DNA of 64,000 nucleotides from Sphingomonas sp. PAMC26645 (lineage in GTDB: Bacteria > Pseudomonadota > Alphaproteobacteria > Sphingomonadales > Sphingomonadaceae): NCBI RefSeq assembly GCF_004795835.1, contig NZ_CP039249.1, forward strand, positions 682,001 to 746,000. The letters run 5' to 3'. The notes below the pieces were generated by a model. It was not told the DNA's origin, made no database searches, and worked only from the letters and a program-made list of their open reading frames with translations. This document shows, piece by piece, positions 1 to 64,000 of the stretch (its first letter is position 1; each line of letters opens with the position of its first letter). The translations under genes and the position numbers were made by a program.

Positions 1-221
1 ACGACCCGCCAGTCGACCGTGCCGCGCCAGCCATGCACCGTCGTCCCGACCGTCTTGGTCGCCGAGGCATAGAGCAGGTCGGTGCCGACCGCGGTAGCGG
101 GGTGGAAGCCGAAGACAAGCACCAGCAGCGGTGTCATCAGCGATCCGCCGCCGACACCCGTCAGCCCGACGATGAGGCCGACGAGCACGCCGGCCACCGA
201 ATATAACGGATTGATATCCAC
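1..221 (-). CDS. TauE/SafE family sulfite exporter (partial, N-terminal part only)
   Basis: This is the start of a membrane permease whose remainder lies beyond the left window edge. The visible 73 residues begin at GTG 221 (VDINPLYS) and contain a hydrophobic segment followed by a glycine-rich stretch (GLTGVGGGSLMTPLL) and then TAVGTDLLYASATK, a pattern typical of the first helices of TauE/SafE (TSUP) anion exporters. The GTG lies 11 nt after the stop codon of the upstream aminotransferase gene and no in-frame ATG is available, so the two genes are probably co-transcribed. The transported anion cannot be told from this fragment. Confidence 0.85.
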   Translation of the reverse strand, partial: MDINPLYSVAGVLVGLIVGLTGVGGGSLMTPLLVLVFGFHPATAVGTDLLYASATKTVGTTVHGWRGTVDWRV

Positions 222-232
222 GCTGGCGAAGG

Positions 233-1441
233 TCAGCCGGCGCCACGCGCGGGCGTGTTGACGCCCATCGACTGGAGATATTTCTTCACGTTGCGCGCCG
301 CCTGGCGGAGCCGCTGTTCGTTCTCGACCATCGCGATCCTCACATAGCCCTCGCCGTTTTCGCCGTAGCCAACCCCTGGGGCCACGGCGACGTGCGCGTG
401 AGTCAGCAATTGTTTGGTGAACTCAAGGCTACCTAAATGCGCGAGCGCGGGTGGCAAAGGCGCCCATGCGAACATGCTCGCGCGGGGGCTCGGAATGTCC
501 CAGCCGGCGCGGCCGAAGCTTTCGACCAGCACGTCGCGGCGCTTGTGATAGAGTTGACGGTTACGCTCGACGATGTCCTGCGGGCCGTTGAGCGCGGCGC
601 AGGCGGCGGCCTGGATCGGCGTGAACGCGCCGTAATCGAGATACGACTTCACGCGCGTCATCGCCGCGATCAGCGTCTTGTTGCCGACCCCGAAGCCCAT
701 CCGCCAACCGGCCATAGAATAGGTCTTGCTGAGCGAGGTGAATTCGATCGCGACGTCCTTCGCGCCCGGGACCTGGAGGATCGAGGGGGTCGGCTTGCCG
801 TCGAAATACAGCTCCGAATAAGCGAGGTCGGAGATCACCCACAGCTTGTGCTTCTTCGCGAATTCTACGACACGCTCGTAGAAGGCGAGGTCGACGACTT
901 CGGCGGTCGGGTTCGACGGATAGCCCATCACCAGCACCGACGGTGCGGGGACGGTGAACGCCATCGCGCGCTCGAGGCTCTCGAAATACGCCTCGTCGGG
1001 CGTGGTCGGCACCGCGCGGATCGTCGCGCCGGCGATGATGAAGCCGAAGGTGTGGATCGGATAGGACGGGTTGGGCGCAAGCACGACGTCGCCGGGCGCG
1101 GTGATCGCGGTGGCCAGACTCGCGAGGCCTTCCTTCGAGCCCATCGTCACGACGACCTCGGTCTCGGGATCGACATCGACCCCGAACCGGCGACCGTAAT
1201 AGTTCGCCTGCGCTTTTCGCAGGCCGGGAATGCCCTTCGACTGTGAATAGCCGTGCGCGCTTGTCTTGCGCGCGACTTCGACGAGCTTCTCGATGACGTG
1301 CTCGGGGGGCGGCAGGTCGGGATTGCCCATGCCGAGATCGATGATGTCCTCCCCGCCCGCGCGCGCCGCCGCCCGCATCGCGTTCACTTCGGCGATGACA
1401 TAGGGGGGTAAGCGTTTGATGCGGTAGAAGTCTTCGGACAT
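233..1441 (-). CDS. AlaC-like PLP-dependent aminotransferase
   Basis: A 402-residue fold-type I aminotransferase of the class I/II group. It carries the DLGMGNPDLPPPEHV substrate loop, SNPTA with Asn177, DLAYSE (Asp205, Tyr208) and the Schiff-base lysine K239 in SLSKTYSMAGWR. Length and motifs best match AlaC/YfdZ-type alanine (glutamate-pyruvate) transaminases; related LL-diaminopimelate aminotransferases look similar, so the substrate is inferred. It is transcribed towards a TauE/SafE permease that begins 11 nt downstream, and diverges from phaC. The ATG at 1441 is the natural start because family similarity begins immediately (FYRIKRLPPYVIAEV). Confidence 0.85.
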   Translation of the reverse strand: MSEDFYRIKRLPPYVIAEVNAMRAAARAGGEDIIDLGMGNPDLPPPEHVIEKLVEVARKTSAHGYSQSKGIPGLRKAQANYYGRRFGVDVDPETEVVVTMGSKEGLASLATAITAPGDVVLAPNPSYPIHTFGFIIAGATIRAVPTTPDEAYFESLERAMAFTVPAPSVLVMGYPSNPTAEVVDLAFYERVVEFAKKHKLWVISDLAYSELYFDGKPTPSILQVPGAKDVAIEFTSLSKTYSMAGWRMGFGVGNKTLIAAMTRVKSYLDYGAFTPIQAAACAALNGPQDIVERNRQLYHKRRDVLVESFGRAGWDIPSPRASMFAWAPLPPALAHLGSLEFTKQLLTHAHVAVAPGVGYGENGEGYVRIAMVENEQRLRQAARNVKKYLQSMGVNTPARGAG

Positions 1442-1540
1442 GATCAGCCTCTAGCTGGAGGAGCGAGTGCTGTACCGCAGGTGAGCGGGGGCGTCATCCG
1501 CCTCATTCGTCGAGAGGGCGAAAGCTCGGGTATTCAGTCT

Positions 1541-1564
1541 ATCCTCCCCCTGGCGGGGGAGGAT
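1541..1564. repeat. Short family F hairpin (CCTCCCC/GGGGAGG)
   Basis: Ten-base arms ATCCTCCCCC and GGGGGAGGAT enclose a 4-nt loop. The unit lies in the divergent space between the aminotransferase gene and phaC, about 90 nt before the phaC start. The same hairpin recurs at 4734-4757 and at the ends of the composite elements at 22009 and 39385. Confidence 0.85.
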
Positions 1565-1656
1565 CGTTGAGTTTCCTGCGACCAACAATCGTCGATGTGA
1601 CCATGCTTCCGCCGAGCCGGCGTCTGCGGTAAGCTCCCGAAAAAGCAGAGGATGCC

Positions 1657-3375
1657 ATGGCCGATACTCCTCCCGACGCCTCCACTCCGACCCTGCCCGA
1701 TCTCCAGCATTGGACGTGGGTGATGGGGCGTGCGCAGCAGATGATGATGGAGCAGGGGCTGGCCGCTATGCAGGCCAAGCCCGAGGGAATCCCGGCGATC
1801 CCCGGCTTTACCGACCCCGCCACGCTGGAGCGCGCGCGCGATTTCTGGGCCGAAAGCCTGACGCTGTGGCAGCGGTTTCTCAATCCCGCCAAGGCGCCCG
1901 AACCCGCGCCGGTGACCGACAAGCGCTTCAAGGCGCCGCAATGGCGCGAGCCGGTGTTCGACCTGATCCGGCAGAGTTATCAGCTGATCGGCGACCACAT
2001 GCTGCGCGGCGTCGAGGCGGTGGACGGGCTCGACCCCAAGCAGAAGAAGCAGCTGCGGTTCGCGACCAAGGGGTTCGTCGATGCGATGAGCCCGACCAAT
2101 TTCGCGCTGACCAACCCGCAGGTGATCGAGAAGACGATCGAGACGCGCGGCGAGAATCTGCTGAAGGGCTTGCAGAACATGATGGCGGATCTTGCTCGCG
2201 GGCAGGTGACGCATACGCCGGACGGCGCGTTCGAACTTGGGCGCAACCTGGCGATGACGCCGGGCAAGGTGGTGAAACGCACGCCGCTGTACGAACTGAT
2301 CCAGTACACTCCGACCACCGACACGGTGCTGGCTACGCCGCTCGTGATCTTCCCGCCCTGGATCAACCGGTTCTACATCCTCGACCTGACGCCCGAGAAG
2401 AGCTTCATCCGCTGGGCGGTCGAGCAGGGCATCACCGTGTTCATGGTGTCGTGGAAATCCGCCGATTCGAGCATGAAGGACGTGGTCTGGGACGATTATG
2501 TCGGTGCGCAGGTCGAGGCGATCGACACGGTGCGCGCCGCGCTCGACGTGCCGGCGGTGCATACGATCGGGTACTGCGTGGCGGGGACGACACTGGCCGC
2601 GACGCTGGCGCTGCTGGCGGCGCGTGACGAGGCGACGAAGGTGGCTAGCGCGACGTTCTTCACCGCGCAGGTCGATTTCGCGCAGGCGGGCGAGTTGCAG
2701 CATTTCATCGACGACGAGCAGCTGAAGATGGTCGCGTCGTTGTCGCCCGAGGGGTTCCTCGACGGGCGGTACATGGCGACGACGTTCAACCTTTTGCGCG
2801 GGCGTGACCTGATCTGGAACTACGTCACGCAGAATTACCTGCTGGGGCAGGATTACGTGCCGTTCGACCTGCTTCACTGGAACGGCGACACGACCAACCT
2901 GCCGGCGAAATGGCATCTAAGCTATCTGACCGACCTCTACCGCGACAATCTGCTGGTGACAGGCACGATGGCCGTGGACGGTACGCCGATCCATCTCACC
3001 AAGGTCTCGACGCCGAGCTATGTCCAGGCGGGGCGCGAAGATCATATCGCGCCGGCCGAAAGTGTCTGGAAACTCACGCAATTGTTCGCCGGGCCGCTGA
3101 AGTTCGTGCTCGCGGGCTCGGGACATATCGCGGGCGTGGTCAATCCGCCGGCGGCGGGGAAGTATCAATATTGGACCAATCCTGGCGCGCACACGACGCT
3201 TGAGGACTTCGTTGCCGGTGCGACCGAGACGAAGGGTAGCTGGTGGCCGGACTGGGTCGAGTGGTTGCGCGCGCTGGGTGCCGATACGGTGGCCGCGGAC
3301 GGTGCACGGCTGCCGGGCGAGGGGGCTCTGAAGGCGCTCGGCGAGGCGCCCGGCGAGTATGTGAAGAGCCTATAG
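1657..3375 (+). CDS. phaC: Class I poly(3-hydroxyalkanoate) synthase PhaC
   Basis: A 572-residue PHA synthase that polymerises (R)-3-hydroxyacyl-CoA into storage polyester granules. The N-terminal PhaC domain is followed by an alpha/beta-hydrolase core. The lipase-like box GYCVAGT holds the nucleophile Cys307, with Asp462 in GREDHIAP and His490 in GSGHIAGV completing the triad. The length fits class I enzymes acting without PhaE or PhaR subunits. A phasin gene follows on the same strand about 100 nt downstream, and phaB lies 4 kb away on the other strand, so granule genes are near each other but not in one operon. Confidence 0.97.
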   Translation: MADTPPDASTPTLPDLQHWTWVMGRAQQMMMEQGLAAMQAKPEGIPAIPGFTDPATLERARDFWAESLTLWQRFLNPAKAPEPAPVTDKRFKAPQWREPVFDLIRQSYQLIGDHMLRGVEAVDGLDPKQKKQLRFATKGFVDAMSPTNFALTNPQVIEKTIETRGENLLKGLQNMMADLARGQVTHTPDGAFELGRNLAMTPGKVVKRTPLYELIQYTPTTDTVLATPLVIFPPWINRFYILDLTPEKSFIRWAVEQGITVFMVSWKSADSSMKDVVWDDYVGAQVEAIDTVRAALDVPAVHTIGYCVAGTTLAATLALLAARDEATKVASATFFTAQVDFAQAGELQHFIDDEQLKMVASLSPEGFLDGRYMATTFNLLRGRDLIWNYVTQNYLLGQDYVPFDLLHWNGDTTNLPAKWHLSYLTDLYRDNLLVTGTMAVDGTPIHLTKVSTPSYVQAGREDHIAPAESVWKLTQLFAGPLKFVLAGSGHIAGVVNPPAAGKYQYWTNPGAHTTLEDFVAGATETKGSWWPDWVEWLRALGADTVAADGARLPGEGALKALGEAPGEYVKSL

Positions 3376-3388
3376 CGCTACCTTACGT

Positions 3389-3423
3389 TTGCGTCATGGT
3401 GCAGTGCACAATTTTTATTGTGC
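3389..3423 (+). promoter_or_regulatory. Palindrome and possible promoter before the phasin gene
   Basis: A perfect inverted repeat GCACAAT-TTTT-ATTGTGC spans 3406-3423, 56 nt upstream of the phasin start. A weak -35-like TTGCGT (3389-3394) is followed after 18 nt by TTTTAT (3413-3418), so the palindrome would overlap the -10 region. Autoregulated PhaR/PhbF repressors bind TGC-rich symmetrical sites ahead of phasin genes in other proteobacteria. PhaR binding here is an inference, and no phaR gene is in the window. Confidence 0.5.
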
Positions 3424-3478
3424 GGCGCGAGAATTCGTGTATGAAGACCGCGACATAACTCCGAAGAGAGGTGCGTGG

Positions 3479-4162
3479 ATGGTGGATATCGTGAAACGGA
3501 CGGCCAAGGCCGGTTCGAAGCCTGTCGCCATCGCGAAGGCCTCCGCCCGGACTGTCGCCAAGCCGGCGAAACCGGCATTCGAGCCGATCGCCAAGACGCC
3601 GGCACCTCAACCTCTCGCGGCTGCTTTTGTATCGCCGCACACGGACATTCCCGCCCCGATTCAGGCCGCCGCGCCTTTGGGGATCCCTGCCAGCGAAACA
3701 AAGGACGCCACGATGGACACGATCCAGAGCATCACCGAGAAGACCAAGGCCCTCTTCAGCGGCGCGAACACCGCCGAATTCAACGAGCAGGCCAAGGGCG
3801 CGATGGAGAAGTCGGCGAAGATGGCGGAAGATTTCGTCGCATTCGGCAAGGGCAACATCGAGGCGCTCGTCGAGTCGTCGAAGATCGCCGCGAAGAACGT
3901 CGAGGCGCTCGGCCAGGAAGCTGCCGACTACGCCAAGACCTCGTTCGAGAGCGCGACCGAAGCTGCCAAGACGCTCGCCGCCGCCAAGTCGCCGACCGAG
4001 TTCATGAAGCTCCAGGGCGATTATGCGCGCACCGCGTTCGACACGATGATCGCCGAGGGCTCGCGCTCGACCGAGCGGATGCTCAAGATGTTCGGCGAGT
4101 TCGCACAGCCGATCTCGAACCGCGTTGCGGTCGCGACCGACAAGATGAAGATCTCGGCCTAA
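3479..4162 (+). CDS. Phasin family granule-associated protein
   Basis: A 227-residue protein with an Ala/Lys/Pro-rich N-terminal 75 residues and a C-terminal helical phasin domain (from about MDTIQSITEKTKALF onward). The domain contains repeated amphipathic stretches such as EQAKGAMEKSAKMAEDFVAFGKGNIEALVESSK. Phasins coat PHA granules and limit their size. ATG 3479 is preceded by GAAGAGAGG and is preferred over the upstream TTG at 3389, which sits in the palindromic promoter region. An internal ATG at 3714 would give a shorter classical phasin. The gene follows phaC and ends at a strong terminator. Confidence 0.9.
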   Translation: MVDIVKRTAKAGSKPVAIAKASARTVAKPAKPAFEPIAKTPAPQPLAAAFVSPHTDIPAPIQAAAPLGIPASETKDATMDTIQSITEKTKALFSGANTAEFNEQAKGAMEKSAKMAEDFVAFGKGNIEALVESSKIAAKNVEALGQEAADYAKTSFESATEAAKTLAAAKSPTEFMKLQGDYARTAFDTMIAEGSRSTERMLKMFGEFAQPISNRVAVATDKMKISA

Positions 4163-4197
4163 GTCGACAGCGCGCCGCCTTCGGGCAGTGCGTTACG

Positions 4198-4232
4198 AAA
4201 GGGGCGGCCGTCGTGCGACGGTCGCCCCTTTT
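4198..4232 (+). terminator. Rho-independent terminator after the phasin gene
   Basis: A long GC-rich stem (AAGGGGCGGCCGTC paired with GACGGTCGCCCCTT, with one G-T pair) and a 4-nt loop is followed by TTTTGC, 36 nt after the phasin stop. It should end phasin transcription before clpS. Confidence 0.85.
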
Positions 4233-4354
4233 GCGTTTGCGGTTTTCGCGTGACGGGTGCCAGCGCCCCCTTGCCCTTGCCCCCCGGCATGCCATATTTT
4301 GGCAGCATGCTTTTGACCCCTGAAATGACGACTCCCCAGCGGACGGGCGAGCAG

Positions 4355-4705
4355 ATGGCCGAGCGCCGCGACGATAATGGCGAGGACGGCCATGATGGCA
4401 CCGGGGGCGGCACCGGCGCCGGTATCGCGACCAAGACGCGCGCGAAGACCAAACAGCCGACGCCGTACCGCGTACTGATGCTCAACGACGACTATACGCC
4501 GATGGAGTTCGTCGTGCTGTGTCTCCAGCGCTTCTTTCGCATGGACATGGAGGCCGCGACTCGCGTTATGCTGCATGTTCACCAGAAGGGCGTCGGGGTG
4601 TGTGGTACGTTTAGCTACGAGGTCGCGGAGACCAAGGTGTCGCAGGTGATGGATTTCGCCAAGCAGAACCAGCACCCGTTGCAGTGCACGCTGGAGAAGG
4701 CTTGA
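4355..4705 (+). CDS. clpS: ATP-dependent Clp protease adaptor ClpS
   Basis: ClpS binds the N-terminal domain of ClpA and delivers N-degron substrates to ClpAP. The core begins at [18 protein letters not shown] and holds the typical residues that contact the substrate N-terminus ([21 protein letters not shown], and the C-terminal [11 protein letters not shown]). The roughly 35 residues before the core are Gly/Asp-rich and disordered, as in other sphingomonad ClpS. ATG 4355 gives 116 residues and is chosen by comparison with family length; in-frame ATGs at 4307 and 4325 are possible. No clpA lies nearby. Confidence 0.93.
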
Positions 4706-4733
4706 GCCTTACGCCTTGAGGTGATCTGTCTTG

Positions 4734-4757
4734 ATCCTCCCCCTTGCGGGGGAGGAT
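4734..4757. terminator. Hairpin between convergent clpS and crp/fnr-type genes (family F unit)
   Basis: ATCCTCCCCC and GGGGGAGGAT arms enclose loop TTGC, exactly between the convergent clpS stop and the regulator stop. It has the form of the family F repeat unit. It may act as a bidirectional terminator, although neither side carries a long T tract. Confidence 0.6.
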
Positions 4758-4769
4758 TGAAGGAGGGAG

Positions 4770-5504
4770 TTACCGCGCTGGCGGCAACCAGCGCAGGTCG
4801 AGCCCTTCGAAACGATCGATGTAGTTCGCGGCTTGCGCCAATTGCACCTCGTTGAGCAGCGTGACGCGGCCCATTTCGCGGCGGATCAGGCCGTCCTCTT
4901 CCAGCTGGCGCAGCATGCGGTTGACGTGGACCGCGGTGAGCCCAGTGGCGTCGCCAATCTCCTCCTGCGTCAGGCCAAGCGTGAAGCTGTTGCCCATCGC
5001 GCGGTCGCGCATCCGCAGTCGGTTGCGCATCTCAAGCAGCAACGCCGCGATCCGCGCCTTGGCCGAGGTCCGGCCGAGGGCGGCGAGACGGTCGGTGAGC
5101 GCGACCTTCTCCATCTGGTTCATGACCATGATGAGCGCCGACAGCCGTGGATGATCGGTGACCAGCCCGGTCATCGCCGAGCGATCGAATGAGCACACCG
5201 TGCAGTCGGTCAGCGCGACCACCGTCTCGGGCGAATCGCGGTAGACCAGCGCCGAGACCGCCAGCATGTCGCCGGCATAGAGGAAGCGGAGGATCTGGCG
5301 GCTGCCGTCGTCGAGCAGCACATAGCTCATCGCCATGCCGCGCTGCAGGATGAAGAGTTCGGCCTGCGGATCATTCTCGCGCACGAGGACGGCACCGCGA
5401 CGCAAGTCTCGCGGGCGCTCCTCCAACCGCGCTAACGCAGCCTTCTCGTTCATCGACAGGTCGATGAGATCGCCGACGCGGTCGGCGAAGCAGCTGTCCG
5501 GCAC
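4770..5504 (-). CDS. Crp/Fnr family transcriptional regulator
   Basis: About 244 residues. An N-terminal cyclic-nucleotide-binding-like sensor fold (LRRGAVLVREND, LFILQRGMAMSYVLLDDGSRQILRFLYAGDML) is followed by a dimerisation helix and a C-terminal HTH (LGLTQEEIGDATGLTAVHVNRMLRQLEEDGLI). There is no N-terminal cysteine cluster of the FNR type, so a direct oxygen-sensing iron-sulfur centre is unlikely and the ligand is unknown. GTG 5504 is preferred because it has GGGGA upstream and the preceding 19 codons have atypical AT-rich usage; ATG 5561 is the alternative. It diverges from murA. Confidence 0.88.
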   Translation of the reverse strand: MPDSCFADRVGDLIDLSMNEKAALARLEERPRDLRRGAVLVRENDPQAELFILQRGMAMSYVLLDDGSRQILRFLYAGDMLAVSALVYRDSPETVVALTDCTVCSFDRSAMTGLVTDHPRLSALIMVMNQMEKVALTDRLAALGRTSAKARIAALLLEMRNRLRMRDRAMGNSFTLGLTQEEIGDATGLTAVHVNRMLRQLEEDGLIRREMGRVTLLNEVQLAQAANYIDRFEGLDLRWLPPAR

Positions 5505-5704
5505 TCTGTAATGGTCCCCAATGTTCGAGAACCACAGAGCAAAGCTAGGATTTCCGCGCATTAAAGTCGATCAAGCGGGGTGTGTTAGCGCTTCGGAAGG
5601 CTCACCCGGTCCCGACGCGGGACTCGACCCCAGGCCAGCATCCGCCTGTCGCCCGATCGATGCGCGGCCCTTGCGCAGAACGCCAGCCGCGATAGACACC
5701 CGGG

Positions 5705-6988
5705 ATGGACCGTATTCTCATTCGCGGCGGCAATCGCCTGTCCGGGCGCTTGCCCATCTCCGGCGCGAAGAACGCCGCGCTCACGCTGATGCCGTGCGCG
5801 CTGTTGACCGAAGAGCCGCTGACGCTGCGCAATTTACCGCGGCTGGCGGATGTCGACGGCTTCGGCCACCTGCTCAACCAGCTCGGCGCGTCGACCGCGA
5901 TCCAAGGGACGCGGCCCGAGGATTTCGGCCGGGTGATGACGATCCGCGCGGGTAACCTGACCTCGACCGAGGCGCCCTACGACATCGTGCGGAAGATGCG
6001 CGCGTCGATCCTGGTGCTCGGGCCGCTGCTCGGGCGCGGTGGCGAGGCGACGGTGTCGCTGCCGGGCGGCTGTGCGATCGGCAATCGCCCGATCGACCTC
6101 CACCTGCGCGCACTTGAGGCGATCGGTGCCGAGCTCGAGATGGCGGCGGGTTATGTGAAGGCGATCGCGCCGGGCGGACGTCTGCCGGGCGGCCGCTTCC
6201 GCTTCCCGATCGTGTCGGTCGGCGCGACCGAGAACGTCGTGATGGCGGCGGTACTGGCCAAGGGCACGAGCGTGATCGAGAACGCCGCGCGCGAGCCGGA
6301 GATCGTCGACCTCTGCAACTGCCTCTTCGCGATGGGCGCGTCGATCGACGGGATCGGCACCGAGACGCTGACGATCGAAGGCCGCGACCGGCTCCACGGC
6401 GCGACCTATGCGGTGATGCCCGACCGGATCGAGGCGGGCAGCTATGCGTGCGCGGCGGCGATCACCGGCGGCGACTTGGAACTGGTCGGCGTGGATGTCG
6501 CCGACATGGGCGCGACCTTCGATGCGCTGGTCCAGGCGGGCGTGTCGGTGACGCCGACCAAGGACGGCGTGCGCGTCGCGTCCGACGGCGTGCTGAAGCC
6601 GCTGACGCTGTCGACCGCGCCATACCCCGGGTTTGCGACGGACATGCAGGCGCAGTTCATGGCGATGCTGTGCAAGGCGGACGGCGCGAGCGTGCTGACC
6701 GAGACGATCTTCGAGAACCGCTACATGCACGTGCCGGAACTGGCGCGGATGGGCGCGGATATCCAGGTGCGCGGGCGGACCGCGGTGGTGCGCGGCGTCG
6801 ACAAGCTGGTCGGCGCGCAGGTGATGGCGACCGACTTGCGGGCTTCGATGAGCTTGATCCTGGCGGGGCTTGCGGCGGATGGCGAGACGTCTGTGGGTCG
6901 GGTGTATCACCTGGATCGTGGGTATGAGCGGTTGGAGGAGAAGCTGAGCGCGGTTGGCGCGGATATCGAGCGTGCTAGCGACGGGTGA
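5705..6988 (+). CDS. murA: UDP-N-acetylglucosamine 1-carboxyvinyltransferase MurA
   Basis: MurA transfers enolpyruvate from PEP to UDP-GlcNAc, the first committed step of peptidoglycan synthesis in the cytoplasm. The 427 residues show the EPSP-synthase-like repeat fold with Lys22 in SGAKNAAL, the PEP-binding Cys123 in [14 protein letters not shown], and the conserved [11 protein letters not shown] segment. The cysteine is present, so the enzyme should be fosfomycin-sensitive in principle. The gene is followed by a large palindromic repeat and the convergent phaB. A second MurA-like copy cannot be excluded from this window. Confidence 0.97.
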
Positions 6989-7020
6989 TTGAGGCGGGTG
7001 CGTAGGTTGAACGGGCGTTA

Positions 7021-7117
7021 GCCCTCTCCCCTTCGGGGAGAGGGTTGGGTGAGGGGCGCCACGGGCGACAGCGTTTGGAACTGCCCCTCACCCCGACCCT
7101 CTCCCCGAAGGGGAGGG
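7021..7117. repeat. Family C composite palindromic repeat, copy 1
   Basis: The left hairpin CCCTCTCCCCTTCGGGGAGAGGG is followed by GTGAGGGG. After a core of about 35 nt, the right half CCCCTCACCCCGACCCTCTCCCCGAAGGGG mirrors it, so the two ends are complementary to each other as well as internally. It sits 30 nt after the murA stop and may serve as its terminator. Confidence 0.85.
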
Positions 7118-7203
7118 AGCAGATGCCGGGCGTTTGGCGGTGGCATTCTTGTACCTCGCAGATGCTGTAGGGCTAGATTTAAGCAGCGCTACCGTTTCGC
7201 GTT

Positions 7204-7220
7204 CCCCCGCGAAGGCGGGG
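7204..7220. repeat. Single-arm family B repeat
   Basis: The hairpin CCCCCGCGAAGGCGGGG, followed by CCCCAGGATCC, is the left arm of the family B repeat (compare 18227-18283 and 45436-45519). The matching right arm was not found here, so this appears to be a truncated copy. Confidence 0.6.
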
Positions 7221-7390
7221 CCCCAGGATCCAGCAAGGCCGTCCTTGGTAATCCGGTAGACATATACTCAGCGCCGCCGGCAAAGCCGCCGTCGGACGGG
7301 TTCGGTGAACCGACCCGCCGGCCGTGCCGGGCGCTGCCCGCTTCGCTTTCGCTTGCTGACAACGGCTGCGCTTTGCGCTGCCTGCGCCCG

Positions 7391-8113
7391 TCAGTACATG
7401 TGCTGACCGCCATTGATGCTCAACGTCGAGCCGGTGACGAATCCGCCCTCTTCCGAACACAGGAACGCCACCCCGCGCGCGATCTCGGTAGCTTGGCCAA
7501 GCCGCCCGACTGGGATCTTCGCCACGATCTTCTCCAGCACGTCGGCCGGCACCGCCGCCACCATGTCCGTATCGATATACCCCGGTGCGATCGCGTTTAC
7601 CGTCACGCCCGCCCGCGCGCCTTCCTGCGCCAAGGCCTTCGTGAAGCCGTGGATGCCGGACTTGGCCGCAGCATAGTTCACCTGGCCGTATTGCCCGGCC
7701 TGCCCATTGATCGAGCCGATATTGACGATCCGTCCCCATTTGCGTGTACGCATGCCGGGGAACACCGCCTTGGCCATGTTGAAACACCCGCCGAGATTGG
7801 TGTCCATCACCTCTTTCCAATCCTGGTACGTCATCTTCAGGATCGTGCCGTCGCGGGTGATGCCGGCGTTGTTCACGACGATATCGACATCGCCCAGATC
7901 GGCGGCGACCTGCGCACAGCCGGCCTGGCACGCATCATAGTCGGCGACGTCCCACTTGTACGCCTTGATCCCGGTGCGCTCGGTGAACTCGCGCGCGCGG
8001 TCATCGTTGCCGGCATACGTTGCCGCTACGGTCAGGCCCATGTCCTGCAATGCGAGACTGATCGCTTCGCCGATTCCGCGCGTACCACCGGTTACAATTG
8101 CGACGCGTGCCAT
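7391..8113 (-). CDS. phaB: Acetoacetyl-CoA reductase PhaB
   Basis: A 240-residue short-chain dehydrogenase. The TGGTRGIG nucleotide loop begins at residue 8, NNAG is at 81-84, and the catalytic residues are Ser134, Tyr147 and Lys151 (NIGSINGQAGQ, YAAAK). The SINGQAGQYGQVNY stretch is the signature of NADPH-dependent acetoacetyl-CoA reductases, which make the (R)-3-hydroxybutyryl-CoA used by PhaC. ATG 8113 has GAGGAGAGAG upstream. It begins 30 nt after hemH on the same strand and is probably its last operon partner. No phaA thiolase is in the window. Confidence 0.95.
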   Translation of the reverse strand: MARVAIVTGGTRGIGEAISLALQDMGLTVAATYAGNDDRAREFTERTGIKAYKWDVADYDACQAGCAQVAADLGDVDIVVNNAGITRDGTILKMTYQDWKEVMDTNLGGCFNMAKAVFPGMRTRKWGRIVNIGSINGQAGQYGQVNYAAAKSGIHGFTKALAQEGARAGVTVNAIAPGYIDTDMVAAVPADVLEKIVAKIPVGRLGQATEIARGVAFLCSEEGGFVTGSTLSINGGQHMY

Positions 8114-8143
8114 CAGTCTCTCTCCTCAGTATTTTGTGGGAGG

Positions 8144-9151
8144 CTAACCAGCCCGCACCCATCCTTCAAGCTCGCGCGCCAAAATGCTGCGCAACATTTC
8201 CACGCCGACCGGGCTGTCGTTGAGGCAGGGGAGATAGGCGAAGTGGGTGCCGCCAGCCTCTTCGAAGCTCTCGCGACCGCGGATCGACAGTTCCTCTAGC
8301 GTCTCCAGGCAATCGGCGGAGAAGCCCGGCGCGAAGATCGCTACCTTGGTCTTGCCCGCCTTGGCGAGCGCGACGAGCGTCTCGTCGGTCGCCGGCCCGA
8401 GCCACTTCTGCGGCCCGAACCGCGACTGGAACGCGATCGTCAGCTCGCGGCCCATCCGCTCGCCGAGCAACCGCGCGGTCTTCTGGCAGTGGCAGTGATA
8501 CGGATCGCCCTGCTGCAACGTCCGTTTCGGCATCCCGTGGAAGCTGGCCACGATCGCGTCGGGGGTAAAGTCGAGCGCCGACAGCCCCTCTTCGAGCGAG
8601 TCCTTCAGCGCCTCGATATAGCGCGTGTCGTCATAGTAAGGCGGCAGCGTGCGGATCGCCGGCTGCCAGCGCAGACCGGCGAGATGCTTGAACGCCTTGT
8701 CGTTCGCGGTCGCGGTCGTTGCTGCGCAATATTGCGGGTAGAGCGGCGCGAGCAGGATGCGTTCGCAGCCCGCCGCCTTCATCGCGGTCAGCCGGTCCGA
8801 GATCGACGGATTGCCGTAGCGCATCGCCCAGTCGACCAGCACTTCCGGCCCGAACGAATCCTTCAGCGCGGCCGCCTGCAACCGCGTGATCGCGGCAAGC
8901 GGCGAACCGTCCTCGCGCCAGACTTGCGAATAGGCGTGGGCGGACTTTTTCGGGCGGGTGTTGAGGATGATGCCGCGCAGGATCGGCTGCCACGCGATCT
9001 GCGGGATCTCGACGACGCGCGAATCGGACAGGAACTCGCCGAGATAGCGCTTCACCGATTTCGCATCGGGGCCATCGGGGGTGCCGAGGTTCATCAGCAG
9101 AACGCCGATCTTGGGTTTCGGAATCGGGGGATGATCGGGGGGCAGGGTCAT
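8144..9151 (-). CDS. hemH: Ferrochelatase HemH
   Basis: HemH inserts Fe(II) into protoporphyrin IX as the last step of heme synthesis. The 335 residues open with IGVLLMNLGTPDGP, and the metal-site residues His205 (VASFHGMPKRT) and Glu283 (CLETLEEL) are present. The start ATG at 9151 overlaps the stop of the upstream molybdenum hydroxylase gene (ATGA), indicating translational coupling; the open frame continues far upstream but only as antisense-like noise. No clear C-terminal iron-sulfur cysteine cluster is visible. The other heme gene in the window, hemA, is 45 kb away. Confidence 0.96.
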   Translation of the reverse strand: MTLPPDHPPIPKPKIGVLLMNLGTPDGPDAKSVKRYLGEFLSDSRVVEIPQIAWQPILRGIILNTRPKKSAHAYSQVWREDGSPLAAITRLQAAALKDSFGPEVLVDWAMRYGNPSISDRLTAMKAAGCERILLAPLYPQYCAATTATANDKAFKHLAGLRWQPAIRTLPPYYDDTRYIEALKDSLEEGLSALDFTPDAIVASFHGMPKRTLQQGDPYHCHCQKTARLLGERMGRELTIAFQSRFGPQKWLGPATDETLVALAKAGKTKVAIFAPGFSADCLETLEELSIRGRESFEEAGGTHFAYLPCLNDSPVGVEMLRSILARELEGWVRAG

Positions 9152-11334
9152 GGCGCTGGTCTTAAAGGCAAATTGCGGATGCGGAAGCCCGTTGACGCAT
9201 AGAGCGCGTTGGCGATCGCCGGCGCGACCGCGGGGACGCCGAGTTCGCCGACGCCGCCGGGCGCTTCGTCGCTGCGGATCACCTCGACCGTGATGTCGGG
9301 TGTGTCGGCGAGCCTTGGCAGGCCGATCGTGTCGAACCCGCGTGCGTCGGCGAGGCCGCGGGTGAAACCGGTCGATGCGCCGAGTGCGGCGGCCATGCCG
9401 AAGATCAGCCCACCCTCGATCTGTTGGCGAACGATGTCGGGGTTGATCTGCGCACCGCAATCGACCGCGGCGACGAGGCGGTCGACCACCAGCCGCTGGT
9501 CGGGGCCGATGTGCGCCTCCGCCATGACCGCGATGTAGCTGCCGCGGAACGCGTGGGCGGCGATGCCCTGGCCGCTGCCGGCGACGCCGCCGTCCCAGCC
9601 GCCGAGCGCCGCCGCGGTCGACAGGCAGCGCGCGAGTCTCGGTTCGCCGCCGAGCATGGCAATGCGAAACGACATCGGTTCGGACTGGGCCACGCGCGCG
9701 AGTTCGTCGAGAAAGCATTCGGTGAAGAACGCGGTGTAGCCATGCGCGCCGCCGCGGAGGTGGCCGGTCGGGATGCCGATCTCGGAGGGGTGATGCTCGA
9801 TCGCGTAGGCGGGGATGCGATAGACGGGCGCCGCGCCCGCGACGGCGTAGCGGTCGCCTTTGACGCCGATCAGCGCGGCTTCGGTCGCGAGGCCCGGCAT
9901 CATCCGGCGTGCCATCTCGGCGCCGGTCGAGGGGGCGGCGATGTTCGCGCTCCAGCCCATGATCGCGCCGTTGGGGGCGAGCCGTGCGGCCATCTTTGCG
10001 ACCGCGGGTGGGCGGTAGTGATCGTGGAGCGAATCCTCGCCGCGCGACCAGACGAGGCTGACCGGGCGACGGAGTTTGACCGCGAGCACCGCCGCCTGTT
10101 CTGCGACATCGTGTTCGAGCGCGGCGCCGAACGATCCGCCGATGAGCATCGGATGGACGACGACGGCGTCTTCGCTGAGGCCCGTCGCGCGTGCCGCTGC
10201 CGATCGTGCGAGCCCCGGCGCTTGCGTTGCCAGCCAGAGTTCGAGGCGGCCGTTGGAGAAAGAGGCGGTCGCGCTGCGGGTCTCGATCGCTACGTGCAGG
10301 CCGAAGCCCGTGCGGTAGGTCGCGGTGACGAGCTTGGCGCCCTGGAAGGTTGCGGCGACATCTCCCGCGGAGGCCATCTGCGTTCCTGGACGGATTAGCG
10401 CGGCGTCCAGTGCTGCGTCGATCGACCTGGTATCGGGGAGGGGAGCGTCGTTCTCGAATCGCGGGGCGAGGGCGTCGAGCGCCTTTTGTGCGGCCCACCC
10501 TGTTGTCGCGACGGCTGCGACCCAGCGCGGGTTCTCGACCACCGACAGCACGCCGCGGATCCGGTCGGCGGCAGCGCGGTCGACCCTAGTCAGGCGACCG
10601 CCGACGGGGCCTTGGCGGATCGCGGCGTGGACCATGTCGGCAAGGCGGACGTCGCCGGCGAAATTGGCCGAGCCGTCGACTTTCGAGGGTGTGTCGAGGC
10701 GGGGGACGGATTTGCCGACCAGCTTGCCTGCACCCTGGATGCCGAGTGGGAGGGGATCGGGGAGCGTGAACTTCGCGGCCTCTTCGGCGAGTTCGGCGAA
10801 GCGGATGCGCTTGGTTTGGTAGGTGCAGAAGCCGGCGTCGACGTTGACCTGGGTCCAGTCGGCGTCCCAGCGTTTTGCCGCCGCCATGCAGAGCAGCGCG
10901 CGGGCGCCTGCGCCGGCCTCGCGGCAGGCTTGTTCGAACATCCGGATCGAGCTCGATCCGCCGGTCAGCATCGGTGGCTGCGTCGTGCCTTGCGGGAGGC
11001 GGTCGAGCAGACCTTCGAACAGGTCGCGTGTGCCGATCGGGTTGGCGTAGAGCGGGTTGAGGGGGGCGGGCTCGACGCCGATCGTGCGCCAGTCCGCGCC
11101 GAGCTCGTCCGCGACGATCTGGGGGAGCGTCGTGTAGACGCCCTGGCCGTGTTCGACCTGCGGGACGGCGACGGTGACATGGCCGTCGGTACCGATCTTG
11201 AGCCATGCGCCGAACGGGGTTTCGCCGGGGTTGGCGACGAGGTTTGGGGCGTAGGTTCGTGGCCAGAGGCTCCAGGCGACGACGAGGCCGATCCCTGCGC
11301 CGCCGCCGACGAGTATGCTGCGCCTGTTGATCAT
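9148..11334 (-). CDS. Molybdopterin-binding xanthine dehydrogenase-family large subunit (IorB-like)
   Basis: A 728-residue protein with a twin-arginine-like start (NRRSILVGGG) and hydrophobic segment, suggesting periplasmic or membrane-facing export. It has the molybdenum-hydroxylase body: GGSSSIRM, a GGSFG loop, HLRGGAHGYTAFFTE, and the C-terminal GGVGELGVPAVAPAIANAL with the catalytic glutamate. Organisation resembles the beta subunit of isoquinoline 1-oxidoreductase and related aldehyde dehydrogenases. The expected small two-[2Fe-2S] subunit is not adjacent. The stop overlaps the hemH start, so the two are translated from one message. Substrate unknown. Confidence 0.88.
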   Translation of the reverse strand: MINRRSILVGGGAGIGLVVAWSLWPRTYAPNLVANPGETPFGAWLKIGTDGHVTVAVPQVEHGQGVYTTLPQIVADELGADWRTIGVEPAPLNPLYANPIGTRDLFEGLLDRLPQGTTQPPMLTGGSSSIRMFEQACREAGAGARALLCMAAAKRWDADWTQVNVDAGFCTYQTKRIRFAELAEEAAKFTLPDPLPLGIQGAGKLVGKSVPRLDTPSKVDGSANFAGDVRLADMVHAAIRQGPVGGRLTRVDRAAADRIRGVLSVVENPRWVAAVATTGWAAQKALDALAPRFENDAPLPDTRSIDAALDAALIRPGTQMASAGDVAATFQGAKLVTATYRTGFGLHVAIETRSATASFSNGRLELWLATQAPGLARSAAARATGLSEDAVVVHPMLIGGSFGAALEHDVAEQAAVLAVKLRRPVSLVWSRGEDSLHDHYRPPAVAKMAARLAPNGAIMGWSANIAAPSTGAEMARRMMPGLATEAALIGVKGDRYAVAGAAPVYRIPAYAIEHHPSEIGIPTGHLRGGAHGYTAFFTECFLDELARVAQSEPMSFRIAMLGGEPRLARCLSTAAALGGWDGGVAGSGQGIAAHAFRGSYIAVMAEAHIGPDQRLVVDRLVAAVDCGAQINPDIVRQQIEGGLIFGMAAALGASTGFTRGLADARGFDTIGLPRLADTPDITVEVIRSDEAPGGVGELGVPAVAPAIANALYASTGFRIRNLPLRPAP

Positions 11335-11347
11335 GAGGGGGCTCTAA

Positions 11348-11490
11348 TCCTTCTCCCCCACGGGGAGAAGGTGGCGCGGCAGCGTCGGATGAGGGGGAGT
11401 GGGTCTCCGGGACTGTGCCGGGAGTCTCACTGCCCCTCTCCCTTCCGTCGCCAAGCGGCTCCTCCCTCCCTCTCCCCGGAGGGGCGAGGG
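11348..11490. repeat. Family C composite palindromic repeat, copy 2
   Basis: The left hairpin CCTTCTCCCCCACGGGGAGAAGG and the right end CCCTCTCCCCGGAGGGGCGAGGG enclose a core of about 90 nt with its own complementary segments (GGATGAGGGGGAGTG and CACTGCCCCTCTCCC). It fills nearly all of the space between the acyl-CoA synthetase and molybdenum hydroxylase genes. Confidence 0.8.
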
Positions 11491-11494
11491 ACTT

Positions 11495-13183
11495 TTAGGC
11501 CAGGGCTCTATACGTGGCCTTGAGCGAGACCTTGTCGATCTTCTCCGTCCCCAGTCTTGGCAGCGGCTCTTCCGAAATCCAGATCCGCTGCGGTATCTTG
11601 AACGCGGCGATATGCTGGTGGAGGAACGCAGTCAGGTCGTCCGGGGTCAGCGTCTCGCCGTCCTGCGGCACGACCACCGCGCCGGGGAATTCGCCGAATC
11701 GCTCGTCCGCTAGCCCGAAGACCGCAGCCTCCGCGACCGCTGAGTGTTCGTACAACGCAGCCTCGACCTCCTGGCACGAGATGTTCTCGCCGCCGCGGAT
11801 GATGATGTCTTTCTTGCGGTCGACGATGAACAGATAGCCGTCCTCGTCGAGGTAGCCGATGTCGCCGGTGCGGAAATAGCCATCCGACGTGAACGCTGCG
11901 GCGGTGGCGTCGGGGCGGTTCCAATATTCCTTGAAGTTGCAGATCGTGCGGATGCAGACCTCGCCTCGCTGGCCCTGGTCGAGCGGGTGACCGGCATCGT
12001 CGAGGATCGCGAGGTCGACCAATGGCGCGCCGGGGCGGCCGGCGGAATTGGGCTTGGCGAGATAATTGCCGCGCCAGTTGCCGGTGCCGACCGCGTTGGT
12101 CTCGGTCAGGCCATAGCCGATTAGCGGTGCGCTGCCGCCCATCTCCTCGTCGATGCGGCGGACGTGATCGACCGGGCGGGGTGCGCCCCCCGCGGCGAAA
12201 TCGGTGACGGTCGACAGGTCGTAGTTCGCGCGGTCGGGGTGGTTGAGGATCTCGAAGCTCATTAGCGGCACGCCGACGAAATAGGTGACGCCCTCCGCCT
12301 CGATCAGCCGCATCGCTTCGCCTGCATCCCATTTCGGCATCAGCACGAGCTTTCGCCCCATCGCGAAGCTCTGGAGGAAGACCGGCACTTCGCCCGTGAT
12401 GTGGAACAGCGGGATCGTCAGCAGCGTGACCGGCTGGCCGACCGGCGGATTGCCTTGCGCGGTGGCGATCCCGACCATCATCATCGCCTGGCCGAGATAA
12501 TTGAAGATCCCCTGCACGACCGCGCGATGTTCGGAGAGCGCACCCTTCGACTGGCCGGTCGAGCCGCTGGTGAACAGGATGGTGGCATGATCCTCCGGCC
12601 CGAGCAGCGGGAGGTCGGCGGTGTGATCGTCTTTCGCGAACACGGTTCCAAGCGCAGCGTCGAGTTCGCGCGAATCGTCGATCTCGACCACCGGCGCGCG
12701 TAGACCTGCGATCTGCGCGAGTCGCTTCACGCGGGGCGGGTCGGCGAAGACTAGCGTGCAATCGACCTCGCCGATCGCGGTCTCCAGCTCCTCCGACTGC
12801 CACCAGCCGTTGAGCAGGGTCGCGACGCCGCCGGCCATGATGATGCCCATGTAGAGGACGATCCAAGACGGCGAGTTGCGCATCGCGATGCCGACTCGGT
12901 CGCCTTTTTCGATGCCGTAGCCGCTGACGAGGGCGCGGGCGGTGCGCTCGGCGGCGGCGTAGACTTGGCCGAAGGTTAGTCGTTCGTTCCCTGCGACGAG
13001 GAAGACGGCGTCGCGGTGCTCGTTGGCGTAGTGTGCGAAATAATAGCTGAGCGCGGGCGGGGCGGCGGCGATTGTCGGCAGCGTGACGCCGAACCGCTCG
13101 GCCGATCCGAGCGCGAGCATGCCGTTGGGCGCGGTCAGCGCGGCCATCGTCGAATCCATAGCCAGGTCCAGCTCGGTCCGCAT
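11495..13183 (-). CDS. AMP-forming acyl-CoA synthetase
   Basis: A 562-residue class I adenylate-forming enzyme that activates a carboxylic acid to acyl-AMP and then acyl-CoA. Motifs in order: the P-loop [14 protein letters not shown], the AMP-site [45 protein letters not shown], and the C-terminal lysine in [15 protein letters not shown]. It resembles long/medium-chain fatty acyl-CoA ligases; substrate not predictable. ATG 13183 has a strong AGGAGAG site. It diverges from lgt and is separated from the downstream hydroxylase gene by a family C repeat. Confidence 0.9.
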
Positions 13184-13266
13184 ATCGCTCTCCTACTGTG
13201 GGCTTATCGCCCTTGGTCTTATCAAGTCCGGCCTTTATGCAGGGGCGAACGCGTGGGGAAAAGCCT

Positions 13267-14172
13267 TTGATCCTGTCGACCATCACCGCCGCTGCGGGCG
13301 CCGTAGCGCCTGCCGTCGGCAGTCACATCCGTTTCGAGGATCTGGGGCTGCACCCCGACGTCTTCTCGATCGGCTTCTTCACGCTGCGCTGGTACAGCCT
13401 TGCCTATATCGGCGGGATCCTGCTCGGCTGGTGGTATCTGCTGAAGCTGCTCGCCCAGCCCGGCGCACCGATGGCGCGGCGGCATGCCGACGACCTGGTG
13501 TTCTACGCGACGCTCGGCATCATCCTCGGCGGGCGGCTCGGGTATGTGATCTTCTATGCGCCCGAGATGTTCCTGCATCCCTTGCGGATCTTCCGGCTCT
13601 GGGATGGCGGCATGTCGTTCCACGGTGGCGTCATCGGCACGTCGATCGGGCTGATCTTGTTTGCGCGAAAGCATCAGCTCAACTGGCTGCTCGTGCACGA
13701 TTATATCGCGTGCTGCGTACCGTTCGGGCTGTTCTTCGGGCGGCTGGCGAACTTCGTGAATGGCGAACTGTGGGGCAAGCCGACCGATGTTGCGTGGGGG
13801 ATCATCTTCGAGCGCACGGTGCCGTTCGGCATGGTCGAGCCGGCGCGGCATCCGAGTCAGCTATACGAGGCGGGGCTGGAGGGCGTGGTCCTGTTCGCGC
13901 TGCTCTGGTTCGCGTTCTGGAAGACCAAGGCGCGGTACGATCCGGGCAAGCTCGTCGGGTTGTTCGTGCTGGGGTACGGGATCGCGCGGTTTACCGTGGA
14001 GTTCTTCCGCGAGCCGGATTCGCAGCTGCGGGCGTTTGCCGAGCATACCGGGCTGCACATGGGGCAGTGGTTGTGCGTGCCGATGATCGTCGGTGGCGCG
14101 TATCTGGTGGCGACATCGGCCAAGCGGCGCGTGCGGGTCGAGCCGATCGCGGGGACGGCGAGCGTCGCCTGA
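13267..14172 (+). CDS. lgt: Prolipoprotein diacylglyceryl transferase Lgt
   Basis: Lgt attaches diacylglycerol to the lipobox cysteine of prelipoproteins in the inner membrane. The roughly 300 residues form about seven transmembrane segments with the signature [17 protein letters not shown], and SFHGGVIG and [12 protein letters not shown] contain the expected essential His and Arg region residues. The start is uncertain: TTG 13267 has GGGGAAA upstream and fits family N-termini; ATG 13237 would add ten residues. It is divergent from the acyl-CoA synthetase gene and upstream of the MidA-type methyltransferase and GNAT genes. Confidence 0.93.
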
Positions 14173-14196
14173 CGCCCCTTCCTTCGAATAGAAGCA

Positions 14197-14300
14197 CCAC
14201 CCCGGCGGAGGCCGGGGCCCAAGTGGAACGTCCATAGTGACATGCGTTGCGCGTCGTTACATCGACCTTCCCAATTGGGCCCCGGCCTCCGCCGGGGTGG
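14197..14300. repeat. Family A composite inverted repeat, copy 1
   Basis: The left arm CCACCCCGGCGGAGGCCGGG plus GCCCAAGTGG pairs with the right arm CCAATTGGGCCCCGGCCTCC plus GCCGGGGTGG, around a core containing GTGACATGCG...CGCGTCGTTAC. It ends 13 nt before the ATG of the MidA-type gene, so it forms most of that 5' leader. Confidence 0.9.
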
Positions 14301-14313
14301 TAGAGAGGTTCAG

Positions 14314-15351
14314 ATGACCGACACCGCCCTTCCCGAACGCCTCGCCCGAGCGATCGCGCTCGCAGGTCCGATCCCCGTCGCGCAGTATATGGCGGCGGCG
14401 AACGCGCACTATTATGCGACGCACGATCCGCTGGGGGCGGGGGGCGACTTCACCACCGCGCCCGAGATCAGCCAGATGTTCGGCGAGCTTGTCGGCCTCT
14501 GGTGCGCCGATCTATGGGACCGCGCCGGACGGCCGGACGTGGCGTGGGTCGAGCTCGGGCCGGGCCGCGGGACGCTTGCCGCGGACGCCATGCGCGCGAT
14601 GACTAAGGCTGGGCTCACGCCCCCCGTACATTTCGTCGAGACCAGCCCGGCGTTGCGAAAAGCTCAAGCCGAGCGCGTGCCGGACGCGACGTGGCACGAC
14701 GCGGTCGACACGCTGCCCACCGATCGCCCGCTGATCGTCGTCGCCAACGAGTTCTTCGATGCGCTGCCCATCCGCCAGCTCGTCAAGCGCGAGCAATGGC
14801 ACGAACGCCTGGTCGCGGCACAGGACTTGCTGTTCCTGCCGATCGCCGGCAAGCCGCTGCCTGATGCGGTCATCCCCGAGCCGTTCCGCGACGCCCCCGC
14901 AGGCTCGATCCTGGAAACCTCGCCTGCAGCCGTGACGATCATTCGCGGTCTCGCTAAGCGGATCGCCGCGCAGGGCGGTGCGCTGATCGCGGTCGACTAT
15001 GGCTATGAGGGGCCGGCGCTCGGCGACACGTTGCAGGCGGTGCGTAGGCATGCGTTCGCCAATCCGTTCGAGGCGCCGGGCGAGCACGACCTGACTGCGC
15101 ATGTCGACTTCACCACGCTCGCCGCCGCGGCACAGGCCGAGGGTGCGGTGGCGTGGGGGCCGGTGACGCAACGCGACCTGCTCGGTGCGCTCGGGATCGA
15201 TTCGCGGACGTCGGCGCTCGCCAAGGCGTCGCCTGCGCGGGCGGAGGCATTGGCGGCGGATCGGAGGAGGTTGATGGACGACATGGGTACGCTCTTCAAA
15301 GCGCTCGCGATCACCGCGCCGACTTGGCCGATCCCGGCGGCGTTTGCATGA
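14314..15351 (+). CDS. MidA/NDUFAF7-family SAM-dependent methyltransferase
   Basis: A 345-residue class I methyltransferase of the COG1565/DUF185 group; the mitochondrial relative NDUFAF7 methylates an arginine of complex I. The SAM loop WVELGPGRGTLAADAMRA, HFVETSPALRKAQ, ANEFFDALPIRQ and ALIAVDYGYEGPALGDTLQAVRRH are typical. ATG 14314 follows AGAGAGG. Its stop overlaps the ATG of the downstream GNAT gene (ATGA). Target protein in bacteria not established here. Confidence 0.92.
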   Translation: MTDTALPERLARAIALAGPIPVAQYMAAANAHYYATHDPLGAGGDFTTAPEISQMFGELVGLWCADLWDRAGRPDVAWVELGPGRGTLAADAMRAMTKAGLTPPVHFVETSPALRKAQAERVPDATWHDAVDTLPTDRPLIVVANEFFDALPIRQLVKREQWHERLVAAQDLLFLPIAGKPLPDAVIPEPFRDAPAGSILETSPAAVTIIRGLAKRIAAQGGALIAVDYGYEGPALGDTLQAVRRHAFANPFEAPGEHDLTAHVDFTTLAAAAQAEGAVAWGPVTQRDLLGALGIDSRTSALAKASPARAEALAADRRRLMDDMGTLFKALAITAPTWPIPAAFA

Positions 15352-15860
15352 TCGCCTATCGCAATGCGGTGCCTGCCGACGGTGCAGAACTCGCTGCAAT
15401 GGCGAAGCGGTCGTTTACCGACACGTTCGGTACGCTGTATCGCCCTGAAGATCTTGCCGCCTTCCTCGACCAGACGTTCGGCGAGACGGGGTTGCCGGCT
15501 CAACTGTCCGACCCTGCCTTCACGGTGCGCGTCGCGGTAGACGCGGCGGGTGCGATCGTCGGGTTTGCGAAGATCGGCCCGGTGGCGTTTCCTGGCGATT
15601 GGCCTGCGTCCGCGATCGAACTTCATCAGCTTTACGTGCGGGGTGACCAGCATGGTGCGGGTGTCGGCCCTGCGTTGATGGAGTGGGCGATTGATGTTGC
15701 GCGCGCCGATGGGCGGACGGAAATGATCCTGAGCGTGTATGTGGATAACCACCGGGCTCACCGGTTCTATCAGCGCTACGGCTTCGTCGAAATCGGGCGG
15801 TATTTGTTCATGGTTGGGGAGCAGCCTGACGATGACCGAATCATGCGGCTCGTGTTGTGA
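15348..15860 (+). CDS. GNAT family N-acetyltransferase
   Basis: A 170-residue acetyltransferase with a GNAT fold. ELHQLYVRGDQHGAGVGPALMEWAI contains the acetyl-CoA pyrophosphate loop (Q/R-x-x-G-x-G/A form), and the C-terminal HRFYQRYGFVEIGRY is the usual final strand-helix. It starts by ATGA overlap with the MidA-type methyltransferase stop, so the pair is likely translated together. A family A repeat follows. The acceptor could be an amine, an aminoglycoside or a protein N-terminus and cannot be inferred. Confidence 0.9.
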   Translation: MIAYRNAVPADGAELAAMAKRSFTDTFGTLYRPEDLAAFLDQTFGETGLPAQLSDPAFTVRVAVDAAGAIVGFAKIGPVAFPGDWPASAIELHQLYVRGDQHGAGVGPALMEWAIDVARADGRTEMILSVYVDNHRAHRFYQRYGFVEIGRYLFMVGEQPDDDRIMRLVL

Positions 15861-15893
15861 TGGTCGGTGCTACCAGCATCGCGCGGAACGGTA

Positions 15894-15997
15894 CCACCCC
15901 GGCGGAGGCCGGGGCCCAATTGGAAAGGTCGCAGTAATGTTGCGCAGTCCCCTGTTAGCAACGTCCCCCAATTGGGCCCCGGCCTTCGCCGGGGTGG
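15894..15997. repeat. Family A composite inverted repeat, copy 2
   Basis: CCACCCCGGCGGAGGCCGGG plus GCCCAATTGG at the left pairs with CCAATTGGGCCCCGGCCTTC plus GCCGGGGTGG at the right, over a core of about 45 nt. It ends 22 nt before the start of the PgeF/YfiH-family gene. Confidence 0.9.
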
Positions 15998-16019
15998 AGC
16001 TATGGGAGGGGCGGTCGCT

Positions 16020-16778
16020 ATGACCATCGACGCGATCAGGGCGAAGGGGCTTGGCGACATCCCGCATGGCTTTCTCGGCCGGCGTGGCGGCGTCTCGACT
16101 GGCGCGTATGCGAGTCTCAACGTCGGCATCGGATCCGACGACGACCCTGCCAGCATCGCAGAGAACCGCCGCCGGGCGAGCGAGGCGGTACTGCCGGGCG
16201 CGAGACTCGTCGGTCTCTACCAGGTCCATTCCGCCGACGCGGTCACCGTGATCGAGCCGTTCGGCGACGCGATCCGTCCACACGCGGATGCGCTGGTCAC
16301 CAACCGTCCCGGCCTTGCACTCGGCATCCTCACCGCGGACTGCGCGCCCGTATTGTTCGCCGACCGTGAAGCCGGCGTCGTCGCGGCCGCGCATGCTGGG
16401 TGGAAGGGTGCGCTCGGCGGCGTCACCGATGCGACGATCCTCGCAATGGAGGCGATCGGTGCGCACCGCGACCGGATCGTCGCTGCGGTCGGGCCGTGTA
16501 TCGCGCGCGCCAGCTACGAGGTCGACGACGGCTTCATCCGCCGGTTCTGCGAGGCGGATCCGGAGAACGAACGCTTCTTCGCGGACGGTCGTGCTGATCA
16601 CTACCAGTTCGACCTGGAGGCCTATGTCGTCAGCCGGCTCGCGGTCGCCGGGATCGGCCGGATCGAGGCGCTCGGGCTCGACACGTACACCGATGACGAT
16701 CGCTTCTTCAGCTATCGGCGCGCGACCCATCGCGGCGAGCCCTCCTATGGGCGCCAGATCAGCATCATCGGCCTGTAA
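16020..16778 (+). CDS. pgeF: YfiH/PgeF family purine nucleoside phosphorylase (laccase-domain protein)
   Basis: A 252-residue DUF152 protein. The zinc-site and active-site segments are present: HADALVTNRPGLALGILTADCAPVLF, VAAAHAGWKGALGG and AAVGPCI, with the conserved Cys and His residues. Family members phosphorolyse or hydrolyse purine nucleosides and edit peptidoglycan stems (PgeF), although they were once called polyphenol oxidases. ATG 16020 has GGGAGGGG 11-17 nt upstream. The preceding family A repeat lies within its leader. Confidence 0.92.
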   Translation: MTIDAIRAKGLGDIPHGFLGRRGGVSTGAYASLNVGIGSDDDPASIAENRRRASEAVLPGARLVGLYQVHSADAVTVIEPFGDAIRPHADALVTNRPGLALGILTADCAPVLFADREAGVVAAAHAGWKGALGGVTDATILAMEAIGAHRDRIVAAVGPCIARASYEVDDGFIRRFCEADPENERFFADGRADHYQFDLEAYVVSRLAVAGIGRIEALGLDTYTDDDRFFSYRRATHRGEPSYGRQISIIGL

Positions 16779-16855
16779 CGGCTCCCAAAGCCCTCGCCGG
16801 TCGTTTAGGCTCCGAACATCGGCTCGCATAAGACGGGCCACGCAGGAGCATATTG

Positions 16856-18202
16856 ATGTCCGATACCCCCGAAAACGCCGGCGCAGTCCCCGCCGAAACC
16901 GAAGCGGACCTGACCGGCGTCGCCGCGCGCGTCGCGCCGAAGCCCGAGGTCGAGAAGATCGGCGGGCGGAAACTGAAGCCGTCGACCTTGATGATGGGGC
17001 ACGGTTACGATCCCGCGCTGTCAGAAGGCTCGCTGAAGCCGCCGATCTTCCTCACCTCGACCTTCGTGTTCCCCAACGCGGCAGCGGGCAAGCGTCACTT
17101 CGAGGGCGTTACCGGCAAGCGTCCGGGCGGTGCCGAGGGTCTCGTCTATTCGCGTTTCAACGGGCCGAACCAGGAGATCCTCGAGGATCGCCTCGGCGTG
17201 TGGGAAGAGGCGGAGGACGCGCTCGCTTTCTCGTCGGGCATGTCGGCGATCGCGACGCTGTTCCTCGCGATGGTCAAGCCGGGCGACACGATCGTTCATT
17301 CGGGACCGTTGTACGCGGCGACCGAGACGCTGATCGGTCGCGTGCTCGGCAAGTTCGGGGTCAAGTGGCTCGACTTCCCGGCGGGTGCGACTCGTGAAGA
17401 GATCGATGCGGTGATGACCGAGGCGGCGACCGGCAACGTCGCGCTGATCTATCTGGAAAGCCCGGCGAACCCGACTAACGCGCTGGTCGATGTCGAGGCG
17501 GTCGCGGCCAGCCGTGACGCCATTTTCAAGGGTGAAAAGCCGCCGATCGCGATTGACAACACGTTCCTCGGGCCGCTGTGGTTCCAGCCGCTCAAGCATG
17601 GCGCGGATATCGTCGTCTACTCGCTGACCAAGTATGTCGGCGGGCATTCGGATCTGGTCGCGGGCGGCGTGCTGGGGTCGAAGGAGCATATCAACACGAT
17701 CCGGACGATGCGCAACACGATCGGGACGATCACCGATCCGAACACCGCGTGGATGCTGTTGCGGTCGCTGGAGACTCTCGAACTGCGGATGAGCCGCGCG
17801 GGCGAGAATGCCGCGAAGGTCTGCGCTTTTCTCCGTCACCATCCGAAGGTGGAGCGGGTCGCGTATCTCGGCTTCCTCGAGAACGAGCCGGGTATGGAGC
17901 GGCAGGCGGATATCTATCGTCGCCATTGCACCGGCGGCGGTTCGACCTTCTCGCTGTACCTCAAGGGCGGCGAGCGTGAGAGCTTCGCGTTCCTCGATGC
18001 GCTGAAGATCGCCAAGCTGGCGGTGTCGTTGGGTGGGACCGAGACGTTGGCTAGCCATCCGGCTGGGATGACGCATCTGTCGGTGCCCGATGCGCGCAAG
18101 CAGGCGCTGGGGATCACGGATAATCTGGTGCGGATATCGATCGGGGTGGAGGATCCGGACGATCTGATCGCCGATTTCGAGCAGGCGCTGGATACGATCT
18201 AA
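16856..18202 (+). CDS. Cystathionine gamma-synthase family PLP enzyme
   Basis: A 448-residue Cys/Met-metabolism PLP enzyme. YSRFNGPNQEILEDRL, the SSGMSAI loop, IAIDNTFLGP and the Schiff-base Lys259 in YSLTKYVGGHSDLVAGG are conserved; SLGGTETLASHPAGMTHLSV is at the C-terminus. The first 40 residues are longer and more acidic than in MetB. It could be a cystathionine gamma-synthase, an O-acyl-homoserine sulfhydrylase or a gamma-lyase; the motifs do not settle this. ATG 16856 is preceded by CAGGAG; a TTG codon lies immediately before it. Confidence 0.9.
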   Translation: MSDTPENAGAVPAETEADLTGVAARVAPKPEVEKIGGRKLKPSTLMMGHGYDPALSEGSLKPPIFLTSTFVFPNAAAGKRHFEGVTGKRPGGAEGLVYSRFNGPNQEILEDRLGVWEEAEDALAFSSGMSAIATLFLAMVKPGDTIVHSGPLYAATETLIGRVLGKFGVKWLDFPAGATREEIDAVMTEAATGNVALIYLESPANPTNALVDVEAVAASRDAIFKGEKPPIAIDNTFLGPLWFQPLKHGADIVVYSLTKYVGGHSDLVAGGVLGSKEHINTIRTMRNTIGTITDPNTAWMLLRSLETLELRMSRAGENAAKVCAFLRHHPKVERVAYLGFLENEPGMERQADIYRRHCTGGGSTFSLYLKGGERESFAFLDALKIAKLAVSLGGTETLASHPAGMTHLSVPDARKQALGITDNLVRISIGVEDPDDLIADFEQALDTI

Positions 18203-18226
18203 ATCTGAAAGGGCGTCTGCTATATC

Positions 18227-18283
18227 TTGTTCTCCCGCGAAGGCGGGAGCCCAGTCTGGGCCCCCGCCTTCGCGGGGAAACAA
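18227..18283. repeat. Family B inverted repeat (compact copy)
   Basis: TTGTTCTCCCGCGAAGGCGG plus GAGCCCAG is mirrored after three bases by CTGGGCCCCCGCCTTCGCGG plus GGAAACAA. This near-perfect long hairpin lies between the cystathionine synthase-family gene and the phosphoribosyltransferase gene. Confidence 0.85.
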
Positions 18284-18342
18284 CAGAGCGATGTGGCGGG
18301 TTTTGGGTGAAGTCTTCGCCCTGACCCGCTAGCATCCAACCG

Positions 18343-18861
18343 ATGCCGATCTTTACCCCTATCCGTCAGCACGAGTTCGTCGCTGCCGTGCACATCCTCG
18401 CCGCCAAGCTGGTCGAGGATACCGAGTGGAAACCCGATTACATCATCGGCATCGGCCGTGGCGGGCTCGTGCCGGCGGTATTCCTCAGCCACGCGATCGG
18501 GTTGCCGACGTTGTCGGTCGATTATTCGAGCCAGGTGAAGGACTTTGCCGACGAGCCGCTGGTGAAACTTGCCGCGCGGACTCGAGGGGGCGAGCGGCTG
18601 CTGTTTGTCGACGACATCAATGATTCGGGGCGGACGATTACGCATCTGCGTGGTGCGCTGACGGCGGCTGGAGCGGTCAAGGGCGCGGTGCGGTTTGCGA
18701 TGTTGATCGATAACGTCAGTTCGGCGGAGCGGATCGAGTATTGTGCGCGGACGATCGACCGGACGGTGACGAAGGACTGGTTCGTGTTTCCCTGGGAGGC
18801 GGTGGCGCCTGATGCGGCGATTGCCGAGGATGCGGCGGAAGTGCCTGAACGGATAGCGTAA
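18343..18861 (+). CDS. Phosphoribosyltransferase (Gpt/HPRT-like)
   Basis: A 172-residue type I phosphoribosyltransferase. YIIGIGRGGLVPAVFLSHAIG is the pyrophosphate loop, and LLFVDDINDSGRTITHLR is the PRPP-binding motif with the two acidic residues. KDWFVFPWE resembles the C-terminal base-recognition region of xanthine-guanine or hypoxanthine phosphoribosyltransferases. It probably serves purine salvage. The base specificity is not determined. The gene stands alone between family B repeats. Confidence 0.88.
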   Translation: MPIFTPIRQHEFVAAVHILAAKLVEDTEWKPDYIIGIGRGGLVPAVFLSHAIGLPTLSVDYSSQVKDFADEPLVKLAARTRGGERLLFVDDINDSGRTITHLRGALTAAGAVKGAVRFAMLIDNVSSAERIEYCARTIDRTVTKDWFVFPWEAVAPDAAIAEDAAEVPERIA

Positions 18862-18863
18862 TT

Positions 18864-18949
18864 TCTCGTTCTCCTGCGAACGCAGGAGGCCAGGGTTGCG
18901 GGGGCTGGGCTGAGTAACCTTGGATTCCTGCGTTCGCAGGAAAACGATA
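18864..18949. repeat. Family B composite repeat with two hairpins
   Basis: CTCGTTCTCCTGCGAACGCA plus GGAG at the left and ATTCCTGCGTTCGCAGGAAA plus ACGAT at the right are mutually and internally complementary. The core contains CCAGGGTT and AACCTTGG. It begins right after the phosphoribosyltransferase stop. Confidence 0.85.
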
Positions 18950-18958
18950 GACGAACAA

Positions 18959-18989
18959 AGGGCCGGCTCCCGTACGGGAAGCCGGCCCT
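18959..18989 (-). terminator. Rho-independent terminator reading on the minus strand
   Basis: The stem AGGGCCGGCT / AGCCGGCCCT encloses an inner palindrome (CCCGTACGGG). Read on the minus strand it is followed by TTTGTTCG, so it best suits transcripts from the glycine-zipper gene, whose stop lies 165 nt upstream. Confidence 0.7.
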
Positions 18990-19153
18990 CGCCCTCGATA
19001 CGCTACGCGAGGGAACTGGGAAACTGGTTGGGTGGCTCGAACGGGCGCGACGTCGGCGAAGCCGTCGTCGGTCGGGTCAGGCGATGCCTGCCCGCCGTCC
19101 GTGCCGGCGGTTGCTCGACCGCTTTCGCGGCGAGCACCAGCCCGTTACCGGGC

Positions 19154-19537
19154 TTACCGCCGGCAATACCCGGGGTTATCCGACTTATCGATCGCGTTGC
19201 CCGCCAGGCCACCACCGGCCGCGCCCAGGACTGCGCCGAGCGTCCGGTCACCACGACCGGCGATGGTGTGACCGAGCAGGCCGCCGGCGAGTGCGCCGAT
19301 GATCGTGCCGCCGGTGTTGTCGCATCCGCGACGGCTGCGGGCGTTGTAGCGGCGGTCGTTGCCGCGATACTCGCGATAGCCACGGTCGTAGCCATTGTCG
19401 CGGTAGCCGCCACCCTGATAACCATCGTAGCCACGCTCGTAGCGCGAGCCCCAACGCTGCGCATCGGCGGCGGCGGGAACGAGGGCGGTCGCACCCAATG
19501 CGAGGGCACTGGCGGCGAGAGTAAAAGTCTTGAACAT
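19154..19537 (-). CDS. Glycine-zipper 2TM domain envelope protein
   Basis: A 127-residue exported protein. A signal peptide (MFKTFTLAASALALGATAL...ADA) is followed by a Tyr/Gly/Arg-rich segment with repeated RGY/YRG-type motifs. The C-terminal glycine zipper GGTIIGALAGGLLGHTIAGRGDRTLGAVLGAAGGGLAGNAID resembles the 17-kDa surface antigen and RcnB/OsmB-like families. It is likely periplasmic or outer-membrane associated; Cys72 and Cys125 could form a disulfide. ATG 19537 has CGGGAGA upstream. Function unknown. Confidence 0.85.
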   Translation of the reverse strand: MFKTFTLAASALALGATALVPAAADAQRWGSRYERGYDGYQGGGYRDNGYDRGYREYRGNDRRYNARSRRGCDNTGGTIIGALAGGLLGHTIAGRGDRTLGAVLGAAGGGLAGNAIDKSDNPGYCRR

Positions 19538-19693
19538 CGTGCGTCTCCCGTTGGGGATTTCGGCGGCGGCGGGGGCCGTGCTTCCATCCTCGATGAGACG
19601 CTTATGAGTGATTCGCATTGAGCTAAGCCTGAATGCCTCCGTTATCCGCTGTTCATGCTTTCGCGGATCGTCGGACACCCTATGAGGGACGCG

Positions 19694-20719
19694 ATGCGGC
19701 GCCTGATCACTGTCCTGTTCGTCGCCGTGAGCGTCTGCGCGATCGTGCCGACCTGGTCGGGCGAAGCGCGGCTCGACCTGCTCGGCAAGCGCGCGCAGCT
19801 GACCGCGACGCGTGTGATGCTCGACCGCACCGACCCGCGGCATGTGCGCGTCGGTGGGCTTACGTATTTGGGCGGGGTGGCACTCGACAGTCGCGATCCG
19901 GCGTTCGGGGGATTCTCTTCGCTCGACGTCGCGCCAGCTGCGACCGGCAACCGCTTCACGCTGCTGAGCGACGGGGGCAACATCGTCCAGTTCGACATGG
20001 GCGCCGACTGGCTCCCGCACCGGGTCGTGTTCAAGAACCTGCCCGCGGGGCCCGGCATCGGCTGGGAGAAACGCGACCGCGACAGCGAATCGATGGCGAT
20101 CGATCCGGTAACCGGGAAGATCTGGGTCGGCTTCGAGGATGACAATTCGATCTGGCGCTATGCTGCGGGGTTCGCGCGGTACGAGGCGCGGGTGATGCCC
20201 GAGGCGATGCGGAAATGGCCGTCGAATGGCGGACCCGAATCGATGGCGCGGCTGCCCGATGGACGATTCGTGGTGATCAGCGAGGAGGCACATGTGCGTC
20301 GGCCGGACTGGTCTGGGTCGGACGAGGAACGGTTGCACACGCGGCAGGCGCTGATCTTCGCGGGCGATCCGACCGGGACGGGGGTGCCTGAGCGATTCGC
20401 GTATGAACCGTTCGGGCGGTCCGATCCGTCGGACGTCACTGCGCTGCCGAATGGCGACCTACTCGTGCTCGATCGTGGTTTCCGACTGCCGTTCACGTTC
20501 TCGGCGCGGATATCACGAGTCGCGGCGCGCGACGTGGCTGCGGGGCGAATCGCACGCGGCCGCCTGATCGCGACGATCGATGCGCCGCTGATCCACGACA
20601 ATTTCGAGGGGATCGACACGACGGTCGAGAACGGCGCGACGATCGTGTGGATCGTGTCGGACGACAACCAGATGTTTCTCCAGCGCACGCTGCTGCTGAA
20701 GTTCAGGCTGGATCGCTAG
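19694..20719 (+). CDS. Esterase-like activity of phytase family protein
   Basis: About 341 residues. A hydrophobic N-terminal segment (MRRLITVLFVAVSVCAIVP) suggests export. The body is a beta-propeller-like PF13449 domain with GGVALDSRDPAFGGFSSLDV, FTLLSDGGNIVQFDMG, DSESMAIDPVTGKIWVGFEDDNSIWRY and the C-terminal DNFEGIDTTVENGATIVWIVSDDN, typical of this family. Members are often annotated as periplasmic phytase-like esterases, but activity is rarely shown. ATG 19694 has GAGGGACGC upstream; ATGs at 19655 and 19682 are alternatives. It ends at a bidirectional terminator shared with rpmB. Confidence 0.85.
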   Translation: MRRLITVLFVAVSVCAIVPTWSGEARLDLLGKRAQLTATRVMLDRTDPRHVRVGGLTYLGGVALDSRDPAFGGFSSLDVAPAATGNRFTLLSDGGNIVQFDMGADWLPHRVVFKNLPAGPGIGWEKRDRDSESMAIDPVTGKIWVGFEDDNSIWRYAAGFARYEARVMPEAMRKWPSNGGPESMARLPDGRFVVISEEAHVRRPDWSGSDEERLHTRQALIFAGDPTGTGVPERFAYEPFGRSDPSDVTALPNGDLLVLDRGFRLPFTFSARISRVAARDVAAGRIARGRLIATIDAPLIHDNFEGIDTTVENGATIVWIVSDDNQMFLQRTLLLKFRLDR

Positions 20720-20733
20720 CCTACAAACGCAGA

Positions 20734-20764
20734 CGGCCCGCCCTGCGAGGTGCAGGGCGGGCCG
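20734..20764. terminator. Bidirectional terminator between convergent genes
   Basis: The 13-bp stem CGGCCCGCCCTGC / GCAGGGCGGGCCG, with a 5-nt loop, lies between the phytase-family gene and the rpmB stop. There is no strong T tract on either side, but its position and stem strength support termination. Confidence 0.75.
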
Positions 20765-20789
20765 CGGTTATCGCAGTACGACGTCGCTG

Positions 20790-21089
20790 TTAAGCGGCGA
20801 CGGCCGATGCTGCGATCTTCTTGACGACTTCGCGCTTGAGGCGACGAACGCGGAGCGACAGCTTGTCGTCCGAGACCTTCACCAGCCAGTTGTCGAGGCC
20901 ACCGTTATGCTCGACGGTACGCAGGCCGTGCGTCGAGACGCGCAGCTTGACGCCCTTCTCGAGCGAATCGGACAGCAGCGTGACGTTCTGCAGGTTCGGC
21001 AGGAACGTGCGCTTGGTCTTGTTGTTGGCGTGGGAGACGTTGTTCCCGACCATCCGGCCCTTGCCGGTCAGTTCGCAGATGCGCGACAT
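20790..21089 (-). CDS. rpmB: 50S ribosomal protein L28
   Basis: A 99-residue L28, longer than the E. coli protein as is usual in Alphaproteobacteria. It begins [27 protein letters not shown] and contains [18 protein letters not shown], both characteristic. It is a monocistronic ribosomal gene with its own promoter candidate 45-73 nt upstream and a terminator hairpin after the stop. It diverges from a small membrane-protein gene. Confidence 0.98.
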
Positions 21090-21133
21090 GTGATTACCTA
21101 TTCAAGTGTCGGGAGGAACCCCGGAAAGGCGCG

Positions 21134-21162
21134 CGGATAGCTGGCACGCCGGCTTTCGTCAA
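21134..21162 (-). promoter_or_regulatory. Sigma-70-type promoter candidate for rpmB
   Basis: On the minus strand TTGACG (21162-21157) is separated by 17 nt from TATCCG (21139-21134), lying 45 nt before the rpmB ATG. The -35 box matches the consensus in five of six positions; the -10 box is weaker, as is common in this group. Confidence 0.5.
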
Positions 21163-21271
21163 CCGATTCACGTAAAACGTGGCTCCGGTTGTCCGCAATG
21201 GGCATTGTGCAACCCACGGCGATCGACGACGTTGTTACGCTATCGAACTGTTCAATAAAAGGGGATGTCCC

Positions 21272-21490
21272 ATGCGTACGCTCTTGTCTCTCGTCGCGAT
21301 CGCCGTGCTGGTCGTGGTCGGCCTGATGTATTTCGGGATCATCAACATCGACCAGACCCGCCAGGGCGTGGTCCAGGCACCGAAGTTCCAGGCCGACGTT
21401 GCCAAGGTCACGCTCGGCACCGAGAACAAGACGGTCGCCGTCCCGACGATCAACGTCGAGAAGCCGGGCAACAGCCAGGCACCGAACTGA
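21272..21490 (+). CDS. Small single-pass membrane protein, hypothetical
   Basis: A 72-residue protein. One N-terminal transmembrane or signal-anchor helix (LLSLVAIAVLVVVGLMYFGII) is followed by a polar tail with KFQADVAKVTLGTENKTVAVPTINVEKP. ATG 21272 has AAAGGGGA eight nt upstream and family-like composition starts there, so upstream in-frame codons are not used. Similar short proteins of unknown function occur in sphingomonads. It precedes tadA by 51 nt on the same strand. Confidence 0.75.
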   Translation: MRTLLSLVAIAVLVVVGLMYFGIINIDQTRQGVVQAPKFQADVAKVTLGTENKTVAVPTINVEKPGNSQAPN

Positions 21491-21541
21491 TCTTTACGCG
21501 GGTGTTTACGTGGGGCGGGCGGCGGGGCAGGGCCTGAGGCC

Positions 21542-21991
21542 ATGTTCCCCGTCCCCGAACCCATGCGCCGCGCGCTCGACGCGGCACGCGATGCGGCGCT
21601 GGCTGGGGAAGTCCCGGTCGGCGCCGTTGTCGTTAAGGACGGCGTGATTATCGCGACGGGGGCGAATGCGCCGCGGGCGTTGTGCGATCCGACTGCGCAT
21701 GCAGAAATCCAAGCGATTCGCGCCGCGGCGCTGACCCTGGGCAGCGATCGGCTAGAAGGCTGCGACCTTTGGGTGACGCTGGAGCCTTGCGCGATGTGCG
21801 CCGGGGCGATCGCGCATGCTCGGATCTCGCGGCTCTATTATGGGGCGGCGGATGCGAAGGGCGGGGCGGTGGAGCATGGGCCGCGGTTTTTCGGCCAGCC
21901 GACGTGTCATCATCGGCCTGAGATTTATGCGGGGATTGCGGAGACCGAGGCGGCGGGGATCCTGCGGGAGTTCTTTGCGAGTCGCCGGTAG
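21542..21991 (+). CDS. tadA: tRNA-specific adenosine-34 deaminase TadA
   Basis: A 149-residue cytidine/deoxycytidylate deaminase fold enzyme that converts A34 of tRNA-Arg(ACG) to inosine. The zinc ligands and proton shuttle are His53 and Glu55 in TAHAEIQAIR and Cys83/Cys86 in EPCAMCAGAI; ARISRLYYGAADAKGGAVEHG is the TadA-type C-terminal region. It is followed by a family F repeat and is convergent with pepN. A guanine-deaminase-like function is less likely given these motifs. Confidence 0.93.
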   Translation: MFPVPEPMRRALDAARDAALAGEVPVGAVVVKDGVIIATGANAPRALCDPTAHAEIQAIRAAALTLGSDRLEGCDLWVTLEPCAMCAGAIAHARISRLYYGAADAKGGAVEHGPRFFGQPTCHHRPEIYAGIAETEAAGILREFFASRR

Positions 21992-22008
21992 GGGCAGCGC
22001 GTTTCCGT

Positions 22009-22134
22009 GATCCTCTCCGCAAGGGGGAGGTGGCGCCGAAAGCGGGGGAGGGGGGACGCCGCAACAGCGGTAATCGCTGCCCTCCCCCTCCGTCTGGCAA
22101 GAGCCAGACACCTCCCCCTTGCGGGGGAGGATCA
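22009..22134. repeat. Family F composite palindromic repeat (long copy)
   Basis: The outer hairpins TCCTCTCCGCAAGGGGGAGG and CCTCCCCCTTGCGGGGGAGG flank a core containing TGGCGCCG, GGGGGAGGGG, CCCTCCCCCTCCGTCTGGC and a GTCTGGC...GCCAGAC hairpin. Nearly the same modules occur inverted at 39385-39512. It occupies the gap between convergent tadA and pepN. Confidence 0.85.
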
Positions 22135-22142
22135 GATTCGGG

Positions 22143-24731
22143 TTAGCCTTCCAGACTCTTGGAGGCCTGCTCGAATACATCCTTCGACAGTCCCGGCGTC
22201 CGCACAATCCGCTCCAGTTCCGCGCGCATCAACCCTGCGCGCGCCGCGTCGAACCGGCGCCATCGCCCGAGCGGCGGGAGAAGCTTCGCGGCGGTCTGTG
22301 GGTTCAACCGGTCGAGCGCGATCAACTGGTCCGCGAGGAACCGGTAGCCGCTCCCGTCGGCGTTATTGAAAGCCCGCTGGTTCGCGCCGAATGCGCCGAT
22401 CAGCGATCGGGCGCGGTTGGGGTTGGTCAGGGTGAAGTCGGCATGCTCGGCGAGCCCCGCGACGATCGTACCGGTATCGTCGCGCGACGACTGCGCCTGC
22501 GCCTGGAACCACTTGTCGAGCACCAGCGGGTTGTCGCAATATTGGCTGTAGAAGATGTCGAGCGCGGTGGTGCGGATCTCGGACTCGCTGCTCACCAGCG
22601 TCGTCAGCGCGCCCATCCGGTCGGTCATGTTGTCCGCCGAATCGAACTGCGCGAACGCCAGGTCCGCCGCATCCGCCGCGCCGCTCGCCGCTAGATAGCC
22701 GAGCGATACCGTCCGTAGACGACGCAGGCCCTTGCCCTCCGGCGTATAGGCGTAGGGCTGGCCCTCGCCCCGCGCATACGCCTGCCGCCATTGCGCCTCC
22801 AGCCGCGTGCCGAGATCGCGGCGCAGTGCCTCGCGCGCACGGAAGATCGCTTCGGGATCGACGACGGCCATCTGGTCGCCGATGAAGCTCTCCGACGGCA
22901 GCAACACCGCCTCGGCGACGAACGCGAGATCGAGATCGGTATTGGCGAGGGTATTCGCCACCGCGGCGATCACGGCGTCGTGATCCGCATGTCCGCCCGC
23001 CGACGCGACCAGCGTGTCGAGCATCAGCTGCTGCATCGCCTCGTAGCGCGCGAACGGATCGTCGTCGTGCGCGCTGAGGAAGGCGAGATCGGCGGCGGTG
23101 CGGTCGCTTTCGACCACCACCGGCGCGGAGAAGCCGCGGTTGATCGACAGCACCGGGCGTTCGGCCAACCCTTCGAATTCGAGCGTGTCGAGCGTGTCGT
23201 CGAACAGGACGAGGCGCTCGTCGGTCAACGCCGCACCCGATTCGGCACCGAACAGCTTCACCCGCAACGGTAGCACCATCGGGGACTTCACTGGCTGGCC
23301 GGGCGTTGCGGGGACCTGCTGCGCGAGCTGCAGCGTCGCGCGGTCGCCGTCGTGCGACAGGCTCGCCGACACACGCGGCGTGCCCGCCTGCGAATACCAG
23401 AGGCGGAACTGGGTGAGGTCGACCTTGCCGCCTTCCTCCATCGAGGTGACGAAATCCTCGCAGGTCGCCGCCGTCCCGTCGTACCGGTCGAAATACAGGT
23501 CGGTGCCCGCGCGGAAGCCCTTCGGTCCGAGGATCGCGGCCATCATCCGGATCAGCTCGGCGCCCTTGTTGTAGATCGTCGCTGTGTAGAAGTTCGAGAT
23601 CTCCTGGTAGGATTCAGGCCGCACGGGGTGCGCGAGCGGGCCCGAATCCTCGGGGAATTGCGACGCACGCAGGCCGCGGACGTCCTCGATCCGCTTGACC
23701 GCGCGGGAGCCCTGGTCGGCGGAGAAGCCCTGGTCGCGGTAGACTGTAAAGCCCTCCTTCAACGACAGCTGGAACCAGTCTCGGCAGGTGATCCGGTTGC
23801 CCGACCAATTGTGGAAATATTCGTGCGCGACGACCGCGGCGATCGCGTCATAGTCGTAATCGGTCGCGGTATCCGGGTCGGCGAGGATGTAGCGCGAGTT
23901 GAAGATATTGAGGCCCTTGTTCTCCATCGCGCCGAAATTGAAGTCGTCGACCGCGACGATGTTGAACACGTCCAGATCGTATTCGCGGCCATAGGTCGTC
24001 TCGTCCCACGCCATCGCGAGTTCGAGCGCCTTCAACGCGTGGTCGGTCTTGGGCAGGTCGGCCTCGCGCACCCAGATGCCGAGCGACACCTCGCGCCCCG
24101 ACATCGTCGTGAAGCTGCTGCGGTTTACGGCGAGGTCGCCGGCGACCAGTGCGAAGAGGTAGGAGGGCTTCGGGAATGGATCGTGCCAGGTTGCCCAGTG
24201 GCGGCCATCTTCGAGATCGCCCTGCGCGACCGGGTCGCCGTTCGCGAGCAGCACGGGGAAGTGCTTCCTGTCGGCGGTCATCCGCACCGAATAGACGCTG
24301 AGCACGTCGGGGCGGTCGGGGAAGTAGGTGATGCGGCGGAAGCCTTCCGCCTCGCACTGGGTGCAGAGGTTTCCGCCCGAGGCGTAGAGCCCCATCAACT
24401 GCGTGTTGCGATCGGGGGCGATCTCGACCTGCGTCTCGACGACATGCGCGGCGCCGGTGAGCGGGATGACGAGCTGTTCGCCGTCGATCCGCCAGTCGTT
24501 GATCGCGACGCCGTCGACCGTGACCGACAGCGGCTTCTGCCCCGCGCCGTCGAGCCGCAGCGGTGCGGCGTGATCGCCGTTGCGCGTTACCGACAATGTT
24601 GCCGTTACGCGGGTGGTGGAGGGATCGAGGTCGAAATCCAGTTTCGTCTCGGGGACCAGCCACTCGGGCGGGGTATAGTCCTCGCGGCGAATGACGAGCG
24701 GGTGGGCGAGACTGTTCTGGATATCGAGCAT
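22143..24731 (-). CDS. pepN: Aminopeptidase N
   Basis: An 862-residue M1 metallopeptidase that removes N-terminal residues in the cytoplasm. The substrate N-terminus loop GAMENKG is at 267-272 and the zinc motif HEYFHNW is at 303-309, with the downstream Glu in the SLKEGFTVYRDQ helix. The C-terminal helical domain (DUF3458-type) is complete, with length close to the E. coli-like PepN family. ATG 24731 begins MLDIQNSLAHPLVIRREDY; the open frame upstream covers a family A repeat and is not coding. Confidence 0.97.
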   Translation of the reverse strand: MLDIQNSLAHPLVIRREDYTPPEWLVPETKLDFDLDPSTTRVTATLSVTRNGDHAAPLRLDGAGQKPLSVTVDGVAINDWRIDGEQLVIPLTGAAHVVETQVEIAPDRNTQLMGLYASGGNLCTQCEAEGFRRITYFPDRPDVLSVYSVRMTADRKHFPVLLANGDPVAQGDLEDGRHWATWHDPFPKPSYLFALVAGDLAVNRSSFTTMSGREVSLGIWVREADLPKTDHALKALELAMAWDETTYGREYDLDVFNIVAVDDFNFGAMENKGLNIFNSRYILADPDTATDYDYDAIAAVVAHEYFHNWSGNRITCRDWFQLSLKEGFTVYRDQGFSADQGSRAVKRIEDVRGLRASQFPEDSGPLAHPVRPESYQEISNFYTATIYNKGAELIRMMAAILGPKGFRAGTDLYFDRYDGTAATCEDFVTSMEEGGKVDLTQFRLWYSQAGTPRVSASLSHDGDRATLQLAQQVPATPGQPVKSPMVLPLRVKLFGAESGAALTDERLVLFDDTLDTLEFEGLAERPVLSINRGFSAPVVVESDRTAADLAFLSAHDDDPFARYEAMQQLMLDTLVASAGGHADHDAVIAAVANTLANTDLDLAFVAEAVLLPSESFIGDQMAVVDPEAIFRAREALRRDLGTRLEAQWRQAYARGEGQPYAYTPEGKGLRRLRTVSLGYLAASGAADAADLAFAQFDSADNMTDRMGALTTLVSSESEIRTTALDIFYSQYCDNPLVLDKWFQAQAQSSRDDTGTIVAGLAEHADFTLTNPNRARSLIGAFGANQRAFNNADGSGYRFLADQLIALDRLNPQTAAKLLPPLGRWRRFDAARAGLMRAELERIVRTPGLSKDVFEQASKSLEG

Positions 24732-24802
24732 ATGTTTGCGAATATAGGGCCGTGGCTCCCTACCGCCAGCCAAAGCTTGGGGCCGCGCGGTTCGATCACT
24801 TG

Positions 24803-24907
24803 CACCTCCCCGGCGGAGGCCGGGGTCCAGTTGGAGAGGTCGTAGTAACGGAACGCAGCCTGCGTCAGCACCGTTTCCCAACTGGACCCCGGCCTCCGCC
24901 GGGGTGG
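24803..24907. repeat. Family A composite inverted repeat, copy 3
   Basis: CACCTCCCCGGCGGAGGCCG plus GGGTCCAGTTGG at the left pairs with CCAACTGGACCCCGGCCTCC plus GCCGGGGTGG at the right. Compared with other copies the GGGCCCAATTGG segment has changed to GGGTCCAGTTGG, with the matching change in the opposite arm. It lies between divergent pepN and the M28 peptidase gene. Confidence 0.9.
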
Positions 24908-25009
24908 TACTTCTCTGCGGAGAAGGTCTTTGCTCCATGCCCCAAAGCTTGCGCGGGTGACGGTGGATGCTACGCCGCTGCAACACGTTCCCTTTGCAAG
25001 GATTTCCGG

Positions 25010-26716
25010 ATGTATCGTCCTATCGGCGCGCTCGCGGTGCTCGCGCTTTCTACCTCTGCCCTTGCACAGACTGCGCCCCAAGCTGCACCCGTGCCGGCTC
25101 CGGTGACCGCGCCGAATACGGCCGAGCTGAACGCGAAGCTCGCCGCACCGCTGCCGGCGGATCAGGCGGCGATGAAGGCGCATGTGCTGTTTCTCGCGTC
25201 GGATGCGATGAAGGGTCGCGAGGCTGGCAGCCCCGAGTTCGACATCGCCGCGCAATATGTCGCCGCGCAGTTTTATGCGGCAGGCCTTCGTCCCGGTGGC
25301 GATCAGGGCGGGTATCTCCAGACCGTGCCGCTCGTGTCGTACAAGGCGGCGAGCAAGGGCGATTTCGTCTGGACGGGGCGCGGGCCTGCGCAGCCGCTCG
25401 TATTCGGTGAGGACTATGTGCCCGCCGCGAACGGCGCGAAGGCGGAGACCAGCGTTTCGGCGCCCGTCGTGTTCGTCGGCTACGGGATCGACGCGCCGCA
25501 ATATGGCCAGGACGACTACAAGGGCGTCGACGTGCGCGGCAAGATCGTCGCGTATTTCGGCGGCTCGCCCGCGCGGTTCGGCGGCGAGGAGCGCGCGTTC
25601 TTCGGGTCGGGCGGCACCAAGGCTGCGATCGCGCAGGCCAAGGGCGCGATCGGCGTGATCACGCTGGAAAGCCCGCGCTCGGCCAAGGTACGGACGTTCG
25701 GCAAGATGGCGGAGTTTTACGCGACGCCACGGATGACTTGGGCGAATCCCGACGGCACCGGCAAGGTCGATGCGCCTGGCGCGCCGTCGCTCGGCACGAT
25801 CAGCATGGCCGGCGCGGCCAAGCTGTTCGCGGGTGCGAAGACGCCGTGGAGCCGGATCGTGAAGCAGGCGGACCGCGACAATGCCAAGTTCAAGGCGGTG
25901 CCGCTGACCGGCACGCTGACCGTCGCGACCAAGACGAGCTTCGTGCCTGCCGCGAGCAGCAACGTCGTCGGGATGATCCCGGGCAGCGATCCGGTGGTCG
26001 GCAAGGAGGTCGTCGTGCTCTCCGCGCATCTCGATCACATCGGCATCACGAAACCCGTGAAGGGCGACGCGCTCAACAACGGCGCGCTCGACAACGCGAT
26101 CGGCATCGCCAGCCTGATCGAGGAGGCCAAGCGCTTCACGGCCAGCGGGCAGGCGCCCAAGCGGACCATCATGTTCCTGGCGGTCACCGGCGAGGAGAAG
26201 GGGCTGGTTGGCAGCGATTACTTCACCAACCACCCGACCGTGCCGCTGACCTCGATCGTCGCGGACGTGAACCTCGACATGCCGATCCTGACGTACACAT
26301 TCGAGGACATGGTGGTGTTCGGTGCGGAGCGTTCGACGATCGGCCCGATCGTGCAGAAGGCAGTGGCGGCGATCGGCGTCGGCCTGTCGCCCGATCCGAT
26401 GCCGGAGGAGGGCATCTTCGTCCGCTCGGATCACTTCCGGTTCGTCCAGAAGGGGATCCCGTCGGTGTTCCTGTGGCCGGGTCAGAAGGGGCCGGGCAAG
26501 GCGGCGGTCGCGTATTTCATGGCGAACAATTACCACAAGCCGTCGGACGACCTGACGCAGCCGATCCTGTGGGATCAGGGCGTGCGGTTCGTCGATGCGA
26601 ACTACCGGATCGCGCGCGAGATCGCGGATGGCGCGCAGCGGCCGGTGTGGAATGCGGGAGATTATTTCGGGACTTTATACAAGGGGCCGATGGCTGGCGC
26701 GGCGGTGGCGCCATGA
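25010..26716 (+). CDS. M28 family metallopeptidase, exported
   Basis: A 568-residue zinc aminopeptidase. The signal peptide (MYRPIGALAVLALSTSALA) is followed by a Pro/Ala-rich linker, a PA-type insert, and the M28 core with SAHLDHIG, NNGALDNAIGIASL, AVTGEEKGLVGS, DVNLDMPIL and SDHFRFVQKGIPS supplying the metal ligands and catalytic Glu. It likely acts in the periplasm on oligopeptides. ATG 25010 has AAGGA upstream. Its stop overlaps the next start (ATGA), so it is co-translated with the epimerase. Confidence 0.93.
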   Translation: MYRPIGALAVLALSTSALAQTAPQAAPVPAPVTAPNTAELNAKLAAPLPADQAAMKAHVLFLASDAMKGREAGSPEFDIAAQYVAAQFYAAGLRPGGDQGGYLQTVPLVSYKAASKGDFVWTGRGPAQPLVFGEDYVPAANGAKAETSVSAPVVFVGYGIDAPQYGQDDYKGVDVRGKIVAYFGGSPARFGGEERAFFGSGGTKAAIAQAKGAIGVITLESPRSAKVRTFGKMAEFYATPRMTWANPDGTGKVDAPGAPSLGTISMAGAAKLFAGAKTPWSRIVKQADRDNAKFKAVPLTGTLTVATKTSFVPAASSNVVGMIPGSDPVVGKEVVVLSAHLDHIGITKPVKGDALNNGALDNAIGIASLIEEAKRFTASGQAPKRTIMFLAVTGEEKGLVGSDYFTNHPTVPLTSIVADVNLDMPILTYTFEDMVVFGAERSTIGPIVQKAVAAIGVGLSPDPMPEEGIFVRSDHFRFVQKGIPSVFLWPGQKGPGKAAVAYFMANNYHKPSDDLTQPILWDQGVRFVDANYRIAREIADGAQRPVWNAGDYFGTLYKGPMAGAAVAP

Positions 26717-27549
26717 GCCGGCTGCTGGTCTTCGGTCTCGGCTACACCGCGTCGCGGCTTGCCGAGCGGCTTGCGGCGGACGGCTGGCATGTCGTCGGCA
26801 CGACGCGGGACGGACGCGATGGTACGCTCCGGTTCGACGATGTCGATGCGGTGACGGCGGAGATCGCGGCGGCGACGCATATCCTGTCGTCGGTGCCGCC
26901 CGAGCATGAGGCCGACCCAGTGCTCGGTCGGTACGGTTCGCTGTTGCTGCGGACGCGCGCGTGGATCGGGTATCTGTCGTCGACGGGGGTGTACGGCGAT
27001 GCGCAGGGCGCGTGGGTGGACGAGACGGCGCCGATCGGTGGTGGTCGTCGGAGCGCGCGGGCGGCGGCGGATGCGGACTGGCTGGCGATTGGCGCGCGGA
27101 CGTTTCGGTTGCCGGGAATCTATGGTCCGGGGCGCTCGCCGCTCGACCGGGTGCGGCAGGGCAAGGCGCACCGGATCGAGCAACCCGGCCAGGTGTTCAG
27201 TCGCGCGCACGTTGACGACATCGTCTCGGGCGTCATCGCCGGGTTCGATGCACCGGCGGGGGCGTATAACCTCGCGGACGATGTGCCTGCATCGCAGAAC
27301 GACGTGGTGGCGTTCGCGGCGATGCTGCTCGGGATGCCCGCGCCGCCGTTCGTGACGCTCGAGGAGCTCTCGGCGATGGGACGCGGGTTTTATAACGAGA
27401 ACCGGCGGGTGGCGAACGGCAAGGCTAAGCGCGTGCTTGGCTGGACGCCTGCCTGGCCCGACTACCGTGCCGGCCTGCGTGCGCTGAGTGCGATGACCAA
27501 GCCGATGCCGGACAATATTGCCCCAGCGACGGCCAGCGTCGACCAGTGA
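26713..27549 (+). CDS. NAD-dependent epimerase/dehydratase family (SDR) protein
   Basis: A 278-residue extended SDR of the YeeZ/YbjS-like type. The N-terminal FGLGYTASRLAERLAADGW is the nucleotide loop, followed by SSVPPEHEADPVL, IGYLSSTGVYGD and a FRLPGIYGPGRSPLDRVRQG block; the usual YxxxK is not obvious. It overlaps the M28 peptidase stop by ATGA. Its last 88 nt also lie under the 3' end of the opposite-strand EamA gene. Substrate unknown. Confidence 0.88.
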   Translation: MSRLLVFGLGYTASRLAERLAADGWHVVGTTRDGRDGTLRFDDVDAVTAEIAAATHILSSVPPEHEADPVLGRYGSLLLRTRAWIGYLSSTGVYGDAQGAWVDETAPIGGGRRSARAAADADWLAIGARTFRLPGIYGPGRSPLDRVRQGKAHRIEQPGQVFSRAHVDDIVSGVIAGFDAPAGAYNLADDVPASQNDVVAFAAMLLGMPAPPFVTLEELSAMGRGFYNENRRVANGKAKRVLGWTPAWPDYRAGLRALSAMTKPMPDNIAPATASVDQ

Positions 27550-28385
27550 TAGCGCTCGAAGATCGTCGATAGCAGCATCGCGATGACGGGCACGATCACG
27601 CCCGAATAGGCCGCCTTGGCCGGGCCGATCGCGCGGATGACGTTGAAATAGAGCGGGAAGGCGAGCGCCGACGCGAACACGCCGAGGTAGAGGATGCCCG
27701 CGACATAGCCGAACCGCGGCTCGAAGACCGGCGGACCAGTGGTGATCCAGGCGAACGCCGCGTCGAGGCTCGCGCCGATCAGCATCGCGATCGCCAGCGT
27801 CGGCGCCATCGGATAGCGCTTGGCGAACGCGCTGCCCTGAATGACGTTGGCGACCGAGGCTGCCATCACGCCGCACAAGGTCAGGACGATGCCGATCGTC
27901 GCCGAGCGCGGCCCGTGCGGATCGACCCGCGCCTCGTTGACGAACAGCAACGCGACCCCCGCCATCGCGACCGCACACCCGACCATCAGCTGCCGTCCGA
28001 GGCGCTGCTTGAGGAAGATGCGGCCGAAGATCGCGTTGGGGACGAGCAGCAGGGCGAACACCACCGCGACGAGCCCGGAGGTTACGTAATGCTCGGCGCG
28101 GTAGACGAAGTTGAAGTTGAACGTGAACAGCGCGATGCCGATCACCGCCGCGAACGCGTAACCGCGTGCGTCGAACCTGAAGCTCTCGCGCTTGATGCCT
28201 GCGTAGATCGCCATTGCGATACCGGCGACGAGGAAGCGGTAGCTGATCGACCAGCTCGGCGGCACCACCGCGATCTGGTCGCGGATGACGAGCCAGGTCG
28301 AACCCCAGATCAGCGTGACGATGCCGAACGGGATCAGTACGGCCGCGCGGGTCGACTGTGGTGGATCAGTGGGGCCGGGGGTCAT
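27462..28385 (-). CDS. EamA/DMT family transporter
   Basis: A 307-residue integral membrane protein with ten hydrophobic segments and the two EamA repeats (WGSTWLVIRDQIAVVPPSWSISYRFLVAG in the first, AKAAYSGVIVPVIAMLLSTIFERY in the second). Such proteins export amino acids or other metabolites. It is translated by ATGA overlap with the threonine aldolase gene upstream, so threonine, serine or glycine-related export is a reasonable guess. The 3' end overlaps the convergent SDR gene by 88 nt. Confidence 0.92.
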   Translation of the reverse strand: MTPGPTDPPQSTRAAVLIPFGIVTLIWGSTWLVIRDQIAVVPPSWSISYRFLVAGIAMAIYAGIKRESFRFDARGYAFAAVIGIALFTFNFNFVYRAEHYVTSGLVAVVFALLLVPNAIFGRIFLKQRLGRQLMVGCAVAMAGVALLFVNEARVDPHGPRSATIGIVLTLCGVMAASVANVIQGSAFAKRYPMAPTLAIAMLIGASLDAAFAWITTGPPVFEPRFGYVAGILYLGVFASALAFPLYFNVIRAIGPAKAAYSGVIVPVIAMLLSTIFERYHWSTLAVAGAILSGIGLVIALSARRPAR

Positions 28386-29383
28386 AACTCCCGGATCGCG
28401 TCGGCGAGCAGGGCGACCGCGTCCGCCGGGCTGTCCCATGCGGTGACGAGGCGGATCTCGCCGGCTGCCCAGTCGTAGAAGTCGAAGCCTTTTGCACGGA
28501 GGGCTGCGGCTTCTTCGGGGGTGGCGCGGAGGAAGACTTCGTTCGCCTCGACCGGGTGGACGAGGCGATCGCCGGCGGCGGCGGCGAGCTTCGTCGCGCT
28601 GTCGTTGGCGGCCTTGGCGTTGGCGAGCCAGAGGTCGTCGTTGAGCATCGCGAGGATCTGCGCGGCTAGGTAGCGCCCCTTCGACAGCAGCAGGCCGGCG
28701 CGTTTGCGGCGGTATTGCGTGACGGCGGCGAGGTCGGGCTTGAAGAAGACCAAGGCCTCCGCGCTCATCGCGCCGTTCTTGACGAAGCCGAAGCTCAGCG
28801 CGTCGACGCCGGCGCGCCACGTCATCTCGGCGGGCGAGCAGCCGACGCGTGCCATCGCGTTGGCGAAGCGTGCGCCGTCCATGTGCAAGCCGAGCCCGCG
28901 CTCCTTCGCCAGCGCGCCGATCTCCGCGACTTCGTGCGGCTGGTAGACGCGGCCATATTCGGTGGCGTTGGTGATCGAGATCGCGTGCGGCTGGACGCGG
29001 TGGACGTCGTCGGGGATCGCGTCGAGGACGGTGCGGATGGTGTCGGGGGTCAGCTTTGCGCCGTCCCCGTCGGCGAGGAGCAGCTTGGCGCCGTGCGTGT
29101 AGAATTCGGGCGCGCCGCCCTCGTCGTTCTGGATGTGCGCGTCGCGGTGGCAGACGATGCCGCCGTGCGGGGGGCAGAGTGCTGCGAGCGCGAGGCAGTT
29201 GGCGGCGGTGCCGGTGGGGACCCAGAGCACTGCGACGTCGGTCTCGAACAGCGAGGAGAGGCGGCCGTCGAGCTGCTGGCTCCAGGCGTCGCCGGCATAG
29301 GCGGTGTCGAGCGTGTCGGCGGCGGCGATCGCGGCCATGACCTGCGGGTGGATCGTGGCGGCGTTGTCGGAGAAGAAGCGCAT
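28382..29383 (-). CDS. ltaE: Low-specificity L-threonine aldolase
   Basis: A 333-residue PLP enzyme of the beta-eliminating lyase/threonine aldolase family that cleaves L-threonine or allo-threonine to glycine and acetaldehyde. FFSDNAATIHPQV, VPTGTAANCLAL, HRDAHIQNDEGGAPEF, GLHMDGARFANA and LSFGFVKNGAM (Schiff-base lysine) are conserved. ATG 29383 is chosen because family similarity begins at MRFFSDN; the frame extends upstream to 29461 but into a family A repeat. It is followed by an EamA transporter with overlapping codons. Confidence 0.93.
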   Translation of the reverse strand: MRFFSDNAATIHPQVMAAIAAADTLDTAYAGDAWSQQLDGRLSSLFETDVAVLWVPTGTAANCLALAALCPPHGGIVCHRDAHIQNDEGGAPEFYTHGAKLLLADGDGAKLTPDTIRTVLDAIPDDVHRVQPHAISITNATEYGRVYQPHEVAEIGALAKERGLGLHMDGARFANAMARVGCSPAEMTWRAGVDALSFGFVKNGAMSAEALVFFKPDLAAVTQYRRKRAGLLLSKGRYLAAQILAMLNDDLWLANAKAANDSATKLAAAAGDRLVHPVEANEVFLRATPEEAAALRAKGFDFYDWAAGEIRLVTAWDSPADAVALLADAIREL

Positions 29384-29457
29384 GGGGGAGACATGCTGCG
29401 ATGCGGTGGTGACGTCAACGGGGGGCATCGGCTCAGGCGCAGATCCAAACTGCTCTT

Positions 29458-29562
29458 CCACCCCGGCGAAGGCCGGGGCCCAAGTGGGGGGCGGTAGGTA
29501 ACGACGGGCTGCGCGTCGTTACTGCAACCTTTCCAATTGGGCCCCGGCCTTCGCCGGGGTGG
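29458..29562. repeat. Family A composite inverted repeat, copy 4
   Basis: Arms CCACCCCGGCGAAGGCCGGG plus GCCCAAGTGG and CCAATTGGGCCCCGGCCTTC plus GCCGGGGTGG are complementary. The core contains GTAACGACGGGCTGCGCGTC plus GTTAC, itself an inverted repeat. A further partial arm (GCCGGGGTGG) follows at 29572-29581. It lies between the threonine aldolase and penicillin-binding protein genes. Confidence 0.9.
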
Positions 29563-29613
29563 TGCCCAATAGCCGGGGTGGTGCTGAGTGGGCGGGTGCC
29601 GTCGATCAGCAAA

Positions 29614-31761
29614 CTACTGCCCTTCGTCGGGTCCTTGTTCTTCCTCCGGAGGCCGGCGATCTTCGCGGGGGGGCGGGCCTTCCTGGCGGTCGCGGCGGGA
29701 GGGGCCGACCGAGATGGTGCCGTCCTCGCCCATCTTCAGGTTGAAGCCCATTCCTTCGATCTCCCCGCCCAACGGCAGAATGGAATTCTCCTGGTCTTCC
29801 GCCGGCAGTGCGTCGGGATCGACTTCCTCGACCGCGGGAGGAGGCGCAGCGATCGGGGCGATCCCCAGCGCGCTCTGCATGAAGTCCCGCCAGATCCGTG
29901 CGGGGATACCACCGCCCGACAGGCCCGGGTTGGAGGAATTGTCGTCGTTGCCGACCCACACGCCGACCACCAGATCGCGCGCGAAGCCGACGAACAGCGC
30001 GTCCTTGTTATCCGACGTCGTGCCGGTCTTGCCGAATGCGTCGACCGTCAGGTTCGCGCCGCGGCCGGTGCCGGTGCGGATCGAGGCCGCCAGCAGGTCG
30101 AGCATCTCGTCGTGGATCTTGCTCGGCATCTCCGTCGCGCCGCCGGTCAGCGACTGGTACCAGCCCTTCTCGCGCACGTCGGCGAGGCCGCGCGGCTGGA
30201 CCGGATATTGCTCGCGCGCGATCGCGGCATAGGCGGCGGTGAGTTCGAGCAGCGAGACGGTCGACGTGCCGAGGCCGATGGTGGCCTCGCTGGGGATCGG
30301 CGTCGAGATGCCGAGATCGCGCGCCGCCTTGATCACCGCCTTGACGCCGACCTGTTGCGTTAGCCGTGCGGCGGCGACGTTGGACGAGCGCGCGAATGCC
30401 TGGCGCAGCGTGATCGTTCCCTGATAGCGGCCGTCGCTGTTCTTCGGGGTCCAGTCGCCGATCGTCACCGGGCGGTCCTCGATCGTCGAATCGGGAGTGA
30501 GGCCCTGGCGCATCGCGGCGAGGTAGACGAACAGCTTGAAGGTCGAGCCGGGCTGGCGCCGCGCCTGCGTCGCGCGGTTGAACGGGCTTTTCGCGTAGTT
30601 CTTGCCGCCGATCATCGCGACGACGCGGCCATCGGGTCGCATCGCCACCAGCGCGACCTGCGCCTGACGCAGACCCGCGCGCGCTATGGTGCGTTCTGCC
30701 GCGCGCTGTAACCGCGGGTCGAGTGTCGTCTGAACGGTCGCCTCGGTCTTGATCTCGCCGGCCTGGTCGCGCGCTTCGGGGAGGATCCAGTCGGCGAAAT
30801 AGGTGCCGTTGGGGAGCTGCGACGGGCGGCTGCCGAGCACGCGCTGCGGTTGGACCGCGTCGCCCTCCGCCTTGGTGAGGAAGCCCGCGTCGACCATCGC
30901 GCCGACCACCACGGCCTCCCGCTTGCGCGCGCCTTCGAGGTTCGACGTGGGGGCGAGGCGTGAAGGTGCCTTGACCAAGCCGGCAAGCATCGCCGCCTGG
31001 CCGACGTTGAGCTTGTCGGGCGTGCGGCCAAAATAATGCTTTGCCGCCGCGCTGATCCCGTAGGTGTTGTCGCCGAAATAGACGTTCGAAAGATAGCGCG
31101 AGAGGATCTCGTTCTTCGACAGCCATGCCTCGAGCCAGAACGCGATCATCGCCTCGCGGATTTTCCGCGTCGCGGTGCGGTCCGAATCGAGGAACGCGTT
31201 CTTCGCGAGCTGTTGCGTGATCGTCGAGCCGCCCTGGCGCACGCCGCCCGAGCCGAGGTTTGCCCATGCCGCGCGTGCGATGCCGCGGGGGTCTACGCCC
31301 CAATGCGAGTAGAAGCGCCGGTCTTCGATCGCGAGGAACGCCTGGGTGACGTGCGGGGGGAGCTTTGCCGCGTCGACCGACTTGCCGATGATCGCGCCAC
31401 GTCGCGCGATCGGCGTGCCGTCGTCCGCGGTCAGCGTGATGGAGGGCGGCGTCGGCGGCTGCAGCGACTTCGACAAGGGCGCGGTGATCGCCAGCCAGAT
31501 GATCGCGATCACCAGCAGGACGATGCCGATCCCGAAGCCGCGCAGGATCCAGCGACCGATCGGGCGCTTGCGTCGCGGTGCGCGGGCGTACGGGGGCGCG
31601 TCGCGGTCGTCATACGGCTCGGGGTCTTCGCCATCCCGCTCGGCTTCGTATTTCTGGCGCAGGCGTTCGCGTTCGGTGATCAGCCGCTCGCGCTCATACG
31701 CATAGGGCTCGCGATCGCCGCGCGAGCTGGAACGGTCGGGGTCGAAGGGATCGGGGCGCAT
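29614..31761 (-). CDS. Bifunctional penicillin-binding protein (transglycosylase/transpeptidase)
   Basis: A 715-residue class A PBP. A charged cytoplasmic tail with Arg/Glu-rich residues precedes one transmembrane helix near residues 69-93, then GT51 (EDRRFYSHWGVDPRGI, GGSTITQQLAKN), then the transpeptidase with SxxK in GSTFKLF, SSN and KTGTTSDNKDALFVGF. The C-terminal 70 residues are Asp/Glu/Pro-rich. It is shorter than PBP1A and lacks the OB-fold insert, resembling PbpF/PBP1-like enzymes. It polymerises and cross-links peptidoglycan. Confidence 0.92.
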   Translation of the reverse strand: MRPDPFDPDRSSSRGDREPYAYERERLITERERLRQKYEAERDGEDPEPYDDRDAPPYARAPRRKRPIGRWILRGFGIGIVLLVIAIIWLAITAPLSKSLQPPTPPSITLTADDGTPIARRGAIIGKSVDAAKLPPHVTQAFLAIEDRRFYSHWGVDPRGIARAAWANLGSGGVRQGGSTITQQLAKNAFLDSDRTATRKIREAMIAFWLEAWLSKNEILSRYLSNVYFGDNTYGISAAAKHYFGRTPDKLNVGQAAMLAGLVKAPSRLAPTSNLEGARKREAVVVGAMVDAGFLTKAEGDAVQPQRVLGSRPSQLPNGTYFADWILPEARDQAGEIKTEATVQTTLDPRLQRAAERTIARAGLRQAQVALVAMRPDGRVVAMIGGKNYAKSPFNRATQARRQPGSTFKLFVYLAAMRQGLTPDSTIEDRPVTIGDWTPKNSDGRYQGTITLRQAFARSSNVAAARLTQQVGVKAVIKAARDLGISTPIPSEATIGLGTSTVSLLELTAAYAAIAREQYPVQPRGLADVREKGWYQSLTGGATEMPSKIHDEMLDLLAASIRTGTGRGANLTVDAFGKTGTTSDNKDALFVGFARDLVVGVWVGNDDNSSNPGLSGGGIPARIWRDFMQSALGIAPIAAPPPAVEEVDPDALPAEDQENSILPLGGEIEGMGFNLKMGEDGTISVGPSRRDRQEGPPPREDRRPPEEEQGPDEGQ

Positions 31762-31799
31762 CGGATCGTTCCAGGTCGGCCAACGGGCGGACTTTTAGT

Positions 31800-31828
31800 G
31801 TGTTACGGTTCTACGACAGTTCGGGCAA
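31800..31828 (-). promoter_or_regulatory. Promoter candidate for the class A PBP gene
   Basis: On the minus strand TTGCCC (31828-31823), a 17-nt spacer and TAACAC (31805-31800) lie about 40 nt before the ATG at 31761. The match to the sigma-70 pattern is moderate. Confidence 0.35.
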
Positions 31829-31946
31829 GTCTATGCGCATGCCTAACGTGTACCGGGGCTTAGCGACAGCGTTCGTGGTGCGCGCGGGGCGAGAACCGAC
31901 CAAAGCCCTGTTGTCATCGCGCGGCGAAACGGGGCAGAGCAGGGGG

Positions 31947-32558
31947 ATGACGTTCGAACAGGATAAAACCGTGGCCGCTTCCGACACTCTCCCGCTGGTC
32001 GTCGGCATCGGCGGCACGATCGGCGGCGTCTCGTCGACCGAGCGTGCACTGCGTATCGCGCTCGATGCGGTCGAGAAGCAGGGCTATCGCACGCAGATGT
32101 TCGGCGGGGCCGACATGGCGCGGCTGCCGCTCTACGATCCGAAGGCGACGACGCGGACGCCCGACGAACAGGCGTTCGTCGCGTCTGTGCGCGAGGCGTC
32201 GGCGGTGATCATCGCCAGTCCCGGCTATCACGGCAGCATCTCGGGCGTGGTGAAGAACGCGCTCGACCTGCTGGAGGAAACCGCGCGCGATCCCGAGCGG
32301 CCGTATCTGGCGGACATGCCGGTCGGGCTGATCGCGACGGCGTATGGCTGGCAGGCGACGGGGAGCACGATCGCGGCGTTGCGCTCGATCGTCCATGCGT
32401 TGCGGGGGTGGCCGACGCCGTTTGCCGCCGCGATCAACACGCAGGTGACGAAGTTCGACGACGAAGGCGGGGCCAGCGATCCAGCAGTGCTCGAGCAGTT
32501 GCGACTGGTCGGGCGACAGGTTGCGCGGTTCGCGCCGTTGTCCGAGCCGGCGAACTAG
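31947..32558 (+). CDS. NADPH-dependent FMN reductase family protein
   Basis: A 203-residue flavodoxin-like reductase. VVGIGGTIGGVSSTERALRIAL is the FMN phosphate region (a variant of the G-S-x-R-x-x-S loop), followed by ASPGYHGSISGVVKNALDLLEE, typical of the family. Such enzymes supply reduced flavin or reduce quinones and chromate. ATG 31947 has GCAGGGGG upstream; the earlier in-frame codons look non-coding. The family D repeat after its stop separates it from the convergent efflux operon. Confidence 0.88.
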   Translation: MTFEQDKTVAASDTLPLVVGIGGTIGGVSSTERALRIALDAVEKQGYRTQMFGGADMARLPLYDPKATTRTPDEQAFVASVREASAVIIASPGYHGSISGVVKNALDLLEETARDPERPYLADMPVGLIATAYGWQATGSTIAALRSIVHALRGWPTPFAAAINTQVTKFDDEGGASDPAVLEQLRLVGRQVARFAPLSEPAN

Positions 32559-32566
32559 GACCTTCT

Positions 32567-32674
32567 GGCCCCTCCCTGAAAGGGAGGGGTTCGGGGTGGG
32601 TCGGTTTCGATCTGTCCAGACGTCGCGACACAAGTGGGCCTACCCACCCCCAGCCCCTCCCTTCCAGGGAGGGG
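32567..32674. repeat. Family D composite inverted repeat, copy 1
   Basis: CCCCTCCCTGAAAGGGAGGG plus GTTCGGGGTGGGTCGG is mirrored by GTGGGCCTACCCACCCCCAG plus CCCCTCCCTTCCAGGGAGGGG. It lies between the convergent FMN reductase and outer-membrane factor genes and probably terminates one or both. Confidence 0.85.
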
Positions 32675-32701
32675 GGCATGTCATGTTGTTGGAAGCAGGC
32701 C

Positions 32702-34237
32702 TTACTTCAGGCCACCACCTAACGAGCGGTAGAGTTCGACCGCGTTGCTGTCGCGGACGAGGCGGGTGGCGAGCAGGCTCTGCTGCGCGGTGTAGAGCGC
32801 GCGCTGCGAATCGAGCGTGTTGAGGAACGGGTCGATCCCGGCGCGGAAGCGGAGCTGCGACAGATTGTACGCCCCCGCCGCGTTGTCGCGCAGCGACGTC
32901 TGCGCCTCGAGCTGGCTGTTGATCGTGCCGCGGCGTGCCAGCGCGTCTGCGACCTCGCGGAAGCCGGTCTGGATGCTCCGTTCATACGTGGCCAGCATCG
33001 CGTCGCGCGTCGCCTTGGCGTATTGCAGGTTACCCTTGTTGCGACCGAAATCGAAGATCGGCTGCGTGATCGACGGGGCGACCGACCATTGCTGGCTGCC
33101 GCTGCCGAACAGGTTGGACAAGCCAAGGCTGAGCGTGCCGAATGCCGCGGTCAGCGAGATGTTCGGGAAGAACGCCGCGCGCGCCGCGCCGATATTCGCG
33201 TTGGCGGCGATCAAGTTGTGCTCGGCCGCGGCGACGTCCGGGCGGCGCAACAGCACCTCCGACGACAGGTTGGCGGGCAGATTCTCCAGCGTCGGCGTTT
33301 TCTCCGGCATCCGCGCGGGGAGCAGATCCTGCGTCACGGTCGTCCCGGCGAGCAGGTTGAGCGCGTTCTGGTCCTGCGCGATCAGCGTGGTCGCGTCGGC
33401 AATGTCCGAGCGCGCCTGGTCATAGGTGGTGCGCGCCTGACGCACTTCGAGTTCGGACGCGATGCCGATCCGGAAGCGATCCTGCGTGAGCTTCAGCGTC
33501 TGGCCGAACGCACGCTCGGTATCCTGCGCGATCTTGAGACGGTCCTGATCCGCCGCCATCGTCAGCCACGCGGTCGCGGTCTCCGAGATGAGCGACACCT
33601 GGGCTGCGTTGCGGTTTTCCTCCGCCGCGAAATACGCTTCCTGCTGCGCCTGCGTCAGGTTGCGGATGCGACCGAAAAGATCGATTTCCCATGCCGAGAT
33701 ACCGACATTGGCCGAATAGATGTCGGCGCGCCCGCTGCCCGTGACGGCAGTGCCCGCACCGCCGGTACCACCACCGGTGCCGCCACCCGTTCCGGTGCCG
33801 CCGCCGACGCCACCAGTGCCGCCGCCCGTGCCGCCGCCGACACCGCCTACGCCGCCGCCAACCGCACCGAACGGCGACTTCTGGTAGGTCGCGCTGCCGG
33901 TTGCGCCGATCGTCGGGAACAGGTCCGCGCGCTGCACGCGGTATTGCGCGCGAGCCTGTGCCACGTTGGCGACCGCGATGCGGACGTCGCGGTTATTGTC
34001 GAGCGCGAGGCGGATCACGCCGCGCAGGCGGTCATCCGTGAAGAACGCTTCCCATGCGGTGTCCGCCGGCACGATCGCGTTCGCGGCGTTGCCGGCCGAA
34101 TAGGCTGGCCCGGTCGGTCCGCTCGGCGCGACGGGAAGCTCCGGGCGGACGTATTTGGGGGCGAGGTTGCACCCGGCGAGCGTGAGCCCGGCGGCGAACG
34201 TGAGCGCGGTGCGGCTGGAGATCTTGGTCGAGAACAT
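32702..34237 (-). CDS. RND efflux outer-membrane factor lipoprotein (NodT/OprM family)
   Basis: A 511-residue TolC-like channel protein. A lipobox (TLAGC, Cys23) follows the signal peptide, and two OEP repeats follow (ANVAQARAQYRVQRADLFPTI, then QLRFRAGIDPFLNTLDSQRAL). Between them residues 127-162 form an almost pure Gly/Thr/Val tract, an unusual insertion for the family. It is the last gene of the efflux operon, starting 5 nt after the pump gene stop. Efflux substrate is unknown. Confidence 0.93.
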   Translation of the reverse strand: MFSTKISSRTALTFAAGLTLAGCNLAPKYVRPELPVAPSGPTGPAYSAGNAANAIVPADTAWEAFFTDDRLRGVIRLALDNNRDVRIAVANVAQARAQYRVQRADLFPTIGATGSATYQKSPFGAVGGGVGGVGGGTGGGTGGVGGGTGTGGGTGGGTGGAGTAVTGSGRADIYSANVGISAWEIDLFGRIRNLTQAQQEAYFAAEENRNAAQVSLISETATAWLTMAADQDRLKIAQDTERAFGQTLKLTQDRFRIGIASELEVRQARTTYDQARSDIADATTLIAQDQNALNLLAGTTVTQDLLPARMPEKTPTLENLPANLSSEVLLRRPDVAAAEHNLIAANANIGAARAAFFPNISLTAAFGTLSLGLSNLFGSGSQQWSVAPSITQPIFDFGRNKGNLQYAKATRDAMLATYERSIQTGFREVADALARRGTINSQLEAQTSLRDNAAGAYNLSQLRFRAGIDPFLNTLDSQRALYTAQQSLLATRLVRDSNAVELYRSLGGGLK

Positions 34238-34242
34238 CTGGA

Positions 34243-37200
34243 TCAGGCCTCCTGCGGCCGCTGGTCGTGGGGCGGATGGCCGCCGTCACGGTTGTCGTCA
34301 CGGTTGCCGTCGTGGTCGGGCACTTGGTCGCGGTCTTGCCCCGAGCCAGCCTTGTCCTGCTTGAAGACGCGCTTCACGAGCAGGAAGAACAGCGGCACGA
34401 AGAAGATCGCGAGGACGGTCGCGGACAGCATACCGCCGACCACCGCCCAGCCGATCGCGTTCTGGCCGCCGGCGCCGGCACCGCTCGACAATGCGAGCGG
34501 CAACACGCCGAAGATGAACGCGAACGACGTCATCAGGATCGGGCGAAGGCGAAGCTTGGCCGCCTCGACCGCGGCATCGGCCGCGTTCATCCCGTCGCCC
34601 ATCTTCTCCTCAGCGAACTCCACGATCAGGATCGCGTTCTTCGCCGCCACACCGATCGTCGTGATCAGCCCGACCTGGAGATAGATGTCGTTGTTCAGCC
34701 CGAAGATCATCGCCGCGCCGACCGCGCCGAGGACACCGAGCGGCACCACCAGCAGGACGGCGATCGGGATCGACCAGCTTTCATACAACGCCGCGAGGCA
34801 GAGGAACACGATCAGCAGCGACAGCGCATAGACCGTGGTCGACTGGCCGCCCGACAGGTTTTCCTCGTAGCTGAGGCCGGTCCACTCATAGCCGATGCCG
34901 GGTGGCAGCTTGGCCGCCATCTCCTCCATCGCCTTGATCGCGGTGCCGCTGCTGACGCCCGGCGCCGGCGAGCCCATGATCTCGAACGAGGCTACACCGT
35001 TGTACCGTTCGAGTCGCGATGGCCCGTAGTTCCAGCTTGTCGTCGAGAAGGACGAGAACGGCGCCATCGCGTTGCTCGTCGTGCCGCGGACGTAGAAGTT
35101 GCCGAGGTCGGCGGGCGTCGTGCGGAACGGTGCGTCGGCCTGCACGAACACCTTCTTCACGCGACCGCGGTCGATGAAGTCGTTGATGTACGCGCCACCG
35201 AACGCGGTGCTGACGGTGGTGTTGATGTCCTGCTGGCTGAGGCCGAGTGCCCCCGCCTGCGCCTGGTCGACGTTCAGTTTCAGCTGAGGCGCATCCTCAA
35301 GGCCGTTCGGACGGACCTGCATCAGGCGCTTGTCCTGGCTGGCCATGCCGAGCAGCATGTTGCGCGCTTCGAGCAGTTTCTCGTGACCGACGCCGGCATT
35401 GTCCTTCAGCATGAAGTCGAAGCCGTTGGCGTTGCCCAGTTCCTGCACGGCGGGCGGCACGAAGCCGATCACCATGCCGGCCCGGATCCCGGCGAGCGCC
35501 TGGTTGGCACGGGCGGCAACCGCGGCGACGCTGTTCTCCTTGCCGCTACGATCTTCCCAAGGCTTCAGCTGGATGAAGGCGATGCCGACATTCTGGCCCT
35601 GGCCGACGAAGCCGAAGCCGCTGATCGTGAAGATGCCCGCGGTGTTGGCCTTCTCGTCGATCATGAAGTGATCGCGGACCTTGTCCATCGTCCGGGCGGT
35701 CTCCTCCATCGGCGTACCCGACGGCATCGAGACCTGTGCGAACATCACGCCCTGATCTTCCTCGGGAAGGAAGCCCGATGGCAGGCGGACGAAGATGAAG
35801 GCCATCGCGACGACGATCACGGCATAGACCAGCATCGTGCGGACCCAGCCCTTCTCGACGCGGCGCAGGCCGTTGCCATACTTGCCGACGCCCTTGTCGA
35901 AGGTGCGATTGAACCAGCCGAAGAAGCCCTTCTTCTCGCCGTGACCTTCCTTGGCAGGCTTCAGGATCGTCGCGCAGAGCGCGGGCGTCAGGATCAACGC
36001 GACCAGCACCGAAAGCGCCATCGACGACACGATGGTGATCGAGAACTGGCGGAAGATCACGCCGGTCGAGCCGCTGAAGAACGCCATCGGCAGGAACACC
36101 GCCGACAGCACGAGACCGATGCCGACCAGCGCGCCGCTGATCTCGTCCATCGACTTCTTGGCGGCTTCCTTCGGGCTTAGCCCTTCCTCCTGAATTAGGC
36201 GCTCGACGTTCTCGACGACGACGATCGCGTCATCGACGAGCAGACCGATCGCCAGCACCATGCCGAACAAGGTCAGCGTGTTGATCGTGAACCCCGCGAC
36301 CTGAAGCACGGCGAGCGAGCCGAGCAACACGACCGGGACCGCGATCGTCGGGATCAGCGTGGCGCGGAAATTCTGGAGGAACAGGAACATCACCAGGAAG
36401 ACGAGGACGATGGCCTCGATCAGCGTGTGGATGACCTGCTCGACCGACAGCCGCACGAACGTCGAGTTGTCGATCGGGAACGCGACCTTGACGTCGGGCG
36501 GGAACTGCTTGGCGATCCGGTTGACCTCGGCCTTGACCAGCTTGACGGTATCGAGCGCGTTCGCACCCGGTGCCAGCTTCACGCCGAAGCCTGCCGCCTG
36601 CTTGCCGTTATAGCGTGCCTGGAAGCTGTAATTCTCCGAACCCATTTCGACGCGGGCGACGTCCGACAGGCGCACGGTCGCGCCGCTGGTCGCCGAGCGG
36701 ACGATGATCGCGCGGAACTGCTCAGGCGTCTGGAGGCGCGACTGTGCGGTCACGGTGGCGTTGAGCGACTGGCCCTTCACGGCAGGCAGACTGCCGACTT
36801 GCCCCGCCGAGACCTGTGCGTTCTGTGCGGTCAGGGCGGAGGTGATGTCGGTGACGGTAACGCCGAGGTTCGACATCTTGAAGGGGTCGACCCAGATCCG
36901 CATCGAATATTGTGCGCCGAACACCTGCGTGTCGCCGACGCCCTTGATCCGGCTGAGCGGATCCTGGAGTTTCGAGGCGATCATGTCGCCGAGATCGACC
37001 TGGTCGTGGTCGCCGTTTTCCGAATAGGCGGCGATGATGAGCAGGAAGTTGGCGGTCGCCTTGGTCACGCGAAGGCCGGCCTGCTGCACTTCCTGCGGCA
37101 GGAGCGGAGTCGCCTGTTGCAGCTTGTTCTGCACCTGGACCTGCGCGATGTCGGGGTCGGTGCCCTGCTCGAAGGTGAGCGTGATCGCGAGGTTGCCCGA

Positions 37201-37452
37201 GCCGTCCGAGGTCGAGGCGAAGAAGCGAAGGTTGTCGATGCCCTTCATCTGCTGCTCGATGATCTGCGTCGTCGTGTTCTCGAGCGTCTGTGCGTCGGCG
37301 CCCGGATAGGACGTCGCGACCGTCACCTTGGGGGCGGCGATCTCAGGGAACTGCGCGATCGGCAGCGACCGGATCGCGAGGATGCCGGCCAGCATCAGGA
37401 TGATGGCGATGACCCACGCGAAGATGGGTCGATCGATGAAATAGCGTGACAT
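34243..37452 (-). CDS. RND efflux pump permease (AcrB/MexB, HAE1 family)
   Basis: A 1069-residue proton-driven multidrug exporter of the inner membrane. It has 12 transmembrane segments, two large periplasmic loops, the proton-relay acidic pair in LLVDDAIVVVENVERL, and the HAE1 pattern FFQNFRATLIPTIAVPVVLLG (here FLQNFRATL). The C-terminus is extended by a charged Asp/Arg/Gln/His-rich tail. It begins 6 nt after the adaptor stop, consistent with one operon under control of the divergent TetR regulator. Confidence 0.96.
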   Translation of the reverse strand: MSRYFIDRPIFAWVIAIILMLAGILAIRSLPIAQFPEIAAPKVTVATSYPGADAQTLENTTTQIIEQQMKGIDNLRFFASTSDGSGNLAITLTFEQGTDPDIAQVQVQNKLQQATPLLPQEVQQAGLRVTKATANFLLIIAAYSENGDHDQVDLGDMIASKLQDPLSRIKGVGDTQVFGAQYSMRIWVDPFKMSNLGVTVTDITSALTAQNAQVSAGQVGSLPAVKGQSLNATVTAQSRLQTPEQFRAIIVRSATSGATVRLSDVARVEMGSENYSFQARYNGKQAAGFGVKLAPGANALDTVKLVKAEVNRIAKQFPPDVKVAFPIDNSTFVRLSVEQVIHTLIEAIVLVFLVMFLFLQNFRATLIPTIAVPVVLLGSLAVLQVAGFTINTLTLFGMVLAIGLLVDDAIVVVENVERLIQEEGLSPKEAAKKSMDEISGALVGIGLVLSAVFLPMAFFSGSTGVIFRQFSITIVSSMALSVLVALILTPALCATILKPAKEGHGEKKGFFGWFNRTFDKGVGKYGNGLRRVEKGWVRTMLVYAVIVVAMAFIFVRLPSGFLPEEDQGVMFAQVSMPSGTPMEETARTMDKVRDHFMIDEKANTAGIFTISGFGFVGQGQNVGIAFIQLKPWEDRSGKENSVAAVAARANQALAGIRAGMVIGFVPPAVQELGNANGFDFMLKDNAGVGHEKLLEARNMLLGMASQDKRLMQVRPNGLEDAPQLKLNVDQAQAGALGLSQQDINTTVSTAFGGAYINDFIDRGRVKKVFVQADAPFRTTPADLGNFYVRGTTSNAMAPFSSFSTTSWNYGPSRLERYNGVASFEIMGSPAPGVSSGTAIKAMEEMAAKLPPGIGYEWTGLSYEENLSGGQSTTVYALSLLIVFLCLAALYESWSIPIAVLLVVPLGVLGAVGAAMIFGLNNDIYLQVGLITTIGVAAKNAILIVEFAEEKMGDGMNAADAAVEAAKLRLRPILMTSFAFIFGVLPLALSSGAGAGGQNAIGWAVVGGMLSATVLAIFFVPLFFLLVKRVFKQDKAGSGQDRDQVPDHDGNRDDNRDGGHPPHDQRPQEA

Positions 37453-37458
37453 GGGCGG

Positions 37459-38685
37459 TTACTTCCCGGCCTGCGCGGAACTGTTGCTGGTCGCACCGGA
37501 CGCGTCGCCGCCTCCGGGTGCAGCGCCGGGCGCGCCAGCGGGCTTGGCGACCTGCTGCGGGGCGGCAGGCTTGACGGTCGAACCCGGGCGCAGATTGAGC
37601 AGACCCTCGACGATCAGCTTGTCACCGGGCTTCAGGCCGCTGGTGACGATCCACTTGTCGCCGATCACGCGATCGGTGGTGACATTACGCTGCTCGACCT
37701 TGTTCTGCGCGTTGACGACCAGAGCGGTCGCACCGCCGCGCGGATCGCGCGTGATGCCGGCGGTGGGCGCCATGATCGCCTGGCGACGCGTACCCTCGAC
37801 GAGCTTCGCACGGACGTACATGCCCGGCAGCAACAGGCCGTTGGGGTTCGGGAAGCTCGCGCGCAACGTCACCGCGCCGGTGGTCTGGTCGACCGTGACT
37901 TCGGCGAACTGCAGGCGGCCCTCGATCGGATAGGTCGTGCCGTTCGGCAGGATCAGCTGGACGCGCGCGCTGCCGTCGCCGCGGGTCACGCCGCCGCTTG
38001 CCATCGCCTGCTTGAGATCGAGCAGCTGCGCTGCCGACTGGACGACGTCGACATAGACGGTGTTGGTGCGCTGGATCGTCGCGAGCGGATCGGTCTGGCC
38101 GGTCTGGACCAGCGCGCCGACGGTCACGAGCGACCGGCCGATGCGACCGGAGATCGGTGCCTTGATCCGCGTGAAGCCGAGGTTGACGCGCGCCGACTGG
38201 ACCGCCGCCTGCTGCGCTGCAACATTGGCGCGAGCCTGCTGTGCGGAAGCATTTGCGTTGTCTGCTTCCTGCTTGCTGACTGCGTTCAGCTGCACGAGCT
38301 GGCCGTAACGCTGCGCCTGCAGGCGGGTCGCGTTGATCTGCGACTGGGCCGCGCCGAGCTGGCCCTGCGCGCTGGCGAGCGCCGCGCGGTAGGGGGCGTC
38401 CTCGATCGCGTAGAGGACCTGGCCCTTGCTGACCATCGCGCCCTCGGTGAACAGGCGATCGCGGACCACGCCGCTGACCTGCGGACGGACTTCCGAGGTC
38501 TCTACCGCGGCGATACGACCGGGAAGCTCGGAGGTGAGCACGACCGCTTCCTCGCCGACGGTGACGACGCCGACGGTCGGTGTGGGCGGAGGCGGCGGAG
38601 CCTGCTCCTTGCCGCAAGCCGACAGCAGGGCGAGCGCGAAGAGCGCCACCGATCCCTTGAGGTTCAATTGCTGCATGTTAAGCAT
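37459..38685 (-). CDS. RND efflux periplasmic adaptor subunit (AcrA/MexA family)
   Basis: A 408-residue membrane-fusion protein linking pump and outer-membrane channel. The lipobox (LLSAC) is followed by a lipoyl-like half, a long alpha-hairpin (ALASAQGQLGAAQSQINATRLQAQRYGQL...ANVAAQQAAVQSARVNL) and the second lipoyl half (GFTRIKAPISGRIGRSLVTVGALV), then beta-barrel and MP domains. The C-terminus is Pro/Ala/Gly-rich. ATG 38685 or 38676 may be the start; upstream codons belong to the operator region. It is the first gene of the efflux operon. Confidence 0.94.
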   Translation of the reverse strand: MLNMQQLNLKGSVALFALALLSACGKEQAPPPPPTPTVGVVTVGEEAVVLTSELPGRIAAVETSEVRPQVSGVVRDRLFTEGAMVSKGQVLYAIEDAPYRAALASAQGQLGAAQSQINATRLQAQRYGQLVQLNAVSKQEADNANASAQQARANVAAQQAAVQSARVNLGFTRIKAPISGRIGRSLVTVGALVQTGQTDPLATIQRTNTVYVDVVQSAAQLLDLKQAMASGGVTRGDGSARVQLILPNGTTYPIEGRLQFAEVTVDQTTGAVTLRASFPNPNGLLLPGMYVRAKLVEGTRRQAIMAPTAGITRDPRGGATALVVNAQNKVEQRNVTTDRVIGDKWIVTSGLKPGDKLIVEGLLNLRPGSTVKPAAPQQVAKPAGAPGAAPGGGDASGATSNSSAQAGK

Positions 38686-38712
38686 CCCGACGTCCGTGCA
38701 GATTAGGTTCAC

Positions 38713-38732
38713 CGGAATGAACGTTCATTCCG
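38713..38732. promoter_or_regulatory. Perfect 20-bp palindrome, probable TetR operator
   Basis: CGGAATGAACGTTCATTCCG is an exact palindrome midway between the divergent adaptor and TetR genes, 28 nt before the adaptor ATG. It lies directly downstream of the candidate -10 of the efflux promoter, so bound repressor would block transcription start. AATGAACGTTCATT-type symmetrical sites are typical TetR-family operators. Confidence 0.8.
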
Positions 38733-38741
38733 CTTGCTTGC

Positions 38742-38770
38742 CCGCTAGGATTGTGCGAGCGGCCGGTCAA
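38742..38770 (-). promoter_or_regulatory. Promoter candidate for the RND efflux operon
   Basis: On the minus strand TTGACC (38770-38765), a 17-nt spacer and TAGCGG (38747-38742) precede the palindromic operator by 9 nt. The -35 box is strong; the -10 is weak. Confidence 0.45.
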
Positions 38771-38790
38771 CCTAAAAACGCGTCGGGAAC

Positions 38791-39381
38791 ATGGTTTTGA
38801 GTGCAGTGCAGCATGAAATGGGAAGTCGGGAGCGTATCGTCTCGTCGGCCCGTCATCTGTTTGCGACACAAGGGTTTCATCAAACCCCGATGTCCGAACT
38901 GGCCGTGGCGGCGGGTGTCTCCGTCGGCCAGATCTATCGCCTGTTCACCGGCAAGAACGCGGTGATCCAGGCGATCGTGATGGAGGATGCAGCGGCCAAG
39001 ATGGGCGAGCTGCAGACGATGAACGACTCGGTCAAATCGGAGCGGTTCTCGATCGAGGAAGGGTTCGTCGAACTGGCGCGGCGTGCCCTGTCGAAGGGCG
39101 ACGAAGCGCTGTCGTTCGAAATCATGGCGGAGGCGCACCGCAACGCCGACGTTGCGGACACGATCGCCGACCTGTGCCGCGATTTCCGGCGGATGATCCG
39201 CGAACTCGCCTGCGTCGCCAATCCGAACTTGCAGGAGAACGAACTGGAGGGGGCGGAGGAGCTGATCCTCGCCTTCATGTTCGGGCTGGGCCACCGGACT
39301 TTGTCGCGGCCGCGGTTGTCGGAGGATGAAACGGCGCGGTTGACGGGACGGATGATCCTGGCGGCGGTGCGCGCGATCTGA
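38791..39381 (+). CDS. TetR/AcrR family transcriptional repressor of the efflux operon
   Basis: A 196-residue TetR regulator. The HTH is RERIVSSARHLFATQGFHQTPMSELAVAAGVSVGQIYRLFTGKNAVIQAI, followed by an all-helical ligand domain. It diverges from the RND adaptor gene across a 105-nt region holding a 20-bp palindrome, the standard arrangement of AcrR/TtgR-type local repressors. ATG 38791 and ATG 38818 (MGSRERIV) are both plausible starts. The ligand is not predictable, though efflux substrates are the usual inducers. Confidence 0.92.
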   Translation: MVLSAVQHEMGSRERIVSSARHLFATQGFHQTPMSELAVAAGVSVGQIYRLFTGKNAVIQAIVMEDAAAKMGELQTMNDSVKSERFSIEEGFVELARRALSKGDEALSFEIMAEAHRNADVADTIADLCRDFRRMIRELACVANPNLQENELEGAEELILAFMFGLGHRTLSRPRLSEDETARLTGRMILAAVRAI

Positions 39382-39384
39382 AAT

Positions 39385-39512
39385 AATCCTCCCCCGCCAG
39401 GGGGAGGTGTCTGGCACTTGACAGACGGAGGGGGAGGTAAGGGAAAACCCTTGTTGCGTGTGCCTCCCCCTCCGCCGCCTACGGCGCCACCTCCCCCTGG
39501 CGGGGGAGGACT
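39385..39512. repeat. Family F composite palindromic repeat (long copy, opposite orientation)
   Basis: The outer hairpins TCCTCCCCCGCCAGGGGGAGG and CCTCCCCCTGGCGGGGGAGGA flank GTGTCTGGCACTTGACAGAC, GGAGGGGGAGGT and CGCCGCCTACGGCGCCA modules, the same modules as at 22009-22134 in reverse order. It fills the gap between the convergent tetR-type gene and the sensory module. Confidence 0.85.
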
Positions 39513-39518
39513 AGAAGG

Positions 39519-40550
39519 TTAGCGTACCGCCGCGCGGAGGGTGGCGCGGACGCCGGTGTGGGTCGGGTCGTATTCGACGATCGTTTGCAGGCTTTGTGCC
39601 ATTGCGCGGATCAGCTTCGTGCCGAGGCCGGTGCCGCGCGGGACGGCGTCTTTGGGAATGCCGCAGCCATCGTCTTCGACCGCGAGCAGGAAGACGTCGT
39701 CGTCGATCCGGCGCAGCGCCACGCGGACTTCGCCGCCGCCGGTCGGGTAGGCGTATTTGCACGCGTTGGTGACGAGTTCGGTGACGATCACGCCGAGCGA
39801 TACCGCGCGGTCGGTGGGTAGGCGGATCGGCTCGGCGGCGAGGCTCAAGGCGCGGGGAAGCGCCTCGGTCGACCAGGTCTCGGCGAGTTCGTCGACCAGC
39901 GCACCGAGATATTCCTGCATGTCGACGCTCTCGACATCGTTGCTGGTGTAAAGCCGTCGGTGGACCTGCGCGATCGCCTGGATGCGGCGCTGCGTATCTT
40001 CGAGCGCTTCTCGCGCGGACGGATCGGTCAGCGCGGTCGCCTGGAGTCGGACCATCGCCGAGACGAGTTGCAGCGAGTTGGCGACGCGGTGGTTCACCTC
40101 GCCGAGCAACGCCTCGAGCCGTGCGTTGCTGGCGCGGAGATCGGCCTCGGCGGACGCCTTCTCCTGTTCGAGCAGGGCGCGTGCGCGGACCTGTTCGAAG
40201 GACGCAGCGAGCAGGTCGAAGAAATCGTCTCCGACCGTCTTCACCACGTAATCGGCGGCACCGGCCTTCAGCGCGGCGACCGCGATGCGGCCTTCCTCTG
40301 AGCCGGTGACGTACACGACTGGGGGCGGATCGGGCAGGCGGCGGAGTGCTTCGAGGGTTTCGAGGCCGTCCATGCCGGGCATGTAATGGTCGACCGCGAT
40401 CAGGTCGAAGCGTTCGGCGGCGGCTTTCACGACACCCTCGGCCCCCGTCTCGGCAACGGTCATCCGGTAGCCGCGGCGTTCGAGCGCACGCGCCGCCAGC
40501 CGCCGGATGCCGGCGTCGTCGTCGATGTAGAGGACGCGCGTTTCGCTCAC
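39519..40550 (-). CDS. REC - HWE/HisKA_2 hybrid sensor kinase
   Basis: A 343-residue protein. The N-terminal receiver (MSETRVLYIDDDAG, phospho-acceptor Asp54) is followed by a coiled stretch and a HisKA_2/HWE-type dimerisation segment with His154 in LGEVNHRVANSLQLVSAMVRLQ and a HATPase (VIVTELVTNACKYAYP, DDGCGIPKDAVPRGTGLGTKLI). There is no transmembrane segment. It is the last gene of the three-gene module and its start overlaps the stop of the single-domain receiver gene. HisKA_2 kinases often feed general-stress PhyR-type pathways. Confidence 0.9.
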   Translation of the reverse strand: MSETRVLYIDDDAGIRRLAARALERRGYRMTVAETGAEGVVKAAAERFDLIAVDHYMPGMDGLETLEALRRLPDPPPVVYVTGSEEGRIAVAALKAGAADYVVKTVGDDFFDLLAASFEQVRARALLEQEKASAEADLRASNARLEALLGEVNHRVANSLQLVSAMVRLQATALTDPSAREALEDTQRRIQAIAQVHRRLYTSNDVESVDMQEYLGALVDELAETWSTEALPRALSLAAEPIRLPTDRAVSLGVIVTELVTNACKYAYPTGGGEVRVALRRIDDDVFLLAVEDDGCGIPKDAVPRGTGLGTKLIRAMAQSLQTIVEYDPTHTGVRATLRAAVR

Positions 40551-40987
40551 TCGGCTTCGGGAACCTGGATCACCGACAGGAACAGCCCGAGCTGGCGGAT
40601 CGCCTGCGCGAAACTCTCATAGTTCACCGGCTTGGTGATGTAGACGTTGCAGCCGAGATCGTAGCAGCGCTCGATCTCGACCTTGTCGTCGGTGGTGGTG
40701 AGCACGACGACTGGCGTGCGCTTGAGCGGGCTGCCCTCCGCCTTGATCCGGGCCAGGATGTCGGTGCCGCTCATGTCGGGGAGGTTCAAGTCGAGCAGGA
40801 TCATCGCCGGGCCGCTCTTCGCGGGGCCATCGGCGGCGTTGAACAGGAAGTCGAGCGCAGTGGTGCCGTCGGTGAAGTGACGGATATCGTTCAGGATTCC
40901 GGCGCGGCGGATGTTCTTCTCGATGAGGCGGGCATGGCCCTCGTCATCCTCGATCATCACGATACCGACGGTCTTGTGATCGTTCAT
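40547..40987 (-). CDS. Single-domain response regulator (Rcp1/CheY-like)
   Basis: A 146-residue stand-alone receiver. Acidic pocket Glu13-Asp14-Asp15 (MIEDDEGHAR), phospho-acceptor Asp66 (MILLDLNLPDMSG), Thr96-98 (LTTTDD) and Lys119 (ITKPVNYE) are present. NLPDMSG and YITKPVNYESFAQAIRQL resemble Rcp1-type partners of bacteriophytochromes. It overlaps both flanking kinase genes by 4 nt (ATGA in each case), so it is likely the phosphate shuttle between them. Confidence 0.94.
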   Translation of the reverse strand: MNDHKTVGIVMIEDDEGHARLIEKNIRRAGILNDIRHFTDGTTALDFLFNAADGPAKSGPAMILLDLNLPDMSGTDILARIKAEGSPLKRTPVVVLTTTDDKVEIERCYDLGCNVYITKPVNYESFAQAIRQLGLFLSVIQVPEAE

Positions 40988-42489
40988 GCTGCGTCCTGGA
41001 TGGTCATGTGGGTCGGCAGGTTGAGCCGGAAGGTCGCGCCGTCGCCGAGCGTCGACTGTACGTCGATCGTGCCGCCCAGACGATAGGCGAGCGCGCGGAC
41101 ATGCGCGAGTCCGATGCCTTCGCCCGGCTGGTCCTGCGCGCCCGAGCGGCGAAACAGGTCGAACACGCGCTGGTGATCGCGCGGATCGATGCCGCGGCCA
41201 TTGTCGACCACCGACAGGATGACGCGGCCGCGTTCGGTATGGCCCTTGACCGTGATTTCGCCGGGGCGGCCCGGTTTAAGGTATTTGGTGGCGTTCTCGA
41301 TCAGGTTCGACAGGATCTGTTCGAGCGCGAGGCGATCGGTGACGATTCCCGGCATCGGCCGCTCGACGCGCACCACCGCACCGCGATCGTCGACGATGTG
41401 CTGCATCGCGCCGAGGATCGTGTCGACGAGCTGCGCAGGGTCGATATGCTCGGGCGCGATCGTCCGGCGGCCTTCGCGTGCGAGTTTCAGGATGGCGTTG
41501 ATCAGCCGGTCCATCTTCTGCGTCGAGGTGCGGATGAAGCCGATCGCCTCGGGCAGGTCTTCGCGCGCCGCCAGCCGTGCGTCTTCGGTGAGGACGTGCG
41601 GTGCCTCGGCTTCGGCACGGTCGACCAGCTCGGCAAGCGGGACCGCGGCGGCGGCGAGTTCGGCGGTGAAGCCCATCACGTTGACGAGCGGCGAGCGCAG
41701 GTCGTGGCTGACGATATAGGCGAAGCGCTGAATCTCTTCGTTCGCGCGGCTGAGGTCGGCGGTACGTTCGGCGACCTGTTCCTCGAGCGTCTCGTTGAGG
41801 GTGCGCAGGCTGTCGCGCGACGCGGCGAGGTCGGCGGTGTAGCGGCGGATCAGCAGGACCGCGAGGATCGCGACGATCAGCAGCAGCGCTGCGGCCAACC
41901 CGGCGACCGAGAGGAACAGCGCGCTAATGCGTTCCTGTCGTTCGGTGCGGATCGCGAGCAGGCGGACTTCGTCGGCAGCCATCGCCTGGGTGCGGTAGCG
42001 GATGCCACGCATCAACGGGACGCTGGCGTCGACCGCGAACCGGCGCTGCGCTTCGGCGATTCGACCTGAGGCGACCAAGGTCATCGATTGCGTCCGGAGC
42101 GCGCGCAACTGGACGAAGCGCGGCTCGATCAGGTCGAGGCGGGCACCCTGCCGCGGATTGTCGCGGGTCAGATGGCGCAGCTTGCGGATCGACGGGACGA
42201 GGTTGCCCGCGCTCCGGGCATAGGCGGTGGCGAACAGCGGTTTGCCGGCCAGGATATAGCCGCGCCGCGCCGTCTCGGATTGCTCCATCTGGATCTGAAG
42301 CGTGGCGATTGCCTGGCGAACGTCCTGCGTGTGGAGGATCTCGGCGGTGTAGGTGCGGTTGCGGACGGTGATCCAGCCGATTGCGATCGCGGCGGCGGCT
42401 AGCGCGATGAAGCCGAGCGTCATGAACGCGACCAGCCAACGTGCGACTCGCCCTTCCGAAGAGGGCAGTTTCAGGCGTACGCGAACCAT
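40984..42489 (-). CDS. CHASE3-domain membrane sensor histidine kinase
   Basis: A 501-residue kinase. Transmembrane helices near residues 18-42 and 189-214 flank a CHASE3-like periplasmic helical domain, then a coiled coil (RDSLRTLNETLEEQVAERTADL) leads to the HisKA box with His262 (FAYIVSHDLRSPLVNV) and the ATPase (NLIENATKYLKPG, DNGRGIDPRDHQRVFDLFRR, GEGIGLAHVRAL). It is first of the module; its stop overlaps the start of the receiver gene. The signal is unknown. The first codon is ATG 42489, with no strong upstream ribosome site visible. Confidence 0.92.
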   Translation of the reverse strand: MVRVRLKLPSSEGRVARWLVAFMTLGFIALAAAAIAIGWITVRNRTYTAEILHTQDVRQAIATLQIQMEQSETARRGYILAGKPLFATAYARSAGNLVPSIRKLRHLTRDNPRQGARLDLIEPRFVQLRALRTQSMTLVASGRIAEAQRRFAVDASVPLMRGIRYRTQAMAADEVRLLAIRTERQERISALFLSVAGLAAALLLIVAILAVLLIRRYTADLAASRDSLRTLNETLEEQVAERTADLSRANEEIQRFAYIVSHDLRSPLVNVMGFTAELAAAAVPLAELVDRAEAEAPHVLTEDARLAAREDLPEAIGFIRTSTQKMDRLINAILKLAREGRRTIAPEHIDPAQLVDTILGAMQHIVDDRGAVVRVERPMPGIVTDRLALEQILSNLIENATKYLKPGRPGEITVKGHTERGRVILSVVDNGRGIDPRDHQRVFDLFRRSGAQDQPGEGIGLAHVRALAYRLGGTIDVQSTLGDGATFRLNLPTHMTIQDAA

Positions 42490-42564
42490 AGGACGGGCGG
42501 TGTAGGCTGGCGGATGTCGTTACGCCAGCGATACTGCCGCGTCCGCCAGCGTGACGATATTGAT

Positions 42565-43353
42565 TTAGAGCAGCAGGTCCTGCGCGCTGGCCTTACCGAC
42601 GCGGCCACCGCCGCTGCGCCGGTCCATCTCGTGGTTGGCGGTGAAGCGGATGTCGGGATCGCGATCGGTCATGAACGCCATCAGCGTCTCGTGATCGAGC
42701 TCGGACCATTCCTTGCCGCGATCGGGGCCGTAGCGGACACGGGGGATGAGCCCCGGATCACGCGACCATTCGAGCAGTTGCGCAAGGCTCGCCTCGTTGA
42801 GCATGTCGCGCAGGTGGAACGCGGTGACGTATGCGTCCGGGAACGCGCGGTGTGCTGGCAGGCCGCGCTCGTGCTCCATGCCGTGCGGCTTGCGCCAGTA
42901 GCGCAGCACCTGGTTCGAGAAGCTCGGCGAGTCGGGCCAGAGCCGCAGCGCGCACTTCCACGTGCAGATCCACTCGGCGTCGCGGGTCAGCGCGGGAGTG
43001 CAGAATTTCTGCTCGAAATCCGCCCGGTGCGCGGCGAGTGCGAGCCGGCGTGGCCACGGGTCGAGCACCTGGCGGGCGCAGTCATGCCAATACGGCGCGT
43101 CGGCGACATGCTCGTCGAGGATGTGGTGGATCGCCTGCGTCACCGGCGGGATCAGCCGGCCGGGATTGACGAGCAGGCTGCCGCCTTCGCCGTAGATCTC
43201 CCAGCGACCATCCTCACCGAGCGCGACATCCTGCCAGCCGATCTCGCAGACGCCGTGCGCGGGCGGGGCCGAACCGGTGGTCTCGAGGTCGACGACCCGG
43301 ATCATCTGCGGTTGGGGTTTGGGCTTGGGATAGGGGGGCGCCATGCCCGCCAT
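42565..43353 (-). CDS. 3'-5' exonuclease, DnaQ/exodeoxyribonuclease X-like
   Basis: A 262-residue DEDDh exonuclease. Exo I is VVDLETTG (Asp, Glu), Exo II is in LAAHRADFEQKF, and Exo III is HRAFPDAYVTAFHL with the catalytic His and Asp. The C-terminal 90 residues (LIPRVRYGPDRGKEWSELDHETLMAFM) are typical of the exodeoxyribonuclease X-like group, which excises nucleotides from DNA ends during repair. It precedes the kinase genes by 75 nt and follows the PH-domain gene closely. ATG 43353 or 43344 may be the start. Confidence 0.88.
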   Translation of the reverse strand: MAGMAPPYPKPKPQPQMIRVVDLETTGSAPPAHGVCEIGWQDVALGEDGRWEIYGEGGSLLVNPGRLIPPVTQAIHHILDEHVADAPYWHDCARQVLDPWPRRLALAAHRADFEQKFCTPALTRDAEWICTWKCALRLWPDSPSFSNQVLRYWRKPHGMEHERGLPAHRAFPDAYVTAFHLRDMLNEASLAQLLEWSRDPGLIPRVRYGPDRGKEWSELDHETLMAFMTDRDPDIRFTANHEMDRRSGGGRVGKASAQDLLL

Positions 43354-43371
43354 GTGGGGACAAAAGCGCGC

Positions 43372-43821
43372 TTAATCCAGCGCGTATGCGTCATCCACGT
43401 CGAGTTCGCGGACGCCGCGGCGCTGGCGGGCGCGGTCGACGAGTTTCCGGAGACCTTCGCGACGGTCGCGTGCCATCGGGATGTCGCGAAGCGTGAACTC
43501 GCCGCCGCTGGTCGTGCGGTCGCTCAAGGTCAGGATGATCGTGCCGATGTCGGTCATCTGGTTGAGCAGCGAATAGCCGAGGCGGACGTCCTTGATCCGG
43601 TAGAGCTCGATCTCGTCGATCGTCTTGAACAGGATGCCGCGTTTGATGATCAGGCGCTGGTCGGTGATCTCGTAGCTTGCGCTGCGATTTTTCAGCCAGC
43701 GGACGCCGATGATGACGAAGCCCACGCCGGCGAGGCAAGTGAGCAGGGTGCCCCAACCGGCAAAGCTGCCGAGCAGCCAGCGGCGCGTGCTGGAGCGGAA
43801 TTCGTCGACTGGGCGCTCCAC
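43372..43821 (-). CDS. Membrane-anchored bacterial PH domain protein
   Basis: A 149-residue protein. One hydrophobic segment near residues 16-40 is followed by a bPH2/YdbS-like domain (ASYEITDQRLIIKRGILFKTIDEIELYRIKDVRLGYSLLNQMTDIGTIIL) and a charged C-terminus. Such proteins are usually of unknown function, sometimes placed beside transport or envelope genes. It lies 18 nt from the exonuclease gene in the same direction. A family A repeat follows on its 5' side. Confidence 0.85.
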   Translation of the reverse strand: MERPVDEFRSSTRRWLLGSFAGWGTLLTCLAGVGFVIIGVRWLKNRSASYEITDQRLIIKRGILFKTIDEIELYRIKDVRLGYSLLNQMTDIGTIILTLSDRTTSGGEFTLRDIPMARDRREGLRKLVDRARQRRGVRELDVDDAYALD

Positions 43822-43918
43822 GTGGGGACTCCTTGGGGTGGTGGTGGGACGGTAGGCTGGGGCGTTACGGTGTCAGTCGGCTCGGCAGCGGATGCAAGTG
43901 TGCGATCTCCTTTTCATC

Positions 43919-44026
43919 AGCATCTCCTCGGCGGAGGCCGGGGCCCAATTGGGGGAGGTTGCTAACGGAAGACAGCGCGCCGTTACTTCCACCTTTCCAC
44001 TTGGGCCCCGGCCTTCGCCGGGGTGG
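43919..44026. repeat. Family A composite inverted repeat, copy 5
   Basis: A degenerate left arm (CCTCGGCGGAGGCCGGGGCC plus CAATTGG) pairs with CCACTTGGGCCCCGGCCTTC plus GCCGGGGTGG. The core holds TAACGGAAGACAGCGCGCCG plus TTA, an inner inverted repeat TAACG/CGTTA. It lies between the phosphomannomutase and PH-domain genes. Confidence 0.88.
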
Positions 44027-44040
44027 TGCAATTCTCGCGG

Positions 44041-45408
44041 TTAGCGTCGTGTTACACCGCTTGCCGTCAGGTGTGCATCTACCTCGGCCAGCAGCGCATC
44101 AAGGGCCGCCTGGTTTTTTGCCTCAGCCCGCACCGTCAGCATCGCCTGCGTGTTCGAGGCTCGCAGCAGCCACCACCCATCGGCGGTGGTCACCCGCGCG
44201 CCATCGGTCAGGTCCATCTCCGCGCCCTCCGACTTCAACCGCGCGATCACCTCGTCCACCACCGCGAACTTCCGCGCGTCCTCGACCGGAAAGCGCAGGT
44301 CCGGCGTCGTCACCAGCGCCGGCATCGCGTCGCGCAGTTCGGTGAGCGAACGCCCCGACAGATGCACCGCGCGGATCAGCCGCACCGCCGCATAGTGCGC
44401 GTCGTCAAAGCCGTAATATTCGCCGGCGAAGAACAGATGACCGCTCAACTCTCCCCCGATCGGCGCGCCGGTGCGGGTCATCGCGGTCTTCATCAGGCTG
44501 TGGCCTGTGGCAGCCATCACCGGCTCGCCGCCCAGTTCCGCGATTCGGTCGAACAACGCCTGCGAGGACTTAACGTCGGCGACGATCGGCGCGCCGGGGT
44601 GTTCGCGCAGCGCAGGTTCGACCAGAATGGAGAGGATCTGGTCGCCCCAGATCACGCGTCCCGCGCCGTCGACCGCACCGATCCGGTCGCCGTCGCCGTC
44701 GAAGGCCAGTCCGAAATCGAGGTTCTTCGCCGCGATTAGGCGTTTCAGATCGGCGAGGTTCGCCTCTTCGGTGGGATCGGGATGATGGTTGGGAAAATTG
44801 CCGTCGACGTCGGCGAAGATCACATGATGCTCACCCGGCAGGAGTTGCACAAGCTTCTCGATCACCGGGCCGGCGGCGCCGTTGCCCGTGTCCCAGCCGA
44901 TCCGGTACGCGCCGCTCGCATAGCCAGCCATCAGCCGGTCGACATAGGCATCGAGCACGTCCGCGGTCGTGACTTCGCCCGTCCCTTCGCTCCACGCGCC
45001 CGAGGCGGCGAGCGCGGCGAGGTCCTGGATGTCGTCGCCGAAAAATGGCGCGTGGGCGTGCACCATCTTGAAGCCGTTATATTCGGGGGGATTGTGGCTG
45101 CCGGTTACCTGGATGCCGCCGTCCACTTCTAGCGTCGCCTCGGCGTAATACAGCATCGGCGAGGTGCTGAGGCCGATGCGGACGACGTCGACGCCGCCTG
45201 CAACTAACCCGGAGACGAGCGCGACTTCGAGTTCGGGCGAGGAGTTGCGGCCGTCATAGCCGACGGCGACGCGGTGGCCACCGGCGGCGCGGATACGGGT
45301 GGCGAAGCCTCGGCCGATCGCCACGGCATCGGCAGGGCCTAGCGCTTTGCCGACGACCCCGCGGATGTCATATTCGCGGAGCGAGGTCGGGTCGAACTGG
45401 TGGGTCAT
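44041..45408 (-). CDS. Phosphomannomutase/phosphoglucomutase (AlgC/ManB family)
   Basis: A 455-residue alpha-D-phosphohexomutase interconverting the 1- and 6-phosphates of mannose or glucose for polysaccharide and LPS precursors. The phosphoserine loop TGSHNPPEYNGFKMV, the metal loop AFDGDGDRIG, the sugar loop GGELSGHLFF and the C-terminal phosphate site RASNTQAML are all present. Sphingomonads use such enzymes for sphingan exopolysaccharides, but no other polysaccharide genes are nearby. ATG 45408 begins MTHQFDPTSLREYDIRG. Confidence 0.93.
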   Translation of the reverse strand: MTHQFDPTSLREYDIRGVVGKALGPADAVAIGRGFATRIRAAGGHRVAVGYDGRNSSPELEVALVSGLVAGGVDVVRIGLSTSPMLYYAEATLEVDGGIQVTGSHNPPEYNGFKMVHAHAPFFGDDIQDLAALAASGAWSEGTGEVTTADVLDAYVDRLMAGYASGAYRIGWDTGNGAAGPVIEKLVQLLPGEHHVIFADVDGNFPNHHPDPTEEANLADLKRLIAAKNLDFGLAFDGDGDRIGAVDGAGRVIWGDQILSILVEPALREHPGAPIVADVKSSQALFDRIAELGGEPVMAATGHSLMKTAMTRTGAPIGGELSGHLFFAGEYYGFDDAHYAAVRLIRAVHLSGRSLTELRDAMPALVTTPDLRFPVEDARKFAVVDEVIARLKSEGAEMDLTDGARVTTADGWWLLRASNTQAMLTVRAEAKNQAALDALLAEVDAHLTASGVTRR

Positions 45409-45435
45409 GGGCCTCTCGACGATTATATCTCACTG

Positions 45436-45519
45436 CGGTTCCCCCGCGAAAGCGGGGGCCCAGGAGCCAAGAGCGATAGCGTTTGTAACCCTGGACTCCT
45501 GCGTTCGCAGGAGAACGGT
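45436..45519. repeat. Family B composite repeat with unlike arms
   Basis: The left hairpin CCCCCGCGAAAGCGGGGG plus CCCAGG and the right hairpin ACTCCTGCGTTCGCAGGAGA flank a core with CCAAGAGCGATAGCGTTTG. The left arm matches the Pro-type family B copies and the right arm matches the copy at 18864, so this copy mixes two subtypes. It lies between the phosphomannomutase and J-domain genes. Confidence 0.8.
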
Positions 45520-45774
45520 TTAGCGGGCGCGCTTTAGGAGGAGGTCGCGCGCTGCGTTCACCCGGCGGGTCAGGTCGGTCGAGCCGCCGCGATCCGGGTG
45601 GACCGAAGCGATCAGGCGGCGGTGCGCGCTGCGGATCGCGTCGGCGTTCGCGTTGCTGTCGATGCCGAGGATCGAGCGTGCTTCGGCTTCATCCGTCACC
45701 ACGCGTTGTTTCGGCTTGGGGCGAAGGTAATGCCAGGCCAGCCAGATGAAGACGGCGGCGACGATCCACTTCAC
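45520..45774 (-). CDS. Small membrane-anchored J-domain protein
   Basis: An 84-residue TIM14/DjlC-like protein. An N-terminal transmembrane helix (WIVAAVFIWLAWHYL) is followed by a short J domain (ARSILGIDSNANADAIRSAHRRLIASVHPDRGG) with the HPD tripeptide at residues 59-61, which stimulates DnaK ATPase. It overlaps the stop of mipZ (ATGA) and is therefore co-translated with it. The pairing of a J protein with a division-site ATPase is suggestive but the functional link is unproven. Confidence 0.88.
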   Translation of the reverse strand: MKWIVAAVFIWLAWHYLRPKPKQRVVTDEAEARSILGIDSNANADAIRSAHRRLIASVHPDRGGSTDLTRRVNAARDLLLKRAR

Positions 45775-46610
45775 GCAGCGACGTCCGGCGCTTGCTCGAC
45801 AACTTCGGGCAGCTGCAACGCCGCCATCATCTCGCGCAGTTCCTGGCGCGCGGCGACGTGCGCCAGGCCCATGCTGCCGAACGCCTTAGCATCGATCATC
45901 GTCAGGCCAGCGGGGAACATCTCGCGGTAGATCACGCGCTCGCCAAGCCCCGGGATGATCCGGAAGCCGACGCGCTTGGCGAGTTGCGCGAGTGCATCCG
46001 ATACGCGCCGCATGTTGCGTGCCTCGATATGCTGAAGACGGTTGCGCAGCACGACCCAGTCGATCGTCGTGCCGTCGGCGCGCGCGCGCTGCTTCCGCGC
46101 GTCCCAGATCAGTTCGGAATAGAAGCTCGGGCGAGTCACTTGATAGGTCTCGGGATCAACCTGGCCGATCAGGTCGAAGTCGACGAAGCTGTCGTTCATC
46201 GGGGTGACGAGCGTGTTGGCCAGCGCCGCCGCGGTACGCGCGAACGGATCGTCGCGGCCCGGGGTGTCGACCACGAGAAAGTCCGAGCCTTCGCAGAGCG
46301 AGTGCCAGAGGTCCTCGAACTGGTCCTCGCTCTGGTCCGACAGCGTCGCATGGCGCGGCATCGGCAGCACCGAACCATTGCGCTTCATCGTTTCGGCGCG
46401 GTTGTCGAGATAGCGGCCGACGGTGCGCTGGCGGTGGTCTAGATCGAGACACGCGACGCGCGCACCTTTCGCGGCAAGCGCGATCGCGACGTGCACTGCG
46501 GTCGTCGACTTGCCGGTGCCGCCCTTCTCGTTGGCGAACACGATTACGTGCGTCGATACCGACGGGGCAACGTGCGTCGAAGCTTGGGGTGTATCCGGGC
46601 CCGTGGCCAA
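45771..46610 (-). CDS. mipZ: MipZ-type division plane positioning ATPase
   Basis: A 279-residue ParA/MinD superfamily ATPase. The deviant Walker A is EKGGTGKSTTA (Lys29, Lys34), and CLDLDHRQRTVGRYLDNR, VVDTPGRDDPFAR and WVVLRNRLQHIEARNMRR are characteristic of MipZ, which forms a polar gradient and inhibits FtsZ polymerisation away from mid-cell in Alphaproteobacteria. The first 20 residues are disordered. It diverges from panC across a 75-nt gap and overlaps the J-domain gene. Confidence 0.93.
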   Translation of the reverse strand: MATGPDTPQASTHVAPSVSTHVIVFANEKGGTGKSTTAVHVAIALAAKGARVACLDLDHRQRTVGRYLDNRAETMKRNGSVLPMPRHATLSDQSEDQFEDLWHSLCEGSDFLVVDTPGRDDPFARTAAALANTLVTPMNDSFVDFDLIGQVDPETYQVTRPSFYSELIWDARKQRARADGTTIDWVVLRNRLQHIEARNMRRVSDALAQLAKRVGFRIIPGLGERVIYREMFPAGLTMIDAKAFGSMGLAHVAARQELREMMAALQLPEVVEQAPDVAA

Positions 46611-46685
46611 CGCGCGTTTCCTTATTGATCGTAACAGTCACCCTTCATAGAAGCCGCGACCGCACTTATCGAGTAGGAGTTTCAC

Positions 46686-47537
46686 GTGGACACCGTCCGG
46701 GACCTTAATGCGTTGCGCGAAAGCGTCGCCGCCTTCCGTGCGGGCGGCCAGCGCGTCGCGCTCGTCCCGACGATGGGCGCGCTCCACGCCGGCCATGTCG
46801 CGCTGATCGAGGCGGCGAAGCGGCCGGGGACCAAGGTGGTGGCGTCGATCTTCGTCAATCCGACGCAGTTCGGCCCGAACGAGGATCTGTCGCGCTATCC
46901 GCGGCGCGAGATGGCGGATATCCGGATGCTCAACGAAGCCGGGTGCGACCTGCTCTGGCTGCCGTCGGTCGAGACGATGTATCCCGACGGGTTCGCGACG
47001 TCGGTGCGCGTCTCGGGCGTCAGCGATGGGTTCGACGGCGCCTCGCGGCCCGGTCATTTCGATGGCGTCGCGACGGTCGTGTCGAAGCTGTTCAACCAGG
47101 TCGGGCCCGATACGGCCTATTTCGGCGAGAAGGATTACCAGCAGCTGGCGGTCGTCCGGCGGTTCGTCGCCGATCTCGATTTCGCGATCGATGTCGTCGG
47201 GGTGCCGACGCAGCGTGACGACGACGGCCTGGCGATGTCGTCGCGCAACATCTATCTCGACGACGAGCAGCGCAAGCAGGCGGTGGCCCTGCCGCGTGCG
47301 CTCGGTGTGGCCGCGCGGGCGATCGCGAAGGGCGAGGATGTGGAGTCGGTGCTGGACGATGCGCGGACGACCCTGGTCGGGGCGGGGTTCACGATCGATT
47401 ACGTCGCGCTGGCGGATGCCGAGACGCTCGCGGAGAACCCGGCAGTGGGTCGTCCGTGGCGGTTGCTGGCGGCGGCGCGGATGGGGGCGACGCGGTTGAT
47501 CGATAACATCGCCATCGAGGCGCCAGACGCGTTGTAA
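46686..47537 (+). CDS. panC: Pantothenate synthetase
   Basis: PanC joins pantoate and beta-alanine using ATP, yielding pantothenate for CoA. The 283 residues contain the HIGH-type motif MGALHAGHVALI, FVNPTQFGPNEDLSRYPR, TAYFGEKDYQQL and MSSRNIYLD (KMSKS-like). The start is GTG 46686, with TAGGAG eight nt upstream; no closer ATG exists before the conserved MGALHAGH region. It diverges from mipZ. panB is not in the window. Confidence 0.96.
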   Translation: MDTVRDLNALRESVAAFRAGGQRVALVPTMGALHAGHVALIEAAKRPGTKVVASIFVNPTQFGPNEDLSRYPRREMADIRMLNEAGCDLLWLPSVETMYPDGFATSVRVSGVSDGFDGASRPGHFDGVATVVSKLFNQVGPDTAYFGEKDYQQLAVVRRFVADLDFAIDVVGVPTQRDDDGLAMSSRNIYLDDEQRKQAVALPRALGVAARAIAKGEDVESVLDDARTTLVGAGFTIDYVALADAETLAENPAVGRPWRLLAAARMGATRLIDNIAIEAPDAL

Positions 47538-47547
47538 AAAATGGGCG

Positions 47548-47563
47548 TTAACCCATTAACCAT
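47548..47563. promoter_or_regulatory. Candidate CtrA-type site (TTAACC repeats)
   Basis: GTTAACCCATTAACCATTTC contains TTAACC at 47548 and an exact TTAACCAT half-site at 47556, in an AT-rich patch 52-68 nt before the Sel1-like gene. The spacing is not the classical TTAA-N7-TTAA. CtrA binding is inferred only from the half-site. Confidence 0.3.
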
Positions 47564-47615
47564 TTCGTAGCCCGAATCACTGCAGTCTGCCTTCAAGAAC
47601 ATTGGGGGCAAGACC

Positions 47616-47912
47616 ATGGGTATCAGTCTCAAGAACGCGAATATCGGAATCGAACGCCGGCTGGCGGATGCCGCGCGCGGCGACGACCGGGCGTGCTACG
47701 AACTGGGGATGGTGTATTCGACGGGGACGTCGGGCGTCGTCCTCGACCTGATCGAGGCGCATAAGTGGTTCAACCTGGCGGCGGTGTCGGGGAACATCGC
47801 TGCGCAGGAATGCCGCGCGGAGATCGCCGAGGACATGACTGCGCGGGAGATCTCAGTGGCGCAGCGCGCGGCGCGGGATTGGATGCAGTTGACGCAACGC
47901 CGGGCTGCTTAA
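47616..47912 (+). CDS. Small Sel1-repeat-like protein
   Basis: A 98-residue protein with one clear Sel1/TPR-like unit (ACYELGMVYSTGTSGVVLDLIEAHKWFNLAAVSGNIAAQECRAEIAEDM). Cytosolic, no signal peptide. Single-unit proteins of this type are common in Alphaproteobacteria and probably serve as protein-binding scaffolds. It follows panC by 78 nt and may have its own AT-rich promoter region with TTAACC motifs. The convergent topA is separated by a family D repeat. Confidence 0.8.
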   Translation: MGISLKNANIGIERRLADAARGDDRACYELGMVYSTGTSGVVLDLIEAHKWFNLAAVSGNIAAQECRAEIAEDMTAREISVAQRAARDWMQLTQRRAA

Positions 47913-47921
47913 TCCTAGGGC

Positions 47922-48026
47922 TCCCCTCCCGCTTGCGGGAGGGGTTGGGGTAGGGGATGACCGCGAGCGTTTCGTTCGTGGGGTATTTCGGTCCCTCCCC
48001 TAGCCCCTCCCGCAAGCGGGAGGGGA
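47922..48026. repeat. Family D composite inverted repeat, copy 2
   Basis: CTCCCCTCCCGCTTGCGGGA plus GGGGTTGGGGTAGGGG pairs with CCCTCCCCTAGCCCCTCCCG plus CAAGCGGGAGGGG. It fills the gap between the convergent Sel1-like gene and topA. Confidence 0.85.
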
Positions 48027-48027
48027 A

Positions 48028-50646
<2,619 letters not shown>

Positions 50647-51083
50647 GGGGAAACCGGGGTCCTTACGTGTACGCGTACGAGGGTGGGGACGAAGGGGCGG
50701 TGCCGTCAACCCGGGGCGGGTATGAGCGAAGTACGCAGATGAGGACGCAGGCGCTGCTTTTCGAGAGGGGTTCCTGGGGGCGGGGTATTTCCCGGATTAT
50801 GCCGGCGCTGCTGGCACAATATCCGTGTCGGTATGATGACAGTAGACCAATGCCTTTCGTTGCATCCGATCAGATCAGGCGCAGAGATCGTTACAATTGA
50901 CGGTCCTCAGTCATCCCGTTCACCGGCCGCTGTATCTGGTCGCCCACATAATTTTCGCCCAGCGACTTGGTTTCCGCAACCAGATACCTCGTTTCGCCAA
51001 GGACTGGCAGTTCGGCGTAATCATGATGGATCGTTGCTGGAAGGCGCGAACCGATGTTCTGCACTGGACCGGGAGGATAGAGC
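50647..51083. other. 437-base interval with no confident gene, lower GC content
   Basis: This stretch upstream of topA contains short overlapping frames on both strands, notably a minus-strand frame at 50891-51148 (85 residues) and a plus-strand frame at 50897-51097 (66 residues). Neither matches a family I recognise. Base composition is visibly more AT-rich than nearby genes. A topA promoter should lie near 50680-50700, where TTGACG occurs on the minus strand without a good -10 partner. Confidence 0.5.
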
Positions 51084-51320
51084 ATGACCCGACATGACCT
51101 CGCGATAGCGAAATGGAAGTGTTCGTTCCTTGCCAAAAACATCGTCATCCTTCGCCAGTCGGATCCGGAGCCTCATGTCCTCAACCTGATCGCCTCGCAT
51201 CAGAACGAACTGGACCTGCTGCTCGCGGCTATCGCGAAGACGCATGAGGCAAAGGACTGGGCTGCGGCTTGGGTGGCGAAATCGCAGACTGAGGGTAGCG
51301 TGGCCTTGGCGGCGTCCTGA
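51084..51320 (+). CDS. Hypothetical protein
   Basis: A 78-residue soluble protein with no motif I recognise. The ATG at 51084 has a strong GGGAGGA site eight nt upstream and codon third positions are mostly G or C, which supports coding. It contains IVILRQSDPEPHVLNLIASHQNELDLLLAAIAKTHEAKDWAAAWV, probably two amphipathic helices. The stop lies 11 nt from the end of dprA on the other strand. A competing minus-strand frame overlaps its first third. Confidence 0.5.
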   Translation: MTRHDLAIAKWKCSFLAKNIVILRQSDPEPHVLNLIASHQNELDLLLAAIAKTHEAKDWAAAWVAKSQTEGSVALAAS

Positions 51321-51331
51321 AACCAGGACGA

Positions 51332-52423
51332 TCAGCGCAGGCTGGCTCGGCCGCCCGCATGACGTTCCAGATGGCCGCCGAGTTCGAGTTCGAGCAGCAC
51401 GGTCTGGACGACCGCCGGGCTTAGGTGCGACTGGCGGATGAGTTCGTCGATCGTCACCGGTACGGGGCCGAGCAGGTCGGTGATCCTGCGGCGCTCGGTA
51501 TCGGTCGCGTCTTCCGGGGGCGAGGCGGCGTAGGCATCGATCGGCGAGCGGACCGAGCGCGGGTCGAACGGGCGGATCTGTTCGAGGATATCGGCGGCGG
51601 ATTGGACGAGCGTGGCGCCTTCGCGGATGAGCAGGTTGCAGCCTTGCGCGCGGGGATCGAGCGGGCTGCCGGGGACAGCCATGACTTCGCGGCCGGACTC
51701 GTTGGCAAGACGTGCGGTGATCAGCGAGCCCGACTTGGGCACGGCCTCGACCACCACGGTGCCGATCGCGAGGCCTGCGATGATGCGATTGCGGGAGGGG
51801 AAGTTGCGCGCCTTGGGTTCAGTGCCGGGGGGCTGTTCGGCGAGCAGGAGGCCTTCGGTGGCGATGCGTTCCTGCAAGGCCGTGTTGTCGGGCGGGTAGG
51901 CGATGTCGATGCCGCTGGCGATGACGCCGATCGTGGCCCCGCTCGAACCCGCTCCGAGTGCGCCGATGTGTGCGGCGGTGTCGATGCCGCGAGCTAGGCC
52001 GGAGACGATCGTCGTGCCTTCTTCGGCGAGCTGCAGCGCGATCTGGCGGGCGAATCGGCAGGCGGCGGCGGATGCGTTGCGCGCGCCGACCATCGCTATG
52101 CAGGGGCGCTTGGCGTGGGCGATGTCGCCGCGGAGGATGAGGGCCGGGGGTGCGGTCTCGATCTCGGCGAGCAGGCGGGGATAGTCCGGCTCGTCGAGGA
52201 AGAGGTAGCGTGCGCCGTGTCTCGCGGTGGCGGCCATTTCGCGCTCGGCTAGCGCTACGTCTGCTATTTTCGGCACGCGTCCGCCGCCGCGTTGGGCGAG
52301 CATCGGGAGCGCGTCGATCGCGGCGTCGGCGCTGCCGAAGCGCGCGATGAGCTGGCGATAGGTGACCGGTCCGATCCCGGTCGTGCGGATGAGCCGAAGT
52401 CTCGAGACCGTCGGGTCAGCCAC
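51332..52423 (-). CDS. dprA: DNA-processing protein DprA
   Basis: DprA loads RecA on incoming single-stranded DNA during natural transformation. The 363 residues contain an N-terminal SAM/HhH-like segment (LIRTTGIGPVTYRQLIARFG), a Rossmann domain (MVGARNASAAACRFARQIA, VSGLARGIDTAAHIGAL, GVIASGIDIAYPPDN, FPSRNRIIAGLA, AVPGSPLDPRAQGCNLLI) and a C-terminal winged helix (VTIDELIRQSHLSPAVVQTVLLELELGGHLERH). The start is GTG 52423, overlapping the plsY stop by 8 nt. No other competence genes are nearby. Confidence 0.95.
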   Translation of the reverse strand: MADPTVSRLRLIRTTGIGPVTYRQLIARFGSADAAIDALPMLAQRGGGRVPKIADVALAEREMAATARHGARYLFLDEPDYPRLLAEIETAPPALILRGDIAHAKRPCIAMVGARNASAAACRFARQIALQLAEEGTTIVSGLARGIDTAAHIGALGAGSSGATIGVIASGIDIAYPPDNTALQERIATEGLLLAEQPPGTEPKARNFPSRNRIIAGLAIGTVVVEAVPKSGSLITARLANESGREVMAVPGSPLDPRAQGCNLLIREGATLVQSAADILEQIRPFDPRSVRSPIDAYAASPPEDATDTERRRITDLLGPVPVTIDELIRQSHLSPAVVQTVLLELELGGHLERHAGGRASLR

Positions 52424-53033
52424 CCGGTGGTCGTTTTGGGCGGCCGATGCGTGGCTCGGTGCCGGAGAACAGGCGATCGACGTTCTCGCGGTGCTTCCAC
52501 AGGACGATCAGCGCTAGCGCGAGGAGCAGCAAAACGAGATCGAAGCGACCGAACAGGGCCGCGGCAAATGGCGCGCTGAGCGCGGCGGCCATGCCGGCGA
52601 CCGAGGATATGCGCAGGCCCGCGAGTAGGCCGAGCCAGACGACCGCGTAGACGAGCCCGAGCGGCCAGTAGAGCGCGACGACGATGCCCATGAGCGTGGC
52701 GACGCCCTTGCCGCCCTTGAACTTCAGCCAGACGGGGTAGCAATGGCCGATGAACGCACCGGCCGCCGCGAGCAGCGCATTGCCGGGGAACAGATGCGCG
52801 ACCAGCAGCACGGCGACTGCGCCCTTGGCCATGTCGAGCAGCAGCGTGGCGGCGGCGAGGCCCTTGCGTCCGGTGCGCAGGACGTTGGTCGCGCCGATGT
52901 TGCCCGAGCCGATCGTGCGCAGATCGCCTGCGCCACCGAGCCGCGTCAGGATGACGCCGAACGGGATCGAGCCGAGCAGATAGCTCAGCACGAGCGATAG
53001 CGTGGGCGCGACCCAGAGAATTTCCGTCTGCAA
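52416..53033 (-). CDS. plsY: Glycerol-3-phosphate acyltransferase PlsY
   Basis: PlsY transfers acyl groups from acyl-phosphate to glycerol-3-phosphate at the inner membrane to start phospholipid synthesis. The 205 residues form about five transmembrane helices with the three signatures GSIPFGVILTRL, RTIGSGNIGATNVLRTG and KFKGGKGVAT. The start is TTG 53033 with GGGGGAC upstream; no in-frame ATG precedes the first helix. Its 3' end overlaps dprA. A plsX partner is not in the window. Confidence 0.95.
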   Translation of the reverse strand: MQTEILWVAPTLSLVLSYLLGSIPFGVILTRLGGAGDLRTIGSGNIGATNVLRTGRKGLAAATLLLDMAKGAVAVLLVAHLFPGNALLAAAGAFIGHCYPVWLKFKGGKGVATLMGIVVALYWPLGLVYAVVWLGLLAGLRISSVAGMAAALSAPFAAALFGRFDLVLLLLALALIVLWKHRENVDRLFSGTEPRIGRPKRPPGG

Positions 53034-53127
53034 CTACGTCCCCCGTTCTGGATGGGCTTATAAACGACCCGGGGCTGACGGCAAATGGCCTGAGTTTGAG
53101 CAGGGGTCGCCAAGCGGGCCCGACGTG

Positions 53128-53236
53128 CTCCCCTCCCTGGAAGGGAGGGGCTGGGGGTGGGTAGGTCGGCTCGTGTCGTGAGGTTTGCGGATGCGGACGC
53201 CGACCCACCCCTAACCCCTCCCTTCCAGGGAGGGGA
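53128..53236. repeat. Family D composite inverted repeat, copy 3
   Basis: CCCCTCCCTGGAAGGGAGGG plus GCTGGGGGTGGGTAGGTCGG pairs with CCGACCCACCCCTAACCCCT plus CCCTTCCAGGGAGGGG. This copy lies in the divergent region between plsY and murI, within the murI leader. Confidence 0.85.
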
Positions 53237-53283
53237 ATATGTTGCTCTGGTTTACCCCGGTTAATTCATCCTAAGGACGGGGG

Positions 53284-54072
53284 ATGGACCAACGCCCTAT
53301 CCTGTTCTTCGATTCCGGTGTCGGCGGGCTGTCGATCGTCGGTCCGGCGCGCGCTGCACTACCCGATGCACCGTTCGTCTATGCCGCCGACTCGGCCGGT
53401 TTTCCGTACGGCACCAAGAGCGAGGCGGAGATCGCGGCGCGGGTGCCGGTTTTGCTGGGGCGGTTGGCGGAGCGGTATCGGCCGCGGTTGATCGTGATCG
53501 CGTGCAACACCGCCTCGACGATCGCGCTGCCGGTGGTGCGCGCGGCGCTCGACCTGCCGGTGGTGGGGACGGTGCCGGCGATCAAGCCCGCCGCGTCGCT
53601 GTCGAAGACACGGACGATCGGCGTGCTGGGAACCGAGGCGACCGTGCGGCAGGCGTATGTCGATGATCTGGCGGCTAAGTTCGCGGGCGATTGCACGGTG
53701 CTGCGCTACGGCTCGGCGGCTCTGGTCGAGATGGCCGAGGCGAAATTGCACGGCCGAGTCGTCGCGACGGAGCGCTATGCAGCGGTGCTCGATGGGTTGT
53801 TTTCGCAACCCGGCGGCGACGTGATCGACGTGATCGTCAACGCCTGCACGCATTTCCCGCTGGTGGAAGCGGAGCTTGCGGCCGCTGCACCCGGTGCGCG
53901 CTTCGTCGATGGCGGACCGGGGATCGCGCGACGGATCGTGCATCTCATGCAGGGCGAATCATGGTCGGGAGCGGGGGAGGGCGTTGCCGTCTTCACCCGG
54001 TTGGGCGACGAGGAGCGCGCGCTCGGACCGGCTCTGGCGGGGCGCGGGTTTGGCAGGATCGAGCAGCTTTAA
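53284..54072 (+). CDS. murI: Glutamate racemase
   Basis: MurI makes D-glutamate for peptidoglycan. The 262 residues include the early Asp10-Ser11 (FFDSGVGGLS) and the two catalytic cysteines Cys74 (IACNTAST) and Cys188 (NACTHFPL). It starts at ATG 53284 after GGACGGGGG. It is separated from plsY by a family D repeat and precedes hemA by 124 nt on the same strand. No frameshift or missing catalytic residue is seen. Confidence 0.95.
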   Translation: MDQRPILFFDSGVGGLSIVGPARAALPDAPFVYAADSAGFPYGTKSEAEIAARVPVLLGRLAERYRPRLIVIACNTASTIALPVVRAALDLPVVGTVPAIKPAASLSKTRTIGVLGTEATVRQAYVDDLAAKFAGDCTVLRYGSAALVEMAEAKLHGRVVATERYAAVLDGLFSQPGGDVIDVIVNACTHFPLVEAELAAAAPGARFVDGGPGIARRIVHLMQGESWSGAGEGVAVFTRLGDEERALGPALAGRGFGRIEQL

Positions 54073-54196
54073 GCGGTAACCTGGGACAATGTGCCACCTT
54101 GCGTCGCAGCCGCATCGTGGCAATGTGATGCCAGGATGAGGAAAGCGATCACCGTAAGAGCGGTATTGCGCTGGAAACGAGTGAAAGCGAGGCGTA

Positions 54197-55471
54197 GTGC
54201 CCAAGGCCATGATTAGCGACGGCATTCCGGCAACGGATTCGATCAAGGGTCCGCGAGTCGATTATTCGCGCGTTTTCACGCAGGCGATCGACCGGTTGCA
54301 CGCCGAAGGGCGCTACCGCGTGTTCATCGACATTCTCCGCAACAAGGGTGCGTTTCCGAACGCGCGCTGCTTCGCCGGGCATAACGGGCCAAAGCCGATC
54401 ACGGTGTGGTGCTCGAACGATTATCTCGCGATGGGCCAGCACCCGAAGGTGATCGCGGCGATGGAAGAGGCGCTGCACGACGTCGGCGCGGGCTCGGGCG
54501 GCACGCGCAACATCGGCGGCAACACGCATTACCATGTCGACCTGGAAGGCGAACTCGCCGACCTGCATGGCAAGGAAGCGGCGTTGCTGTTCACGAGCGG
54601 GTATGTCTCGAACGAGGCTACGCTGGCGACCTTGGCGAAGGTCTTGCCGGGCTGCATCATCTTTTCCGACGAGCTAAACCATGCGTCGATGATCGCGGGC
54701 ATCCGCAACTCAGGTTGTGAAAAGCGCGTGTTCCGTCATAACGATCTCGCGCATCTCGAAGAGCTTCTCGCGGCCGAAGATCCGGCGGTGCCGAAGCTGA
54801 TCGCGTTCGAGAGCGTGTATTCGATGGAGGGCGACGTCGCGCCGATCTCCGCGGTGTGCGATCTGGCCGACCGGTACAACGCGCTGACCTATTGCGACGA
54901 AGTGCATGCGGTCGGGATGTATGGCGCGCGTGGCGGCGGCATCTCGGAGCGGGACGAGGTCGCGCACCGGATCACGATCCTCGAGGGCACGCTGGGCAAG
55001 GCGTTTGGCGTGATGGGGGGCTATATCGCCGCCGATCGCACGATCGTCGACGTGATCCGCTCGTATGCGCCGGGGTTCATCTTCACGACGTCGCTGTCGC
55101 CGGTGCTGGTCGCGGGCGTGCTGGCGAGCGTGCGGCATCTGAAAAGCTCGAGCGTCGAGCGCGAGGGGCAGCAGGCTTCCGCGGCGATGCTGAAGGCGAT
55201 GTTGAAGGACGCCGGGCTGCCGGTGATGATCGGCGATACGCATATCGTGCCGCTGATGGTCGGCGATCCGGTCAAGGCGAAGAAGATCAGCGACGTGCTG
55301 CTGGCCGAATACGGCGTGTACGTGCAGCCGATCAACTATCCGACCGTGCCGCGCGGTACGGAGCGGCTGCGGTTCACGCCGGGTCCTGCGCATACCGAGG
55401 CGATGATGCGTGAACTGACGGATGCGCTGGTGGAGATCTGGAGCCGGCTGGACTTGCGCAAGGCGGCTTGA
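54197..55471 (+). CDS. hemA: 5-aminolevulinate synthase
   Basis: ALA synthase condenses glycine and succinyl-CoA, the C4 route to heme used by Alphaproteobacteria. The 424 residues show [47 protein letters not shown] and the PLP lysine K268 in [17 protein letters not shown] 54197 has GCGAGGC close upstream; ATG 54209 is an alternative and typical family starts lie about ten residues later. It is the first committed heme enzyme, while hemH lies elsewhere in the window. Confidence 0.96.
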
Positions 55472-55503
55472 GGCTGGCCCCGCTCACTGCGGGGCAGCGC
55501 TGG

Positions 55504-56067
55504 TCAGTCGATCGTGATCGTGCCGTCGGTGCCCGGCACCTCTAGCGTTTCGCCGAAACCTACCGAATGGAACCGCGTGTAATCGCCTTCCAAGGGGTTG
55601 GCGTAGACATGGACGATGCGCCGAATGCCATCGACTACCCAGTAGTGCGGAATGCGGCCGCGCGCATAGGCGAAGCGCTTCATCGTGGTGTCGCGAGCTA
55701 CCGACGTTTCTGCGACCTCGATCACGAGCAGAAGGTCGTCGGCGATGAGCAGGCGATTGCCTTCCACGGGTTCGCGCAACACGGCCACGTCGCAGCCTAT
55801 TACGGTGGCGTCGTCGAGATCGATGCCAACCCCACCCGTTATCCGCGTCTCCGGTAGCAACCGCGAAAGACGGATGCCGATCTTAACTTGTCGCGCGGCG
55901 TGCCCCGCCAGCGGCAAGTCCATCCGTTCGAGTTTCCCACCGACCAGTTCGATCTTCATGCCGTCGAATGCGCCGGACTCACCCATGCGCAGGAACTCGG
56001 CGGTCGTAAAACGCGCCTTGGCTTGTCGGTCGGGACAGAGACTTCTGGCCGATGAGTTCATGCCCAA
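55504..56067 (-). CDS. Uma2 family (DUF820) endonuclease-like protein
   Basis: A 187-residue protein with the PD-(D/E)XK-like Uma2 fold. KARFTTAEFLRMGESGAFDGMKIELVGGKL, IGCDVAVLREP and DDLLLVIEVAETSVARDTTMKRFAYARGRIPHYWVVD hold the conserved acidic and Lys residues. The family is widespread in cyanobacteria and scattered in proteobacteria, with uncertain biological role. It stands alone, convergent with hemA, and is followed by the DUF3429 gene on the same strand after about 40 nt. Confidence 0.88.
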   Translation of the reverse strand: MGMNSSARSLCPDRQAKARFTTAEFLRMGESGAFDGMKIELVGGKLERMDLPLAGHAARQVKIGIRLSRLLPETRITGGVGIDLDDATVIGCDVAVLREPVEGNRLLIADDLLLVIEVAETSVARDTTMKRFAYARGRIPHYWVVDGIRRIVHVYANPLEGDYTRFHSVGFGETLEVPGTDGTITID

Positions 56068-56109
56068 TTCGTACCACGAACCAGCTGCCCATACGACTCG
56101 CGAGCGGGA

Positions 56110-56574
56110 TTAAAGCGCCGCGGCCAGCATCGTCAGAACGCCCAGGCCGAGCGACAAGGGCATGCGCAGTTTCATCCAGCCGGGCGGCGCGATGCCGGCT
56201 TTGACGAGCGCACGGTCGACGAGCAGCGCGGCGATCAGGCTGATGCCGAGCACGACCAGCGACGGGCCGGGCCAGCGCAGGCCGACCATCCAGGGCCAAG
56301 CGGTGACCAGCGCGATCAGCGATGGCGCGACGCTCGCGAACCAGAGCCAGCGCGGTGGCGAGTCGGTGCGTGCGGCGAGACCCCACCAAAGGCCTCCGAG
56401 GAAGCTCAGGATGATCGCGGCATAGGCGTAGGCGATCGCCAGCGCGGAGAACCGGCTTTGCGGGTCGCCGCTCAGCAGCAGCGCGACCGCTGCGAGTTGC
56501 GGTAGGAGTCCGCTCAGCCCGAGCAGGCGCGCGATCGGCGGGATGCCGCTGGTCGCGGCTTGTCGCACGGGCAT
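56110..56574 (-). CDS. DUF3429 domain membrane protein
   Basis: A 154-residue integral membrane protein with five hydrophobic segments. The AYAYAAIILSFLGGLWWGLA stretch is the most typical part of DUF3429. It starts one base within the anti-sigma factor stop (TGATG), so it is co-translated with the sigma/anti-sigma pair. Function is unknown; its position suggests a membrane role under the same regulon. Confidence 0.8.
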   Translation of the reverse strand: MPVRQAATSGIPPIARLLGLSGLLPQLAAVALLLSGDPQSRFSALAIAYAYAAIILSFLGGLWWGLAARTDSPPRWLWFASVAPSLIALVTAWPWMVGLRWPGPSLVVLGISLIAALLVDRALVKAGIAPPGWMKLRMPLSLGLGVLTMLAAAL

Positions 56575-57284
56575 CAGACGCGGGCGACCACGCCGGTGGC
56601 GACGACCGGACCGGTCGGCAGGCCGGTCGGCGAGCCGCCGAGCGGCTCGACCGAGATCGCCAGCGTCGCGCCGGGGGTTATGCGACCGCGGTCGACGCCC
56701 TTGGGTGCGAGCGAGGTCGGACGGCCGGAGAGCAGGCCAAGCGAATGCGGCACGCCGTCTCCGCCGATCACCCAGAGCTGCGCGACGCGGGCGTCCGGAA
56801 CGCCGGGGCCGGCCGCGACGCGGAGCGCGCCGTTTGCGGGATCGTACACTGCTGCAACCGGCGATTTCGTGTCGCCGAGCATAGCGACGAGTACGCTGGT
56901 CGGCCGCGCGACGGGGATCGGTTGCGAGACGGGCACGGTCGGCTCCGGGCGGATCATGACGAACAGCAACAGCGAAGCGGCGATCGCGCTGGTGACGGCG
57001 GCGAGCGCCGGCCATGCGAAGCGGCTTGTTTGCGTGGAGGCTTGCGTTCCATCGAGACTGGCTTCGATCCGGGCGGCGAGATGCGGCGGCGCGGCGTGTT
57101 CGGGCCAAAGGTCGAACAGGACTGCCAGACGCGACCGCCACCATTCGACCTGTGCGGCGAAACCGGGCTCGGCGAGCACGCGGCGCAGCGTTGCACCACG
57201 CTCTTCGCCTTCGAGCAGGCCAAGCGCGAGTTCGGCGGCGGCAACGTCCTCGGGCACGCCGGTATCGGTGGTCGGATCAACCAT
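56574..57284 (-). CDS. Anti-sigma factor, RskA/ChrR-like
   Basis: A 236-residue membrane protein. The N-terminal region (LALGLLEGEERGATLRRVLAEPGFAAQVEWWRSRLAVLF) is the sigma-binding domain, one transmembrane helix lies near residues 93-109 (LAAVTSAIAASLLLFVM), and the periplasmic C-terminal half (AVYDPANGALRVAAGPGVPDARVAQLWVIGGDGVPHSLGLL) matches the RskA domain. It overlaps the sigma factor stop by 8 nt. It probably holds the sigma factor inactive at the membrane until signal. Confidence 0.9.
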   Translation of the reverse strand: MVDPTTDTGVPEDVAAAELALGLLEGEERGATLRRVLAEPGFAAQVEWWRSRLAVLFDLWPEHAAPPHLAARIEASLDGTQASTQTSRFAWPALAAVTSAIAASLLLFVMIRPEPTVPVSQPIPVARPTSVLVAMLGDTKSPVAAVYDPANGALRVAAGPGVPDARVAQLWVIGGDGVPHSLGLLSGRPTSLAPKGVDRGRITPGATLAISVEPLGGSPTGLPTGPVVATGVVARV

Positions 57285-57846
57285 CGAGGCAATCCTTCAA
57301 GCGGGCGAGGCCACGGCGGACCCAGCTCTTCATCGTGCCCAGCGGCACGGCCCGCTTGATCGCGAGTTCGGCGTAGGTGATGCCGTCGAAGAACGCGGTG
57401 CGGATCGCGTCGCGCTGTTGCGGTTCGAGGCCGTTCAGGCACTCGATCAATTCGCGCGACGATTCGCTCGCCAGCATCCCCGCTTCGGCACCCTCGCCGG
57501 GATCGGCGACGTCGGGTGCATCATCGAGTGGGCTCGTGCGACGGACACTCTGCGCGCGCTGCCAGTCGATGGCGCGGTTGCGCGCGATCGTCGCCAACCA
57601 GGTTATCGGGCTCGCGCGACCGGGTTCCCAGGCACCGGCGCGTTTCCAGATCGTGAGATAGACCTCGTGCAGCACATCCTCCGCGGCTTGGGCGTTGCCA
57701 CAGATACGGTGGGTGATCCCGAAAAGCTTCGCGCTGGTCAGCGTATAGAGTTCGCGAAACGCGTCGCGGTCCTCTTGGCCGGTCCGCAGCAGCACTTCGG
57801 AAAGGTGCGCGCGGGCGGCGTCGGCGTTGGCATGTGCGATAGTCAC
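57277..57846 (-). CDS. Sigma-70 family (ECF, SigK-like) RNA polymerase sigma factor
   Basis: A 189-residue sigma factor with regions 2 (DRDAFRELYTLTSAKLFGITHRICGNAQAAEDVLHEVYLTIWKRAGAW) and 4 (LNGLEPQQRDAIRTAFFDGITYAELAIKRAVPLGTMKSWVRRGLARLKDCLDG). It is followed by its presumed anti-sigma factor with an 8-nt overlap. Typical pairs respond to envelope or oxidative stress and autoregulate. The promoter recognised could not be seen. Confidence 0.92.
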   Translation of the reverse strand: MTIAHANADAARAHLSEVLLRTGQEDRDAFRELYTLTSAKLFGITHRICGNAQAAEDVLHEVYLTIWKRAGAWEPGRASPITWLATIARNRAIDWQRAQSVRRTSPLDDAPDVADPGEGAEAGMLASESSRELIECLNGLEPQQRDAIRTAFFDGITYAELAIKRAVPLGTMKSWVRRGLARLKDCLDG

Positions 57847-57856
57847 GGGCGGGAAC

Positions 57857-58282
57857 CTAGCGGCTAAGTCCGTCGCGGCAATAGCCTTCGCCGGGCTTCA
57901 CGGTGAGGCAGTCGGTTTTGCCGGCGAGGTACTTTAGCCCGGTCGCGTCGCCGTTGGTGGGGCGCAGCGTTTCGCGGACGCCACCGCGATCGAACGCTAT
58001 CGTGTCGCCGCTCGCGATGCCGTCGAACTTACCCTTGTTGTCGAGGTCCCATTGCATAGTCAGTGTGTAGTGGCCGACGGTGGCGGTCGGGGCAACGTCG
58101 AGGACCATGCCTTCGACGCCGATCCAGCGACCGGTGTAGTCGGGCGCCGGTTTAGGCTTGGGAGCGGCGACCTTGCGTTCGACCGATCCGGCGGAGGTCA
58201 TGTTTCCGTCGTTGCTGGTCTCGGGGGCCGGGCCGGAACACGCGGTCAGCGCGGCGGCGGCAAGCAGGGTGAGGGCCTTCAT
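57857..58282 (-). CDS. Putative lipoprotein, hypothetical
   Basis: A 141-residue protein with lipobox ALTAC (Cys15), a Pro/Lys-rich linker and a small beta-rich domain (YTGRWIGVEGMVLDVAPTATVGHYTLTMQWDL). ATG 58282 has AAGGAGA seven nt upstream. It lies 10 nt before the sigma factor gene, on the same strand, so it may be part of the same transcript. The domain resembles small lipocalin-like lipoproteins, but no family could be assigned. Confidence 0.75.
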   Translation of the reverse strand: MKALTLLAAAALTACSGPAPETSNDGNMTSAGSVERKVAAPKPKPAPDYTGRWIGVEGMVLDVAPTATVGHYTLTMQWDLDNKGKFDGIASGDTIAFDRGGVRETLRPTNGDATGLKYLAGKTDCLTVKPGEGYCRDGLSR

Positions 58283-58428
58283 GAATGTCTCCTTCACGGT
58301 CTCGTTCGACGTCATTCCCGACCTTAACGCGCCATCCTGACGAAAGCGCCCGCGAACAGGTGTGGCAAATTCCGGCTCGGGGGGGTAGGGGGCTGGGCAC
58401 TCGATCTCCCGTCACAGGAATACGCCAG

Positions 58429-58863
58429 GTGCGCATCGCCATCGCGTCCGATCACGCCGCCGTTTCGTTGAAAGCGGTGCTTGCCACGTGGCTGCGCGAG
58501 GCGGGGCATGACGTGCTCGATCTCGGGCCTGAGGGTACCGACAGCGTCGATTATCCTGACTATGGGTTCAAGCTTGCGTCAGCGATCGCCGATGGTAGCG
58601 CCGAGCGCGGCATCGCGCTGTGCGGCTCCGGGATCGGCATCTCGATCGCCGCCAATCGAAACCCGGCCTGCCGCTGCGCGCTCGTGTCCGAACCGCTGTC
58701 GGCGAGCCTTGCCCGCGTGCATAACGACGCCAACGCCATCGCGATGGGCGCCCGCCTGATCGGCGAGGAAATGGCCAAGGCGTGCGTCGAAGCTTTCCTG
58801 TCCGCCGATTTCGCCGGCGGCCGTCATCAACTCCGTGTCGACAAGTTAAAGGTCCCCGCATGA
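58429..58863 (+). CDS. rpiB: Ribose 5-phosphate isomerase B
   Basis: A 144-residue LacA/RpiB-type isomerase of the non-oxidative pentose phosphate pathway. [13 protein letters not shown], Cys65 in [16 protein letters not shown] and [15 protein letters not shown] are the usual active-site residues. The start is GTG 58429 with AGGA upstream; the in-frame codons above it lack coding character. It overlaps glyA by ATGA, starting a run rpiB-glyA-small ORF-nrdR. Confidence 0.94.
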
Positions 58864-60170
58864 GCACTCAGCCCCGCGAACTCCACGACGTCCAGCCCGA
58901 CGGCTTTTTCACGCGCGGCCTCGCCGATGCGGACGCTGCCGTATTCGCCGGCGTCGCCGCCGAACTGGAACGCGAGCGGACGCAGATCGAGCTGATCGCG
59001 TCGGAGAACATCGTCTCGAAGGCCGTGCTCGAGGCGCAGGGGTCGGTGTTCACGAACAAGTACGCCGAGGGCTATCCGGGCAAGCGCTATTACCAGGGCT
59101 GCGCGCCGTCGGACACGGTCGAGACGCTCGCGATCGAGCGCGCCAAGCAGATCTTCGGCTGCGGGTTCGTCAACGTGCAGCCGCATTCGGGCGCGCAGGC
59201 GAATGGCGCGGTGATGCTGGCGCTGGTCAAGCCGGGCGACACGATCCTCGGCATGAGCCTCGATGCGGGCGGTCACCTGACGCATGGCGCGAAGCCGGCG
59301 ATGTCGGGCAAGTGGTTCAACGCGGTCCAGTACGGCGTGGATGCGACCACGCATCTGATCGACTACGACCAGGTCGAGGCGCTGGCGGTCGAGCATCAGC
59401 CGAAACTGATCATCGCGGGTGGCTCGGCCTACCCACGCGTCATCGACTTCGCCAAGTTCCGCGCGATCGCGGACAAGGTCGGTGCGTATTTCATGGTCGA
59501 CATGGCGCATTTCGCCGGGATCGTCGCAGCCGGGCTGCACCCGACGCCGTTCGGCCACGCGCATGTCGTAACGACCACCACGCACAAGACGCTGCGTGGG
59601 CCGCGCGGTGGCATGATCATGACCAATGACGAGGCGATCGCGAAGAAGATCAACTCGGCGGTGTTCCCGGGTCTGCAGGGCGGGCCGCTGATGCACGTGA
59701 TCGCGGCGAAGGCGGTCGCGTTCGGCGAAGCGCTTCAGCCCGACTTCAAGAGCTATATCGCCGCGGTCGTCGAGAATGCGAAGGTGCTGGCGGCGACGCT
59801 CAAGGAGCGTGGGTCGGACGTCGTCTCGGGCGGTACCGACACGCATCTCGCGCTGATCGACCTTACGCCACTGGGGATCACCGGGCGCGATGCGGACGAG
59901 GCGCTGGAGCGTGCGGGGATCACCTGCAACAAGAACGGAATCCCCAACGATCCTTTGCCGCCGGTCAAGACCAGCGGCATCCGCGTCGGTTCGCCAGCGG
60001 GTACGACGCGTGGCTTCGGCCCGGCGGAGTTCCGCGAGATCGGCAACATGGTCGCCGACGTGCTGGACGGCCTCGCGAAAAAGGGCGAGCATGGGGACCC
60101 GGAAGTCGAGGCGGACGTTCGGACCCGCGTGCGGGCTCTGTGTGCGCGCTTCCCGATCTATCAAGGATAA
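58860..60170 (+). CDS. glyA: Serine hydroxymethyltransferase
   Basis: A 436-residue PLP enzyme converting serine and tetrahydrofolate to glycine and methylene-[45 protein letters not shown] and the Schiff-base K243 in [14 protein letters not shown] are conserved. The start overlaps the rpiB stop. It supplies one-carbon units for nucleotide synthesis, in keeping with the downstream nrdR regulator of ribonucleotide reductase. Confidence 0.97.
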
Positions 60171-60175
60171 ACAGC

Positions 60176-60355
60176 ATGTCGAAGTTCGACGACGTCCAGA
60201 ACGACATCAAGGCGACCCCCGGCCTCGGCAAGAGCATGGCCAAGTGGAGCGCACTCGGCGCGGTCGTGGCGATCCCGGTGCCGATCGTCGGCCCGATCTT
60301 CGGCGCACTCGCAGGCGCGGGCTACGCGTACTACAAGGGCAAGAAGAAGGTCTGA
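60176..60355 (+). CDS. Small hypothetical protein, glycine-zipper-like
   Basis: A 59-residue protein (MSKFDDVQNDIKATPGLGKS...). An amphipathic N-terminus is followed by a hydrophobic segment (WSALGAVVAIPVPIVGPIFGALAGAGYAYYKGKKKV) with GxxxG-type glycines and a Lys-rich end, which suggests a membrane or membrane-peripheral protein. It starts 6 nt after glyA and its stop abuts the nrdR ATG, so translation is probably coupled. Not assigned to a named family here. Confidence 0.75.
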   Translation: MSKFDDVQNDIKATPGLGKSMAKWSALGAVVAIPVPIVGPIFGALAGAGYAYYKGKKKV

Positions 60356-60820
60356 ATGCGCTGCCCCTTCTGCGGACATGAAGATAGCCAGGTAAAGGAC
60401 AGCCGCCCCACCGAAGACGGGGCGGCGATCCGACGCCGGCGCCAGTGCGAAGGGTGCGCGGCGCGTTTCACGACGTTCGAACGGATCCAGCTGCGTGAGC
60501 TGTTCGTGTTGAAGAGCGAGGGCAGACGTGAGCCGTTCGATCGCGAGAAGCTACTCAGGTCGTTGTCGATCGCGACGCGGAAGCGGGCGATCGAGGCGGG
60601 GCGGATCGAGAAGCTGGTGAGTGGTATCCAGCGTCGGCTGGAAACATTGGGCGAGAACGACGTCACGTCGAAGCGGATCGGCGAGATGGTGATGGACGGG
60701 CTCAAGGAGCTCGATTCCGTGGCGTATATCCGGTTTGCTAGTGTGTACCGGGATTTCAGCGAGGCCAAGGACTTTGAGGCTTTTGCCGGGAGTGTGGAGG
60801 AGGTTGGGCGAGCGGAGTGA
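60356..60820 (+). CDS. nrdR: Transcriptional repressor NrdR
   Basis: A 154-residue zinc-ribbon/ATP-cone regulator that represses ribonucleotide reductase genes in response to nucleotides. The ribbon is [17 protein letters not shown]...[18 protein letters not shown], followed by the ATP cone ([29 protein letters not shown]). ATG 60356 follows directly after the stop of the small upstream gene. It belongs to the glyA-linked transcript, an arrangement common in Alphaproteobacteria. No NrdR box was spotted in the window. Confidence 0.96.
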
Positions 60821-60837
60821 CCTGCTCCCTTACCAGT

Positions 60838-60888
60838 CCTTCGATACGCGCTCTCGACTTCGCTCAATCGCTACTCGGGACGAACGGT
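60838..60888. repeat. Family E repeat, copy 1
   Basis: CCTTCGATACGCGCTCTCGA, then CTTCGCTCAATCG, then CTACTCGGGACGAACGG. It is the forward member of an inverted pair with copy 2; the outer parts TTCGATACGC and CGGGACGAACGG match the other copies while the middle differs. Confidence 0.85.
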
Positions 60889-60991
60889 TTGGGGGAGTGG
60901 ATTAGGGGCAGTGGATTGGAGTGGGGCCCCATCCTCATCGGCGCATTCGTGCCCTCACACCCCATGTAAAATAAGGCCCGCCACCCCCCAT

Positions 60992-61041
60992 TCCGTTCGT
61001 CCCGAGTAGACGTCGAGCTTGTCGAGACGGCGTATCGAGGG
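60992..61041. repeat. Family E repeat, copy 2 (inverted)
   Basis: CCGTTCGTCCCGAGTAGACG plus TCGAGCTTGTCGAGACGGCGTATCGAGGG, the reverse complement of the family E unit and nearly identical to copy 3 within the downstream gene. It ends 13 nt before the GIY-YIG start. Confidence 0.88.
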
Positions 61042-61054
61042 ATAAGCGCCACCT

Positions 61055-62179
61055 ATGACATTCTGGGCCTATGTGGTGCGCTGCGCCGACGACAGTTATT
61101 ATACCGGACATACCGACGATCTGGAGCGACGGGTCGGCCAGCATAATCTCGGCGAAATCCCGGGATACACGCAGACGCGACGCCCGGTGACGCTGATGTG
61201 GAGCCAGGAATTCCCCTCACGGCAGGAAGCGCTCGCAGCGCAGTTCCAGGTGAAGGATTGGTCGCGGAAGAAGAAGGAAGCGCTGTTCCGCGATGACTGG
61301 GCGGCAGTGTCGGCGGCGGCGCGGAAGCCTGAGCATTCCGAACCTATCCCTCGATACGAGGTCTCGACAAGCTCGACCTCTACTCGGGACGAACGGGATG
61401 GGGAGGGCGAGCAGGCTGGTATGGGCGAGGAAGCGACGGTCGGTGTCTCGACCCCACCCCCCGTCATAATCCTCGTCCGCCCCCAACTCGGCGAGAACAT
61501 CGGCAAGGCGGCGCGCGCCATGCTGAACTTCGGCCTCAACGAAATGCGGCTAGTCTCCCCCAGAGACGGCTGGCCCAACCCCTCCGCCGGCCCGGCCGCC
61601 AGCGGTGCCGACATCGTGCTGCAAAACGCGAAGGTCTACGACAGCGTCGCCGCAGCCACCGCCGATTGCGCGCAGGTGTTTGCGACGACGGTGCGGAAAC
61701 GTGGTGTGACCAAGCCTGTCGTGACCCCGGAGCAGGCGTCAACCGAGATCCACGCCGCCCCCGGTCGCTCCGCCATCCTGTTCGGGCCCGAGCGCTCCGG
61801 CCTCGAAACCGACGACGTCGCGGTCGCGCGGACGATCATCACGGTGCCGATCAACCCGGAATTCGGCTCACTCAACCTCGCCCAGGCGGTGATCCTGGTC
61901 GCATATGAATGGTCGAAGGGCTTAACCGCCGAGCGCGAGCTGTCGCAGCCGTCGATCAACCCGATCATGCCGCCCGCACCGCAGGAAGAGCTCGACGGGA
62001 TGATCGGGCAGCTCGACGCGATGCTGATGGGGGCGGGGTTCTTCCATCTGCCCGACAAGATGCAGTCGACGCGGCGGACTCTCCGCACGCTGTTGACGAA
62101 GCCGGGCTGGTCGAGCCAGGAGATCCGAACTCTCCGCGGCGTGCTGTCGTCGCTGGCGGGGAAGAGGCCGCGGGGCTAG
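61055..62179 (+). CDS. GIY-YIG nuclease domain fused in frame to TrmJ-type tRNA methyltransferase
   Basis: A 374-residue open frame. Residues 1-90 are a complete GIY-YIG domain (FWAYVVRCADDSYYTGHTDDLERRV, WSQEFPSRQEALAAQFQVKDWSRKKK). Residues 133-374 are a SpoU/TrmJ RNA 2'-O-methyltransferase (ILVRPQLGENIGKAARAMLNFGL, ILFGPERSGLETDD, PINPEFGSLNLAQAVILVAYEW). The linker, residues 99-115, is encoded by a family E repeat. ATG 61421 (MGEEATVGV) could start a separate TrmJ, so either a fusion or two overlapping products may exist. TrmJ methylates position 32 of tRNAs. Confidence 0.85.
   Translation: MTFWAYVVRCADDSYYTGHTDDLERRVGQHNLGEIPGYTQTRRPVTLMWSQEFPSRQEALAAQFQVKDWSRKKKEALFRDDWAAVSAAARKPEHSEPIPRYEVSTSSTSTRDERDGEGEQAGMGEEATVGVSTPPPVIILVRPQLGENIGKAARAMLNFGLNEMRLVSPRDGWPNPSAGPAASGADIVLQNAKVYDSVAAATADCAQVFATTVRKRGVTKPVVTPEQASTEIHAAPGRSAILFGPERSGLETDDVAVARTIITVPINPEFGSLNLAQAVILVAYEWSKGLTAERELSQPSINPIMPPAPQEELDGMIGQLDAMLMGAGFFHLPDKMQSTRRTLRTLLTKPGWSSQEIRTLRGVLSSLAGKRPRG
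61347..61396. repeat. Family E repeat, copy 3, inside a coding frame
   Basis: TCCCTCGATACGAGGTCTCG plus ACAAGCTCGACCTCTACTCGGGACGAACGG. It matches copy 2 except for a few bases, including paired changes that keep the inner stem GAGGTC/GACCTC. It is read in frame between two protein domains. Confidence 0.9.
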
Positions 62180-62475
62180 CGCCGGTCGAAGGCGGCGAGT
62201 TCGTAGGCGATCGAGGCTTCGACCAGGCGTTCCCACAGATCCGCGACCACGGCCTCCGGAACGCCCAGTCTCACTGCCTCGGCCCGCGCGTTGTCGATCA
62301 CCTGTGTCTTCCGATCCTCGTCGCGGACGTGCCCACGCTCCGGCTTGATGCGCGCGGCTGCGTCCATGTAGGCGAAGCGCCTGGCGAGCAGCGCGACCAC
62401 GTCGCGGTCGAGCGCGTCGACGCCTGCGCGGACCTCGGTCATGGTGGTGCAATCGGGGCCGGGGAGAATGGTCAT
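62176..62475 (-). CDS. Chorismate mutase (AroQ class)
   Basis: A 99-residue all-helical protein. [79 protein letters not shown] contains the Arg, Lys and Glu pattern of AroQ/PchB-like monofunctional enzymes that convert chorismate to prephenate. ATG 62475 or 62442 may be the start. Its 3' end overlaps the TrmJ fusion stop by 4 nt (convergent). An isochorismate-pyruvate lyase role is possible but not supported by neighbours. Confidence 0.85.
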
Positions 62476-62513
62476 GCGCCGTCTCTTGCCGAGACCCATC
62501 CGGCCTGTCCAGC

Positions 62514-62542
62514 TTGACTCTGGACCGCCCCCCGTCTAGGCG
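62514..62542 (+). promoter_or_regulatory. Promoter candidate upstream of rpsD
   Basis: TTGACT (62514-62519), a 17-nt spacer and TAGGCG (62537-62542) lie 125 nt before the rpsD ATG. The -35 box is good, the -10 box poor. Confidence 0.3.
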
Positions 62543-62633
62543 CCCGCCTTCGCAATGGCCCTGCACCCCGGTGAAGCGGTGGCCCTGCCCTGTCTGGACA
62601 TCCGTCTCGTACAGCCAGCAGAGCGATACCGGG

Positions 62634-62645
62634 AACAACGTTGTT
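62634..62645. promoter_or_regulatory. Short perfect palindrome in the rpsD leader
   Basis: AACAACGTTGTT is a 12-bp palindrome 21 nt before the rpsD ATG, just upstream of its AAGGA ribosome site. It could form a small hairpin or be a protein site in a leader that may be subject to S4 autoregulation; this is speculative. Confidence 0.3.
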
Positions 62646-62666
62646 AGCATTTGCCAAGGACTTACT

Positions 62667-63281
62667 ATGTCGAAGCGTCAAAGCGCGAAGTACAAACTCG
62701 ATCGCCGTATGGGCGAGAACATCTGGGGCCGTCCCAAGTCGCCCGTCAACAAGCGCGAATACGGCCCGGGCCAGCACGGCCAGCGCCGCAAGGGCAAGGT
62801 CAGCGATTTCGGTATCCAGCTGCGCGCCAAGCAGAAGCTCAAGGGCTATTACGGCGACGTGACCGAGAAGCAGTTCCGTGCATGCTACCACGAGGCTGCG
62901 CGTCTGAAGGGCGATACCTCGCAGAACCTGATCGGCCTGCTCGAGCAGCGCCTCGACATGATCGTCTACCGCGCCAAGTTCGCGCCGACGATCTTCGCGG
63001 CACGCCAGATCGTCTCGCACGGCCACATCCGCGTCAACGGCGTGAAGTGCAACATTGCCTCGCGTCGCTGCTTCGTCGGCGACGAGATCACGCTGGGTTC
63101 GAAGGCGCAGGAAATGGCGCTGGTCATGGAAGCCCAGAGCCTCGCCGAGCGCGAGATTCCCGATTACGTCGCCACCGACGGCGCGGCCAAGGTCACCTTC
63201 ACGCGCGTCCCGACGCTCGACGAAGTGCCTTACCCGGTGAAGATGGAACCGAATCTGGTCGTCGAGTTCTACTCGCGCTGA
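62667..63281 (+). CDS. rpsD: 30S ribosomal protein S4
   Basis: A 204-residue S4 that nucleates the 30S body and, in enterobacteria, represses the alpha operon. It starts [26 protein letters not shown] and contains the S4 RNA-binding domain ([41 protein letters not shown]). ATG 62667 follows AAGGA. As in other Alphaproteobacteria, it is monocistronic and outside the ribosomal protein operons. A strong terminator follows. Confidence 0.98.
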
Positions 63282-63305
63282 TCTTTCGGTACTATCGATA
63301 CGAGG

Positions 63306-63336
63306 AAAAGGGCGGTCCCGCGGGGCCGCCCTTTTT
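63306..63336. terminator. Bidirectional terminator after rpsD
   Basis: AAAAGGGCGGTCC / GGCCGCCCTTTTT (one mismatch) forms a GC stem with flanking A and T runs on both sides, so it can terminate rpsD and the convergent S9 peptidase gene. Confidence 0.9.
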
Positions 63337-63343
63337 CGTTGCG

Positions 63344-64000
63344 CTACATGCCGAGTGACGCGCGAAGGAATGCATCCGCGTTTGTCAGCATGGTCGTCCG
63401 CGCACTTGCGTCGTCAAGCTGGTGATCCAGCCCGGCGAACTCGACCAGCTCGACCTTGCCCCCAACCGATTTCAGCCGGCTCGCCATCAGCCGGGATTCG
63501 CCGATCCCGACGTTGCGGTCCTTGTCGCCGTGGAACAGCAGGACCGGCACCTTGATCTTGTCGGCATTGCGCGCAGGCGAGCCTTCGCGAATGTGCGGGC
63601 CCTGCCCGATAAAGGCGTCGACCATCTTGAAGTTGCTATAGTTCCGCGACTCTTCGCGAAGGCTATCGAGATCGGTGACTGGCGCGATCGCGACGATCGC
63701 CTTGAACAGACCCGGATCCACCACCGACGATTGCAGTGCCGCATAGCCGCCATACGACCAGCCGACGATCGCGAGTTTGTCCGGTACCGTGATGCCCTGT
63801 GATACCAGCCAGCGGCCTGCGTCGTCGACATCGCCGATCGCGGTGCGCCAGGACTGGAAGCCATTCTTTTTGAACCAGGCCGATCCATAGCCCGTCGATC
63901 CGCGGAAGTTCGGTTGCAGCACCGCGAACCCGCGCGCCGCGAAGAATTGCGAGAGCCAGTCGAAGCCCCACTCGTCCCGGTCACCGGGGCCGCCATGTGG
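63344..64000 (-). CDS. S9 family prolyl oligopeptidase/dipeptidyl peptidase (partial, C-terminal part)
   Basis: The visible 218 residues are the C-terminal alpha/beta-hydrolase domain; the N-terminal propeller lies beyond the window. PHGGPGDRDEWGFDWLSQFFAARGF holds the oxyanion region, LAIVGWSYGGYAALQ the nucleophile Ser, LLFHGDKDRNV the Asp and EFAGLDHQLDD the His. Such exported peptidases degrade oligopeptides. The gene is convergent with rpsD across a shared terminator. Confidence 0.93.
   Translation of the reverse strand, partial: PHGGPGDRDEWGFDWLSQFFAARGFAVLQPNFRGSTGYGSAWFKKNGFQSWRTAIGDVDDAGRWLVSQGITVPDKLAIVGWSYGGYAALQSSVVDPGLFKAIVAIAPVTDLDSLREESRNYSNFKMVDAFIGQGPHIREGSPARNADKIKVPVLLFHGDKDRNVGIGESRLMASRLKSVGGKVELVEFAGLDHQLDDASARTTMLTNADAFLRASLGM

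Follow-up and report, generated by a model that had tools for sequence, protein, structure and literature searches.

A GIY-YIG Nuclease Gene Bracketed by Palindromic Repeats and Joined in Frame to trmJ in Sphingomonas

Organization of the nrdR-trmJ Locus

The junction between nrdR and the tRNA methyltransferase gene trmJ of Sphingomonas sp. PAMC26645 holds a GIY-YIG nuclease gene that shares a single reading frame with trmJ. The locus lies in a window of 64,000 nucleotides, which is the whole stretch of DNA analyzed (contig NZ_CP039249.1, positions 682,001 to 746,000; coordinates below are those of the window), from a genome assembled as one 4.28-Mb contig. The features of the locus are:

60356..60820, forward strand: nrdR, encoding the transcriptional repressor NrdR, left flank of the cassette (Pfam PF22811 and PF03477; 5' of trmJ in most fetched genus loci)
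60837..60895, forward strand: R1, a third, partly matching repeat copy oriented as R3 (direct repeat D1, 60862-60894; inverted matches I2, 60862-60895, and I4, 60837-60858)
60986..61044, reverse strand: R2, upstream arm of the repeat pair, outside the reading frame, starting near CCGTTCG (inverted repeat I1, 59 nt, 93%)
61055..62179, forward strand: fused GIY-YIG-TrmJ reading frame, 374 aa (translation, Pfam, database relatives, genus loci)
61055..61330, forward strand: GIY-YIG nuclease domain, UPF0213-like (PF01541; PDB 1zg2 and 1ywl; residue checks)
61345..61403, forward strand: R3, downstream arm of the repeat pair, translated in frame as the linker IPRYEVSTSSTSTRDERDG (repeat comparison; translation)
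61404..61441, forward strand: remaining linker, holding a non-conserved in-frame ATG at 61421
61442..62176, forward strand: TrmJ-type tRNA 2'-O-methyltransferase part (PF00588; PDB 5gra)

Translation of 61055-62179 yields 374 residues uninterrupted by a stop. A Pfam search of this protein places the GIY-YIG domain PF01541 at residues 4-74 (5.6e-15; 55.8 bits against a Pfam cut-off of 22.6) and the SpoU methylase domain PF00588 at residues 137-284 (9.1e-22), so that the single open frame with a GIY-YIG and a TrmJ domain, first described in an earlier note made from the sequence, is real. For the nuclease half, the PDB matches are the UPF0213 structures 1zg2 and 1ywl; its domain is UPF0213/COG2827-like, but it is not a small standalone protein, 40 of 46 loci having it in a common frame with trmJ. 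The methyltransferase half aligns with the solved TrmJ 5gra (E 4.8e-105). Among NCBIfam models the best for the whole protein is TIGR00050, just below its cut-off (159 bits against 167.15), and the equivalog PRK15114 scores 108.7 bits against a cut-off of 280. The closest named proteins are from Sphingomonas, for example S. faeni with 97% identity.

The R2 and R3 arms are 59 nt long, 93% complementary and separated by 300 nt. R3 is in frame within the linker, at residues about 97-117, and with R2 upstream of the gene the two arms thus bracket the nuclease gene. The locus has an inverted-arm score of 49; the highest value among 732 control placements within the fetched loci is 15.5. The earlier note had read the linker as the in-frame translation of a repeat with a near-identical inverted partner about 300 bp upstream, and both parts of that reading are borne out by R3 (61345-61403) and by its 93% complementary partner at 60986-61044. 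R1, at about 60837-60895, is absent from that note.

The PAMC26645 repeat reads CCGTTCGTCCCGAG, beginning with CCGTTCG and lacking a CGTC tag at one end. Its core, CTACTCNGGACGAACGG, has 23 copies in the genome, and a pattern search allowing up to 3 mismatches finds 29 sites, 15 of them within open reading frames by a crude ORF calling whose figure is not used as evidence. As single-stranded DNA, R1, R2 and R3 fold no better than shuffled sequences (z = -0.44, -0.46, and +1.83). In a predicted RNA fold of 60821-61420 the R2 and R3 arms form 56 base pairs around the nuclease start codon; such a modeled stem could serve as an RNase III target or block the start.

Distribution of the Fusion

A total of 101 genus genomes were searched, and 99 of these were classed after omission of G019 (no match) and G006 (no trmJ in the stretch fetched). 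The two domains are fused in 40 genomes, GIY-YIG lies beside trmJ in a separate frame in 6, and trmJ is present with no GIY-YIG match within the fetched stretch in 53. Both Pfam domains are likewise found in 118 of the best 120 database relatives, which are 354-434 aa long. The expectation of the earlier note that the two proteins are normally separate in related genomes is contradicted by these counts, since among the genus loci with GIY-YIG at this position 40 of 46 are fused and 6 of 46 separate. A sequencing artefact or frameshift was rejected as the origin of the frame, which is common to 40 genus genomes with both domains present in 118 of the best 120 relatives.

Outside the genus, fused frames occur in an order-wide sample of 147 genomes at L243, L244, and L245, which belong to other genera but to the same family. 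Among the matches listed from the order's remaining families, alignments start at residue 109 or beyond and do not include the GIY-YIG part. A fusion of this kind was reportedly noted by Tkaczuk et al. in 2007. That paper mentions in passing a GIY-YIG domain fused to COG0565, the TrmJ family, in ELI_05635 of E. litoralis (PMC1829167). The fusion is therefore neither unique nor new, being common in the genus and once recorded in the part of the 2007 paper available (PMC1829167). In two loci, L071 (G025) and L066 (G068), an in-frame stop just 3' of the repeat parts the nuclease from TrmJ; the nuclease match of L071 is truncated. A TrmJ tree of 97 rows, built without G088 and G063 (truncated TrmJ matches, counted as lacking GIY-YIG), requires 14 changes of GIY-YIG presence, and because 40 of its 94 inner branches are open, no number of gains is claimed.

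Palindromic Repeats Accompany the Nuclease Gene

The presence of inverted arms flanking a gene was scored with an arm test, for which a pass is a score of at least 13.5, the 99th percentile of the 732 control placements. This test is passed by 71 of 83 GIY-YIG copies from the genus, with 12 failing; by class, the passes are 33/40 for fused copies, 4/6 for separate copies, 27/28 for paralogues, and 7/9 for distant GIY-YIG genes. It is also passed by 36/54 loci from a class and phylum sample (18 failures) and by 58/79 named loci (21 failures). L146, at a contig end, was dropped from the flank test, and from 445 loci 80 were kept for the named set, of which 79 were used, L263 being too short; L249, a 100% match to the L200 query, is likely to be that gene again. 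The genus and class/phylum sets together give 107/137 passes, or 106/135 distinct loci, two having been counted twice (L167 = L002, failing, and L173 = L135, passing). In comparison, only 3 of 285 ORFs pass, taken from 20 segments of 20 kb at arbitrarily picked positions in 17 genomes holding GIY-YIG loci, with a downstream window (40 nt before to 190 nt after the stop) that is not identical to that for GIY-YIG genes. This ORF control is the fairer one, because the control placements of the genus, class/phylum and named sets lie mostly inside genes. Judged by the flanking arms, a position between palindromic repeats is usual for genes of this GIY-YIG family, and the repeat is no chance insertion.

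Record titles of the named loci include groups of Pseudomonadota and of Patescibacteria, Nitrospira, Omnitrophota, Chloroflexota, and a Leptolyngbya metagenome-assembled genome (MAG). The GIY-YIG proteins L249-L328, one exact match aside, are 61-82% identical to one query, and their record titles name several distant phyla, a similarity that suggests horizontal transfer or MAG contamination. Many arms of these loci carry a common motif: GTCAT/ATGAC occurs in 46/54 strong arms of named loci, often in the CGTC-REP form CGTCATTCCCGCGAAGGCGGGAATCCAG, and the CGTC-REP tag is found in both flanks of 27/54 class/phylum loci. Among the fused loci of other genera L243 alone passes the arm test (34.0), L244 and L245 scoring 9.5 and 7.5.

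Where GIY-YIG is present, a palindromic repeat lies 3' of the nuclease domain in nearly every nrdR locus. The exact repeat core CGAACGG/CCGTTCG is absent from 46 of 47 nrdR-trmJ junctions lacking GIY-YIG, and in 40 of these 47 the nrdR stop and the first TrmJ residue of the alignment lie 0-20 nt apart (overlaps being entered as 0); the 47 are the measurable ones among 53 GIY-less loci, the other 6 having no nrdR in the stretch. Inspection by eye places further cassettes (L131, L132, L133, L134, and others) directly 5' of dnaG- or era-like genes, and in several of these the nuclease stop overlaps or adjoins the start of the next gene. Those genus paralogues that were listed before dnaG- or era-like genes mostly have, again by eye, an inverted repeat upstream and a matching repeat in the coding tail.

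PAMC26645 itself encodes two further GIY-YIG copies. One (L329, G000:C1:998338-998601) precedes a pheS-like gene and has a CGTC-type repeat dimer upstream, and the other (L167/L002, G000:C1:1361316-1361579) precedes a sucD-like gene and has a CGCGAAGGCGGG palindrome upstream, the neighboring genes being identified by eye. Both fail the arm test, L002 with 8.5 and L329 with 9.0. Such copies, several others of which fail as well, are in keeping with a reading in which repeats merely gather in spacers and are picked up by a small GIY-YIG gene whose nuclease has nothing to do with them; REPs are indeed known mainly between genes, according to the available part of PMC3733652. This passive reading is nonetheless distinctly unlikely, given arms at 107/137 GIY-YIG loci against 3/285 ORFs, the lack of a repeat core in 46/47 GIY-less nrdR-trmJ junctions, and a repeat type that follows the nuclease instead of the host gene, as described next.

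Co-variation of Repeat and Nuclease and Exchange of Cassettes

For the 37 nrdR loci with measurable arms, distances between upstream arms and distances between nucleases remain correlated when TrmJ distance is removed (partial r 0.61, 0/2000 permutations), and the value for repeat and TrmJ distances given the nuclease is -0.15. When 64 genus copies are taken together, the simple repeat-nuclease correlation is 0.45 (0/1000 permutations). By these distances, repeat type tracks the nuclease and not the host gene. The core CTACTCNGGACGAACGG, designated type A, is present in 30 of 101 genomes, 27 of which hold an nrdR-locus GIY-YIG gene; the other three have one or two copies. It is absent in 19 of the 46 genomes with GIY-YIG at the nrdR locus, and the linkers of these contain other repeat types.

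A cassette can differ sharply between flanks that hardly do. Between PAMC26645 and L024 (G092), dS is 0.40 for NrdR and 0.40 for TrmJ and 2.11 for GIY-YIG; identity drops where nrdR ends and is regained where trmJ starts, and the L024 repeat type differs from that of PAMC26645. In L027, L029, and L031 the nuclease groups with that of L024 and TrmJ falls in the PAMC26645 clade. Alignment of these sequences points to exchange or to separate insertion of the cassette and does not indicate the mode. Exchange at one locus could be ordinary homologous recombination. L007-L009 (G061, G034, and G018) appear chimeric by eye, with a PAMC26645-type nuclease body and the tail and repeat of another clade. 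A GIY-YIG tree, built from few columns and without the distant copies and L071, has only 3 changes between nrdR-locus and paralogue copies, so that jumping between these loci looks rare.

Mobilization by a RAYT transposase was rejected for PAMC26645, in whose genome no match to the Y1 transposase (RAYT) domain PF01797 was found; such matches occur in 11 of the 101 genus genomes, 10 of them over the cut-off. A second repeat, type B, is most abundant in G010 (86), G083 (59), and G062 (44). The GIY-YIG copies fetched from these three genomes are not flanked by type B, at least three further G010 copies being unfetched. G010 also has a Y1 transposase match.

Translation through the Repeat

Strong downstream arms are open in all three frames in 49/55 cases, as compared to 17/55 in the reverse orientation. 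With the 3' arm free of stops in the orientation of the gene, translation of a nuclease gene that ends in such an arm tends to continue through it. Across species the repeat is read in all three frames (e.g., L001, L008, and L025), with 20, 14, and 11 loci per frame, counts that are approximate because the wrong core was picked for a few (e.g., L007, L013, L061, L063, and L099); one lucky insertion is thus not the cause. Unfused GIY-YIG genes at the same spot (L066, L103, and L106), as well as the paralogues before dnaG- or era-like genes, also read through the 3' repeat and stop further on. What the fusion requires is an open frame between the repeat and trmJ.

These observations bear on the origin suggested in the earlier note, according to which a repeat landed between two separate genes and removed the stop, creating a new bifunctional enzyme. 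The position of the repeat, exactly in the linker and in frame, is what such an insertion would leave. Of the 46 loci with GIY-YIG at this position, however, 40 are fused, the repeat types differ among them and all three frames are used; the same repeat tail is present on unfused copies, and in the fused locus L124 no repeat core was detected. It is the GIY-YIG gene that the repeat accompanies, and the idea that the repeat made this fusion by removing a stop is not supported; the insertion account is very improbable, refuted as a unique event and surviving only as a possible early one.

The same note had raised an internal start at 61421 that would still give a separate TrmJ. An in-frame ATG is present there but is not conserved, 25 of 40 fused loci having no ATG in the linker. 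Nine of the 40 have neither ATG, GTG, nor TTG there; a separate TrmJ would in such loci need a start inside a domain or a non-standard codon, and in these nine TrmJ is most simply made as the fusion.

Selection and the Nuclease Active Site

Nine close pairs were compared, for which dN is at most 0.051 in GIY-YIG and at most 0.036 in TrmJ, with dS of 0.33-0.93, and in which the linker is relaxed. By these rates both domains are under purifying selection.

The residues Y6, Y16, R26, and E63 are taken to be the catalytic Tyr, Tyr, Arg, and Glu by the roles of their counterparts in UvrC and I-TevI. All four are kept in 43 of the 46 nrdR-locus copies (by ungapped position), and E is found at position 63 in all nine close relatives compared. 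The PAMC26645 copy retains Y6, Y16, and R26 and has Gln at position 63 in place of the usual Glu; with Q at a nearly invariant position, its nuclease may be inactive. In L124 (G087) the fused frame is open, the catalytic residues are lost (Y16F, R26A, and E63V), and no repeat core was detected. Given the residue losses of L124 and the E63Q of PAMC26645, TrmJ seems not to need the nuclease. Both cases fit a decay of the nuclease while the need of TrmJ for an upstream start keeps the frame open.

The conservation of both domains, the retention of four catalytic positions in 43/46 copies, and a frame held open through many linker lengths could also be expected of a domesticated bifunctional enzyme, in which GIY-YIG would serve TrmJ, for example in tRNA cleavage or quality control, and the repeats would be relics. 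Nuclease-SPOUT fusions were noted in 2007 with their function left open in the portion available (PMC1829167). Such domestication sits poorly with unfused, repeat-bearing paralogues at other genes, with a cassette that differs while TrmJ hardly does, and with the lost nuclease residues of L124, whose frame is kept, and the E63Q of PAMC26645; it is considered unlikely.

A Model for the Repeat-Nuclease Cassette

The account that is probably correct, given the sequence comparisons, is that a repeat-nuclease-repeat cassette entered the nrdR-trmJ junction and that its 3' repeat is read through into TrmJ. The cassette, consisting of inverted R2, the GIY-YIG gene and R3, would occupy the junction, and its nuclease would belong with the palindromes around it in the way that a RAYT transposase belongs with its REPs. 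The 3' repeat would act as the coding tail of the nuclease gene, and, being usually stop-free in three frames, would allow translation through it. Where no stop is left before trmJ, one polypeptide would result, comprising the nuclease, a repeat-encoded linker, and TrmJ.

Beyond the architecture of the locus, we infer steps of cutting, mobilization, fused expression and protection. The nuclease would cut a strand at its cognate repeat when this is single-stranded or extruded, and cutting would promote the copying and exchange of repeats and cassette by recombination. RAYT/REP pairs and the Ssn family serve as the pattern for this step, and on that pattern we propose that cutting at the repeat may drive both repeat copying and cassette exchange. 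Several observations speak against the proposal: R1, R2 and R3 fold no better than shuffled sequences, the two other GIY-YIG copies of PAMC26645 fail the arm test, its E63Q nuclease may be inactive, and type B repeats are most numerous in genomes whose fetched GIY-YIG copies lack type B flanks. Fusion would then tie TrmJ to the nuclease start codon and so protect the cassette from deletion.

A broader version is offered more tentatively, as possible but somewhat less than evenly balanced: GIY-YIG nucleases of this family may mobilize RAYT-less palindromic repeats (CGTC REPs and the Sphingomonas CCGTTCG relatives), and the cassettes may be autonomous mobile elements beside housekeeping genes, exchanged as units and becoming fixed when their 3' palindrome is translated as part of the host protein.

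Relationship to Known Systems

Nucleases of the Ssn type, reported in Nature Communications in 2025, are said to be site-specific single-strand GIY-YIG nucleases paired with an abundant genomic repeat. Their homologues are reportedly many, each with its own target sequence, and the work is said to deal with cutting and with natural transformation in Neisseria. A repeated cognate sequence in the genome, reportedly a mark of this type, is seen here in the core copies, the arms and the co-variation. The combination of GIY-YIG with a repeated genomic sequence would be common to both systems; the flanking-arm cassette and in-frame fusion may be peculiar to the present one. The Ssn family probably covers the nuclease-repeat pairing as such. 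The additions made here are the anatomy and breadth of the flanking cassette, the differing cassettes at nrdR-trmJ, and in-frame fusion via the nuclease's own repeat. A literature search, outside of which lay most subscription papers and preprints, found no paper linking GIY-YIG to repetitive extragenic palindromic repeats or to dRS3.

Palindromic elements of Rickettsia are also translated in frame inside proteins. They are scattered insertions in unrelated proteins, whereas the palindrome described here brackets the nuclease gene and forms its tail. They are mentioned in the available part of PMC3733652.

In RAYT/REPIN systems an enzyme gene is flanked by inverted short palindromes that are scattered in the genome (in part from the accessible text of PMC3733652). 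The likeness lies in an enzyme gene between inverted copies of a genome-scattered short palindrome; the difference is that GIY-YIG replaces the Y1/HUH domain, the PAMC26645 genome being without a PF01797 match and the locus without the Y1 HUH transposase of RAYT/REPIN systems. CGTC REPs are apparently without a dedicated transposase, as far as the available portion of the source goes (Di Nocera et al., 2013; PMC3733652). Beyond the genus, many GIY-YIG loci have arms resembling these repeats, CGTCATTCCCGCG..GCGGGAATCCAG, whereas the PAMC26645 repeat starts with CCGTTCG and not CGTC. ELI_05635 has, likewise, an N-terminal GIY-YIG followed by a TrmJ-family SPOUT domain, in the same order, and is reported as a domain fusion with no mention of repeats or a cassette in the part of the paper available (PMC1829167).

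Implications

A point for annotation is that many TrmJ entries from Sphingomonas are fusions whose linker is encoded by a repeat. The GIY-YIG nuclease is a candidate enzyme beside CGTC REPs, in organisms of several phyla, and with the nuclease next to such repeats the question of a CGTC REP transposase becomes directly testable with purified protein and its own repeat. The arrangement suggests a route by which a selfish unit may join a housekeeping protein, by way of a repeat in which stops are usually absent from all frames. If the more tentative, broader version is true, a tRNA methyltransferase would be tied to a selfish element.
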